In this document: in pieces, positions 1 through 64,000 of the stretch
How the letters are laid out: every line of letters starts with the position of its first letter
Numbering within the stretch: position 1 is the stretch's first letter
NCBI GenBank assembly: GCA_025716815.1
Contig: JAIXMN010000003.1
Location: forward strand, 1,240,001 to 1,304,000
Direction: 5' to 3'
Length of the DNA: 64,000 nucleotides
Origin: Dichotomocladium elegans
Lineage: Eukaryota; Mucoromycota; Mucoromycetes; Mucorales; Lichtheimiaceae
Position numbers and translations under genes: made by a program
The notes under the pieces: generated by a model
Seen by the model: only the letters and a program-made list of their open reading frames with translations
Database searches by the model: none
Told to the model about the DNA's origin: nothing

Positions 1-89
1 CAAAAACCCAGGGGCGGCGCCATTTCCCCCAAATTCGAAACCTTGGTGGCTTTTTACTTTTCGGGTCTGTTGAATCCTGCTGACCCGAT

Positions 90-1495
90 ATGAAATCTTT
101 CGGGCACTGCCTTCAACGGGCGCCAAGTAGGCGATGTATTGCCCAGCTGGCGACCAGGAGGTTAAGTAGACCAGTGAGTGTTGCTCCCATGGTCGACATT
201 TCAACACCTGTAAGCAATCTGCAGCAGCACTGCTTGACTCTCTTGTCCCTGGAAACTAATGACATGCCAATAAGCATTTCCTGGAGCTGCTGCATATAAT
301 CTCCGGCCCACGTTATGCATACTATACCGAAATGCACTTTTCGCGGGCAATTCTGGAACATGCCAATCGACTCTTCGCATTCCTTGGTCCTCCACGTCCT
401 AATATTATTGTCCAGCTCGGTGGAGCAGATCCGAAGGAAATGGCTCAAGCAGCAACCATTCTCGCCTCGCAGGGTTACCAGGAGATTAATATTAATGTCG
501 GCTGTCCCAGTAAGGCGGTACAGCATGGACAGTTCGGTGCTGTTCTGATGAAATCGCCCGAACTGGTAGCCGAGATCGTCGAGGAGATGCAAAAGGCTGT
601 CCAGATCCCTATCACTCTAAAATGCCGAATCGGCGTGGATAGGCTCGACTCCTTTGATTTCTTGCACACCTTTGTGGACACGATCGTTTCCCATACCACT
701 GCACACTTGCCACATTTAATTGTCCACGCACGCAAGTGTTTGCTGAAGGGCTTGACACCAAAGCAGAATAGAACCGTCCCGCCACTTAATTACGACAGGG
801 TCTTTGAGCTTGCTGGGGCTTTTCCAGAAATACCCATTTCGATTAACGGCGGATTCACCGAGGCATCAGACATTAAAGGCGTACTGGAACGGGTGGACGG
901 GTGCATGATTGGAAGAAAAAGTGAGAAACAGAAAGGGGCCGCATGCGATTGGCCCAAAAGTGCACAGTGCATGGTTGGCGTTTGATTGCAAAAGTGTTGA
1001 CTCCTTCCACCCTTTTTTTTTACCGTGTAACAGTTATGAATTCTCCCTTGTTTCTTCAGGAACTGGATCACGGTAAGACTTGGATATGGAAAAGAACTTC
1101 AGGTCTTTATCCTAGTGTATTGATTTCGTATCGACCTCTAGTATTGAATAGGATACCAAAAGAGCAACACAAGTCCCTGAGCACTATTTTATCCGAATAC
1201 ATAGGCAAGTTTGTAAAAACCCAAAGTATCACTTTTACATGCGACGAAGCCTAAAACAAAGACAATCATTGCAGATTATGTCGAGCGACTTCCCCTCCAT
1301 CAAATTCATGCATCCAATGCTGCTCGCCTTCCTCCCATGACCATCCTCACCAAACCATTGACTGTCCTGTTCAGCGGTTGCGAAGGCCGGGCCTTTCGCC
1401 GCCATCTCGCGGACGAACTGAGACATCCTGAACAAGGCATTGCCAAGATTGTCAAAGGTGCACTAACTAAAGCGGACATTCCGATAGCCTTGTAA
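90..1495 (+). CDS. tRNA-dihydrouridine synthase (DusA-like)
   Basis: FMN-dependent reductase that converts uridine to dihydrouridine in tRNA. Proposed exons 90-209, 275-920, 1034-1204, 1275-1495 give 385 aa with frame kept throughout. The N-terminal motif VSVAPMVDIST (about residues 30-40) is the family's FMN-loop start. GCPSKAVQHGQFGA, LKCRIGVD and INGGF follow in Dus order, and the last exon carries the DusA-type tail (FSGCEGRAFRRHLAD). Intron 3 has a GCAAGT donor at 1205 and joins ILSEYI to DYVERL in frame. The third exon contains a 30-nt GT...AG stretch (1073-1102) that is open in frame; I kept it as coding because 30 nt is too short for an intron. The ATG at 90 is the only in-frame start; residues 1-28 are basic and could be a mitochondrial presequence. 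Family is secure, the third exon less so. Confidence 0.82.
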
Positions 1496-1667
1496 AAGAA
1501 AAGAGCCCATAGATGTTATTACTGGATTGACGTAATGTGCGTATTTACTCTATTTTCCTTTTTGCTGCCTTGCGACGCATGAATCAAATAACAAGAGCTT
1601 GGATGGATGTGGAAGGAAGGGTGGGGTCGATAATGTACATCATGCAATATGGCTATGTCTTGTTCTC

Positions 1668-2076
1668 TTAGTGTGAAAGATACTTTCTGCCCTTTGCAAG
1701 TCGTCTGGCAATCACGCGGCGTCCGTTCTTTTTCGTCATGCGAGAAAGAAATCCGTGGCGTCTTTTGCGAACCAAATTCGAAGGTTGAAATGTGTTGCCG
1801 TAGGTGACGAAGCGCATCTGCGTTGCGAAGGGATTGGTCCAGCCAACGCCAAGAAGACCTGTGGTGGTCGTACTGGTGACAGAGGGGGTTTGTCAAAGGC
1901 TCTTAGCAACAACCCGGATTTTGTTCAAGTCAGAATCAAAAATCATACCTTTGGGTAACGCTAGATCCGGGAAAAACCGAGGTAGCAGCAGCAGGTCGCA
2001 TTGCACCAGCAATCACGGGCGATGGTGAGGCGACACGTGCGCGGGTGGCGCTCCAGAAGCGGCTAATGAGCGACAT
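1668..2076 (-). CDS. Mitochondrial large-subunit ribosomal protein bL34m
   Basis: Two exons on the minus strand (2076-1949 and 1872-1668) give 110 aa. The C-terminus has the bacterial L34 signature: [19 protein letters not shown] followed by [18 protein letters not shown]. About 60 N-terminal residues rich in Arg, Ser and Ala look like a mitochondrial targeting peptide. The protein would act in the mitochondrial ribosome large subunit. The intron has a GTATGA donor and CAG acceptor and keeps frame. The gene is divergent from the downstream zinc-type transporter, with 278 bp between the two starts. It is easily missed because each exon is short. Confidence 0.88.
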
Positions 2077-2354
2077 GCTGTCAAAAGAAATAAAAATAAT
2101 AGAGGGGGGTTTCTTCAAATTTTGTAAGTCACTAGGGGCGATGCAAGGGCTTGCCCACCCCGCTCCCAACCCAATTCTGTCAGCGCGAGAAAGGGGGGGG
2201 GGAACAAGCGGGGTGCATGGCGGAGAGAAAGAGGAGAACTTGCAACAAACACGGTATTTTTCACTTGCCGAGGAAAGCTCAGAGGAAAGACACAAGAACT
2301 ATCCAAAACCGTCCTTTCGTCTCTCTCATTTTTTCCCCGATCCTACTCGATAAT
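2077..2354. promoter_or_regulatory. Shared divergent intergenic region, bL34m / CDF transporter
   Basis: 278 bp between two divergent start codons. It includes a G-rich run around 2190-2200 and a pyrimidine-rich stretch just before the CDF start. No specific operator was recognised. Confidence 0.4.
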
Positions 2355-3931
2355 ATGGCATCTCCTCCACCAGATGAGACCACACCATTGATGGCTCCTG
2401 CTGAGCATCCGACTTCGAATCGTATCCGAGGACGCACAGGATCTGTTGTTTCGTATACCTATGTTAACGATAACTGTGCCAATGTCACAAAAGATCCCGG
2501 TGCACAGCAATCTACTAAGCGCAAACTCCTTTTCGCTACAGCGCTGGCATTGATATTCTTCACTACAGAGCTTGTAGCTGGCTATTTTGCTAACTCTCTC
2601 GGTAAGCGAACATCATACGTTCAAAATGCGATAACAGCAAGTCTAATTCCTGCGCCATGACATAGCTCTTATGTCCGATGCGTTCCATCTCTTGTCTGAC
2701 GTTGCAAGCTTTATTGTTGCTCTCGCAGCAATCTATCTCGCAGAGAAGCCAGCCACAAAACGTAATTGTTATTGTTTCACTCTTCCTCCAAACAGCCAAG
2801 GAGAACGAACAATGTCGTAATTATTGCTGCTTAGGACACACATTTGGATTCCATCGGGCCGAAGTCATTGCAGCACTTGTTTCTGTATTCACCATCTGGA
2901 TCCTTACCGCGTTTTTGGTGCGCGAGGCCGTTGAACGTGTCAAGCACCCTCAAGAAATCAATGCGAAATTGGTAAGCACCCTCGGCCACCCATTAATCTT
3001 GTCATTGTATGAACTGATTATTTTCATTTTCTCACAGATGTGTATGACAGCCGCGATCGGGGTAGTCGTAAACGTTATGTGAGTTACTCAACATGAGTTT
3101 GTATGGCATTACTGAGAAATCGCTGACAAGAGGTATGATCATTCTATAGTTTGGCATATGTGCTCGGAGGTCATCATGGCCATTCACACGGGCACGAGCA
3201 CGGGCACGGGCACGGGCACGACCACGATCATGTTCATAGTCATGGCGATGAGGAGCATGCCCGGCATGAACACGGCAATGGCGAACCTGTCGTGAAGCCT
3301 CCTCATAAAGTATGTATAACATAAAGGCATTAAACTCTGGAAGAATATAGTTTGCTGATTTAGGGGTAATTAAAAGGAAGCAAATATCAACCTCCGGGCC
3401 GCTGCGCTTCACGTCATTGGTGACCTGCTGGCCTCGATCGGTGAGTTCAGTCACTTTGGGTCGATGCGATAAGTTCTAATACCGACGGTTTGATCAGGTG
3501 TTCTCATCTCATCGATCATCCTCATCTTCAAGCCAAAGTTGACCATTGTTGATCCCATCTGCACATTCATCTTCTCCCTTCTTGTCCTCTACACCACGTA
3601 CCATCTTGTGCGAGACTCGCTCGCTGTGCTTATGGAAGGCACACCCGGACATATTGATCTGGATGCTATACAGAAGACGCTCCAGGAGATCCCTGGCGTT
3701 ACTGCAGTCCATGACCTCCACGTCTGGACATTATCCCCAGGCAAGAGCTCTCTTACGGCTCATATTACGATAGCGCGGAATGCCGATATCTCCTATGATG
3801 AGGTCCTTGCCAGAGGACAACGGATTGTGTGCGACCGATTTGGCGTTCATCATTCGACAATCCAAGTGGAATCGGAACAGGCCGGTTTTACGAGCCACTG
3901 TCGCCCGGATATTTGCAGTATAAGCCATTAA
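2355..3931 (+). CDS. Cation diffusion facilitator (zinc-type) transporter
   Basis: Seven exons (2355-2601, 2666-2761, 2835-2971, 3038-3078, 3150-3309, 3377-3440, 3498-3931) give 392 aa. CDF proteins are proton antiporters that move Zn2+ or Co2+ out of the cytosol into vacuole or ER. The metal-site helices are visible as SDAFHLLSD and HVIGDLLAS (HxxxD pairs). Between TM4 and TM5 lies a histidine-rich loop of alternating His-Gly and His-Asp, as in ZRC1/COT1 and ZnT proteins. The C-terminal cytoplasmic domain has the typical VHDLHVWTLSPG motif. Six TM segments are expected. Substrate is inferred from the family; vacuolar or ER location cannot be decided from sequence alone. Confidence 0.93.
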
Positions 3932-4008
3932 GTTTGAGTTCCCCCATTCTTATTTAATATTCCATAAAGATAATCCGCATAAAGAATCTTGATTTCCACG
4001 CTACTTGA

Positions 4009-5969
<1,961 letters not shown>

Positions 5970-7229
5970 ACAAGTTTATTCGCTCTTCTGCTTGCCAAAT
6001 TATACATCAATGCTCCCCCCAAAAAAAACTGAACAATGTCGCATACACCGAGAAAGTCCTTTTCTTTTATATAACGGAATAGAAGGAAGCTATTTTTAAA
6101 ATCAATGCTAGTGCTATAACCCGAATTGCGCCAGATAGAACAGACCGGGACAGGACAAAGAGAGGAACAGAGAAGTAAGTCAAGAGCTGTTAGGTAATGT
6201 ACTTCCCGTCACATAGCATGCGCCCAGTCGGGTGACTACCAAAACACAAGGGTAATGAGACACTATCTTGGCTGGGAGAAAGTAATGATGTGTGTGTGTG
6301 TGCGTGTGCGTTTTCCTATAGTTGATATACGTGTATTATTACATACATGTTCCAAAAAAAAAAGAACCGAACACTCCAGCGTACGCCGGATAGAAGACCG
6401 CTGCCTTGATGCAGTTGGTAGTTTTAACATTCTGATAGACTGTTGAAAGAAGATACGCATCATGTGTTGTTGATCATATGGATGATTGTCCGCCCCCCCT
6501 CTCTTATTCCTGTAAATAAGGAGCTTCCTCGCAAATCATCAAGTCCATCTTGGGCCTCCCGTCCATGCGGTGTCCCGTATGAATCTTCTACATCGACTTG
6601 CTTTTTTGTCAATTGACCAGTCGTACCCATACTTGATGAGCCATGGAAGAGACGTCGAAAAGGATACCGACGCACTCGGTGGGGCCGCGATTTGGCAGCA
6701 TTCGAGGAGGGCCTTTCCTCTCCCCTTGCTCGTGCTTTGTCCTTTTTGTTGTGTGTGTGTGCGTGTGCGTGTGCGTGTTGTGCTGTGGTTATTGCCACGT
6801 GCACACCTGGATACGCTTAGTGTGAAAGTGTTCATACAATTTATTTCTGCAGTGGGGCAGATGTTTGATCTCCCAGGGTTTCATTTTTGGCTATCCTTCG
6901 TGCTAATAAACTAACTCTTGTGGTCCCCGCCGATCTAAGACCTTCGGGGGAGGGGAAATTATCGTTAAATTTGACATCACCCGGTTTCTTTGTTTCTTTT
7001 GCTTTTATCATAACCATCAACGTAATGACCGTTGTCGATTCTGCCGATATCACAAGGTTAGACACCTCTGCCGTCCACCGAACCACCGATAACAAAGGTT
7101 AACCTACTATGAACAAAAAAAAATTGCGCTACCAGCGACCCCTTCACAAAGTTCATTCGACCGCAGCCACGTATACATGATCAACGAGTAACTCTCCACC
7201 ATTGGTATATATGGCGTACCCAGCGGTTG
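5970..7229. other. Intergenic stretch with weak minus-strand ORFs
   Basis: About 1.26 kb without a recognised gene. GT/CA dinucleotide tracts lie near 6290-6310 and 6750-6780. Minus-strand open frames at 6539-6835 (ending in a Trp-rich tail, KYGYDWS...GGPRW) and 6841-7095 look somewhat protein-like but match nothing I know. All three minus frames are open near 6550-6700, so coding status is undecided. Confidence 0.3.
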
Positions 7230-8656
7230 GATAAAAAAAAAAGCATAAAACTGACACACAAACAAATACGTGCACATAGGCAGCTCCGAGATTTAGTTTT
7301 GCAACCTGATGGTCCACAATTCAAGCATGAATTGGTCGTTCCCGTAGAACACGATGTGCTTAGAGTACGTAATAGAAGGATTAATATGGAAAAGTATAAC
7401 ATGTGCCCTCGTATTTTTTAGTACGATACTCGCTCTGGACGGCGGCGTTTCCTTGCCAAGGGTTTGGGCTATATTCCGACTTGCATGGCCGCAGGGTAAT
7501 TGTTCGTCCGACCAATGCTTCTGGTTTGAAAAAGATAATAAACGGGTTTAATCTCTTTGCGTTAGTCATGGCTACTGGGCCGCAGGAGGTCAACGAAGTG
7601 ACCTCACCCTGAAGGATCTCAATTCAGACTATGAAGTGTAAGTTTTCTTTTGGCATATGTCCAATCTTCTTCTTCCTGCTCATCATTGCCGTAGGAGTGT
7701 CACCACCTCACCGAGCAACACAATCAACAATGGCCTCTGTTTCTCCAAAGTGCAAGACGAGATTCGGTTGATAGTGTCTAACAACGACTCCACTGTTCGA
7801 ATCTACTCCATTCCCCATTTGCGACTCCTGCATACGCTTGACTTCAATGTCGCTGTTAATCACAGTTAAGTAAGCAAAGCTCCCAAAGAAGAGTTCGGAG
7901 CGTCTGACTCGATTTTAATCTGCAGCGTCAGTAAGTCCTGACGGCCAGAAAATGGTTGTCGTTGGCGATGACAAAAAAGTACATTTATTTGCCATCACGT
8001 CAGGCGGAAATTACGAGCGCGTGTCAACTATGACGGCGGCGAAGGACGCCAACTTCTCGGTATCGTGGACAAGCAACTCGGAACGATTTGCAGTAGCTAG
8101 TCAGGACGGTTCAGTTCACGTATGGGATCTTCGTCATCGCGATCCACTCTGTAGACTCGCTGGTGTAGGAAATGTCAGTTGAGCACAAGAAGACGAAGGT
8201 ATCTATTTGGACTGAGACATTTAATAGGCATCCATCACAAAAGGCGCAATTCGCTGTGTCAAATTCACAAAGTCGCGTGCGGTGGACTTGCTGGCATATA
8301 CAGAGGTACGAAAAGGGGGGAGGGTGTTCCTGACAGAAGCATGAGGCAGACCTAATTGGATTTGGATATAGCACGTATCTCACGTGCACATTGTCGATGC
8401 TCGCACGTTTGATGCACAGCAAACGTTGCGTGTAGGCCCGGCAGGCCAGGACACACCTATCACAGGTCTCACGTTTTCTCAAGATAGCGAAAATATGTTT
8501 GTAGGCAAGTAGGAATGATATTCACCACCTCCCAATTGCCGCAAAGTTCTAAAACTCCCCCTAAATGAATTAAATTCAGGCCTTGACAACGCCATCTTGG
8601 AGTATGGTGTTGACACGGGGAGTCGTCGTCGATTCCCTCAGGGCGCTCTACTATGA
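7230..8656 (+). CDS. WD-repeat protein, DUF2415-like (5' end unresolved)
   Basis: Clear exons: up to 7364, then 7422-7495, 7566-7637, 7695-7864, 7926-8173, 8228-8305, 8372-8504 and 8580-8656. Every join keeps frame. The N-terminal block LRDLVLQPDG is followed by the junction CMAAGHGYWAAGGQRSDL and WD-type blades (STVRIYSIPHLRLLHTLD, SVSPDGQKMVVVGDDKKVHLF, DGSVHVWDLRH). This order resembles fungal DUF2415/WD40 proteins of unknown function. The last intron has a GCAAGT donor at 8505; a GT alternative 4 nt on would read into a stop. The initiating exon is not fixed: no in-frame ATG lies just upstream, and 7109 is one possible start of a preceding exon. At least 311 residues are supported. Confidence 0.8.
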
Positions 8657-10217
8657 CTGACCCTTGGACTTCTATCTCACAGTGGCTGTTTGTACCGCCA
8701 CCATTGTATATGTCGTAATAATTACAAACTCATGTCTAAATTAATGTTCCATTCTGGATGCGATAGAAATATAGATTTCTTTGGGAAAGCAATCAAACTT
8801 TAACCTAACGACCGTAACAATATTGGCAGACAACACGGGTCTCCGATTACACATGGCCAATGGGTATATATACCGTACTTAAAGAGCACCTATGTTCTAT
8901 AGCAAAGCGCCGCATCCAGTCCACAGCAAATGAGACACACCATTGCCTTCAGTAACACATGTATAGTCAGAGAATGTGAAACCAAAAAATTTGAGAACAG
9001 CATCGTGTTTTTCTTGCTTAAAATCAATGTGAGATTACCGCACAGTAGTAGCCAAAGAGGATGAAGGACAGGGACGAGCAAACTAAGTTCGTACTGTCGC
9101 TGACCGATACGTTAATCTTTTAAAAATGAAATTGAGCGAAGCCAATAATATCTCCCTGAGATAAATGAATATCATCTGATGATCGATGGTATAGTTACCA
9201 ATGGTCATGCCTGTAGCGCTAGCCGAACTACGTACTTGCTATGGCAAAATAAAATGCTATGGCGAATCCGTGGTATTTCACTTGCCTAACACTTGAGACT
9301 GCCCTAAGGACAGTATGCTTAACTCGAGCTTTGATAATTGCGATAACTATCGAATTGCGGATTGTCTGTGCACGTATCATTCTGTAGAATTGAAGGCATG
9401 TAGCACTCGCATGATATGTATATAACTGGGCTGGTTCCCCATGGTTTACGTTTGGAATGTCTGTACGTTTTTGTTTATAACGATAATCTTGATGGTACCC
9501 GGCTTTTAAGAAGTATGTAATCGCACATATTCTGTGCTGGAAGAGCCAGATCGAAGATAGTATATACACTTCCTTGTCGGTGACTTATCCCATAAATTCA
9601 GGTCAGCTACGTTTATTATTGGCTCTTCTAATAAGTTGCTCACCAGAGAAGACAAATGGCTGGACAAGGTTAAAAGCTTAATCTAGTCTATTTTCGTAGG
9701 AAAGGATTTCGGCACGCTAGGTTTCTTTTGCGAAACCTATATCCACCACATGCATGAGTATCTGGGCAAACCCCACTTCATTGCGTACCGACGATCTTGG
9801 ACAGGTCTTATTGTGACTTGCTCTCGTATGTCTAATCCCGTGTGTTATCCTTCGTACCCAAGAACATGCATCTATTCCTGTTCCAATGTGTGTATGTAAC
9901 TGCGTGCTCTCACCTCCTGGTTGGCAGACCCCTTTTTCTTTTGGTACATGTCGACAGTGAAAGAGCAAACGAAAGAAGCCTATGACATTTTGACTAACAG
10001 GTCCCGGTCTGCCTGTTAGATTTATGATCGCCACTTGGTCTATGCACATACACACACACTCCCTCTCAAAGGCTAGAGGTTGTTCTCGCACCGTATTGAA
10101 CGGGTCTTCTTTTCAAAGCACGGAGAATTCGTTTGCAAAGAATACACACTATACGGACTGCTTAACTGTGGAAAACATTGTTGATGAAAAAGTATATAAC
10201 ATCTTCAACGTGTTCCA

Positions 10218-10372
10218 GTGGCCGCCCCGTTATAATGATATTTCACTATAGTGCTACGCTTTTCCGGAACCATATTGGCTAGACAGGGCTTATTCCACCC
10301 CGTTATAGCGATAATTCGTTATAGTGATATGATTTGGTGGGAACCAAGTGTATCACTATAATGAGCGGCCAC
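10218..10372. mobile_element. MITE-like element with imperfect terminal inverted repeats
   Basis: 155 bp that begins GTGGCCGCCCCGTTATAATG and ends with the imperfect reverse complement (reading outward, GTGGCCGCTCATTATAGTG). Inside are further copies of a CCGTTATAGYGATAAT-like motif at about 10298 and 10316. Terminal plus subterminal CGTTATAxxGA repeats without coding capacity are typical of non-autonomous DNA transposons, reminiscent of pogo/Tc1-type ends. No clear target-site duplication was seen, so the exact ends are uncertain. Confidence 0.7.
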
Positions 10373-11862
10373 CGTATGCTCTGAGCGAAAATGGGTACAT
10401 ACAAAGTCCACTTGCTACTGTGATACTCTTGATGGCATCCAAAATCATAGCACTCCAGAGAGCGTCATTATAGATAGCGAGGTGTATTTACAGTGACAAA
10501 CCGATGCTTCATGCCTTATTATCTTCTTTTGCTATAGTATTTGATGTTTATCCGTACGGAATTATAATACTGTATTATATTATCAACTTTACGTGCCCAA
10601 GTAAAAAAAAAAAGATGCAGCACCCGCAACAAAGGACACTCAATGGCGTCCGATTATGGAACTTATATATGGCATGTACGACAGCCTGTCTTAGCATGGC
10701 ATATTCGGCGGGTGCTATTACTGATCCCAGAAGATGGTCACAAGTATCTGTGGAACGGTCAAAATCTACTATATACGGAGAGACTAATGTGGCCCAACAG
10801 AACCAGGAAGCGATGGTGAAGGTTGCGCTTCTGAGGACCATTGGGACACTCGAGTTGAGAAAGACGATTACATGAAAATGCATTGTATGTTGTTCATTAG
10901 AAATTTTCTACAGGCCTTTAAGGTAAAAAGCTATGGATGCTTCCAGTTGACTGATGAGTGACATTCCGGATATCTTCGAGCGACGTTGTACATGTTCTAA
11001 TTTTTCTCACCGTACGAACGCTGTTCACAGGTAAAATACTCCCACATCGATTTAAATAAAGCATCAAGCGATTGATTTGGCTACTCCTGCAATAGCTCCC
11101 GATATGCTTATAGGCTGCAGCAGATGCCGAAACACTAAGCCTCATAAATTCCTGATGCCCTTTATATCTTTTGCATGAGCATCCCCTTTCTAGGGTTTAT
11201 TGTGCATATTGTATGAGCCGCGCCACAATTGGTTGACATTCCAGTTTCCCGGTGGCTTGCATAAATCCTAGGGCAAGTGTTGTCTGATTAGCTGTGGTAT
11301 GATGAATAGCTTGCCCAGATCTTCCGGTTACAGCATCGTTGGATAAACTGTACTGAAACGACAAGGTTGTACTTTGTTGAAAAGGAGCCAACCCATATAG
11401 TGTTACATGGATTATCGGCAGAGACGGCCTAATGGAATCTAATTGATGCCGTAACCTTATCTTAAAACCCAGCGTTGGCCAATCGCTCTACTGTAGTTGC
11501 ATCCAGTACGTAGGTGTAAACCAAAATGGATCACCAGCTCCGAAAAATACTGGGGCCGTGATTTGGCGTAAACGCTTACTATCTCCTGGCTAGGAATGTT
11601 TCAATGTGTCTTCGTATAAATAACATGATCGAGGCATCGATAATACTGTATAATATGTCATACATCCCACCTGCTCTATTTCTTCAACGTTCGGCACGTC
11701 TTATGATTGTTCGGAAAGACCTTTGTTGGATATTTGTTTTCATCGGGATGGACATATTTATTGTGCAAGAGCGAGATGACGCAATGCAAGAGACCGATTT
11801 TGTACATCTTGTAGGGATCGCCCCGACTCACTATGGTGGCGCCATCCGAACTTGGCTTTTAT

Positions 11863-12679
11863 TTATGTAACACTGGGATCACATCTCAGCTCCTGCGACC
11901 CACCTGTTTGAGCCTCTTCAAATCGACGGAAATCTTGCGATCCCCATTTTTCGGAAAGAACATGCTTATTTAAGCTATGGTATTTTTGAGATACAGAAAA
12001 AAATAGGCGCTTGAAAGCGAATGTTCCACCATTACTACTCAGGTCTTGGCGAGTATATCTTGCGGAAAAAAAGGCTGTGGTGACACCAGTATACACAACT
12101 AGCTTCACTATATGAAGATTATGCGGGGAAACATTGCTACCGTAATGAGGTTCGTTCACATGTAGCGTGTAGCAGAAAGATATTGGTGGAGCTTAGCGCA
12201 GGATCGCGGAAGTAAGCAGATGCCCAGAATGTCGGTATGCCCCAGCAGTTAGTGCTGTCCCGTGTAAAAAGTTTCTTCGTCACACTTCCGTTTTAGGACT
12301 TCTCGGTTCAACCCACTGAAAAACATAAGTTGCACCGCTTGCATGTAAGGGGCGTGGTCCGAATTCCACTAATAGCAACTGACTGTTTCGCGCTACTTGA
12401 ATGGATTCAAGACGAACTTCCTGCGGGTGACGTACTCTCATTAACCGCGTCTTGTATCGTTCCTTTACCAGTGAATGTTGGCCCGAGCTGACCCCACTTT
12501 TGTGTATGTCTAACAAGAAGAATATATGCTTTCTTCTGATGCCTTCCAAACGTCTGGATAAGCTTTAAGGAGGGTGAAATGTGTATTTGTCCTGTCCTTA
12601 CAATAGCTCTGGTCTCCACCAGTTGAGTGTAGTACTTTGTCTTCCTAAAAACTGGTTTTGCACACAAGGCTGTCAACAA
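11863..12679 (-). other. Possible degenerate coding sequence
   Basis: Three adjacent minus-strand open frames (12679-12407, 12549-12280, 12159-11863) run in one direction with protein-like composition but are broken by frame changes and stops. No family is recognised. It could be a decayed gene or transposon fragment, or chance. Confidence 0.2.
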
Positions 12680-12824
12680 ACGTGTAGACGGAAAAAAAAG
12701 ATTGGCTGTAGTTCGCCGCTTATTCTGGCGCTAATTTTTCGTAACAACCTTGCTCCATTACTCTCTTTCTTTTTCCTGTTTTCAACCGTATCTCCGGTCA
12801 CCCTTCCTCAATTTTGGTGCGTAC

Positions 12825-14149
12825 ATGGATAGGTTACCACCTCCCCATAGAGATGATCGTCCTGGCGATAATTCCTCTTCTTCAAACGCATCCCATATAC
12901 CACGGCTAGAAGATTATCGTCCACAGGATATGGAGACAGAACAAGTACTCACCCGCCACCCTCCTATGGCCGAGGCTGGTCAAGCCAGGACAAACAGCTC
13001 GAATCCCCGGGGGCCCCAATTGCCTTTTCCTACAGGCCAATTTCAGTCGAACGAAAACGAAGACCTCCCTGTCGTCCTGCCACCTATTGCTGGATACAGA
13101 TCCAGTAGTATGAAGCTGAAGCGAAGCGACAAAGTCCTCGCTATGATGGGCGTCACTCCGAAAGAAATGCCCTCCCTGTTTCCAGCTCCCCAAGGCGGAT
13201 CCTTGAACACAAGGTAAGCGTGGAACCCATGCAGGAGCCAGGAAATAGAATATAAAATCATTTCTCGATTTTCCTTCATGTCCGACGAACTCTTGTGTGT
13301 GCAACTTCAAGGTCATATATTATGAGAGTTGTCGAACAGCCTCAGCAATGCCGTGCGTGCGGTTTCAGCAGCAGTGGAGAGCGTAGACCTATAGATCCAG
13401 TCCCCATTGTGCAGCTAGAAGTTCGTAGACACGACGGTCTTCAGGATCAAGAGTACGTGGTTCGTTCAAAGTGTATATAATAAGTACTAAAGACCAACAC
13501 AAGCTCTGTTACTTTACTTCTAATTGACTAGGTCCTACAATAATCCGTTCTATGTTCTCCACGCGCGACTATGTTCTGTTGATATGACTCAGACCTACGA
13601 AAATGTCCACAACCAATTTGACACCCATGGGCAATACGGCTTTGGAGAATCTAGCCGCTATTCCGTTTCGCCTTTATCGACTAGCGTGTATTCGATTATG
13701 CTAGGCACCTTTGTTAGTTCTTGTTCGACGTATCTAGATCTCATGAACAGGCGTTATATATACTTTTCATTTCCAGACTTGAGTGTACGGCTTCCCGGAA
13801 ACTATCGTCTTTGCTTCAGTCTCATGTCTCTGGGGAGGTAAGAATATCACAAATAAAAGTCGAGCTTCAGATATTCATTGTAAACTTTTAGGAGTTCCTC
13901 GATCCTCTCCGAAATCTACTCTGAGCCTTTCGTTGTCTATCCCGCAAAAGCCTTTCCTGGAATGAAAGGTAATGTGCGTCACTGTTCCTCTAGCATATGA
14001 GTTGACTCATCTAGTTATTATTGTCACCTCTAGAATCAAGCGCTCTCGCAATACATCTAAACCAACAAGGAATGCGGATACCTATACGCACGAGAACTCG
14101 CCCGAAAAGAAAATCGGTTTCTGGAGATGATGATAACAATAAAAACTAA
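12825..14149 (+). CDS. Velvet-domain transcriptional regulator
   Basis: Exons 12825-13213, 13312-13452, 13532-13837, 13892-13968 and 14034-14149 give 342 aa. The velvet domain spans roughly residues 130-310: YIMRVVEQPQQCRACGFSS, RRPIDPVPIVQLEV, NPFYVLHARL, MLGTFVSSCSTYLDLM, FPDLSVRLPGNYRLCFSL and EPFVVYPAKAFPGM. Velvet proteins are fungal regulators with a Rel-like DNA-binding fold that control sporulation and secondary metabolism, often as heterodimers. Residues 1-129 are Ser/Pro-rich and disordered-looking. A basic C-terminal stretch (RTRTRPKRKS) could be a nuclear localisation signal. Which velvet subfamily (VosA, VelB, VelC, VeA) is not clear by eye. Confidence 0.9.
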
Positions 14150-15270
14150 TGACAGCATACAAAAAAGATACATCGGAAGATTGCACTGTTTTGGAACACC
14201 TCAATCGAATGTGAACTATATTGCAAAGCAGAGACATATACGTTTATTTCTGGACCCAAACCATATTGTCGAACTTTCTCCGGATAGGGAGATGGGGAAG
14301 CTACTCGAAGATCTGTCCTTCCTTTTTTTCTACGCCCTGTCTTACGACAAACAATTCAGAAAAGCGATGCTGTCAGCGGTAAAGAGGAGCGCCGCAAAAA
14401 GGACGGTACAAGTCCTTGTTTTCTGAGATAAATCATCCACTAACCGACCTCTAAGTCGAGTTCACACTGGTGCCATCTTGGAATGCACACACGTTCGACC
14501 CTCTTTGAAGTCTCGCAATAACCGAAAATACCTTCATGACATCTTGAGATGGGTTTATCCACTCCCGCTGGAACTTCACATGTGTGTGTGGGAGACAGCC
14601 ATCTCATCTTTGCTACAGGCTACGTTTTCACAGCAATGAATAAGAGAAGGTAGTCCTAAATAGGTGCGATGGAGTACGAATGATTGCTACTGTATTTCAA
14701 CAGGTACCAGGACAAGACCATGCTTTGAACAGATATGATGACTTAACGAGTGCAGCATTCAGTTGCGGCAACTTTTACCACAATTTATCAATGAAGAACA
14801 TGCTCATTCCAATTATACCCCCTCCCCTTACTTAACTGTCAAATACATATTTGCGCGTATCATATACTTTGCGAGAGAAAATAATACTTGAATAATGCGC
14901 CTGTACGCGAATGCAGCCCCATGAAACGAAAGAAGGCGAGAAGTATATATACCTATTTGTAAAAGGGACGGGAAGTTGTGTCTTTTCCAATATTTGCTAA
15001 GCCAATACCTGGCGTAGACCTACAGTCAAATTTTCAGTAACTTTAATCATAAAAAAAGAAAGAAGCAACAGCCCCCTCTTAGAAACAGGTCCCCCGATTG
15101 AGAGAAAGAATGATGTTCCAAACTAAATAAAGATCTTCGTTGAGTTCGTTATTCTAAGGTGCGTCGGCCTTCCCGTACGAGGTTATTTTATACCTTCAAT
15201 ATCCATATGCAATTGACAACTGTGCACAGATTACTGGTAAGAGCAATAGGCACAGTACATACCTATTGAG

Positions 15271-15294
15271 CTCTTGACCTCTTGACCTCTTGAC
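15271..15294. repeat. Tandem 8-mer, (CTCTTGAC)3
   Basis: Three exact head-to-tail copies of CTCTTGAC in intergenic DNA. Confidence 0.9.
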
Positions 15295-15933
15295 TCTTCC
15301 ACATCATGACTCTGCCAACCATTTTAGCATTTGAGCTGAGAAGTTCGTACATGTAAAATATAACGATAGTCCACTACACGGAAGAAGAGATTTAGTTCGT
15401 ATATATTTTCTCACTTTCTCGAGTCGATTTCGTCTTCTCATTAGTTGCTCCTTGCTCAATCCATCAAAGGTTTATGAACTAACTAATGCAGTATATTGGA
15501 TGCATTTGCTCAAGAGGAATAACTGCTCATTGCTAAAAAGAAACACTCGATTAAGAAGGAACAGTATATTGTGTTTCTTTTTTTTTTACTAGGTTCAATT
15601 GAAAATATATGTCTTGTTATTTATTTCAGCTTCGAGATGCTGAACTTGCGCGACAAGGGAGAATAAATAGAGGAAAGAAAATATTGTAATCGGGCGGAAA
15701 TGGTCAGCCGCAAGCCTTGAATAGGAATGCTCGCTACCCGATCCAAGCTCTTCTTTTTATCTCACTCATTAGGAACTATGCAGAAGTTTCAAATAGTGAA
15801 TAAAATGCAAATTACAGTAGTATGAATGCATCTAATTCCGTCGAAGGAGGTGTCCTACACATATCTATTCTAGGATGCAGAAACGCTTCTAACTATGTCT
15901 CTGAAAGTTCTTAACTTTTTTCTTCAACCTCTC

Positions 15934-15969
15934 AGATAATTTACCTGCGAAAGATAATTTACCTGCGAA
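15934..15969. repeat. Exact 18-bp tandem duplication
   Basis: AGATAATTTACCTGCGAA occurs twice in direct succession with no mismatch. It looks like a recent slippage or small duplication. Confidence 0.9.
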
Positions 15970-16606
15970 TCTGTGCTGTAACCGAATACGTGTATCACCA
16001 CTGCGAGTCTTTATGTTGATAGCAACCGATTCACCAATCAATGGAGAGATGCGAGTGATTCAGCGGCAATTTTGTTGACATGTGTGGCACATATCGTATC
16101 ACACACACAGAGCGTACAAGCGGTTCTAAAGCCGCATTCGCAGTGCTATCATTCAATGCAGAGTCGTCCCGACATTAATGGTTCAGCAACTGGTGATAAG
16201 TTCTTTATGTATTTATTTGAGCCAAGAGCGTGTGAGGTATGCTGTCTACACTATATAAATTTCATATCTGATGTCACAATATTATTGCATGTCTGCATTA
16301 CTTTATTTTCTTGTCAATGCACCCGGGAAATGCAGTATTCCACTATTCTTGGTCATGTCATATGTATCGCGTAAGCTGACTTTATACATATAACATAAAG
16401 ATAGGCGATGCTGGTAACCGTCTAGGGCTATATAGCGCATACTTGTTCAATCATGTGCTGCAAGGATGGGTTGATCTTGCAACGTCTTTTTTTGTTGCGG
16501 ACGACCAACGATGTGACTGCGTGTACGACCATCTTTACTTCTAACAACGGGACGTGGGGACTTGGAAAGACGGCGGGGTTAGGCAAGTTTGCACTCTCTT
16601 CCGCAA

Positions 16607-17728
16607 ATGATTGATGTCCACGCCCATATCACCAGCAGGAACTTCCCAAGCGAAAAGCAACCCAATGGATCGTCTCTATCTCTGCAGGAGATGATTGATC
16701 ATGCAAAGGCGGTGAACGTTAAGCATATAGTTGCAGTGTCAGAGACGCTTAATGACGCAGCAGACGTCCTAGACATTGCTGAAAAGTTCTCTGATTTTAT
16801 CTGGCCGTCCGTGGGGCTTCATCCGGTCCAACATGCTGACCAAGAGAGATCTGTGAATATGCAAGACTTTGAAGCCTTTAAACCGTTTCTAGAGCATGCC
16901 ATCAATAACGACAAGATTTGCTGCGTTGGAGAAGGTTCTTCATCTATCAGACCTCAGACACGTGTCGTTTTTTTTTCGTGTTTATAAACATTTTGTAGTT
17001 GGTCTCGACTTTAGCCCTCGAATCCTGTCCAGCATTGAAAATCTTACAGAGGATGAGGTCAAGGACCTGCAACGTCGAATCTTTAAATTGCAGGTAGAAA
17101 TGGCAATTGCCGCTGATCTACCTGTGAATGTGCATTCTCGGTTAGTAGAGATCACCACAGAAATAGAAAAAATGGCTGAATCTGCCGAGTAGGTGTGCTG
17201 GACACCATGCACTTGCCATACTGTACGAATGCCATGCTACCAAAGTTATTATGCATGCTTTTGACGGCAGGTAAAATGGGACTTGTCGGACTTTTTCATG
17301 GAGAAGAGTTTTAAAAAAGTAGCATTTGCAGGACATCCTATGCTAAAAAGGCAGTAGAAGCAGGGTAAGATATTGCGTCGAGAAGAAGGTCCAAGGAATT
17401 GACATAGGTACGCGACTAGCTATTTTTTTTCCATTGCGCCCATTATTGTTCGCTCAGCGCAGACCGAAATGCTGGTCAAGCAAGTGCCACTCTCGAATTT
17501 GCTCTTGGAGTCCGATGCACCTAGCCTTGGACCAGAGCGCGGCGTGGACAATGAACCCTCTAACATTGTCCTTGCAGTTAGAGAGATTGCACGGATCAAA
17601 GGCGTAACAGAGGATGAAGTGGTAAGACTATTTATTGCATTTGGTGTTCAATCAATTCAACCATTGTTTCACAGATAAAGCAAACATCGCGAAATGCCCA
17701 AGCGCTATTCAGCACCCGCAAGACGTGA
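16607..17728 (+). CDS. TatD-family metal-dependent hydrolase (TATDN3-like)
   Basis: Six exons (16607-16934, 16999-17140, 17193-17270, 17332-17364, 17420-17621, 17675-17728) give 278 aa, the size of TatD nucleases. Metal-site motifs appear in order: MIDVHAHI (HxH), VGLHPVQ, VGEVGLDFSP (catalytic Glu), PVNVHSR, KVIMHAFDG and LLLESDAP. TatD proteins are TIM-barrel 3'-5' deoxyribonucleases implicated in DNA degradation and repair. Splicing is required to unite VGE with VGLDFSP and the motif HAFDG with YFFSIAP. The donor of intron 1 (GTTCTT) is weak but is the only one that keeps frame. The gene ends 71 bp before the next start. Confidence 0.88.
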
Positions 17729-17799
17729 GCTTCTCTAAAATTGGCTGGTCTTCGTCGCTCCCTTTCTTTTTCCTCCTCAAAAACCCCGATCTTAAGACG

Positions 17800-20698
17800 A
17801 TGACAACTTCAAAATATGAAGAATCGATTAAAGAACTTGCCACTGCAGATGATGCTAGACGTTTGAAAGCTCTACGTTTCATAAAGAATTCGGTCATCGG
17901 AAATAAGACCAAGAAGGATCTCTATATAAAACTCGGTGTTGTGGAAAAGTAGGCCGGTCTCCGAAGATCTCTCAGATTCCTGCATTACGCTCACGCGTGA
18001 TCGCATTTACCTTCGTCTTAGGCTAGTCGAGTACCTCACTCTACCGGATGCTACTCATTGCGACTTGAAAATTCAAGCTGCCACCATACTTGGTAGCATT
18101 GCTCATGGTAAGCGTCTTTGGAGAAGGAGCACCACCACGAAGCGCTTTCCAACATGCCGTTTAGGCAAAGACGAAAATGTTGCCGTTGTTGTTTCGCATG
18201 GTGCGATTGGACCAATCCTTGATGCTCTTTCTCTCCGGACTGATTTGTATACGCTGGAGGCTATTCGTGAGAAGAGAAAGTTGCTGGAAGCCGCGACACG
18301 CGCATTAAAATCCATCTTCACCTGCCCGAAAACACCAAAAGATGATATATTTATGGTGATCAATCAGACTTCGCATATTATGTATGTCTCCGACTGACTC
18401 GCATCATGGGCGGTTTAGGAGCGGCATGTTGCAGATCTAGTTACGCTTTTGGATGCCACTTCGAGCTACCTTTGTCAGCAAATACGGCCGAGTACAACAT
18501 CGGAGAGTTTATCGTTCGCCATGATTGCGGAATTTACGGCGGCTGTCGTTGCGAAATGCTGCGATACACAAGAGCAACAAGTGCAGTTGGCTTCAGCAGG
18601 AGTGATCCAGCCTCTTATTAATCTTTTGCACTCGGGCCACATCAAAGTGAGACGATATAACCACTAGATAGATAATTTTTATCATCGTCTGACTTCTTTC
18701 ACCAGGTCCAAGAAGCTGCTTTGGATGCTCTTGCCACCCTATGCCGCGAGAACAGCGAACTTGGCGAAATCATAATTCATTCTAAGCGTGCGTGTATTCT
18801 TTTATGCTTTTCACAAACTGACTTGCGCTAAATCGAATCATCCAGCATTTAATTCCAACCAATTGACGACCGCCACTATGTTGGACTTTGTCAAGGATAA
18901 ATGTTCAAACATGCGATTGATTGCAGCTACATGGTATGAAAACGGGCCTAGTTCATTCAACGCAGATGCTTATGCACATTTTAGCCTGACAAACTTGTAT
19001 CGGACTGGGGTATTTACTGAACCTTTCAATGAGATTATTCTCGTTGTGCTGCCAGCTCTAGTCAAGCTTTTGAAGGATACATCAGGTGATATCCAAGAAC
19101 GTGCACCACTTGTCCTTGCCGATCTCGTTAAGGACAGCGAAGACATGCAAAAAGCAGCGTATGACGCTGATGCAATCTCGCGGTTATCTGAACTGCTTGC
19201 AAGTGCGTCCGCAAAACAAAACGAGGAAGATGCAGAGGAACTTTTTGGAGTACCGGGCGTTGGAAGCGTTGCAAAACGCAAAGAAAAGATCAGAGAGGTA
19301 TGGTCCACTTGCCGGTTTACGATCAAATATTCAAGTGCGATCGTAGAACTCGCTTATCGCGATTGCTGCGGCATCATTGCTAAAGGAAGAATGTCGTACT
19401 CAGGTAAAGAAATTTAGTCTACACAACAAAAACGATGAGTCTAAATGATCCTGTTAATGATTTTTATAGGCAATTGAGTCCAAAGTGCTTCCTCATGTTG
19501 TATCTGCGCTGCAGAGCAAATATCCTCATGTTCGACTGGCGGCCTGCCAATGCGCCAAATCATTGTCACGCAGCGTCAGCAATCTTAGAACAAATCTTGT
19601 GGATGCAGGAGTGGCAGAACCTCTGTTAAAACTATTGTACGATGAATCCATTGTGATCCAAGCGGCAGCATGTGGTGCTGTATGTAACCTGACATTAGAT
19701 TTCTCCCCAATGAAAAAGGTAAGCACCAAGGCATATAGACGACTGTATGCAGTATTTCAACTCCAAGCAGAGCGTGATAGATTCAGGTGCCATAGACCGT
19801 TTCGTCGAATATGCGAAGTCCGATAATCCAAAACTCAAGCTTAATGGCGTATGGGCCTTGAATAGCCTTCTGTATAAAGCCAACTTGCAAGCTAAACAAT
19901 CAGTTATGAAAGTATTGACGTTTGATACCCTTCTTGAGCTCTTACACGAGCCGGATCCTGCTGTGCAAGAACAGGCGCTTGAAATTGTCCGGAATCTTGT
20001 TTGTGGTCAGCAAGAGGTAGGCCTTGTGTGATACAAGTGGTCTTTCAGATTTAATGATCTGACTTTGCAGAAAGGACATTGAATATGTCATTGATGGGAT
20101 AGGAAAAGATGACTTATTAGATGTCCTTGAAAGCAAACTCCAGGTTATCTCCAATATGGGACTGGAAGGAGAGGATAGCAACACAATGACATCGGTAAAA
20201 AAGAAGAGAAAAGCTTACTGAGCTTTGTTTTATTTGAAAGATGACGAATTTTCTTGCCCTTAGATCCTCCAACCAGCACTCTATATTGTTACTAACATGT
20301 CAAGCACTTGTGAGGGACCACGAAAACTTCTGATGAGCCGCCCGAATATTGTGAGCAGCATAATCAAGCATCTGGTACGCGAAAATAAAATCTGTTGGTA
20401 TACTGAAAAACTAATAATCGATTTAGTCGCATCCTTCCCCCAACATCCGTGTCGCTGCAACATGGTGTATTATTAACTGGACATGGATTACATGTGAAAA
20501 GGACGAAGAAGGTACGAAGCAGGCGTCAATAGGTCTTGTAGATTACTTAAATGCAAGATAGCACTCGCGGAACGCGTGAGACATCTTCGTGTGCTTGGTG
20601 TCGAGGAGAAACTGCAAGCTATGGTGAAAGACTCTAGCCTTGATGTGTGCGAGCGCGCGAAGACTGCTTTAGATCAAATGACTTCGTTGGCGGCTTGA
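17800..20698 (+). CDS. Armadillo-repeat protein, ARMC8/Gid5 (Vid28) type
   Basis: Fourteen exons: 17800-17948, 18022-18107, 18165-18355, 18419-18646, 18706-18787, 18846-18933, 18985-19297, 19347-19403, 19470-19718, 19771-20016, 20075-20194, 20264-20374, 20427-20511, 20562-20698. They give 713 aa in frame. The start (KALRFIKNSVIGNKTKKDLY) and end (ERVRHLRVLGVEEKLQAM) match the ARMC8 pattern, with helical armadillo repeats between, e.g. QVQLASAGVIQPLINLLHSG and RLAACQCAKSLSRS. In fungi this subunit is the scaffold that holds substrate receptors in the GID/CTLH ubiquitin ligase, which destroys gluconeogenic enzymes on glucose. Complex membership is from the family. Exon 3's donor and the exact 5' edge of exon 10 are the least certain joins. 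Confidence 0.87.
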
Positions 20699-20777
20699 TA
20701 TATATTTTTTATCTTCCAAGCAAGATATTAATGAATTGTACAAATGTCGTGAAATATCATAGAAATACTAGGGCGAC

Positions 20778-21044
20778 TCACAGTAGCATGATCTGTGCTG
20801 AGTTTTGAATTTCCGGCCGATCAGTTGAGAATAAATGTTCTCTTGGCCTTGTTATCAACATACAACTATGGACGCCGGGATTGGCTTTTGGAAACTCCAC
20901 TTTATGCTTTCTAATAAATCTGCCTCGACGAATTTCTAGCAAGCTACATAAGATCTGAGCTGGTGCAGAAAAAATGGGGTCACCAACCTTGTATTTCCTA
21001 TCTCCCCAAGCGCGAATACAGCAGGATATTTCTTTGTGTAACAT
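20778..21044 (-). CDS. Hypothetical small ORF
   Basis: 88-codon frame starting with a true ATG, convergent with the ARMC8-like gene and ending 79 bp from its stop. The composition is protein-like (two Cys, many charged residues) but there is no recognisable domain. It could be the last exon of a longer minus-strand gene; I found no upstream exon. Confidence 0.25.
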   Translation of the reverse strand: MLHKEISCCIRAWGDRKYKVGDPIFSAPAQILCSLLEIRRGRFIRKHKVEFPKANPGVHSCMLITRPREHLFSTDRPEIQNSAQIMLL

Positions 21045-24000
21045 TATCTTTTGTCTGCATAAGATTGAGTGGATGACCTAGGCCCAGTCCATAGCTTTGG
21101 AAAGACGAGGACGATATTAACCCGTATGTAATATTGAATTTCCATCTTATGCAAAAGAGCGTCAGAGCAGCTGTTGGTGGGTTATATTAGGAAATGCGCC
21201 AACCAATAAATGCAAAGCAAACAGATCCATGGTGCAGCAGGGCCGCCCCAGTATATACTGTTTGTGCTGGAGACGTGCGATCAACTTGATAGCTACATAT
21301 GTACGTATAGCGTGCCTGCAATTTGCCAAGGGAAGCAAACATCCTCGATGTTCTTTTAAGCTATAGTATGTAATATAAACCACAGGACGATGTGACGTGA
21401 ATCAACATTCTCCGGCTCATTCTCTCCCTTCCCCCCCCCAACGGCCAATGGTCCCTTCGCCATGTAGCCAATGTGACGATTCCCAGAAAACGTCATGTTC
21501 GGGCAAAAGTGAGATATCTTTGGAGGTATATATTTAGCCCTGTCTTTTGTCACCAAATGAGAGGGGAAGAGATCTGAGGGACACGGCGTAGGTAGAGTAC
21601 GTAGACCATCGTTGGAGAAGAAGCGGCAGCGTCTTGCAATGGTCTTTGACGGTGGCGCCGTAACATCGCCCTCAAAATATTCAGAGCGGCTGCGGCGGTG
21701 TTTCAGCGTTCGTCATCCCGGTTGGCATTGCCGTTGCTGGCCGGCACTAGCCGTGAAGACACGAACGGATGATGGTGGATTCGAAAGAGGATCTTTACTC
21801 AGATTGAACTATATATATCGTTCCAGATATTCCAGGTTAACTTGAGATCATAAAGAGCATGGGAGGGTCATTGTTTGCTCTTTGTTCATGTCATCCCTTA
21901 TGGACAAATCGAGGCGCCATCTAGTTCCTATAGCGGCCATCGCTCTGTAAACATGCCGATACTGGAGAAAGATGACGGATAGTAGTGATCTTTGGACTGT
22001 ACCAAGAGGACCACTCTAGTTTGAATTCAAAAGATGTTCCAGTCCCATCTACGTATGTTTATTGTTTAAGGTCAAAAGGAAATCCCTATGGTTGTTGCAC
22101 GATGTACTGATTTTCATGAGCATCGAAGAATCATGATATTATCCTCAAGCGAGGGTGGCGGATGAAGAGAGGAAAGATCCCTGCCAGAAGCAAAACGCTG
22201 ATTGTGTCGAAGCATGTGACCACGTGGTAAGTATGCTCAAGGACATAGGCCGAGGTATCTAATGAGCCCCTTCCCCTGATTGGCACATACGACGAAGTGA
22301 GTAGGAACGGAAAGCCACAACGTCGATTGTTCCCTCTCGGGGAGGTCGATTTTGGTCACAACCCTTACAATTCCTTCCATCCGCAGCCGCCTCGACAGCA
22401 ATAGTATCTTTGTATACGATAAGCAAGTCGGGGCCTGGTCATCTCGCGATCTGTGGCCAACGAATCAGTAATCGGTGGTGTGTAAGTAAACCAACTACCT
22501 TTTTAGAAGGGCAAAAAGAAGCATTCTGTTTCCATTTTAGATCATGTCATGGCCCGTGCATTCAGGTCAGTAACGCTGAAGAACTCATCACCTAATAGAC
22601 CGCGTCTTAAAGACGTAATTATTCTTGCGATGCAAACCTTCTGCGATGGGTAGAGCGGTTACTCGATTTAGTTTTTCCTGACAGATCCTATGGGAGATGC
22701 GTACGGTCATGCAATATATGCATTTCACAATGAATGTATACTTAATGTGCTAACCAGTGGACAGTGTCGTGTCATCCAGGCAACTACAACGCGTGGTCTC
22801 TAAACCCATGCGGATCGTCGAGTGCGACATTGGCAACGCTAAACATCTCTGCCACCGCAATTTATATGGTATAGAATGCATCCCCTCAGAACATTTTTAG
22901 AGCACGAGCCATGGCATCTGCTTTTCAACATGGCTTGCTGGCGGGGGTGGGGGTGAAGAGATTGACTCGTTCAGTCTCGAATATTCCATCACTACTTGTT
23001 TTAGTTACATTTACAATATGGTTGTTGCATTCAGCTGCTATATATACAACATAGTATTGTATATCGCCTTGCTCCCGCCAGTAATATGAAGCACAGTCCA
23101 ATTTGACATTTGCGATTAGAGAATATATATATACGAGAGAGAGTATAAAGGGACATATGCGTACATTATAAGGCTTGCTCCATCCTAGATACCTCTTATC
23201 ATCCAGTCAATGGCCCCACATGGTATACTCAATGATCCCTTGGCGGCTGAGGCAATAGTATAAACGGGTACATTCCCGCATTTATGCTTCACGGAGGGTT
23301 CTTGATGTTGCATTGAATGTAACATCACCCATATTTTCGTGTGTACACGCCAATCCCCCTTCATTACACTACATCGAGTGCTCATTGATATTCTAAGAAC
23401 GTCGTCGACGTCGAAATCCATCTATAATCCACTCAAAAAGGGGGCAGGAGGAGGAGCTTCATAATGCTCTGCATTGTGATAAGGTGCTGTTTGTCCTCGC
23501 CCTTCCCATTTTCTTATACGTTGGGAACTCTATTTTTTCTGCTATCGGATAGATTGGATAGACGATGTCACTGTAAATATTCGAAAGGGGATTAAGCAAA
23601 TGGAATAGGTAGGGCGGCAGACGCCCAGCAGAAACTCTCTAAGAGCTTTATCCTAGCCCATTCCAGCACGTCGATTGCTGTCATACGTACTTGGAAGGGG
23701 AACATTGAGAAGAGGAGGAATGGTAGGAAAGACTGAAAACAGAACTTGGTATCGAGCTACATGGTTCCAAACCGCCAGTCTCTCCAGTATTTGCGTGTGT
23801 ACAGACATGATCTTGTCGTATATTTCGTTCTATATATCCAATTCCCAACGCTTCGTGGGCCCATCGACGCGTATCAATAATTATCGCTGGTCTTATTTAT
23901 TTTAAGTTTACAATTTCCCAAATAAATAGCTGTTAAAATGATCTTATCTACAAACGTCATCATGCTCTATGTAGCCATACCCAAGCAGATGACGGGAGAT

Positions 24001-25067
24001 GTACGAAAGGTGGGGAAGTCTCTCGTCCTTTACTCATTCGTAGCCCTCTCTTCTTCTACCCAGTGTACAGGAAGTTGAGAATTAAGTGTCAAGGCCGTTT
24101 TGTTTGAAGATTCTTCGCCCACCACGTCAAACACATAAATGCTTAGAAAAATGCCCTCTTTGTACTCTAAAACGCCGCTTTATTCAACAAAGATGGTCTA
24201 AAGAAGAATAAAGGAGTGGGGAGGTGAGGAGCTCATCATGCCATTGCTTATAAAACATAGGTAACTCGCTATCTGGGAAATCAGACAGCAATAAAAAGCA
24301 GGAATCTTCTGGGGATAGCTCTGTTTCCGCTATCCACCTATATCCGTTCAACGAGGCACTTCTATATACTACGGCCTGTCTGACTGACCGAAGAGGAGGA
24401 AGCGAGCGTGATTGGAGGCGTCCGTCTCTCTCTGATCACACCCCTCCCCATTACGCAGACACGCACACACGAGGCGCCGGCTTCTTAGGAGTGCGAGGAG
24501 TCAAGGGGTGGTTTTCACTGTTAATTATCTAATGATTGACTGGGCTGGAGATAAAAAAGCAGGTGCCTATTGCGGCGCAGACCAATATGCAATGACAGTG
24601 CAAGTGGGGATAGTTAAAAAAATAGGGGTCGGGGATGTATGGGACAGACAATGCCAGCCAATGAAGGGCGTTAGACGGTCAAAGCGGTCAATGTCATTGG
24701 GACATGGCGAACTGAGCCGTGACTGTACTTTACGGGGCATTCCTGTGCAACCCTTGCAGCCGATCATAGCGGGAAATGATGCCCACGTTCTGAGGATGTG
24801 GCTGCTGATTTGACTGGCCTAGCACTTTTGGCTGTGTGTTGGGGGAGAGGGGGAGGAGGAGGTTATATGATGAGTTTGAGTCGGTCAACCTTAGTTAGAG
24901 AGCCCTCTCTCTCTCTCTCTCTCTATCTCTGTCTCTCTGTCTATCTTTGTGTCGCACCCACGCCAACCTTCCCCTCCCCCCAATTCCGGTTCTATTGAGC
25001 TCGTAACTTCTTAAAATGGCCTTCTTTCTTTCATTCACAACTCTCTTTTTCTCTTTCTTCATTTTCC
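21045..25067. other. Long gene-empty region upstream of the bHLH gene
   Basis: About 4 kb without a supported gene. The last kilobase has CT-rich tracts (24904-24923 and around 25020-25060) that look like promoter or 5' UTR of the bHLH gene. A short GC-richer island lies around 21600-21790 (open frame, not recognised). Confidence 0.5.
24904..24923. repeat. CT microsatellite in probable 5' leader
   Basis: Run of CT dinucleotides followed by interrupted CT/GTCT units, about 150 bp upstream of the bHLH start codon. Confidence 0.8.
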
Positions 25068-25861
25068 ATGGGCATTCATGCCACAAAAGAGATGGATCAT
25101 CAATTATCTTTTCTGAAGCTTGACACTGTTTTCCAGTCAACAGGCGACAGTCATCTCGACTCGTTCCTTCGATCGCCTGACGGTCTGGATAGTTTTATGG
25201 CAAGTCTACCTCACGATCAGCAGAAATCCTTTCTGGAAGATGTAAGAATCGTAAATAAAAATTTGAGAAGGAGCCCCCGCATGCTGATGCTTCTGCTTTA
25301 GGATATGTTTACCCCAATGATGTCTCCAGAAACGACTCCATCGATCGGCTACTTCCCAAGTCAGAATATGAATCAGCCGCGAGAAGTCGACATCACCCCC
25401 TTGACATCCCCAGCCATCATGCCACAACCGACCCACTTGACGCCGGGCGACATTTATGAGCAATACGAGCAACTAGAGCGAGCAAAGCAGATGATCACCC
25501 GACGGCTTTCCGAACTCCAAAAAAAGCGCCCCCGGGAAGAAGTATCTCGTGAGTGGAGGAGTCATCTCTATCTCTCTTATAACCTATCGATTTGCACACC
25601 TAAAGAAAGAATTTGGCTTCTTATATATATAATCTTTGGTTACTTGTTCCCATAACATGCAACAAAACGATATTCTAGCAGCAGCGACTTGCCATCAGGA
25701 TCAGGACCCATATTGTCATCGTCGCCAGGCTGCTCAATTCCAGCACGAATCGCCCTCGGTTAGCACAAACGTGCCCTTATCGCCGGCCGAGTCGCCTTCC
25801 ATTGAGCCCGCAACAATCGCATCGCTCATGAAGAACATCCCGGCGCCTGCTGCTACTGTTG

Positions 25862-25892
<31 letters not shown>

Positions 25893-26397
25893 AATACCCC
25901 CTTCGCCACCTCCAGCGAAACGGACGCGGCGGGTTGCTGCAATTCAGCACGACCACACGCCATCGCCTCGGCCTCTCAAGCCCCTTCTTGTCAGCCCTAC
26001 GCTCGGTCCCGGCCCGCCGAATGCTCACGACGTCGAGCACCACCTCGCCACCAAATCGAACTATCAGAACCTTATGGAGGGCAAGGCTATTGCGCTCGGC
26101 ATTTCCTTTTCGTCGAGCATAAAGAGCGGGCTCGAGGTCCGCCGAACGGCTCACAAAGCAGCAGAGCAAAAACGACGAGACTCGCTCAAGGAGTGGTTCG
26201 ACCGCCTACGCCACGAGGTCCACGAGGGCTACGTCAAGAAGAACGTACCATCGGACGAACTGGAGGACGACACTAAGCCGCTCTCAAAAGTCTTGCTCCT
26301 CAGATATGCATACGACTACATCGCTCTGCTCAAGTCATCCCTAGCCGAACGAGACCTGAGAATCAACGAACTCGAACAGCAACTTGACCGCAAGTAA
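25068..26397 (+). CDS. bHLH transcription factor
   Basis: Three exons (25068-25241, 25302-25548, 25679-26397) give 379 aa. The C-terminal bHLH domain is clear: basic region RRTAHKAAEQKRRDSLKEWF with the E-box pattern H..E..R, a loop of about 20 residues, then helix 2 KPLSKVLLLRYAYDYIALLK running into a short zipper-like LAERDLRINELEQQL. N-terminal parts are Pro/Ser/Gln-rich with an alanine run (GCT/GCA codons near 25858-25895). A second coiled segment, YEQYEQLERAKQMITRRLSE-like, lies near residue 115. It should bind E-box DNA as a dimer. The start is chosen at 25068 (CCATGG context); the ATG at 25092 is also possible. The third exon's acceptor may be at 25678 or a few codons later; both keep frame. 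Confidence 0.88.
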
Positions 26398-26415
26398 AAC
26401 AAAACACACTCCCCC

Positions 26416-26450
26416 CCAACCCAACCCAACCCAACCCAACCCAACCCAAC
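26416..26450. repeat. (CCAAC)7 pentanucleotide repeat
   Basis: Seven perfect CCAAC units directly after the bHLH stop, in the 394-bp gap between two convergent genes. Confidence 0.95.
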
Positions 26451-26791
26451 CTACACATATACACATACACACATCGCCCCTCCCTCCACGAGACACACTA
26501 AGAACCGGAATATCAAGGAAAGAGGGTGTCATCCTATGCTTCTCTCTGAACTTTATTTATTTATGCAAATCTGCTCCTTCATCTCTTTCACTCTTTGTCT
26601 TTTATGCTTTTTTCCTATGGTACGTACCCTTCTAGCGCTTTCAACTATTTTTATTTTATGAGAATCTGTTTTATTTATTCCAATGGTATTATGTCATATA
26701 CTCCACTTCCATCCCAATTGCTTTATTCACTTGTGGCTGTGGACATGGGGGGTGGTGCAGGTGTTGGATTTGTTGTGCGTCTTTCTCTCTC

Positions 26792-29700
26792 TCAAGTTAG
26801 GAGACCCGTTTTGCCTAAATCTTCCAGGACCGCTTTAATGATGCGACGACCGGCGTTTAAGTTCCGTAGGCATATCCGCTCGTTATGCAAATGGGCTTGA
26901 TCAGATGCCTATTGTTTATACAATGAGCGTTTGGCGTGTTCTCGGTGCCTGATGCTTCTCTATTATATATATACCTGGCCCATGGGTAAATGGACCGCAG
27001 GTGCGTCACAGAACTTCTCCAAGAAACGAACGGCTGGAATGGAGCCGCCCTCACGAATGTAGAGCGGCTTCATCTTCCATTCTTTCTCAATAGCATGCTC
27101 AACGGCCTTAAAGTACCTGCTTTCTGGATTACCAAGCCAATAATCCGCAGAACTCTCGATCTTGACCTAAAATATCTCAATGGGTTAGAGCCAGGAAGAC
27201 GCTGGCGCATTCCATCCCCACCCCCAACAACTTGCCGAAATATGATTGTCGGTATGCATGTCAGCAAATGTTTGACAGACATATTCCTCAAATTTCGCAC
27301 CAATATCCTCGATGGACTGATCAGGAACAACACGCATGCTCACATAAGCCTTGGCGCATCGTGGGATGATGGTGGGGTTGCTGATAGACACATCAATTTT
27401 ATGGACAGATAGCGTTGGATATCTCCATCGGGCCATTAGCTGCTGCTTCAGTTTATCGGCGTCCCGCAGCTGTGGATCCTGTCGAGCCTCTGAGTATTTC
27501 TTGCCACATCGCGTAACGTCGCAACCTCCCCTAGAGCGATCGGATAATGTAGGTGACGTAATAGCAGAATGCTGAGTGCGAGAAGATGACAATGCCGTTT
27601 CCGAGCTACCATATTTACGTTTACTAACAGATCCTCTCTCTCTCTCTCTCTCTCTCTCTTCCAGCACCCTTTGCAGAGCTTCCGTACGTTTGTAACCATT
27701 TGACTATTGGATCGTAGAGACTTTCCTCTGCTTCGGTCACAGGCCGAACATGATCGTAGAAACCTATCCAAGTAAATTAAAGAAGAAGGAAAACAAAAGA
27801 GAACGCTTAGAGTAGGGTCGTAGCAGATGACTGAGCAGCTTCGTCGAAGGACTAGGGTAAGCAAACATACCCGGGATTGAGACAGTCTTGTCGTTGTTAA
27901 CCAACTTGCCGGTAACGTGGATCAAGTCTATTAAAGGCTCGGATACAGCACCGCCCTCCACGCCCGAATGCAAGTCTGCAAGCTTGTTGGAAATCTTTTG
28001 ACAGGAATATTTGGTTAGGAAACACGCCTTCCGCCAAAAAAATCAATACATACGGTGATGCTGGCATGGATGACACCTCGCAGGCCATACGTCAGGCAAG
28101 GAACATCCTCGCCAAGCCAATACGAGTTGCTGTGAGAAAAAATAAAATTGAGATTGCGGGGATATGTGAGCCACATGGCAACAGTCCCAAATGCGACTTT
28201 TACCTCAATAAAATCAAGTCTACGTCCGAGAACAATTCCTATTTTGTTGGCCAGGTGATGGTTCCTGTATTGAAAATTTAAGCCCCTTCTTACTCATTGT
28301 ATTGCCTTACCTTGTGCTTTTCAACAGCCTCGATGAAACCAACGCTTCCGCTCTCCTCCTCGCCTTCTACGAGGAAGATAACATTCACGTCCAACAAACC
28401 TTCTTTCAGCAGTTCGTAAACAGCAAAAATACTTGCCAGCACAGGACCCTAAATGACGGTCAGGCGTGTGGATGAGCACAACGCGTGCATCTTGGTGTCC
28501 AATGCTAAGGAACCTCAAATTCACCTTGTTATCGCTGGTTCCTCTCCCATAGAGATACCCATCTTTGCCGGTCAGTTTAAATGGGTCTGTATGCCATTGA
28601 TTATCGTCGTTTTGAGTGGTAATCACATCGTAATGTCCATAGACGAGAACAGTCGGGATTTTCTTGTTGCCTGCAGTAGTATTGGCTCTTCTCGCAGAGA
28701 AATGCCCATATACCAGAGGGTTTCGTCCAGTAGCCCCAGGTATCTAAGTTAATGTCGCCTTTCGAATTAATATCCCAATGACCGATAAGGACAGACAGAC
28801 GGACATGAGGACTTACCATGCGGCTTGTAGCGCCGAGCTGTTGCAACACGTTTTTGAGAAATCGGGCGCCCCGTCTGCATTCTTCCATGTATTTTCCGTT
28901 ACCGCTGACCGTACGAGTGCTAACCCACTTGTCCAAAATGTACAGCATGATATCTAAAATCCATGATGTTGGCGGACAGAAAGAATGTTTTTCTTTTCTT
29001 TCCCAGTTTTCAGACTTACCACTAGATGGAATATCATTCATGATGCTGTTTCTTCTGAAGTGATCGACGGTCTTGGATGGGGAAGGCATATCCCAAAACT
29101 AGAGACAATGCGGTAAATGGGGAGGGGACACGGGGCCGACGAGAGGGTATGATGGGAATACCTTGATTGTGTGGTCACTGCATCCAGTAACAAGATAATC
29201 TTGGGAACAGATCATGGCGAGAACAATTCCATCATGGTCATCCATCACCTCTTTGAACTCAAAATCTTCGCTCCAGGACTAGATGTTTTATCAGCCCACG
29301 ATGCCCTATATGGCTTAAGCATACCGCCCTTGATTTTTTTACTCACCTTAATTCTTCCGTCTGCAGATGCGCTCACCAGTGTAGGCCCGCGTAACACAAC
29401 CGCAAGCACGTCATCCTTTTACTAAATGAGCCATTCCGATCAATGCGGTGGTTTTTTGTTCGGCTCCTTACCGTATGCGCCATCAGGGATCGAATTAATT
29501 GATTCTGTAGACAAAGTATGAAACGAATATCAAAAAATCTGTCGTTTCAGTGAACCACGCGGATTACCGTTTCAAGATCCCAAATCTTGAATATCAAGAA
29601 TCATTTGGTGTTCAGGGTTAGAATAACACTAACAATCTGACGTAAAATCGCATCCGTACCTGAACATCTCCACCTTGGACGCCGCAAAACAAGTAGCCAT

Positions 29701-30986
29701 CTTCCGATAAAGCCATGCTCAGCACACCCTTATCCATGTCTCCCTGCAAAACATTCAGGAGTTGTAGTCCGGTGTCTGTGATGGACCAGATCTACAGTCG
29801 ATGATTGAATCCTTTGCTATTTTCCAACTTATGCTTGTTACTTTGTTTACCTTGACATTACCACCGCCTGAACCTGAAATGATCAGCCAACAAAGGAACC
29901 AGCGTAAGTATCTGTAACTTTCGCTCTTTTTCTCTCTTGCGCGCGCGCCAACCTTACCACTGATGATCACTTCACCATCCACATTAGGTATATCGGTTGC
30001 ATGTAAGAGGCAATACACGTAACCCTCATGCGCGTTTGAATGGACGTTTTTTTCGCGGATCACGCATTTTGTCACATTATCTTCCGAAGGAAAGCGGTCG
30101 ACTTCATCGACGAGATCATCGTAGGAGGGCGGGGACTCGAAAAACTTTAGCTTCTGGTGGGAGTAGCTTCGAAAGCTCTCGGGGATCACCGGAACTTGAG
30201 ACGCTGAACCGTGTGTTTGCGGATCGGCAAAGTCGTACCACTGCGACATTGTGATATTATTTTTGAGTCATGAGCATGAAGCAAAAAAAGGGGGTTGAAT
30301 ATACTTGTATGCTTGTGTTCTGACTACCGAAGAACAATGTCTGTTTGGATTCGGAAAAGACCATGGAGAAGATATCGCCCACGTCATGGCACGACTGAAT
30401 GAGGTAGACGCATACAAGTTTGTTGGTGTCCCAGACCTGCACGAACGGACAGACACCTTAGAGCTTAGAAGTTCCTTCCTGGTCCTCTTGAATATATGAA
30501 GCTTACTCGAATTGTACCATCTCCTATTAATGCACCGCCAAAGGAAGTAAAAAGAAAAAATGACACATCGGTTTGCCAGATGAGAAAACACGCAAGAGAG
30601 AGAAAAAGAATAAGAGCCTGGAACTGACCTGAACAGCTAAATAGCCAGTTCTGGCTTTCTGATAAGCACAGCCCTAATACACTACCACGGTGTCCGACCA
30701 AGGTAGTGACAAGCGAGAAGTTCTGAAGGTCCCAGACCTTTTTTTCTGTCGTCTTAATGCTGCTGCTGCTTTCCCACTATTCCCAGTCCAATAACGCTTC
30801 TCTTACATGAATTTTTGAACTCTGACTACCACTGAACAAGTATTTGCTATTTGAAGCTAGCGAGAGCACCGAATTGTTGTCGTGTGAAATGGTGTGTACG
30901 CAACGCGTGGGATAGAGTGGTCGCGCACCGCTAACTTTTGAAATGTTGCCTTGGGGATGGGAATGATCAAAAGTTGGAGGCGACAT
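26792..30986 (-). CDS. DUG2: Dug2-type WD40 + M20 metallopeptidase
   Basis: Minus strand, 22 exons: 30986-30807, 30737-30629, 30523-30507, 30436-30305, 30240-29958, 29873-29851, 29791-29660, 29585-29568, 29504-29472, 29415-29347, 29278-29162, 29098-29020, 28953-28817, 28743-28525, 28448-28311, 28238-28204, 28129-28054, 27994-27871, 27763-27688, 27623-27236, 27166-26975, 26908-26792. All joins keep frame: 897 aa. The first ~450 residues are WD blades; the rest is an M20 peptidase with VYGHYDV, GRGTSDNKG, VEGEEESGS, LPMGQ and AHLHNERI, covering the di-zinc ligands. WD40 fused to M20 is the Dug2 architecture; with Dug3 it starts cytosolic glutathione breakdown. Three exons are only 17-23 nt. Intron 20 has a GC donor; intron 19 is purine-rich. 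Confidence 0.93.
27634..27659. repeat. (CT)13 microsatellite inside a Dug2 intron
   Basis: Thirteen CT units on the plus strand; on the sense (minus) strand this is a GA tract within intron 19 (27687-27624). Confidence 0.9.
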
Positions 30987-31497
30987 GGTTGCCAAAAAAA
31001 GGGCACTATGTTAAGTTTCCCTCTTCAACCCTCTTCCTCACACCTAAGAGCTTTTAAATACCAAGCGGGGTCGGACTCTCTGTCCTAGAGGCTAATAAGT
31101 CCAAGTTGTCTACCGTGTTGAAATCCATGTTATGACATGCAATCAAAGAAGCGTTTTAGGAGTTGTGCTCGTCGGGGATGTCTAAACAGATGAAGCCGGA
31201 ATATGAAAAATGAACTGGGTAAAATAAATATCATAGATGAAGTCTAACTGATAAATAAACAGCTCTTCTTCTATCTTTCTTCAGTAGATTGGCCGGTCGT
31301 ACTGCAGCAGCAACCGCTGTAGTTCGCTTCGGAGGGAACTTGATGAGCCAAACGAAACGTGTCACATCATCACAACGGGTTCCTTGACTTCAAAAACTAC
31401 GAGACAGATACACACTCACACAACCAGAAAAGGAGAAGGTGAAGAGAAATTAATACTTCCAAAAAACACGTACACACACGTCTAGAATTAAAACGAT
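30987..31497. other. Intergenic, methyltransferase 3' end / Dug2 promoter
   Basis: 511 bp between two genes transcribed in the same (minus) direction. AT-rich; no gene or specific site recognised. Confidence 0.5.
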
Positions 31498-33591
31498 CTA
31501 AAGCTCCAGCTTCTCCAGGACTGCCGAATTCCCGTTGCGTTTGGCAAACCATAGGTACATTTCGCCAATCGACTCCAGGCTATCCATATAATCGTCAATC
31601 AGATCCTCCCTCAGTGGAATGACCTCCGTGACGAGACCACCCTTTGCCTCCAATTCAGCCTCGAACTCATCCATATCCTGCGGTCTGCCATCAAAATCCC
31701 AGGCCATCAAGCGGTGGACGATCTTGTTCTTATTCGGCAGATTCTTCTTGTTGAAAGAGACGCCTCGGTCAAGCATCCAGCTGACCGTCCGCTCCCATCC
31801 AATCGCAGGCAACAGATAGATGTCCATATCCCACTCCTCCGTGACCTGGTGCAAGATGCGCTTTGAGTTGCTGATCGTCTCGGCGCGGATCTTTTCCAAT
31901 GCCAAGCCTTCGCGGTTTTCTACCGTGACGTCCCAACGATCGGGCGGGCCAAACTCAAGCACGCAATGCTCGATGAGCCCTCCCTCAAAGAGTCTAGCTG
32001 CAGATTCCAGTGCCTGAAGCTCAAAACCTTCAACATCGATCTTCAAGAAGTGAATGGGCTGGTTGAGAAGCATTGCCCCGCTCATTCCGACGGCTTTGCC
32101 GTTATTCTTCGTCGAGGCTTCGAGGGCATTTGCGTACGATGCGCTGATCTCTCCGGGGCTGTTGATCAGCGTCTTATCGGTGCCGGTGAAAAGAAGATCA
32201 AAAGCTGGCAAATTGTCGAGCCGGATCGTTTGGGTCTGCATGATGGTGTCCTTGTTCGAAAAGTCGAGGAAGCCAATGCCGCCGTCGTTGATGTTATAGT
32301 TTGACATGGAGATTTTGCGGTATCTATCCAGCACTGCAAATGGAAGCACACGCAAGCGATCTGGGACTTGATTGAGCCGTGCGCCAAGCCCAATAATACC
32401 TATTATGTAACATAAAAGAAGATTGTGGAGAACGTTGGTGGGATGGCAAGGGCAGGCAGAGCTTAATGTCAATATCAAGACGTAGAACATACTGCGAAGA
32501 TGTGTCTGAGGTTCGAATGCAATAGTATGTGCACCGCTAACGCTGGCAACCATGGAGAAAAGACCGTGATTGGAGCCTAACGAGACGCAAGGTCAGAACG
32601 GAGCTGTCACACAAAGGGCGTAAAGTGGGAATATGTGCAGCAGGACTACCAACCTGCGTCCACCATTAACAAAGGATCAGTTCTTGAAGGATCACGACGG
32701 TGGATGCGCAGAATCCATTTCATGAGGGTGTAAATACGATGCTCGCGTAGATAGTGGTTGTGAAGGTCAGCTAAGTGACCATCCGCAGCAATAAAGACGT
32801 CGGGCTTGGAGTTGATCTGAAACCATTTTTTTTGGGCCCCATTCCCAAATTAGCCGACATAATCTATTTTTTCGATCACCCTTTCCCCACCCATCCTCCT
32901 CCCCTGGATACCTACGATCCCAATGTTCCACGCTTCAAGAGGTTGGGCATAAGCGAGCTCATTGCCTCCCTTGAGGCGCATCGTAATCTGATCAGTAGTA
33001 GGGGCGATAAGATCGAGGTCATGGGCGGCTTCCGGGTGTTGCTCTGTTTGGAGTAATTAGCGTTATTCCCATTTTACACAGATTCTGTGCGAAATGTATC
33101 TCCTGCCAACCCCCCTGCATCGATATGCTCTATACATGCACAAACATACAGACATATACACACACATACCAGGTATAAATGTCTTAGGAGACTTGATGGG
33201 TTGGTTTACCATGGTTATCGCAGACTCGAGCTTGGCTTCAGCCGGGGCCGGGGGCGGGGATTGGGGCGGTGGAGGCGGCGGCGGCGGTGGTGGTGGTGGT
33301 GGAGGAGGAGGTGGAGGGAGAGGGACGTAGGAGTCGTCCGGCAGCGACAGATTGGATTCCCCGTCATTTGTATTGGATTTCTGTTTATACACACATATTG
33401 GTCGACCCGTTAACACACGTCTTTTGTATTTCTAAACGGTACTGTCTAACATGTTCTAAGCCGTAGGGACAGTTGCCGTCCTCGTCGCAGACGCCCCGTG
33501 AATTGTACGTCCAGAAAATAAAGTTGCAGATAAAAAAAAGGAAGACAAGGCTAACTAGCCAGGCCTTTGATAAGAGCCATTGTTTCAACAT
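31498..33591 (-). CDS. Membrane-anchored FkbM-type methyltransferase
   Basis: Six exons on the minus strand (33591-33451, 33380-33170, 33043-32916, 32816-32654, 32576-32493, 32399-31498) give 542 aa. Residues about 10-30 (WLVSLVFLFFICNFIFW) form one TM anchor, so a type II membrane protein is likely. A run of about 18 prolines follows near residue 70. The catalytic part shows LLMVDAGSNHGLFSMVAS (SAM motif I), TIAFEPQ, FLKIDVEGFELQALESA and HCVLEFGPPDRWD, the FkbM pattern. Substrate unknown; a Golgi or ER glycan is a guess from topology. The last intron (32492-32400) is 93 nt and open in frame, so a retained form would add 31 residues. The donor of intron 1 (GTTAGA) is weak. Confidence 0.85.
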
Positions 33592-36500
33592 GGACAAAGA
33601 AGAAAGAAAGGGCGCCGTAGGAAAAAAAAGGAGAGAAAGAGGAGATAAAGCCTTTAAATAGTAAAAGCCGGTCCTTCCTCTCCGCCCAATAGGACCTTTC
33701 ACTCTTCCCACACCATGTGCGTGCAATCCGCTTGGTGGGGCACATCCAACATGCATCCATGACGTTAAATTCTAACGTGATCGGCAGCATCAGACAAATG
33801 TTTTGAATCATGTTCATGATAAAAGAATCAGACAGAAACTTTTGTCGTTGTCAGCCCAGCCGTTACTTTGTTTATCAAGTCATACTCTTCATATAAAGGC
33901 TCCGACATAACCCAACGCTAATATCTCCCATGATATCTTTTTGGCTGACTCCTTTAATATCTTAATCTAATAATAGGTCCAGCGTCTTGTCATAAATAAG
34001 AACAGCCTTCCGGTTTTGGCTGTGCAGCTCGTCATCGTTTGATGGGTCCAATAGGTTGGGGCGCCACGCATTCAAGAACGTGCACCGTCCATTGATCAAT
34101 AACTCGGAGCTGCGATTATTTTTTATTTCACGCTCTGGGGCCCTAGCCAATATTTTTTAAACCAGTTACAACGAGGTTAACAATTTGGCCTTTTAAAAAT
34201 CCAACTTCCGTGATAACCACAAACAAAAAAGTTCTCGAGTTAAAGAAATGTCGAAAGATCTTAGGCACACTTGAATCCTCACGTACAATTCTTTAAATCA
34301 TAGAATCTCGCCACCTCATAATATGTGGTTATTTAATATTGCACTCCGCATGCACTAACTCGACCTAGTAGGGTTCGGAGGCCAACCCGTTTAGACTACG
34401 TATCAGGTGTTGGCAGTGCTACGTTACATCCTATAAACAAAACACGTATTGGCATTGTACAGAAATAAAGTGCAATTGCATGTCAAGCGCACTAATATGC
34501 GTTGAAACACTTCATACAAGAACTGTTTGAATGCTTATGCTGAGTCTCCATCCCCCTATCCAGCACAAAATGTATGATCCTACTTTAACTTGTCCACCAT
34601 CCACAATGTGAAGCGGAATCTCATAAGTAGGAAAATAAAGCCGCGCTGGTAGTTATTATTTGCGTGCGATTGGCATAACAAATCTGACATAAGGAGGGGA
34701 AAGACGTCGCACAACAAAACTTTATCTTTTCTTGTAATGATTGGCAGGATCATCTTATTGCTGTACATGTTCGTAGAGAAATATGGGGGTTAGTTATGTA
34801 GAGAAGAATAATTTGACCAAAATGCTTTGTTCTCACCCCGTATATCTGGGTAGTACATATTTGAAGCAATGGTTCTAAGCTTGTGGTAGAGCACATTGCT
34901 AAGCGAAAGCAGCTGAAGAAAAAGCGCGAAGCCGACCTTGCGCCCAATCGCCTTTGCTAAGTCAAGATCGCTAGGAATGTTACTTTGAAGTATACACTAC
35001 TCCGTTGAACTCTCATCGTGCTTTCATTTACAATCATTTTCTACGCCCATCTACCTTCAGCAAAAGGAAACGATGCCCGTAAATGATATCAGAATGACAA
35101 GACTGGAGAAACCTAAAGAGCATAACAGTGTCCTCAAACTTTTTTAAGTAATGCTTCTAGAGCATTGCACTGGGCTTTGCATGCAACAGTGATTTGTTAG
35201 GACGACTTATTTTATGTTTTCACAAGATATAGGCGCGATTAATATTGCGGACCTACATGATCGAATGTCGCCCGCACAACCACATCACAACTTTGTATAG
35301 TACCTTTCGATCACAGGGACCAGGAAAACCAAAGCGTAGCTAGCAATGACAAAAATAGCCTACACAATCATGGCGAAATTGCTTGCCTCTGAGGATTGAT
35401 GACCTATCACAAGGACGAGCACCTACGGATATTTTGCTACAGATGCGTAATCTGATTTGATATTCTCTGATTCCAGTGCAAAAGGATTAGGCCGTCGCTC
35501 GCTGTGTCATGAGCCGATGAAGTGAGAAGCAAGATGAAACATGCTACCAATTTTCGGTATACTGTAAACAGGAGCACACAGGAACGCAATATCATGGTTG
35601 TGTGGGGGTGCCTCTTGTATGTTATCATCGTAATAGACATGTTGCTATTGAGAGTTGTAGATTGGAAGTATGGGTACAGTAGGCGTTTAAGACAAGCATT
35701 AAGGTATCCTATGATTCCAGACAAAATGCTGCATGACAGAAACGCTATATGCCTATGCAGAAAGATCTTTTTATCAGCACTCGTACCAATATTTGGCATC
35801 GAGGAAGAAAAACATCGAATAATATGTCGACCCTAAAGATTCTCCTGAATGAACATAATATTTATACGATTGTAGGCTACCATTGATCCTGAAGAAAGAT
35901 GCCGACTCTATCCGCTAATGAGAATCATTCATCTGGCAGCCATCAGACCACCACCTATACCAAACAGTTGGCGAGGGCCATAGGCGGGAAACCAAAAAAT
36001 ACATATCGCAGCTCGCGAGGAATAGTCCAGTTTATAAAGCCATACAAATCAGTCTTAGCTAAGCAGCGGGTATTCCCCGCTTCCAAAGCTGTGCACACTC
36101 AGGCTTGTGAAGAGCCAAGTTTTCTATGGGTTTCAAGTCTTTCCGTTTGATTAGTACCATCAACACGCCCGAAGCCATGGTTTTGTCTTTCAAAAACTTT
36201 GTACATCCGCGTTTTAGAAGGAGACTCAATGCGATAAAAAGTTCCTTTGGTCTCCGGAAGTTCAACTGAATGGCAAGACTCTATCCGTAGTAGTAGGAAA
36301 TGATTTGTCCGGAGTATCGTATATCGTGAGCTTATCCATGATGCACTGTAGGGTCCTGACGATACTGCTGGGGAAAGACAACAACAAACACACACATATA
36401 ACAACCACACGACCTGCAAGTTTTGTCCTGCATAGTAAAAGGAGTGGCTCACTACCTTTAAAATGATGTCTAATGTTAGATCGTCGTTTGGCAACCCAAA

Positions 36501-37896
36501 AGGGATCCTTTGCTCCGAAACATTGGAGAGGATGGCGCCCCCATAATGATATTTCACAGGAGAGTTTGAGCTCGATTGTCTCTTGATGAAATATCTCGCT
36601 TTATCCGAATAGGAATGGCAGTGCGGCGGGGGGTCGTATCGCGAGTTGTAAGTTCGAAAAGAGAAATGAATGCCATGTTGCGGGAAAGTTCTGTTTTTGC
36701 GAGTGATAGGGAAATCCGCAATGCAATTTATCCCTTATGAAGTAAGCTCTCTATCTGTGGGACCAAGACACAAGCTGTTGCCTTGATCCCTCGAATGCTG
36801 CCGTGTGAATTTGATACTTCAAAGTAAGAATTCCAAGAGATGATCTACACCTAGCCATAGAACTTGACATGTCGCGTGCGTTGATTTTTGTCGTAAAGAC
36901 GGCGAGTTTAATTATGCAATGTTAAGCAGGCCATCATATTTCCATTTTCTGTTAACCCTCTTTTGGAAAACTATTACTATGCGTATTTCCGGGTTAGGTC
37001 GCAGAGTGTTATTCAGCAAACAGTCTATGGCGCGTAGGCTAGTCCATTTTAAAGAAATTGGTCTGATTTGATCGCAAATATTTATGTGGCAGTTCCAAAT
37101 GGCATATATGCGCTACAAAGACAGCATGTACGCATTCCAACTGATATCGACATTGCGAAAGAACTTCCGTGGTTAAACGGTAAAGAGGACTTTCGTGCAA
37201 CGTATTTAGCTCACAGACTACATTACTATCCTTTTTTGGGGAATTTTTGCTTTTCATAAAGACCTCGCGAATTCATATTTTTGCTGGCCGCGCACCGATC
37301 ATACCCAAATAAAAAAGAAAACCAGACTCTGAGAGATGAATAGCGTCACTGGTGATGGCAGAACAGGTGCAATATCAATCGCGTTATATGCTGATCCCTT
37401 CCCTTAGTATGATCCAGCCACCACAATTTCCACTTGAACATACACACACAACAACATGTGACAAGACACATGTCGGGGAAGGCGGCTCTTTCGTCCACAC
37501 CATGCGCAGCCTTTATTTTCCTTATTTTGACACCAAAGCGAGATTAACGCAGACATCCTAATGCTTGTCGCTGAAGTAAAACATAGAACGGGTAGATCGA
37601 TAGAGTTCAGGACTGGCGTCGATACAATCGCGTATTGAGGTTGCCAAAGGAAGAACCTAAAGCCAATAAATCAATACTGTGTGAGTAAAGGAGACACAAA
37701 TACACGGGCTTTTTATTGCGTATTTGGTTATTTTGGCAAGGCTCAGCCGCCTTTTTCGTGGGCGTAAGGTATACAACTCCCGGTCATCCCCACGAGTCAC
37801 GTTCGCGCGTGTCGTCTGGCAACGAGCCTATAAGGACCTTTTACCCCGCCTTTTTTCGTTTCTCTCTTTCTTCCTTTCATACACAGATCATCAATC
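33592..37896. other. Gene-poor region upstream of calmodulin
   Basis: 4.3 kb, AT-rich. No confidently coding exon apart from the weak fragment at 36456-36611. A short plus-strand lysine-rich open stretch ends at about 34961 and is not interpretable. The last ~150 bp are pyrimidine-rich and probably the calmodulin promoter and leader. Confidence 0.5.
36456..36611 (-). pseudogene. Possible exon fragment, unrecognised
   Basis: Minus-strand open segment with protein-like content (SDKARYFIKRQ, VKYHYGGAILSN) ending at a GTAGTG donor-like site. No start codon and no clear continuation. The motif weakly recalls secreted proteins with a YHGGPxxxxV motif, but that is a guess. Likely a decayed gene. 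Confidence 0.25.
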
Positions 37897-38674
37897 ATGG
37901 TAAATTTTCGCTTTGCGATCTTCAACGCCATTCGTCCTTTCTCCCGTTCAGCGAGCTGACATGGCTTTGATACGCCATCAATAGGCAGATCAACTTTCTC
38001 AAGACCGTATCGAAGAATACAAGGAGGCATTCCGACTTTTTGACAAAAACAATGACGGCAGCATCTCGGCTACCGAGCTCGGTGTTGTCCTCCGTTCGTT
38101 TGGCATGAACCCAAGCGATGCAGAACTAAAGGATATGGTATGTGTACTACCATTGCGCAATTCTGTTGTTTTCCTGTCTCTCGCTCTTTGAAGCTGCTCT
38201 CCCTTGCAGGAAGAGAAGAACAGAAAAGGAATACAGAAAAAAGCTCCCGTTCCCATCTAAGAAAGGAAGAGCAGAAGTAATTCATGGCACTTTTATTTTT
38301 CGACTTGCTAGATTAATGATGTGGATGCAGATGGCAACGGTACTATTGATTTTGACGAGTTTCTCGGGCTTGTCCAGAATCTAAAGTCGACCAACGAGGC
38401 TGACGACCTCAGAGAAGCATTCAAGTAAGGGAACAAAGGGAACTAGGGATGGGGGCAAGACAAGTAGTATCATGATGACAAACAATTTGTTGATAGGGTG
38501 TTTGACACTGATGGCAACGGCTTGATTGACCGAGAGGAACTACGGAACGTCATGCGATCCCTGAACGAAGAAATTTCAGAGCAAGATCTCACGGCCATGA
38601 TTGAGCAGGCAGACACAGATGGCGACGGACAGATCAGCTTTGACGAATTTAAGGCGATGATGGGATCATCATAA
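37897..38674 (+). CDS. Calmodulin
   Basis: Exons 37897-37899, 37985-38137, 38312-38424 and 38497-38674 give 148 aa. Exon 1 contributes only the ATG; the intron starts immediately after it (ATG|GTAAAT). Four EF-hand loops are visible: [36 protein letters not shown] and [12 protein letters not shown], all with the Asp/Asn and Glu ligands kept. Calmodulin is the cytosolic Ca2+ sensor for kinases, calcineurin and IQ proteins; an IQ-motif protein is encoded at 57.4 kb. The sequence is more diverged from animal calmodulin than most (e.g. [32 protein letters not shown]), so a calmodulin-like paralogue is the alternative. Confidence 0.9.
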
Positions 38675-39334
38675 ATAGATGTGTATAGGGTGTGTGCATT
38701 TACGGTGGGGATGGAGCTCTGGAAGCTATCAATCCTAATCTACCGAACATTCTTAAATTATTTCTTTTTTGCAAGGAGGGAAATTTGGTTATGCATTAGT
38801 ACCATCCGCGTTTATAAAAGTATTTTATCGCGATACGCATTGTCCTTCGATGGGCAGCGTCGATGAATGTGCAGGAAAAGAAATGGCTGAGATCCATACT
38901 TTGAGCCCTGCGGCTGTGTTTCTGAGCATCCCAGTTCGCCACCCCCAGCCCCCAAAGATGGCAAGTTTTAATCCAGGGTTCTGGAGAATTGATAATCGCC
39001 ACACTAGAACCATGATCTTGAAATTGTACAAGCCACATCTCATGTCATATTTTTAGGAATGCTAATCAGGATTACTATTAACTTATTCTTTCTTTGTGGG
39101 TGTTATGCATTATGCGTTGTAAAGCCACGATTTAAACGGTGTAATGTTTCCGATGCAAACATTGCATCCTTCTTTCCTAAAATAGCATTCGACTAACGTA
39201 TGGACGCGATAATACTGTATTTTCACATCAATTGGCTGAGAGATTTTAGTCACCAGAAATATTATCCCTTCCCCAACTCTTTAACTTACCCCGAAGGTAT
39301 CCAGATATGTGCCGGCGATAACCGACACGGAAAA
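38675..39334. other. Intergenic, left flank of the Fanzor-like island
   Basis: 660 bp between calmodulin and the 3' end of the Fanzor-like gene. No gene seen. The right part would contain the 3' flank (and any guide-RNA region or element end), but I could not identify terminal repeats. Confidence 0.4.
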
Positions 39335-41447
39335 TCATCGCTGTTGGCGACCTCGTCCTGGCCCTCTTGGTCTCACCCTTCGCTCGTCGCGCTCTGGTGA
39401 CCTAGCCCTTCTTGCTAGGCGCCTGGCACCACCCGCAGGTGCTCGCCGAAACCTTTCCGGGACCATGCCATCGGCACGAAAACCCCTGAGAATATGTATC
39501 ATATTCAGGCAGGCCGCCATATCACGGTTCCACAATCGCTGCTGAGGAGCGCCCTCTGCCATGCCTACTGTACAGTTTTGATTTGAGCATCTGCACAGAA
39601 TAAGTGACGTTAGATTATCATTATTGTTTTAAACTCTTCCGCGAATAAGGGCTTCATACCGTAGCAGGCCATGACAGATAACGTTTGGATTCTCGGCTCC
39701 TCGATAGGGGCGTGGATTGGGTACCCTCCGGAACGTAGAAAGACTCTCGGTCTCGCACGCGAGGCAGCATCTGCTTGTCTTGAATTCATCAATCAAGTAT
39801 ACATCAACGCGACGTTCGCCTTTCTTGAGAAGTCGTCTGAATCCAACAACGCAGATTGGCTCGTGGTATCGAATGTTCGGGGCAGACCAATTACCCATCA
39901 CAAATACCGCATGGGGGTCAAACTTGTTGATCAGACCGTCCCTCAGCTTTTCATCTGCTCGTTGTTTGTTGATGCACGACGACAGGCGGAGCTTTCGGAA
40001 AAGAGGTTGGGGATCAGCATTATTGGTAGCGGTATTCGCACAGAAGTCCTCGAGAACCTGGGACACTTGGGACCGGACAAGCAGGAAGCGGTCATAATCG
40101 GCACGATCCAAGCTGCGGGAATGCTCGCCAGCCATGCGTGCCTCCGCATGCACGACTTCAGCTTCCTCATTCTTGAGCCTCTGCAACAACCTGAGGTACT
40201 TGTTGGTCTTGCGCACCTTGTCCTGATGAGGTTTGGTGTATCAGAACGTCAGACGGGCACCTCGCTCCGGCCTGGAATTCTCTGAGACGCAGAAAAGGGG
40301 GTCCCTCCTCCCAGGGTCGACGGTGACGCACCTACCAGCAATGCTCTGGTGTTTCTGTGATGTTAGCATGCTGACATAATTGGTCTCATCCTCGACTCCT
40401 CGGTACTTTGCTCCGTATGATGGTCGTTGATTGTTCGTCCTCTTGAAAACAGTGACGCCTACTCCACCGGTATGGATTGTGCCATGGAACTCGATCGTTC
40501 CGCCTTCTTGGGGTCTGAAAGCACGAGAGTTGAGGTCCACAATCTCTCCCCACAGAGCCAAATTCTGGCTGATGTCGTGTCTTGGCCTCTTTAGGATATG
40601 CTGGACAAGAATCGTGGTGTCGATCAGCATATAGCAAGAGGTCCAGGATCGACGAAGAGGGAAACATTGGAAGCTGAGAAGACCATTGCGCTGGAAAACG
40701 TAGGCAAGCTCTGTGAACGGCCGGAAGTGGTTGGCTGAACGCGCCTTGGCGTCGTAGTAGATGCTTTGTTTTTGGAACTGGTACCCTTGGGGGTAAGCAT
40801 CCAAGACCGGTTGGATCTGGTCGAACGCTTGCCTGAGGAAAGCTGGTTCCGCCAGAATGTCATCCCTCCGCACACCTCGGCGGGCAATGGCGAGCTTAAA
40901 GCCTGCGGCATGGCGAGCGATGGTGTCGTAAATATCCTGGCGGATTTGCTCCTCGGTCCAGCCGAGTGCGTCCAGTTCACATCTCCTCACCGCTTTCAGC
41001 ACTTGAATGTTCAGGAGAGCATTCACCGCGCGCCGAAGATGTTGCCCGAACCGCATGTTGATATTGTTGCAGTATGCAACAAACATCTTTTTACCTTCGA
41101 ATGCAGAGCATTGCTGGGAATACTTGAGCTGTGGCCGTTGGTACTGGATGACTTCGAGGTAATCCTCCAAAAACTCGCCGATCAGAACTCGGCACTCGCC
41201 GGAAAACCCCCGGGTTGGAAAGCTCGCTTGTTAGGCATGGAGAACCACACCTCCGAGAAGAACTTTTTGTGCAGGAACTACTGGAGGTTGAAGTCTGGTT
41301 CGCGTTCGCGCTTCCGTAGGAAGATGTACTTGGCGAAGCTGTAGGCACGGGGGTTGTTGCATGGACAACAGCGACCAAATCCATCAACGGTTGGCGGTAG
41401 ACAGGGTTCCAACGGATGCCTCACATAGAGGTCTTGACACCCAACAT
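39335..41447 (-). pseudogene. TnpB/Fanzor-like RuvC nuclease gene, broken
   Basis: Minus strand. N-terminal region with DLVAVVHATT and SFAKYIFLRKR; central ~300-codon frame (41170-40241); RuvC-I TVDPGRRD near 40310; NWSAPN near 39890 where the second acidic motif is expected; a zinc ribbon starting CCLAC near 39775; then a spliced junction giving LLRCSNQNC and RuvC-III LWNRDMAACLNM. The order RuvC-I, zinc ribbon (CxxC...CxxxxC), NRD motif is that of TnpB and its eukaryotic relatives, Fanzors. A 69-nt GTATGA...GCAG intron (39659-39591) splits the zinc ribbon between its two Cys pairs. Breaks: TGA at 41421-41423 just after the first ATG, a frameshift near 41350, TAG at 41278-41280, a frameshift near 41185, and TGA at 40241-40243. 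GC content is higher than the flanks. The copy should be inactive. Confidence 0.75.
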
Positions 41448-42151
41448 ACGGTCAGGGGGCCTGAGGTTGAGTTGAGCAGGGTTTAAGCTCCTCCTCCTGG
41501 TGGGGTTGACCGGTTGTTCCATGTCTTTACCAGCAGAGGGCTGTGGTATTATCTCTTTAGCGCAATATCTTCTAGTCATGCCTTATTCCAAAAGCCTTAC
41601 CGTCTAATGTCGGAATGTGCTTTTGTGTTCTTCGCCGTGGGTGGTATGAGTTGTGTAAGGTTTGAGAGATGTGTAATACGCGTGTGTTTGTAGCGGGTTA
41701 GAATACGCAAGTGGTAAAGAAAACGGCTTGGTCGAATCTCATTATTTTATAGTAAATCAAGGTCCCCTTCCAACACTGCGTGTATGGGGTACTATGAAGT
41801 GCATATCATATGATAGGCTTGTGATGAACATTGATCCGGGCTAGAGAACTTAGCTGGTTTCACATCATTAAGCGTCGATATTCAGAAACTGATGCGATGA
41901 TGAATCCAACATGTGATGAGCATTGATCCATCACTGGTCTTGAAGAGGCCAATGAAAAGAGAGTGCTCTCATTCGATACGTCCTAACAGGATTAAGCACT
42001 TACGTCGCCGTTCTAATAGAATTATTATAAAGGAGATATATTTTATTTTCAGGAATAAACATCATCCTCAAAGCTACTTTTCTAGTTGTCTTTTTCACTA
42101 TTTTCTCTTACCCTTCCATCACACTGTCTACAGGCTGAAACCGAGTCATTT
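41448..42151. other. Intergenic between Fanzor-like and transposase remnants
   Basis: About 700 bp, AT-rich towards 42000-42100. No gene or clear terminal inverted repeat found. Confidence 0.4.
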
Positions 42152-42741
42152 TTAATGATAAGTTGCATTCGTTTTAGATACTTTGAGACCCTCAAGTCTT
42201 GGAAGCAGTTGCGCCATCAGCTGCTTTAGAACAATGGATGGATTCTCATCAATGCATTCTAAAATAATGCTCTTCATTGAGAATTCGCGAACGACCCCTC
42301 GCTTTAGGTTTCTTAAAGACGCTGTCAGGGTCTTTCTCGTACTGTGATGCCAATCGCCGGGCTGAACGAACCTGGATTCCAAACTGTTTTTGTAGCAGCT
42401 GACGCACTCAAAACCTTCTCAAACATCAGTTTGAAAAATCTGATCTTGTCTTGGTCAGTGTACGCTGTGTAACTGCGCTTGATCCCTGCTATTTCATCCG
42501 AATTTCTGTATTCTTTCGCTTGGGGAATGTGTGCGGTAGTATGATCAGAGTTATCTCTGCAAGATATGGTGCGCAGATATTCAGTGTGAGAATAAACGGT
42601 CTGCAGAGAGTACATCTCTTCATCAACGACATGGCCTTGACCATCCTCGTAAAAAAATAGATCGCTCATTTCAGAATGTAAATGGGTAGCTTTTTTGTGC
42701 GACATCTTTCGCCGTGCATGCAACGTTTGCTTTGTCATCAC
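42152..42741 (-). pseudogene. Transposase HTH-domain remnant (Tc1/IS630-like), frameshifted
   Basis: Minus strand. The first frame contains YTDQDKIRFFKLMFEKVLSA, continuing after a frame change as KQFGIQVRSARRLASQYEKD...RGRSRILNEEH, then after a second change as ILECIDENPSIVLKQLMAQL...LEGLKVSKTNATYH and a stop. Reading the three segments in order gives the paired helix-turn-helix region that precedes the DDE domain in Tc1/IS630-type transposases. The DDE catalytic part is absent. At least two frameshifts plus truncation make it a fossil. It lies 0.7 kb upstream of the Fanzor-like gene and on the same strand. Confidence 0.7.
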
Positions 42742-43154
42742 GCGTAAAGATTTCTGGGCAAAACACGATTTCTATTTTTGTTCCTGCGACTTCAGAACTG
42801 GCTGGTACGACTTCGTCAGGCAAAGTTGTCAGCGTCAGTCCAAGAGGGCACGGCGTCGGTAAGGAGGTAACAACGCTAGCCCAAACCACTTACCCTGACA
42901 AGAGGATTTCCGGTGAAACATGCCATCAGCAATCTCTACTTTTTTTTTCAAGTAACACGTTGAGTGAGCAAATGCTAGGTTTCATAAACTACTCTGCTGC
43001 CAAGCTATTTTTCATATTCCGCGAACTGATGGAATGACCCCGCATATCGCGCCAACTTCTATTTTTGGAGATTACATTCGAGGGGCGCGACTTCAATTGC
43101 AAAAAACATTATACGAAGTGCGCTGCTCCCGGAAGTCGAGAAAGAATTCCAAAC

Positions 43155-45288
43155 ATGACATCGATTCCCACAGTTCTAACCATTGCGGGTAGTGATAGCG
43201 GCGGGTAAGCGAAATTGGCACAAGTGTGTCCCATTCCTGCAACTCAACAAGCTTGTCTTCCCCCGCTTTTTTTGTCCTAGCGGTGCAGGCATTCAGGCCG
43301 ATCTCAAAACGTTGACCTCGCTTAATGTGTATGGCACGTCGGTGCTCACATCCTTGACGTCGCAGAATACACTGGGAGTGGACGGTATTCACAATGTACC
43401 GACCGAGTTTGTTCAGAAACAGCTTCAGGCCGTCCTTAACGATATCGGGACAGATGCTATCAAGACAGGCATGCTTTCTTCCTCCGCCATTATCGAGACA
43501 GTTGCTGAGACTTTAAAAAAATACAACCATGACAAGCTGGTTGTTGACCCGGTGATGGTATCAACCAGTGGCTCAAGACTTATGGCAGAGGATGCAGTCG
43601 CGACGTTTATCACCACATTGTTGCCCATAACGACAATCTTGACACCAAACATCCCTGAGGCCGAGGTCTTGCTCGACATGGCACCCGGTACCATCAAGGA
43701 TCTGAAAACAGCACACGACGCTGCCAAACGTATAGCTGAATTGGGTCCCCGCTACGTGCTGCTCAAAGGCGGTCATTTGCCAGTTAAGCTTGAAGGCCGC
43801 GATGAGCAGTGCGTTGTTGACATCCTGTACCACAGCGCTACGGACACAGCTACCGAGATTGTGAATCCTTACCTAAACACAAAAGACACACACGGCACTG
43901 GCTGCACGCTTTCAGCTGCCATTGCTGCAGGACTTGCAAAAGGCCAGGATGGTAAAAATAATGCGGAAGATGCATTTCTGCAAACTCTATGCGTACTCGT
44001 ATTTTGACTTCTCTCTTTTGTACTTGTAACATTAATCAGCGTTGACTGCCGTCACGAATGCTACCTCGTACATCCATGACGCAATCGAGTCGAGTTTTGC
44101 ATCCCTCGGGCAAGGACCCGGTCCGCTCAATCATATGTACAACATTCACAACCGTCCTTACACAGGGTAAAGTACAAAAAAACAAAAAAGAAAGACACCG
44201 GAAAGAACACATATATATTCTATGTACGGAAATCCACTCCAGGAAGCTGATGAATAACACAAATATAGCAAAAGTTATGTCAAGGCTCTCAAGGATGCAT
44301 TGCCTGCGGGCCTGTGGAATCAGTTCATTAACCATCCTTTTGTCCGGGGTATGGCCGATGGTACTTTGCCAAAAGAAAGCTTCATTCACTACATCAAGCA
44401 AGACTATCTCTACCTCCAACACTATGCACGGACCGCCGCACTGGCTGCGTATAAATGTGAGTTTTCGCATCTGCATACGCATGCAGGCTGTATACCTATG
44501 TAACCCCATGTGGTTTTCATACATGATAGCACCTACGATTGACATGGCCGCAAGAAATGCGAAAATCGTGTTACACATACATCATGAATTGCAAATGCAT
44601 GTCAAGGTACAGCATATGGGTTCTGCATTTGCTTCCTCCAGGTTATTTATATATCCAACATAGTACTGTGAAAAATGGGGGATTTCGAAAGAAGAGATAC
44701 TTAGCACGCCGGAGAGTGTATACAATGTAGCCTATACACGCTATGTACTTGACAAAGGTATGACGGTTCATATGGATACTTTTCTTGAGGAAGCAGCCTA
44801 CTCAATTACTCTGGGCCTATGAAGGTGCTACTGGTGACCAATTGGACCTACAGGTGGCCATGGCGCCTTGTCTGCTTGGCTATGGCGAGATCGGTATAAA
44901 TTTAGTCAATGACCCTAATACAAAACGAGGTAAAAGCTGAAATCCGGTTGAACCCATGCGCTTATCTATCTATAAACATATGAGACTCATCACAATGCTG
45001 GTGGATCGTTTAGACGGAAATCCATATTGGACATGGATCCAAAATTACGCAGCTGAGGATTTCCAGGACGCTGTCAAAGCTGGAAAAGGTAGGTGGAATG
45101 CAAACGCTTTTATCGCGTTAGATCTCTCATACATACTATATATCTCCCTCAATACAGAACTTCTTGAGGAACTTGCGCCCCATAACGTATCAACATCGCC
45201 TACTCGTTTTAAGGAGACATGTCAAATTTTTGAGCAGGCGACACGACTAGAGATCAGTTTCTGGGACATGGGTCTCCATTGCAAATAG
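43155..45288 (+). CDS. THI20: Thi20-like HMP/HMP-P kinase fused to TenA
   Basis: Nine exons (43155-43204, 43281-43951, 44040-44166, 44275-44456, 44530-44606, 44664-44757, 44825-44929, 45014-45088, 45158-45288) give 503 aa. N-terminal ThiD-type kinase: IAGSDSGGGAGIQADLKT, KTGMLSS, VDPVMVSTSGSRL, TPNIPEAEVLL, LLKGGH and DTHGTGCTLSAAIAAGLAKG. After a linker (GPLNHMYNIHNRPYTGY) comes a TenA/thiaminase-II domain: LWNQFINHPFVRGMADGTL, HYIKQDYLYLQHYAR and LLGYGEIG. The kinase makes HMP-PP; fungal TenA domains salvage pyrimidine from damaged thiamine. The frame of intron 2 needs the donor at 43952 (GTAAAA); the longer open reading ending LVF and a stop is intronic. It ends 135 bp from the convergent transporter gene. 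Confidence 0.93.
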
Positions 45289-45423
45289 TGAGATAGGATG
45301 ATTGTGTTTTTTTTGTAAAATTATATTACATTCAATACGTATTAATAAGATACACTGAAAGAACGACGCTGACACAACAAGGAATAGTTCATACAAAGTT
45401 CAGTATAAACCGACGCTATATCT

Positions 45424-47272
45424 CTATACAGTCAAACCCTTGTGCCGATCCACAGCTAGACGTCGCATGTCGCCCTTGATCCAAACACACGGAAGCGATC
45501 CAACTCCAACGAGCACTGCCGATACTATCAGTGCTTTGTGCATGTTTCCTGGCGGATCCGCATTGTCACCTGCTCGGAGTGCATCTGATATCACAGTGAA
45601 AATGAGCATAGCCACTGTATTTAGAGACCAGATAATGTTGGATGCCACGGCTTCAGGAACGGGATAGGATACTGAATTATGAAGATTCCGCGGATTAATA
45701 ATAAGAAGAAATGACTTCTATAATTCATGACTCACTCTCACAAGCATACTCGAGCTGGATTGGGAATAAGCCCATCGAGAAGAAACCTATTGCAAAACAG
45801 CTACATATTAAGACTCCAAAAGCATTATAGACAACTACGGAAAAATAAAGAGTGATTACTGTGAGTAGAATGCGCTTAGAAAGAGCGAAAGAGAAAATCC
45901 TTTACTTTGCCAGATGAGCATGATATAGGCGCCGACCATCATCGGTGCAAACATTTTGATGATCATAAGATGTTCGCCCGTTTGGCCTGCCCAGTACCCG
46001 AGGAAGGCGCCACCGGCATAGCCACTGATCGTCAAGACTGCCATCGCTATGCCACCTTGTTGGTCGGTGTAACCGTAAGGGGCTGCGGCCTGGATAATAA
46101 TGACCGAGATGGCGTAGAACATGCCGCAGTTGATGGCGGAGGCGATCACCAAATTTATGTACTGACCGTTCTTGGCAAGCATTTTGACACCCTGCCAGAT
46201 TGACGTTCGGTCCACAGCTGCGCTGACCGAGGGAGGTACCTTGGGTTTCTTCGGCATCACCAATATTGGAATAGCACATGCTGTTGCGATAATGGCGACA
46301 ACCAAGAACTAGATTCATGACGAAAATCAGGTTAAGTTCAGTATGAAGGCTTTTTGCGCAAGGGTTGTTTGCAAGTACCATCTTCGGAACTTGGTCTGCT
46401 GATGATGCCAGGGGAGGCATAATGAGGGGTGCCACGAGCATACCCAACGAAATGGCTAGCAAGTATACGTTATAAAACCATATTTGAGGACTAACCCTCT
46501 CTGATACTTGCATGCAAGTGTATTTCCTATAGCTCGGTGTTCTGGTGCAAACCAGGTTGCGACAAACTAATTCAAGAATGAGAGAATAGGCATCAATTTC
46601 ATTACCTGAGCTGCTTTTTCAGACGCATATTCCGGATGAAAATTACTTCCGGGAGTTTGCATACCTTGGGCGCAATACTAACATAATAAAAATAACGCGT
46701 TTATACATCAGTTTTACAATTCAATGGTGTCATATACGCACTTGTAAGCAAATGGGCCGCCTAGGCCACCGATGGTTTGACCGAGCATCACAATCGCATA
46801 TCTTTTTTCAGGCGGAGCAACGACGGACAAATAACGAATCCAGCAGCCGAGTAGATTGATGCACCCCGCAAACGCGATCTAAGATTGAATAAGATGCATC
46901 TATTTTATAGATCAAATCTTTTATTTCGGTCCCTGAACTGAATAAAAAATTGAATCTTACACAAGGCTTGACCCCAAACCGCTCATAGGCCCAGCCGCAA
47001 ACGAGCGAGAGGACAGTGTTAGCAATGGCGCATGCATTCGACAGCCAATTAAGTTGACTAAAGTCGATCTGCATCCATTCCGAAGTGGGTGTGGGTGCGC
47101 TCGAGCATGTCGTCCACATTATGTTGCATGCAGCATTAACAAGCATGATGCTCACTGTGACCACCCAAGCCATAAAAGGTGTCTTGTCACTGACTTCGGT
47201 GGCTGCGACTTCCACTTGCTCGGACGCAGAGTCTTCCAGAACAGACCGGCGCTTCAGTTGTTTCGGATCCAT
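45424..47272 (-). CDS. FLVCR-like major facilitator transporter (copy A)
   Basis: Eight exons on the minus strand (47272-46961, 46878-46742, 46677-46665, 46566-46512, 46455-46379, 46308-45906, 45834-45736, 45671-45424) give 447 aa with about 12 TM segments. FMAWVVTVSIMLVNAACNIM, NWLSNACAIANTVLSLVCGW, GCWIRYLS, GQTIGGLGGPF and WFAPEHRAIGNTL follow the FLVCR/SLC49 pattern. That family moves choline, heme or related small molecules in animals; the fungal substrate is unknown. Exon 3 is a 13-nt microexon. Intron 4 has a GCAAGT donor while its paralogue at 61 kb has GTAAGC at the same codon. It lies between the two thiamine enzyme genes and is divergent from the Has1-like gene. Confidence 0.87.
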
Positions 47273-47665
47273 GATAGTCGAAAAGCAGGTGCTATTCGAT
47301 GGGAAAGAAAAACAAATACAAACGTAGCGGGATGTTGTCAAAAAGCGGACAGATAATCCAACGGTGGATATTTCATTTCCAGCTCGGACTGTATCGATCG
47401 AGATGTCCCCTTGCTTTTTTTTTCAAAAAAAAAGAGGAGAAAAGAAAGAGGCTAGTTCCCTCATACTAATAACATCTCTGTACTGCAGAAGAGTGATATA
47501 GTAGTCACTAGGATATCTCTACAATCTATTCCTTTATCAGCTGCGTTTTCTTTAGTTTGATTTTTGCATGAGGAACTTCGGTGAGCTGGGCATCAAATTA
47601 AGTTGGAGCGTCAAAATTTTTACAGTTAGCGAGACAAACTTTTTCTTTGTTCTTCGATCAATCCC
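47273..47665. promoter_or_regulatory. Divergent promoter region, transporter A / Has1-like
   Basis: 393 bp between divergent starts, with a poly-T/poly-A pair near 47415-47435. No specific regulatory motif recognised. Confidence 0.4.
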
Positions 47666-49555
47666 ATGACCAACAAGCCTGCTGAAAAGAAGCGCAAGCG
47701 CACGCACCAATCCAAGGCGAACAAGAAGATAAAGGCTGAGGAGCCTATGCCAGTCAAGCCCGTTGAGGACGAAGCGATCTCGTCTGATGAAGAGGATGCA
47801 GAGAAACAAGTGGAAGAAGAAAGTGAGAGCGCCGAATTAGCTACACCCGAGGCTGAAGAGAACAAATCAATCGAGGATGCCCTTAACAAACAACGTGAGT
47901 GATTGCGGACAGTGGCCGATTGGCAGGACAATGAGGTTATACGTTTATGTGTATGTATGCGTGTGCTAATTTTGGGAATGGTATTGATCTACGCTAGCTG
48001 GAGATGACAAACCACTTGATTTCAGCTTCGAGAGTCTCGATGTTTGCGAAAAGACCAGAAATGGCATCAAGGATATGGGTTTTGAAAAAATGACTGAGGT
48101 TCAGGCGCGCACGATTCCTCCGCTCATGGCCGGCCGTGATGTCCTCGGCGCTGCCAAGACAGGATCAGGCAAAACGCTTGCCATGCTAATCCCTGCAGTT
48201 GAGCTTTTGAACAAGCTCAAGTTCAAGCCCAGAAACGGTATGAAGAGAAAGAGAGAAAAAAGAAGACGGTTTATACTGATGAATCATAATAGGCACTGGT
48301 GTGATTGTTGTGTCACCCACTCGCGAACTCGCCCTGCAAATCTTCGGTGTTGCGCGCGATCTTCTCAAATACCATCAACATACGTTCGGTATCGTCATTG
48401 GTGGCGCGAACCGCAGGGCCGAGGCCGACAAGCTTGTTAAAGGCGTCAACTTGCTGATTGCGACCCCTGGGCGATTACTCGATCATTTGCAAAACACCCG
48501 TGGCTTTGTGTACAAGAATCTCAAGGCACTCGTCATTGATGAAGCTGATCGAATTCTTGAGATTGGTTTCGAAGAGGAAATGAGGCAGATTGTGCGCATT
48601 TTACCGAAGGAACGTCAGACTATGCTTTTCTCTGCTACACAAACGACCAAGGTGTCTGATCTTGCCCGTATTTCCCTAAAGAAAGGCCCACTTTACATTA
48701 ATGTGGACGAGAAAAAGGATACATCAACGGCAGAGGGACTAGAACAAGGCTACGTTGTCTGCGATTCCGACAAGCGATTCCTCTTGCTATTTACCTTCCT
48801 ACGCAAAAATTCAAAGAAGAAGATTATCGTCTTTTTCTCCAGCTGCAACTCTGTAAAATACCATGCGGAGCTGATGAACTACATTGATGTACCTGTGCTA
48901 GAGCTTCATGTAAGTCTTAAGAACGGAGCTAAAAGGATCAAAGAAGTTACTTACAGCCCATTAATTCGTTAGGGCAAGCAAAAGCAGCAGAAGCGTACAG
49001 CGACATTTTTTGAATTTTGTAACGCTGAAAAGGGCATTTTGCTCTGCACAGACGTTGCTGCACGTGGCTTGGACATTCCTGCCGTTGATTGGATTGTCCA
49101 GTTCGACCCCCCAGATGATCCTCGCGACTATATTCACCGCGTGGGCCGAACAGCACGCGCTGGTGGCCAGGGCAAGAGTCTTTTGTTCTTGCTCCCCAGC
49201 GAACTTGGCTTTCTACGGTATCTTAAGCATGCAAAGGTTCCATTGAACGAGTACCAATTCCCTGCCAACAAGATCGCCAACGTTCAGAGCCAGGTAAATC
49301 TCTTTATTATTAGCATATCCATGCCTAAATCTAATTTTGCGATATGAACCATAGCTCGAGAAACTTGTAGAAAAGAACTACTATCTTAACCAATCTGCGC
49401 GTGATGGTTTCCGGTCGTATCTGCAGGCCTATGCGTCCTTTAGCCACAAGAAAATCTTTAATGTCAATAGCTTAGATCTCACGAAAGTGGCCAAGGCATT
49501 TGGCTTTAGTGTTCCCCCGAAAGTCAACCTAAGCATCCAGAGCTCTAAAAAGTAA
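47666..49555 (+). CDS. HAS1: DEAD-box RNA helicase, Has1/DDX18 type
   Basis: Five exons (47666-47894, 47998-48237, 48293-48909, 48973-49293, 49355-49555) give 535 aa. A charged, Lys- and Glu-rich N-terminus of ~95 residues precedes the helicase core: AAKTGSGKT (I), PTRELALQI (Ia), [10 protein letters not shown] (Ib), VIDEADRIL (II), LFSAT (III), TDVAARGLD (V) and [10 protein letters not shown] (VI). The C-terminus [18 protein letters not shown]...[13 protein letters not shown] is the Has1/DDX18 tail. Nucleolar ATPase needed for 40S and 60S ribosome biogenesis. Its neighbour eS30 at 51.7 kb is also ribosomal, though no operon-like link is implied. Confidence 0.95.
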
Positions 49556-49737
49556 GGAGCATCTACTGTACTCTACATATCTAGATATCTTTCTTCCATC
49601 TATTCGCATTGCCATATGCGCGATCTTCTCTCTTTATCACATATTCACTCGCGCACTCACTCAACCTGACAATAAAAAGACCTCGCTTTTTGCATTTCTC
49701 GAACAGAATTTTCTCTCCTTCTTTCTCTTGCTGATTA

Positions 49738-51567
49738 ATGTCCCATAAATTACACGTCGATTATTCACTCTACCTTGTTACTGACAGCGGTCTCGTGCCG
49801 GAAGGAACAACCTTGCTAGAGCAAGTTGAACGCGCGCTAGAGGGGGGGACGACAATTGTGCAGCTGCGCGAAAAGAACCTCGAGACCGGCCCTTTCATTG
49901 CACTCGCTCGCGAGGTCCAAAAACTCACGAAACGGTTCAATGTACCACTGATCATCAATGACCGGATCGATGTGGCCCTGGCGATTGACGCCGATGGTGT
50001 TCATGTTGGTCAAGATGACATGCCGATGACCCAGGCACGCCAGATCCTCGGTCCAAAAAAGATTATTGGCGTGTCGGTCAATACAATTACTGAAGCAGAG
50101 GAGGCGATCCGCGCCGGTGCAGATTACCTTGGTGTGGGTGCTGTATGGGACACAAACACAAAAAAGTTGACCAACAACACGCTTGGCATCGATGGCGTCA
50201 AAGGTGAGTCAATATCCTTTTCGCTATCTCCCGCTCTCCTTTTTTTTGCATCGGCTGGAAACTTTGAGACATAGCCATCCTGGATGCGGTCAGTCCCATT
50301 CCGTCAGTGGCCATTGGCGGCGTGAAACTCGAGAATGCGCTTGATCTCTTGGAGGGTGCGCCTAAGCTGAATGGTCTTGCCGTTGTATCGGCTATTATTG
50401 GCTCCCCCGACCCTGCAAAAACATGCCAGGAATTTCAGCAGATCATCCAGAGCTCCCTCGCTGCTAACAATAGCAAATCAGGAGCTCCAAAATCAGCAGT
50501 CGATTCTGCCCTACAGTTTGCGGTCCAAGCAGCTATTCGTCTTCGCGAGATCGGACCCTTGATCCACCACATCACAAGCAAGTTTTTTTTTTGCTTTTTT
50601 TAACCAAAGAGCGGAAAGGGACAGGGACGGGAAGGGGAAGGGGAAGGGGGCATCTCAGGAAAAACCTTGTGTGTGCAGTCTGACAGTACAATGTTGGGAT
50701 AGACTACGTTGTCATCAATGACAACGCCAACGCAACACTTGCTGTCGGCGCCTCACCCTTCATGTCAACCAAATTTGAAGAACTTGAGGATGTGGCCAAG
50801 ATGAATGGCGCCATGGTACTTAACATGGGAACTCTCGATGACATCCAGACCATGATTGCGGCCTCGAAGGCCAACGCAGCCCGGGGCAATCCAGTCATTT
50901 TTGACCCAGTTGGGGCAGGAGCAACTGAATTTCGCAAGACGACTACCCAGCGCTTCTTGCGCGAATGTGATTTGACGGTTATCAAGGGTAACGGTGCGGA
51001 GATCTTGTCTATCGCTGGCCGTGGCGGAGCATCACGTGGCGTGGATTCGATAGGCGATAATGGTGGCGAGGCCAATGCGGCGATGGCGGTTAAGGAATTA
51101 GCCGAGAAGCAAGGCTGCGTGGTTGCCATGACGGGCCCCATCGATTACGTGTCCGATGGCAAGCGGGTGTTTGCAATTGAGAACGGACATTCGCTACTGC
51201 CTTGTATCACCGGAAGTGGATGCATGGTTTCATCCATCGTTGGGTGCTTTACAGCGGGTAAGCAATGAAACGAATGAATATGTTAGAAGCGTCTTGACAT
51301 CAAATATGTTCTTTTTTTTAAGCAAACCGAAACGACTACCTCTTGGCAACCGTTGCTGCGTAAGTAACTTAACATGCAAGGGGGAATTTCGAACTCACAC
51401 ACTCTCAACATAGAATCCTTACTGTAACAATTGCGTCCGAGCTTGCGGTCAAGCATGGCGACGTCAGAGGCCCTGGTACTTTCCGCTCGGCATTGATTGA
51501 CGAGCTTTATAAGGTTACTTGTAACCCACAACTGATTGCAGAGCATGCCAAGCTCCGAGCCCTTTAA
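49738..51567 (+). CDS. THI6: Thi6-like thiamine-phosphate synthase / hydroxyethylthiazole kinase
   Basis: Five exons (49738-50203, 50275-50577, 50703-51257, 51323-51359, 51414-51567) give 504 aa. The N-terminal TMP synthase shows TTIVQLREKN, LIINDRIDVALAIDADGVHV and GADYLGVGAVWDTNTK; the C-terminal ThiM-type kinase shows HHITNYVVINDNANATLAVG, FDPVGAGAT, IKGNGAEI and ITGSGCMVSS. It couples HMP-PP (product of the Thi20-like enzyme nearby) with phosphorylated thiazole to give thiamine phosphate. The gene lies 4.4 kb from the Thi20-like gene. Intron 2 uses a GC donor (GCAAGT at 50578), required to make the invariant HHITNYVV junction. No TPP-riboswitch core was seen by eye in its introns or leader. 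Confidence 0.95.
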
Positions 51568-51723
51568 CTCTTATCTCCCCTCAATTTATCTTATAAAATT
51601 CATGCGGGACTTATACTTCGTGCCGTGGCTTGGAGTGAGCGGGTTGAACCTGTTGAATTAAGTACGGACAACCTGGCCAAATTTTTGTTACAACTTCTTT
51701 TTACTTTCAACAACTCGGTTTTC

Positions 51724-52096
51724 ATGGTACGTTCTGGAAGGACAGGCAACTATGGCCACAGGCAATAATGTCACTGGCACCGTAGGGTAAAATCCACGGT
51801 TCGCTTGTCAGAGCTGGTAAGGTCAAGTCTCAGACTCCCAAGGTCGCCAAGCAGGAGAAGAAGAAAGCGTTGGCCGGTCGGACCAAGAAGAGACAGGTTT
51901 ACAAGTGCGGAGCTCTTCGGTACTTGTAATCGTACTTGATTCGCTGACTCTTTTGTCTCTATAATCTGAAAGCCGCCGCTTCGTTAACATTACCACTGCC
52001 GTTGGTGGCAAGCGTAGAATGAACCCTGCACCTATCCAAGGCCCTTTAATTCAGCCGTTCGCCCGCGTGCGCGCCCCCTCTGTTTTCTTTGTGTAA
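51724..52096 (+). CDS. RPS30: 40S ribosomal protein eS30
   Basis: Exons 51724-51726, 51786-51904 and 51973-52096 give 81 aa. Exon 1 holds only the ATG (ATG|GTACGT). The body [20 protein letters not shown]...[15 protein letters not shown] is eS30. There is no ubiquitin-like fusion, as expected in fungi. After KRRMNPAP, where eS30 normally ends within a few residues, the frame continues for about 20 residues ([20 protein letters not shown]) before a stop. This is either a real C-terminal extension or a missed 3' intron. It starts 156 bp after the Thi6-like stop. Confidence 0.9.
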
Positions 52097-52550
52097 CACG
52101 ACCGTTCTCTGGAAACAAAAATTCGAATACACACAGTCCCTTCGGAATACATCCGCACGCACACGCATTTATGCTAGTGATCTTGATCGTGCAAAAGAAG
52201 GACTGAAGACAAGCCCGATCAGCTATTGCTGTTTCGGACATAAAGGAGAAGCAGCCGGAAGCTTTTTGTTATCTATTACCAAGCAAAACGGATATATTTT
52301 GGATCATGATCGTGTGCCTCTCTATCTTCAGAAAGAGTGGGGGGGAAGAATCAGGCGAAGCAGGGTGAGATGGTTATGTACAGAGTTGTTTTCATCCGCC
52401 ATCCGTTTTACGGTGTTTGCAGGACATCTGTCCCCGAGAGGAACTGATCTGTCTCTCACGCTCCACATCCGGAGAAAAACAATCGTAATGCTTTCACCAT
52501 ACACAAGGGAGGAGAATAGATACTCATTCTAATAAACAATTTTTTCTTCT
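52097..52550. other. Intergenic gap between convergent genes
   Basis: 454 bp, open on the plus strand but without recognisable coding content; probably the two 3' UTRs. Confidence 0.4.
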
Positions 52551-53894
52551 TTATGTCAGAGACGTTTTGGTGTGAGTAGTGGATGTAGTCGTGGCAGAGG
52601 TTGTATTTGCGATTGAATGGGTAGAGGTTGTGATGGAGGTGGTTGTGGTCAGGTTATGCATGAGATGATATTTATGATGCTGATGCTGATGATGCTGTTC
52701 TAAGCTTTCGAGAATGATCAAGATCTTTTGCATGGCCAGTCTCGAGATCTCGAGCTGTAGGCACGCGAAAATGTCAACAAGCTCTGACTCGATGCGATCG
52801 AGTGCTCGGGAAAGTCGACGATAGCTGAGCCACGCATGGTTAATAACGTCCAGATAATACTGCTGGCCAACGCTCGCAATGTGTTCGCAGAGGCGTTTGA
52901 CAGAGAGGGTTGCAAAGGCAGGAAGATCCTGTGGTCGTTGCTGGCTTCGGCGGCGGGCCATGAAGCCGAAGAGGTGAGGTTCGTACGGTGTCCGTGTCTT
53001 GATGAGGTCAAGCCACTGCCATGGTGCCGGGGCAAAGGTGGGCGCCGGAACTGTTGTCATAGTGTTCGAAGCAAGAATAAGGTTGTTGGGTGACAGGATA
53101 GCTGTGGTTTTAGTAGGCAAAAACACGCGATCGTAGAGTTCATCCTTGAGTCGTTTCGCAAGCAGATCTGTCGTGGCATCCTGGAGAAGAGCAGCGAGCG
53201 GATCAAGGTGCTGCTGGTGGGCATGTCGCATAAACAGGGCCGCGAACTGATCACAAAGGTCCCTGACAGCCTTTTCTTGGTCTTCGCGGCTCATCTGCCG
53301 TGTCTCGAACACGATCTGGCGCGTGCCAAGCTGCCGCCGCCCCAGCCCCAAGCGATTGTAATTTTCCTTATTGACTGTAGCCACGTACATGCCCTCCTTT
53401 CTCACCTCCTGCTGCTGCTGCAACATTGACGTAACGACCACATGTTCAGGGACACGTTCATGCTGCTGCTGCCGCTCTATAGTACCAATAAAACGGGCAA
53501 GTGATGCGTGCTCAGCACGCTTGTCTTCATACGCTTCGCTGAGCGCATGCCATGTCGCAATAAGCTTTTCAACATCATCATCCGTCATGAGTACAATGTG
53601 ACGCTGCCGGCATTGTGTCTCGTACAAGACAAGAATCTCCAGCGTCGTCGCCTGGAGCGTGTGCCGTAGACTATCGGCATTGGCGCTACCATTGAGGCCA
53701 ACTAGCGGGATAAAACGCTGAATCTGCTGCATCGTCTTTTGCAAACGTTGCAGCTGTTGTGGATGAGCGACTTCCTGATCGATGCAAAACTTTTGCTGGA
53801 CATCTGAACAGAACACGTGAAGGAGTTCTTGCAGTTCGTCGCAGAGGTCCGCCGTGGTCGCTGCTTGTAGTGGCGTGTCGTCGTCGCCACGCAT
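52551..53894 (-). CDS. Uncharacterised single-exon protein, helical
   Basis: 447-codon uninterrupted frame from a true ATG at 53894. No family recognised. The content is Gln-, Leu- and charged-residue-rich and predicted mostly helical, with possible coiled coil (LQRLQKTMQQIQRF, LARFIGTIERQQQHERV). A Thr/Ser-rich tail of about 35 residues with His-Gln repeats (HHQHQHHKYH) precedes it. Being intronless in a window where nearly every gene is multi-exon is unusual. Cytosolic; no signal peptide or TM segment. It is likely a real gene because of its length and codon structure, but function is unknown. Confidence 0.7.
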   Translation of the reverse strand: MRGDDDTPLQAATTADLCDELQELLHVFCSDVQQKFCIDQEVAHPQQLQRLQKTMQQIQRFIPLVGLNGSANADSLRHTLQATTLEILVLYETQCRQRHIVLMTDDDVEKLIATWHALSEAYEDKRAEHASLARFIGTIERQQQHERVPEHVVVTSMLQQQQEVRKEGMYVATVNKENYNRLGLGRRQLGTRQIVFETRQMSREDQEKAVRDLCDQFAALFMRHAHQQHLDPLAALLQDATTDLLAKRLKDELYDRVFLPTKTTAILSPNNLILASNTMTTVPAPTFAPAPWQWLDLIKTRTPYEPHLFGFMARRRSQQRPQDLPAFATLSVKRLCEHIASVGQQYYLDVINHAWLSYRRLSRALDRIESELVDIFACLQLEISRLAMQKILIILESLEQHHQHQHHKYHLMHNLTTTTSITTSTHSIANTTSATTTSTTHTKTSLT

Positions 53895-56800
53895 GAAGGA
53901 AGAGAGCTTGGAGAGCGTGTGAGATAGAAAAGAATTGAAGGATGAGAGGAGAGAGAGAGAGAAAGGAAAAAAAAGAAGGATCTCATCAAGATCCTGGGAC
54001 GTTTAGAGTGGACTAGAACCAAGTTGGAAAAAAAATGTAGAAAAAGGAAAGTGGCGGTATCCATCTTGCCCAAAACAAGAGAGAGAAGAGTGAAGAGAGA
54101 GAAAGAGAAAGAGAGAGTACATGGCAACAAACGATTTCCAAAACAATGGAGGCCTTTGTGTCTACGTTTTGAGTCTGAAACGAGCGAGGGATTAGGCAAA
54201 GCGGTGATGAACCAAGAGAAGGAATTACACACATATAGCGTTGATTTATACAGTACAGAGATAGCCTCCCCCTTTTAATAGCAACAGTGTTGTGTGTATG
54301 GACGTATGCATTCGACCCCTTACTTATCTCATTACGGAAACTCCGGCATCCTCGTTTGCATCTTGAAACAAAGCGCTTCTCACCTCTCTCTTCAAGTGCA
54401 ATCATCCATTTTAGTTCTTCTCATGCTATTTCTCTTTAATTATTGTAAATCAACTGCTTCGGCGTGCATATAAGAAAAAGAGCAAGCCAATAACAAAGTG
54501 CCCAATATAAAGGTAGGCGTCGGCGAAAGAAAATAAACCGTTGCACAGTCCACTCGGTTGTCCGCTCGCAGTACGGAGATCATCCATTCCTACGACAAAA
54601 AAGTACAGGGTGGGGAGGCGACAGTGACAGGAGAAATGTTTTTTCATTGTCTGGATGAGACATAAATTTCTGTCTGCTACCTTCTGTTCATAATTGTCAA
54701 GCTGATGTGAGCATTTCCTCCCAATTACACCAACACGCTTAAACGTAACACATGGGCACATTGAAGCCGTGTTAGGTTGATCCCGGACATATCGCACTAA
54801 TAGAAACACCTCCACCTAAAACATAAGTGAAGGTTTCATGCCAGTGATGAAAATACTCTCATGCATGTGCGGTATTGCTTGGTGGAATGAAATACAAGCA
54901 TCAAAAATGGGAATTATAAACATATCCACTACTGTATGGTTTCGCAGATGCTCATTAGGTCAGCATTAGAGGGAAGGAAGCTCGGATTATGGTGCAATCG
55001 ATGCCTCCGACTGGTATTGCGAGACCTAAGGCATATGTATCGGTTTGGTTGGTATGTCTGCACATCGACATTTCGTTTGTTTTGTACTCATAGACATTGA
55101 TTTTCTCCCGCCATCCATGCTAATCTATAACTGAATATTACGAACTATACAGCAAAGTCAAATATCCACTTCTGTCCTCGTCAAAGCGCTTGACAAAGGG
55201 AATTCCACCTGTATCCAACATAAAGAAGTTCAGCTTCTGTGAAGAAAAGCGTATACCTCTCTAATGACCGATGAAAAACATGACACTCTTGATGTCTCGC
55301 TTGCATGATCAAATTAATAATCAATACAAGAGTCTGTGAAGTAGATGGGTTAACGAGAGGGGATTGGTATCTGTGCAAGGTTGCACTGGAAGGGAGAGAG
55401 GGGTAAGAGAAGACAAGGCTGATATGTGTTCCGCCACCAGGACAGATATATATTTAAAAACGCGGGCTTGCCACCAAATTAGGTGTCAGCACGGTTGTAT
55501 CACACCCGCATGGTGCTGAATATTCTTCCCATAATGGGCGCAAGCGCGCCATCCGGATTGTCGTAAAAGAGAGAGACCCATTAACCTGTCTGAGGATTCT
55601 AACAGTCACCGCGCTTAATTCAATGTCTTTCTTAGCGGTCATTTGAGAAATATGGCAGAAGAACCCCGCCTTTCTCCAGTGGGAGTTTCCGCCCAGTGAT
55701 TCAAATGAGCTTTTCATCGAAACAGCAAACTGGCTCGGCTTGTAATCTTTACAGATAACGATAATCAATCAATGTTCGATTATTGGACGCTTGACCTCAT
55801 CGTACGATTTGCGAGGACGCCGTGGTGTACATTTCTGTCCACGTGGTATAGGTAAAAAGAAAAAGGTAGAACCATAGCCTATCACTTGCGCTATGCTCCT
55901 GAAAGCATAAGTCCGGTGACTATAACATGCATCATGTTACACATATCTGCTACATGTGGTAGGACAACAAGTGGTCTGTGTCAAGCGAGATCAGTTCCAT
56001 GAATCGTGCCTCAAGAAGCAAAGGAAGTGTCCATTCATTTTCACGCAGCCGGATGGGATTGAAGGGCTGGGGAGGAGGAGGGCCAGGGGAAGTCAATTCT
56101 AAATTGCGTGAAAAGATTGTTACTAAAATAGTAGCTGATCCGATAACGCCGACTTGAGGCAGGAGTCGTATAAAAACGAAGTGCAGCTATGCGTGTATAT
56201 GTGGTGTATGCAAATTACCTTATAAATTTCTATAGAAAGGGTCTTCACAAAAATAAAGTGATCTTTTTCTTAGTACTCCAATGTCGATGAAATGAAGCAG
56301 ATGATTCCGGATAATCAACATTCAAGCATGACCACTGAGGAGATCCTCTGTGGTGCTCTTCTTTGAGCATTAATGGGAGTTGATGAAGAAGTAGCGGCGA
56401 CAGTAGCAGCAGCAGCAGGAGGAGGCAGGGAGCGGATTAACAGGGTGAATAAACAAGGTGCAATGTGGTTTTTTCACTTAGGGAGGGAACGCACTCAGGC
56501 CGTGTGGTTCACAATGTACTACAGTCGATCAAGCAAAACACATTTTTCTTTGCTGTCAAACCGCAAGATGACGATCTACCACAGTCATGCCATTCATATA
56601 GCTTCGATCATCTTGCGTAATTCCAATGTGTCTAGGAAAAGTAAAGAGATAGCTCCGTGACAAAAAATAGAACTGAACATCTGATCTGCAAAGAGTCAAG
56701 CAATGGAAGCTATTGATCTCCTGCGACCAACTCATACTTGAGAGGTGTTATAGGTATGCAAACAAACCCCCTCTCCTTTGTTGCAACCGAATTGGCTCTT

Positions 56801-57393
56801 GGTAGCTATACTTCCCGGCAAGAAGCGCTCCAGAGAAACAGATCAGCTCGCACACTGCATGGTGCGGTCACGCATGTCTTTCATAAAAAGGGCATTTGAG
56901 CTAGCTCATCGAATTGCCTTTCCCTTCCACGCCGTATGGCAGGCTTGTACGAATATGGAAACTATTTTACCGTCAAGGTGAATAAGGACCAGGGATGATG
57001 TCCAAGATCGACTGCGGGTGTAACCTATTTAATAAGCCAATTTTTTAAATGTATAATCAGGTCTGGATCTTGTTTGCAGTCCAGCGTACTCCTTTTCACC
57101 ATAAACCCATTGAATCTTCGTGGCGGCAAATCTTCCTCAATATATATTGAACATCACCAAAGGTATCGACCTCCTCTTCTTCACCATCTTCTTTTCTCCC
57201 TCCCCGTTCCATTCGTTTTATATTCATCTCTCCTCCGCGCTTGCCGTGTCCGAGGCCCCTCCCCTTTGCATTCACTAAAAATATCACTCTTCTAGACGAT
57301 CGCGGCGCTTGCGCAGCTATATCTCCATCTCCACAAGCATTATACTTATCCCCTTTCCTCCGCTGTTTCTCGCGTGAATATAAAATTATACAA
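53895..57393. other. Long region with little coding evidence
   Basis: 3.5 kb. GA-rich tracts near 53945-54115 are probably the leader of the single-exon gene. Possible minus-strand exons lie between about 55800 and 54450 (final one listed separately). The remainder, including 55800-57390, shows no supported gene; the last ~250 bp are pyrimidine-rich and likely the leader of the IQ-protein gene. Confidence 0.4.
54450..54594 (-). CDS. Possible terminal exon of an unrecognised membrane protein
   Basis: After an acceptor-like TTTTTTTGTCGTAG, the minus strand reads MDDLRTASGQPSGLCNGLF and a hydrophobic helix, AYLYIGHFVIGLLFFLYARR, then a stop. The preceding open segment (54815-54640) contains VEVFLLVRYVRDQ-like and cysteine-bearing sequence, and more open segments lie upstream to about 55800 (e.g. 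QTLVLIINLIMQARHQE). Together they could be a multi-exon, multi-TM gene, but I could not join the exons or name a family. Confidence 0.3.
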
Positions 57394-59718
57394 ATGATGG
57401 CACACTACAACCATTTTAATGCTGAACCGATCATGCTTCGTCCATGCTCGTCGCTGGCGATAACTGCAGATGATAAGTATTTGGATTATTATGCGACCGC
57501 TGATCAGGTAAGCCAGTCTGTCTAACTTTCCGTAAGGGTGCGTGTGCGTGCGTGTATGTGTTGGTTGCACAAGCAGTGCACTGGCATTATGTGCATGTTA
57601 CTGATTTAAGGCTTCTTTTTTTTCCTTCTTCCCCTATTCTCTTTTTTTTTTAAAAAAAAAACTTATATTTGACTGTGCGCGCGCGCGTTGACGTCCTCTT
57701 GGTGCATAAACATATACACTTACTCATCAAAAAAAAACGGCGGGCAAACTTGCAATTGATCGGTTGCTTTTTTTTTGCTTTCTCGTGCATATCCTCATCT
57801 CCCCCAAAATTTACTTGGCATTCCTTTTTCTTTTACGTTTTTTTTTTTCATGCAGCCGCACTACAGCCCCATTCAATGCAATAGCGACAATGACTTCGTT
57901 GTACCGCAACATCTCAGCCCTGAGCAGACCAGCTATGAGTTTCCACCACGATCACTTTTACACAATCTCTCCCACCTCGACCATGGCAACCCTATGCTTC
58001 ATGACTCATCCTTTACGACAGCAACAGCCACCACGACTACCATCTCTTCTGGTCCCGCGAGCGATGACCAATTCGACTCCTTTATTACATCTATTGTTTC
58101 GTCCTATGTCCGACGCCAAAAGGACGATCAACGCCTCCCCATCGGCAGCCGTGGCGACGGAAGAAATCTCATGGACTGCTACTCTGATTGGAATCGCAGG
58201 ATGGACTGCGAAGAGGACGCCGAGGACGACAGCAATGCCGGAATACTTGTTGATGACAGCCTGCTGTCTCCACTCCAATTGCCCAGGGCCCGCGAACTGT
58301 CCTGTGACTCCAGGGCGACGGTCACTCCCCGCGCAAACCGCCGTACTGATCCGGCGGCGGTTGTGGTAGCTGCACCCTCATCTTTTCTCTCATACTATCA
58401 AAACGACAGCGATCTCGTGTACCCGAAAAATCGACCGCCACCATCACCGCAACAACAGCGACCGTCATCATCATTACTGTCAGGCGGTAGGGTGTGAACC
58501 ATTTTTGGTGAGGAGGGGAAAAAAAGAGTGCCTCTTTCTCTTCCTATTCTCCTTCCTCTTCCGGTGTGTGTTGCGTGTTTTGTTTGGTCTCACTCTTTTT
58601 TTGTTTATTGTTTACCAGTATCACCTTACCATGGAATGTCGGGTTCTGAAGGCATTCTTGACTTACCAGTGTTTCGTAATGAAACCGAACCCATAATGGA
58701 AGAGGGTGCGAATGACAACAGCAGCGAATGCGGTAGCATTTCCAAAGTGATTATGGTCAAGCTTCATAAATCCTTTGGACGCAAATCCACCTGCCATGCT
58801 AGCGATGAAGGTTACGACGACGAGGACGAGGACAGAATACCCAACGATGACGACGACAATGAGATGCCGATGGAATCGGTTTCGGTGTTCCTGCCACTCA
58901 CTGCCGAAGAGCTGGAGCACCTTGTTGACCGAGACATGCTCCGACACGCTGCGGCTACACGTATCCAGGCCGCATGGCGAGGTTACTGTGCCCGCAAGCG
59001 CCCGTTATCCATCACAGCTCAGAGCCTGGTTCGACCCCCCTACAATCTTGTCGTCGGCTTGGTCAACATTTGCAACAACATGCATCGTCAACAACTTGTT
59101 CGCATGCAACACCAGATTGATGAACTCGAAAGACGGGTCCAAGAAGAGTCGATGATGCGTGTGGCGTTTGAAAAAGCCGTCGAGGACATGACAATCCTCA
59201 TCGATCAGCAGCAGACGATGCTCTACGACCGTATCGAACTTCAGCGAGTCGAGTATGAGCAAAAAGCCCAACAGCTCGAGTCGCGCATCAGGAAAGAAGC
59301 GAGAGCCAGGGTTGACATGGAACGATCGATGGCCCAGGTCATGAAGCAAATGCAGGAGCTGCAGTCGCTGCAGCAGCGGCGTGCAAAAGAAGACGCCGAC
59401 ACAAACAGTGTGATCCAACGGAAGCTCAATGATGCCCTCGAAGAAGTGGCTCAACTCAGGCAGCAGCAGCAGCGGAGGCCACCACGACCATCATCAACGA
59501 GCAAGAACACAGCAGCGGTGCCGCAGCCATCACCGATAACCACCAGGCGAAAAACCATCGTCGTTCCCCCTTCACTCAAGAACAATAACACCACTGCATC
59601 TTCATCACCGAACTCCAGACGCCCAACTGTCGTGCCTCGCACTTCTCGGGCAGTAATGACAACTCCAAGTCAAACGCCTACTCCCTCCAGGCGTCCTACC
59701 CTGCTTCAGAAACGGTGA
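57394..59718 (+). CDS. IQ-motif, coiled-coil protein of unknown function
   Basis: Three exons (57394-57507, 57856-58486, 58619-59718) give 614 aa. The N-terminal ~250 residues are low complexity (Ser, Thr, Pro, Asp). An acidic patch (DEDEDRIPNDDDDNE) is followed by one IQ motif, ATRIQAAWRGYCARKRP, a calmodulin-binding signature, then a coiled coil of about 130 residues (from LVRMQHQIDELERRVQEE on). The tail is basic, Ser/Pro/Thr-rich. The intron at 58487-58618 joins exon 2 to the long third frame in phase; without it the first part would end at 58497. Binding of calmodulin is inferred from the IQ motif. A cytoskeletal or signalling adaptor role is plausible but unproven. Confidence 0.75.
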
Positions 59719-60093
59719 CAAAGCTTGTGGCACCACTCGGCTATTCTCTTTGCAAGTGACTTTTTACAACCATAATTCTGCGTGCATAGGTGTAGATTCA
59801 TAATTACCTTTTTCTTCACGATTGCTTCCCAACCACACACACACATAATAAACGCCATCCCAGTACATATGGAACATACCTTAAGAGCTTTTTGTAGCGT
59901 AATCGCATGCTGACTAAACGCAGGGGAAGAGAGGGCTCTCTGAAGGAAGGGGGGATGGCGGTGATGCAGGGATTATGAGGTAAATTCTTTTTTTATGATG
60001 TAAATCAATGTTGATTCCTTGATTCACTTATTAAAATGGATACTACGATTGCATGGTTAGGCATCAGTTTAGGACTCTGCATGATTTTCTTCC

Positions 60094-60459
60094 TCAACTT
60101 ATTTCACTTCCTCGGAGGTCCCACCCATCCCAATCTTTAATTTCATTACCAAAAAGTAGTACAAATATGATGACGATGCCTCCGGCCGTGCGAACCCAAG
60201 TCACGTTGATCCACCGCTTTCTCGCCAAGGTTTGCTTGTCATTCGCTACAGCATCCAGTGAATCTTATTGTTTTCGTTTTTGTCGGCGCCTGTGGCTGTC
60301 AGCCGCTTTACCGTCATTGAACAATGTGGTCCCGTTATCGGTGGCATTCTGCATATCATTCATCATATGCCACATGACCGTCTCTGTGCCCACTGAAATG
60401 GGTTTTCTGAGGGCGCTCATTGGAACAGTAGCAGCAGTAACAGCAGTACCAGAAACCAT
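60094..60459 (-). CDS. Small single-pass membrane protein, unknown
   Basis: Two coding exons on the minus strand (60459-60312, 60263-60094) give 105 aa. The 49-nt intron (GTAAAG...AAG) removes an in-frame TAA. The C-terminal part has one clear TM segment, GGIVIIFVLLFGNEI, flanked by LARKRWINVTWVRT (basic) and KDWDGWDLRG (acidic), suggesting N-in topology. Upstream the frame is open through an acceptor at about 60503, so a 5' UTR intron is likely and the ATG at 60459 is the first in frame. No family recognised. Confidence 0.6.
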
Positions 60460-60987
60460 CTCGTGATCGTAATCTGCCAAGTCATTATACTCGACTGCGT
60501 TGAGGAAGAAAGAGGAGGAGGGGAAAAACTATCGGATGCCAATGAATCTTACCTTTCAGAAAGAGAGGTGACGATATGAAGTCTTGAAGTTATTTTTATT
60601 TGAATAAAGAGAAAAGAGGGAAGAGCAAGAAACCGTACAAGTTCGTATATAACAATTGGCTTTGTTTAATTTTCAACTTTCATGCTATGTCGATAATTTC
60701 AAATAAGACTGCCCGAGGGAAAATTAGACTCGCAACAACGGATGGGATTGGCTTTATTGGCGGGTAGAAAAACAATAAAAGGACGATCTATTCCATCTTC
60801 CTCGTCTTCCTCGTTTCCTCGCTAATCTGACTTATGTAACCCCCCCCTTTTACAAAAGCCATATTGCTTTATTTGTTCCTGCCTCAAATAATAATATAAA
60901 ATCCATCGCTTGCAGCACTTTGAGTCTATGCCTTTATCTCCTCTTTTTCTTTTCTTTCCTTTTCTTCTACTTTTGCTTACAGCCAGA
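60460..60987. promoter_or_regulatory. Divergent region, small membrane protein / transporter B
   Basis: 528 bp between divergent starts. It probably includes a 5' UTR intron of the small gene (donor near 60555, acceptor near 60503) and a pyrimidine-rich leader before the transporter start. No operator recognised. Confidence 0.4.
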
Positions 60988-61946
60988 ATGGAAGTCAAAT
61001 GCGTAGAGGAAGGGCGCAATCTGGGTTCCTCAGATAATTCCGTTACCAGTACAGAATATAAGACAAGTCTGATGGCCTGGATTGTCACTCTGGCCATCAT
61101 GATGGTTAATGCTGCAGCCAGTATGATGTGGACGACGGGATCAAGTGCGCCATTAACGCTTTCTGATTGGATGAGCGTTGATTTATCCAAGGTCAACTGG
61201 CTGTCCAACGTATGCGCCATCAATAATTCAGTCTTCTCGATTCTTTGTATCTGGGCCTATGAACATTTCGGTGTCAAGCGATGTGTAAGCACCATAAGAA
61301 TAGACTGGTCGGGACCCTTCTCCTGTTCATTTTCCTTATTTTATCTTCTCTGCACAGGTTGCATTTGCAGCGATCATAAATTGCACGGGTTGCTGGATTC
61401 GATATCTCGCAGCGTTTGCACCAATCGAGCACCGTTATCCGATCGTGATGACCGGTCAAACCATTGCGGCTATTGGCGGTCCGTTTATCTACAAGTAAGA
61501 AACCACATCGTCGTTTGTGTATTTATTACGGGATCACTGTGTTTAACGGAAGCTTGCACATACAGCATTGCTCCCAAGGTGCGTGTAGTAATATCGGCAA
61601 GGTAGCCATGTACAATTGAGAGATTAATTTTTGAGACGCTGCACACAAACACCTCCTTCCATCCCCTCACTTGTACATGGCCACTTAGCTTGTCTCTGTT
61701 TGGTTCGCTCCCGCTGATCGAGGCATCGGCAATATGCTTGCGTGTAAGCAATATGTCAGCAACACAGTATTCTCGTTTAATGGCAATGACTAAATTCACT
61801 TAACCGTGTATACATTATAGCTCTTTCATTAGGTATGCTTGCTTCCCCTCTTATTATCCCCTATTTGGCGAATACAACCGATCATATTCCTCGCATGGTA
61901 CGAATACAAGCATAATATGCCATTTTTACGGCCTTTACTGTCCTGC

Positions 61947-61981
<35 letters not shown>

Positions 61982-62933
61982 CATGTGTAGAGATGTTCTT
62001 GCTTTGGGTCTAACGAGGCTACATATCCATGTAGTTATTAGCCATTTCAGTGATCGCCACGATATGTAGCATCCCCATTTTACTGGTTCCAAGCAGACCA
62101 AAAGTGGCCCCTGCTGCAAGTGCTTTCGCGGCCCGAACATCGGTGTGGGAAGGCATCAAGACGCTTCTCAAAAGCGGCCAATATTGGAATATTGCTATCA
62201 TGACCGCTGTGAATGCAGGCATGTATTTCACAATTGCTGTTGTCATAATCGAGGCTGCTGCGCCATATGGTTATTCCGAGCAACAGAGCGGAATAGCAGG
62301 AGCACTGCTCATGTTCAGTGGATTTGTCGGTGGTGGAATGATCGGCTACTGGATCGGGAAGACAGGACAGCATTTGATGATGATTAAGATTTTTACGCCG
62401 CTCAACGCAATGGTGTATATTATGTTAATCTGGCAAAGTAAGTGGTTTATAATTATATCCATTGTAATGTGAAATTTGGCTCATCGCCCATTCTAGTTAT
62501 TCCCAACGGCTACGGTGCGCTCTTGTGCAGCTGCTTTTCCATTGGATTCTTCTCAATGGGTCTCTTTCCAGCACAGCTCGAGTACGCCTGTGAAAGTAAG
62601 CAGGATACAGATGCGGACTATTATGCGTGTACATTCAAACACATACATTCTAACTATTTGGCGCATCTACTGTTTTACTAACCAACTGATCAAACTCCAG
62701 TTTCATACCCGATCCCAGAATCCGTCTCATCCAATATTACCTGGGCCATTGTTACCGCAGCAATGCTCATCTTCACCGTCATCACTGACGCTCTCAGGGC
62801 AGGTCCAGACGCCAATCCACCGAATAACATGCATATGTCCATGATCGCGAGTGCTATTATTGTCTCTGTGGGATCACTGCCCTGCATATGGCTGAAAGGC
62901 GAGATGAAACGGCTGGCCATTGATCAAGCCTAG
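60988..62933 (+). CDS. FLVCR-like major facilitator transporter (copy B)
   Basis: Eight exons (60988-61284, 61358-61494, 61566-61578, 61689-61743, 61821-61897, 62035-62437, 62497-62595, 62701-62933) give 437 aa. It is a clear paralogue of the 45.4-47.3 kb transporter: LMAWIVTLAIMMVNAAASMM, GCWIRYLAAF, VWFAPADRGIGNML, AAPYGYSEQQSGIAGALLMF and GSLPCIWLKGEMKRLAID align along the whole length. Exons 2-7 have the same lengths as copy A (137, 13, 55, 77, 403, 99 nt). About 12 TM segments. Substrate unknown (choline/heme-type family in animals). The start at 60988 matches the paralogue's N-terminus; an upstream in-frame ATG at 60928 would add a hydrophobic stretch. Confidence 0.87.
61951..61978. repeat. 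(GT)14 microsatellite in intron 5 of transporter B
   Basis: Fourteen perfect GT units inside the intron 61898-62034. Confidence 0.95.
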
Positions 62934-63148
62934 ATTTCTTTTTATTTAAGAGAAACAGATGTGCGTCAATCTAGGCTTTCTCCCTAAGCAACCTTTAATT
63001 TTTCTTTCTAAAGCTGTTTAATGAAATACTATTCTTTATTCATAATATTCCGTCAAGTCGCCGATATTAGAAAAAGAGGCTAAGGAGATTTTTGTTACGG
63101 AGCTTTCTCTTTCTACTCCACATCTCGCCTGCGAAACCTCCGGACTTG

Positions 63149-64000
63149 ATGAAGTATAAGGCTGTCCTCCTCGTGCTGGCCTTGCTAGGGCAAGGCATCT
63201 ATGCAGATGAAGAAGACCCCGTAATGCGAGCAAAGGGTGCGATGCGTGTGGGCAAAAATGGACATATTGTTCCGGATGCATCATCGGAGCGTCCATTGAT
63301 TCTCTCCAACAAGGAGATGCAGCCCCTCTGCGAGCCTGATGTCTTGATCAATCCTGCCCATCCTCTTGAGGTTATGGAAGGATACAGTGCGCACGTGCTG
63401 GCTCATGTCCAGGGTCCACGCAAGGTTGTCATTGATACGTCAAATCATGTGCTCATGACCAGCAAGGAGGGACTTGTGTCGATCCGGATGGACAATTGTG
63501 GCAACACAGATATCAAGACTATCCTTCCCACAGATCTTGAGGGGGATCAGATGGCTTACGGCCTTAGCTTATATGACGGCCATCTCTACGTATCGACAGC
63601 AAACGCTGTCTGGAGATACTCCTATACCGACGGCCAGCACTCACCTTTGGCAGCTGGGGTCAAAGTGGTAACTAACATTCGGGGCGCGCCTGACCTAGAC
63701 GTTGCAATCGATCCCTTTGGACACGCCTTTATTCCTCGGGCAGCAAACACAGACGGAGGCATTGCTGGTGTGAACCAAGCTATTATCAAACGATTTAATT
63801 TCCGGACTGTTCCCAGCGATGGTTATGACTTTGAGGAGGATGGCGAGGTTCGTTTACTGAACCGCACGTAGCAAATTTAGTGAAACTCACTGCTGTGACT
63901 CTCTCTGGGGATTAGATCTTTGCCTTTGGCACCAATGTTCATGGCGGGATGGCATTCGACGCGCAGGCCAGGCTCTGGGGTATCGATGCACCTTACCCAG
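63149..64000 (+). CDS. Secreted beta-propeller-like protein (cut by window end)
   Basis: Exon 1 is 63149-63847 and exon 2 starts at 63916 and runs off the window. A signal peptide is visible (MKYKAVLLVLALLGQGIYA, cleavage likely before DEED). Repeated short motifs (GPRKVVIDTSNHVLM, YGLSLYDGHLYVSTANAVWR, PDLDVAIDPFGHAFI, GGMAFDAQARLWG) resemble blades of NHL or glucose/sorbosone-dehydrogenase-type propellers. Enzymatic activity cannot be judged from the part present. The exon 1 donor (GAG|GTTCGT) is weak but preserves frame into IFAFGTNVHGG. Confidence 0.7.

Follow-up and report, generated by a model that had tools for sequence, protein, structure and literature searches.

Fanzors are eukaryotic RNA-guided DNA-cutting enzymes. 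A locus on the minus strand of a 64,000-nucleotide stretch of the Dichotomocladium elegans genome (contig JAIXMN010000003.1; here, the window) was predicted from its motifs to be the remains of a TnpB/Fanzor-like nuclease gene. This raises the question of what the locus once encoded and what carried such a gene into a fungal chromosome. We compared the conceptual translation with proteins of known structure in the PDB by phmmer. The segment at 40244 to 41230 matched Parasitella parasitica Fanzor1 (PpFz1, PDB 9cf0) with an E value of 6.3e-52 and SpuFz1 from Spizellomyces punctatus (8gkh) with an E value of 7.7e-14. The segment at 39632 to 40240 matched the same two proteins at 2.7e-28 and 4.5e-13, respectively. 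These E values for both main segments exclude chance similarity, and both of the solved Fanzors matched are fungal. An open relative from the same genome (family B, described below) matched PpFz1 at 1.6e-119. The HMM search proposed along with the prediction gave no significant Pfam or NCBIfam match for the window pieces, and no TnpB profile in these libraries passed its cut-off with a window piece or the open relative; the homology came instead from phmmer against the PDB. The Pfam profile Cas12f1-like_TNB scored 0.15 with the window piece and 0.022 with the open relative, and NCBIfam guided_TnpB scored 0.0017 with the open relative. Thus, a profile search in those libraries alone misses the locus. 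The predicted Fanzor-like identity is nevertheless borne out and, from the matches to PpFz1 and SpuFz1, can be narrowed to Fanzor1. By this homology, the window locus is a decayed Fanzor1 gene on the minus strand, and the window copy is a pseudogene, i.e., a dead copy, of its Fanzor1 family.

The motifs lie where the prediction had placed them: RuvC-I as VDPGRRD, the zinc ribbon as C-x2-C ... C-x4-C, and RuvC-III as NRD. The locus also fits the published Fanzor/TnpB pattern, D-X(125,275)-[TS][TS]-X-X-C4-X(5,50)-RD (PMC3627910), with 179 residues from D to TS and 15 from the last Cys to RD. The metal ligands reported for SpuFz1 are D383, N385, E541, and D606 (PMC10432273). Using SpuFz1 chain numbering with a fusion offset of 394 derived from the alignments, we found counterparts of D383 in the Asp of VDPGRRD (40316 to 40318, minus strand), of E541 in the Glu of LIDEF (39785 to 39787, minus strand), and of D606 in the Asp of NRD (39521 to 39523, minus strand). 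The N385 position is Gly in the window locus, as it is in PpFz1. Thus, by alignment the catalytic D, E, and D are all present, and the solved PpFz1 and SpuFz1 structures lead one to expect that they would meet in an intact relative. The original prediction had read NWS as an unusual residue at the second acidic position, and this was wrong: PpFz1 also has GNWSAPN, so NWS is ordinary in this branch and is no sign of a lost acid, and the catalytic Glu is that of LIDEF.

The gene is split and broken. Exon 1 (39660 to 41522, minus strand), which is delimited by tblastn with the open relative and by the PDB matches, is followed by a 69-nt GT-AG intron (39591 to 39659, minus strand) of the form GT...CTAAC...CAG, with CTAAC lying ahead of the 3' end. 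Splicing joins CHGLLR to CSNQNC, and the counterpart in PpFz1 is HGLLRC. Exon 2 (39335 to 39590, minus strand) encodes the second half of the zinc ribbon, the RuvC-III NRD, a basic tail, and the stop codon; it matched PpFz1 at 1.1e-4 (phmmer), with CxxxxC and LWNRD aligned. The count is therefore of at least one intron and at least two exons within 39335 to 41522 of the window. When the first-exon frame of the open relative was compared with the locus by tblastn, three main matches appeared in frames 2, 1, and 3 with one stop each, and a fourth match of 21 amino acids extended into the intron. The three main matches amount to three nonsense codons and two frame changes. Both the intron and this degree of decay had been foreseen.

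The prediction also implied intact relatives, and comparison with the host genome revealed near-identical open copies and shared element ends. The 329-aa segment of the window copy (L001) has at least 124 scored matches in its own 39.4-Mb genome, some of which are pieces of one gene; the genome searches scored 122 of 565 and 72 of 768 candidates. Family A relatives (L002 to L012) are 77 to 92% identical to the window segment. Two of these, L002 (92% identity over the 329-aa part) and L003 (91%), have open frames of 648 and 649 aa, respectively. Family B is 53% identical and includes ten copies with equal score and 639-aa open frames. Compared with L013 over a shared 3.3 to 3.7 kb, 14 of 16 B copies are 98 to 99.6% identical, and the remaining two are 97.9% and 95.0% identical. 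Over the family A core, mean dN was 0.031 and mean dS 0.092, a ratio of 0.33 (36 pairs among 9 of 12 copies, some of them decayed); over the family B core, these values were 0.0055 and 0.028, a ratio of 0.19 (8 of 17 copies, 28 pairs). The core dN/dS of L002 against L003, L004, L005, and L009 was 0.15 to 0.21, with one stop in L005, and that of the window copy against eight others was 0.29 to 0.63. By these ratios, the Fanzor gene has been kept functional during its spread, and the window copy is relaxed. L066, L070, L073, and L094 represent one insertion with an identical 60-base flank near the ends of four contigs (C33, C36, C39, and C121), probably in duplicated chromosome ends. The family A copy L003/L151 (C40) and the family B copy L024 (C37) lie in or beside other mariner elements and are probably nested insertions.

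What spread these copies? The span first given for the locus, 39335 to 41447, proved too small. Element ends, derived by comparing copies together with their upstream DNA, place the window Fanzor1 gene inside what is a damaged Tc1/mariner element spanning about 39215 to 42815. The element starts with GAAAATACAG at 39215, next to a TA at 39213 to 39214, and this border (GAAAATACAG, TA, then TTATCG) aligns with the right ends of relatives. Upstream of the Fanzor gene lies the N-terminal remnant of a Tc1/mariner transposase (42124 to 42771, minus strand), recognized by its DNA identity to the region upstream of the family A copy on C79 (83% over 663 columns and 92% over 48 columns). The C79 remnant is a 227-aa ORF that matches DDE_3 at 9.7e-6 and HTH_32 at 4.8e-5, both below curated cut-offs. 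Beyond it is the left terminal region (42772 to 42815, minus strand), where the homology of relatives ends at 42813 to 42818; the outermost bases of the inverted repeat are gone. The family B element runs for about 3.95 kb from TA and CACCATTTTTCAAAATC through GAAAATAAAG and TA. Its ends form a candidate terminal inverted repeat that is imperfect, reading inward as CACCATTTTTCAAAATC on the left and CTTTATTTTCAAAAAT on the right, and the window copy lacks this left end. The right-end motif of the relatives occurs at 501 sites genome-wide versus 2 in the reversed control. TA was present at 60 of 60 left ends and at 17 of 17 right ends, and later right-end searches had TA built into the pattern. 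A search for empty insertion sites as proof of TA duplication found none. A 3-bp TAT duplication, an idea that came from the constant bases beside TA, was rejected; it is contradicted by the family A left ends, which have CAT rather than TAT, and by right ends without a scored Fanzor. In the nested insertion on C40, an alternative reading puts TA outside a right end that finishes in AAAGTA, so the exact element border is uncertain by 2 bases.

Transposase relatives are numerous, with at least 151 matches counted in the genome. Two open frames of 475 aa, 99.4% alike in DNA, encode intact-looking transposases. One of them matches DDE_3 at 1.8e-30 and NCBIfam IS630 at 3.3e-48, both above cut-offs, and its second D lies 34 residues from the E by hand count. 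These profile matches identify the element as being of the Tc1/mariner-IS630 kind. In the tandem copies B13 and A2, the transposase is truncated. On C31, a dense tandem repeat (L105:2149-2984) lies 3' of an open 452-aa transposase. Within the window element, between the transposase remnant and the Fanzor gene, about 42031 to 42052 (minus strand) holds a right-end-like stretch, GTTTATTCCTGAAAATAAAATA, a weak match with four edits allowed; it may be the trace of an old fusion of two elements.

These ends bear on whether the locus could instead be a domesticated host gene that decayed recently and was never a transposon passenger. Its neighbors, a calmodulin-like gene on one side and a phosphomethylpyrimidine kinase gene on the other, fit such a history. 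However, near-identical copies at many places, with common ends, TA, and a transposase remnant inside the same ends, speak so strongly against domestication that we consider it highly improbable. As for the neighborhood, the EF-hand pair of the calmodulin-like gene (38471 to 38671, plus strand) adjoins the element, and the phosphomethylpyrimidine kinase piece (43180 to 44004, plus strand) lies on its far side. The latter is followed by pieces of thiamine monophosphate synthase and hydroxyethylthiazole kinase (49735 to 50271 and 50684 to 51265, plus strand). These three thiamine-pathway pieces all fall within 8 kb and have a piece of a DEAD-box helicase among them.

The part of the element that follows the Fanzor stop codon (39215 to 39335, minus strand) is common to families A, B, C, and D. 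Besides the right end of the transposon, it holds a likely omega-RNA, predicted from its position and a conserved hairpin. The SpuFz1 omega-RNA is reported to sit between the stop codon and the right repeat (PMC10432273), and Fanzor1 omega-RNAs are reported to have a first stem-loop of 7 bp (PMC11423790). At 39309 to 39328 (minus strand), we found a 7-bp hairpin with the loop UUAUCG, a candidate for this first stem-loop (SL1). Its stems are GUGUCGG/CCGGCAC, GCGUCAG/CUGACGC, and GUCCCGG/CCGGGAC in families A, B, and C, all with the loop UUAUCG, and GCCAUUG/CAAUGGU in family D. Over 18 sequences, 98.4% of cells are paired, and in five of the seven pairs both bases vary around a loop that is nearly fixed; these sequences represent four families, and so few independent changes, and the structure was read off the same sequences. 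When the partner strand was slid by 1 to 3 columns as a control, at most 57% of cells were paired. Rfam gave no match in 38500 to 43000 of the window up to an E of 1, and the folding energy of whole 3' segments was unremarkable (z of about -1.2 and -0.9 versus mononucleotide shuffles).

A core pattern built for the B and C versions of the segment occurs at 115 sites, and one for the A version occurs at 15 sites, including the window copy; neither has any site in the reversed control. Among the 100 B/C sites listed, 55 are B type. A scored Fanzor lies upstream in the same orientation at 48 of these and on the opposite strand at 1, and 6 have none, where none means no Fanzor among the scored matches within 4 to 6 kb. 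The 45 C-type sites are distributed differently: 1 has a scored Fanzor on the same strand, 9 have one on the opposite strand, and 35 have none within 5 kb. Six of the 15 A-type sites also lack a scored Fanzor (assessed by eye), and at four A-type sites without one (on C31, C35, C44, and C70), the position about 120 bp upstream is taken by a transposase match. Thus, some elements seem to carry a candidate guide RNA alone, with no Fanzor detected, much like the ghost loci of S. punctatus, which are described as omega-RNA elements without Fanzor (PMC10432273).

The same distribution can be read another way: the conserved right-end segment could be a mere subterminal transposase-binding region that encodes no guide RNA, and transposase binding would then keep it in elements without Fanzor, such as the 35 C-type ones. 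Part of the segment does consist of AT-rich repeats beside the end. We dropped the greater conservation of the right end over the left as proof of RNA function, since elements without a scored Fanzor share the right end. However, DNA-binding sites need no paired changes of the kind seen in five of seven hairpin pairs around a nearly fixed loop, and both the length of the stem and the placement of the segment agree with what is published for Fanzor1 omega-RNAs. We therefore regard a purely transposase-binding segment as unlikely and favor a candidate omega-RNA.

Two features of this candidate RNA differ among families. The first is its orientation relative to the nuclease gene: in 9 of the 45 listed C-type elements and in E57 (on C57), the reading direction of the Fanzor gene leads away from the omega-RNA segment. 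E57 has an open Fanzor first-exon frame as well as an open transposase. With the gene inverted, Fanzor and the candidate omega-RNA would be transcribed apart. We found no mention of this architecture in the consulted passages of the Fanzor papers cited here, and we do not claim that it is unpublished. The second is a possible pairing of the loop UUAUC with a downstream GAUAA, which has 5 pairs in B and C, 4 in A, and 3 in D. Overall, 93.3% of cells are paired, and no pair changes on both sides; of the five pairs, A has lost one and D two. A loop-tail pseudoknot is thus only a suggestion. If kept, it would matter, since Fanzor1 RNAs are reported to have apparently lost a conserved pseudoknot (PMC10711439) and the SpuFz1 RNA to lack it (PMC10432273).

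We then considered whether the insertion sites themselves carry information about the nuclease. Left flanks were read at 60 of 143 sites, those with 0 or 1 mismatch, and are given as four-base strings that include the TA. The B-type left ends linked to Fanzor read TATA in 32 of 32 cases, plus two more B-like ends, and the family A left ends found read CATA in 10 of 10. The 28 left ends without a linked Fanzor comprised 20 TATA, 4 TGTA (one duplicated flank), 3 CATA, and 1 GATA. TATA thus makes up 20 of 28 ends without a scored Fanzor, or 20 of 25 when the four identical flanks are counted once, compared with 32 of 32, a modest difference (P = 0.013). Among 20 further places, one was the E57 flank and the other 19 were assessed for left ends. 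Six of the seven family A places yielded their left end; B-like left ends were intact in L163 and L164, altered or damaged in L159, L161, and L162, and not found in L160 and L165; and none was found in the five more distant copies, L166 to L170. The flanks are constant within a family, as would be expected for a target-adjacent motif (TAM), and their simplest reading is a predicted TAM of CATA for family A and TATA for family B, with the right flank as the guide. For SpuFz1, a conserved CA ahead of the left repeat and a TAM of CATA are reported (PMC10432273). The PpFz1 TAM is reported as ATN, and ATA at the left end would satisfy it as well.

The left-end bases could also reflect the site preference of the transposase, as ends without a scored Fanzor are also mostly TATA. 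In addition, three of four transposase-centered copies have a recognizable left end, and all three of these read CATA. If integration specificity fixed the bases, they would say nothing about the Fanzor TAM. However, a preference for a palindrome should leave its mark at either end, and here the bias is confined to the left: in 20 hand-chosen right ends that lack a scored Fanzor, TA is followed by A in 7, T in 7, and C in 6. Furthermore, SpuFz1 is reported to combine a conserved CA with a CATA TAM in just this way. We give integration specificity slightly less than an even chance of being the whole explanation. The right ends of elements that carry Fanzor add a further observation. There, TA is followed by T in 36 of 39 tandem Fanzor elements versus 8 of 26 others (Fisher P = 2.4e-7); in the sample hand-chosen from the 100 listed among 501 right-end sites, taken alone, T follows in 9 of 12 versus 8 of 26 (P = 0.016). 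Sorted by RNA type, T follows TA at all 24 B right ends read, at 9 of 11 distinct A ends, and at 1 of 7 C ends, where the base is mostly A (5 of 7). A simple TAM model does not predict this base, T in B and mostly A in C.

Taking these results together, we hold with considerable confidence that the window contains a dead copy of a Tc1/mariner element that carried Fanzor1 and a predicted omega-RNA gene, and that living copies would work as follows. The mariner transposase, supplied in cis or in trans by relatives, would move the element to TA sites in a CATA or TATA context. The omega-RNA gene would occupy the stretch from the Fanzor stop codon to the right end, and its transcript would take its guide from the chromosomal DNA that flanks the element on the right. 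In complex with this RNA, Fanzor would recognize the same site wherever it is unoccupied and cut it, with CATA or TATA as the TAM and the right flank as the target. Repair of the cut empty site from an occupied copy would restore the element or spread it. The protein homology, gene anatomy, element ends with TA, transposase relatives, covarying hairpin, and fixed left-end bases in this scheme are seen in the sequences themselves; expression of the RNA, use of the guide, cleavage, and the restoring of copies are inferred. More tentatively, and in our view rather doubtfully, the genome may house a wider Fanzor1-mariner economy in which omega-RNAs form a large common pool that several Fanzor families use in trans. 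Many of these RNAs would come from elements with no detected Fanzor and some from elements where inversion of the Fanzor gene makes the omega-RNA a separate, divergent unit; in this reading, the B and C omega-RNAs would keep a UUAUC-GAUAA pseudoknot.

Among solved relatives, PpFz1 (PDB 9cf0 to 9cf3) is the best over most of the protein, and GNWSAPN and DPGRRD are common to both. The family B relative lacks about 93 residues of PpFz1 (a gap between chain positions 1001 and 1095), and, judging by location, the missing part would be the RuvC insertion of PpFz1, which is reported to bind cyclophilin. The element resembles SPu-1, the SpuFz1 element, in its Fanzor1, candidate inverted repeats, TA, CA before the left end, predicted CATA TAM, predicted omega-RNA placement, and ghost elements. 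No transposase is reported to have been found inside the ends of SPu-1, whereas here transposase and Fanzor share ends; moreover, at least four predicted omega-RNA families coexist here. Mariner elements that had captured Fanzor1, flanked by TA at either end and in some cases with a transposase, were reported in 2013, in a study that also lists Fanzor1 families for Mucor and Rhizopus (PMC3627910). PGv-1 and PUl-1 (Bao and Jurka 2013) combine a mariner transposase and Fanzor1 in one element with TA at both ends; the elements here differ in the truncated transposase of the tandem copies and in the inverted-Fanzor architecture. Bacterial TnpB shares the order of RuvC and zinc ribbon, but no TnpB profile matched above cut-off here. 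Thus, mariner capture (2013) and ghost elements and a conserved CA beside the left end (2023) were already known from these sources, and what appears new is the multifamily Fanzor-mariner system, the inverted-gene architecture, and the predicted TAMs and guide RNAs.

These findings bear on why eukaryotic transposons keep an RNA-guided nuclease. In the D. elegans genome, recent and near-identical Fanzor copies have clear ends, their mariner family includes open transposases, the RNA segment also occurs in elements with no detected Fanzor, and the left flanks are family specific. From such copies, reading the TAM and omega-RNA off insertion sites would be directly testable, as would the ideas that Fanzor may act in trans on ghost elements and that it may help a cut-and-paste transposon hold its place.
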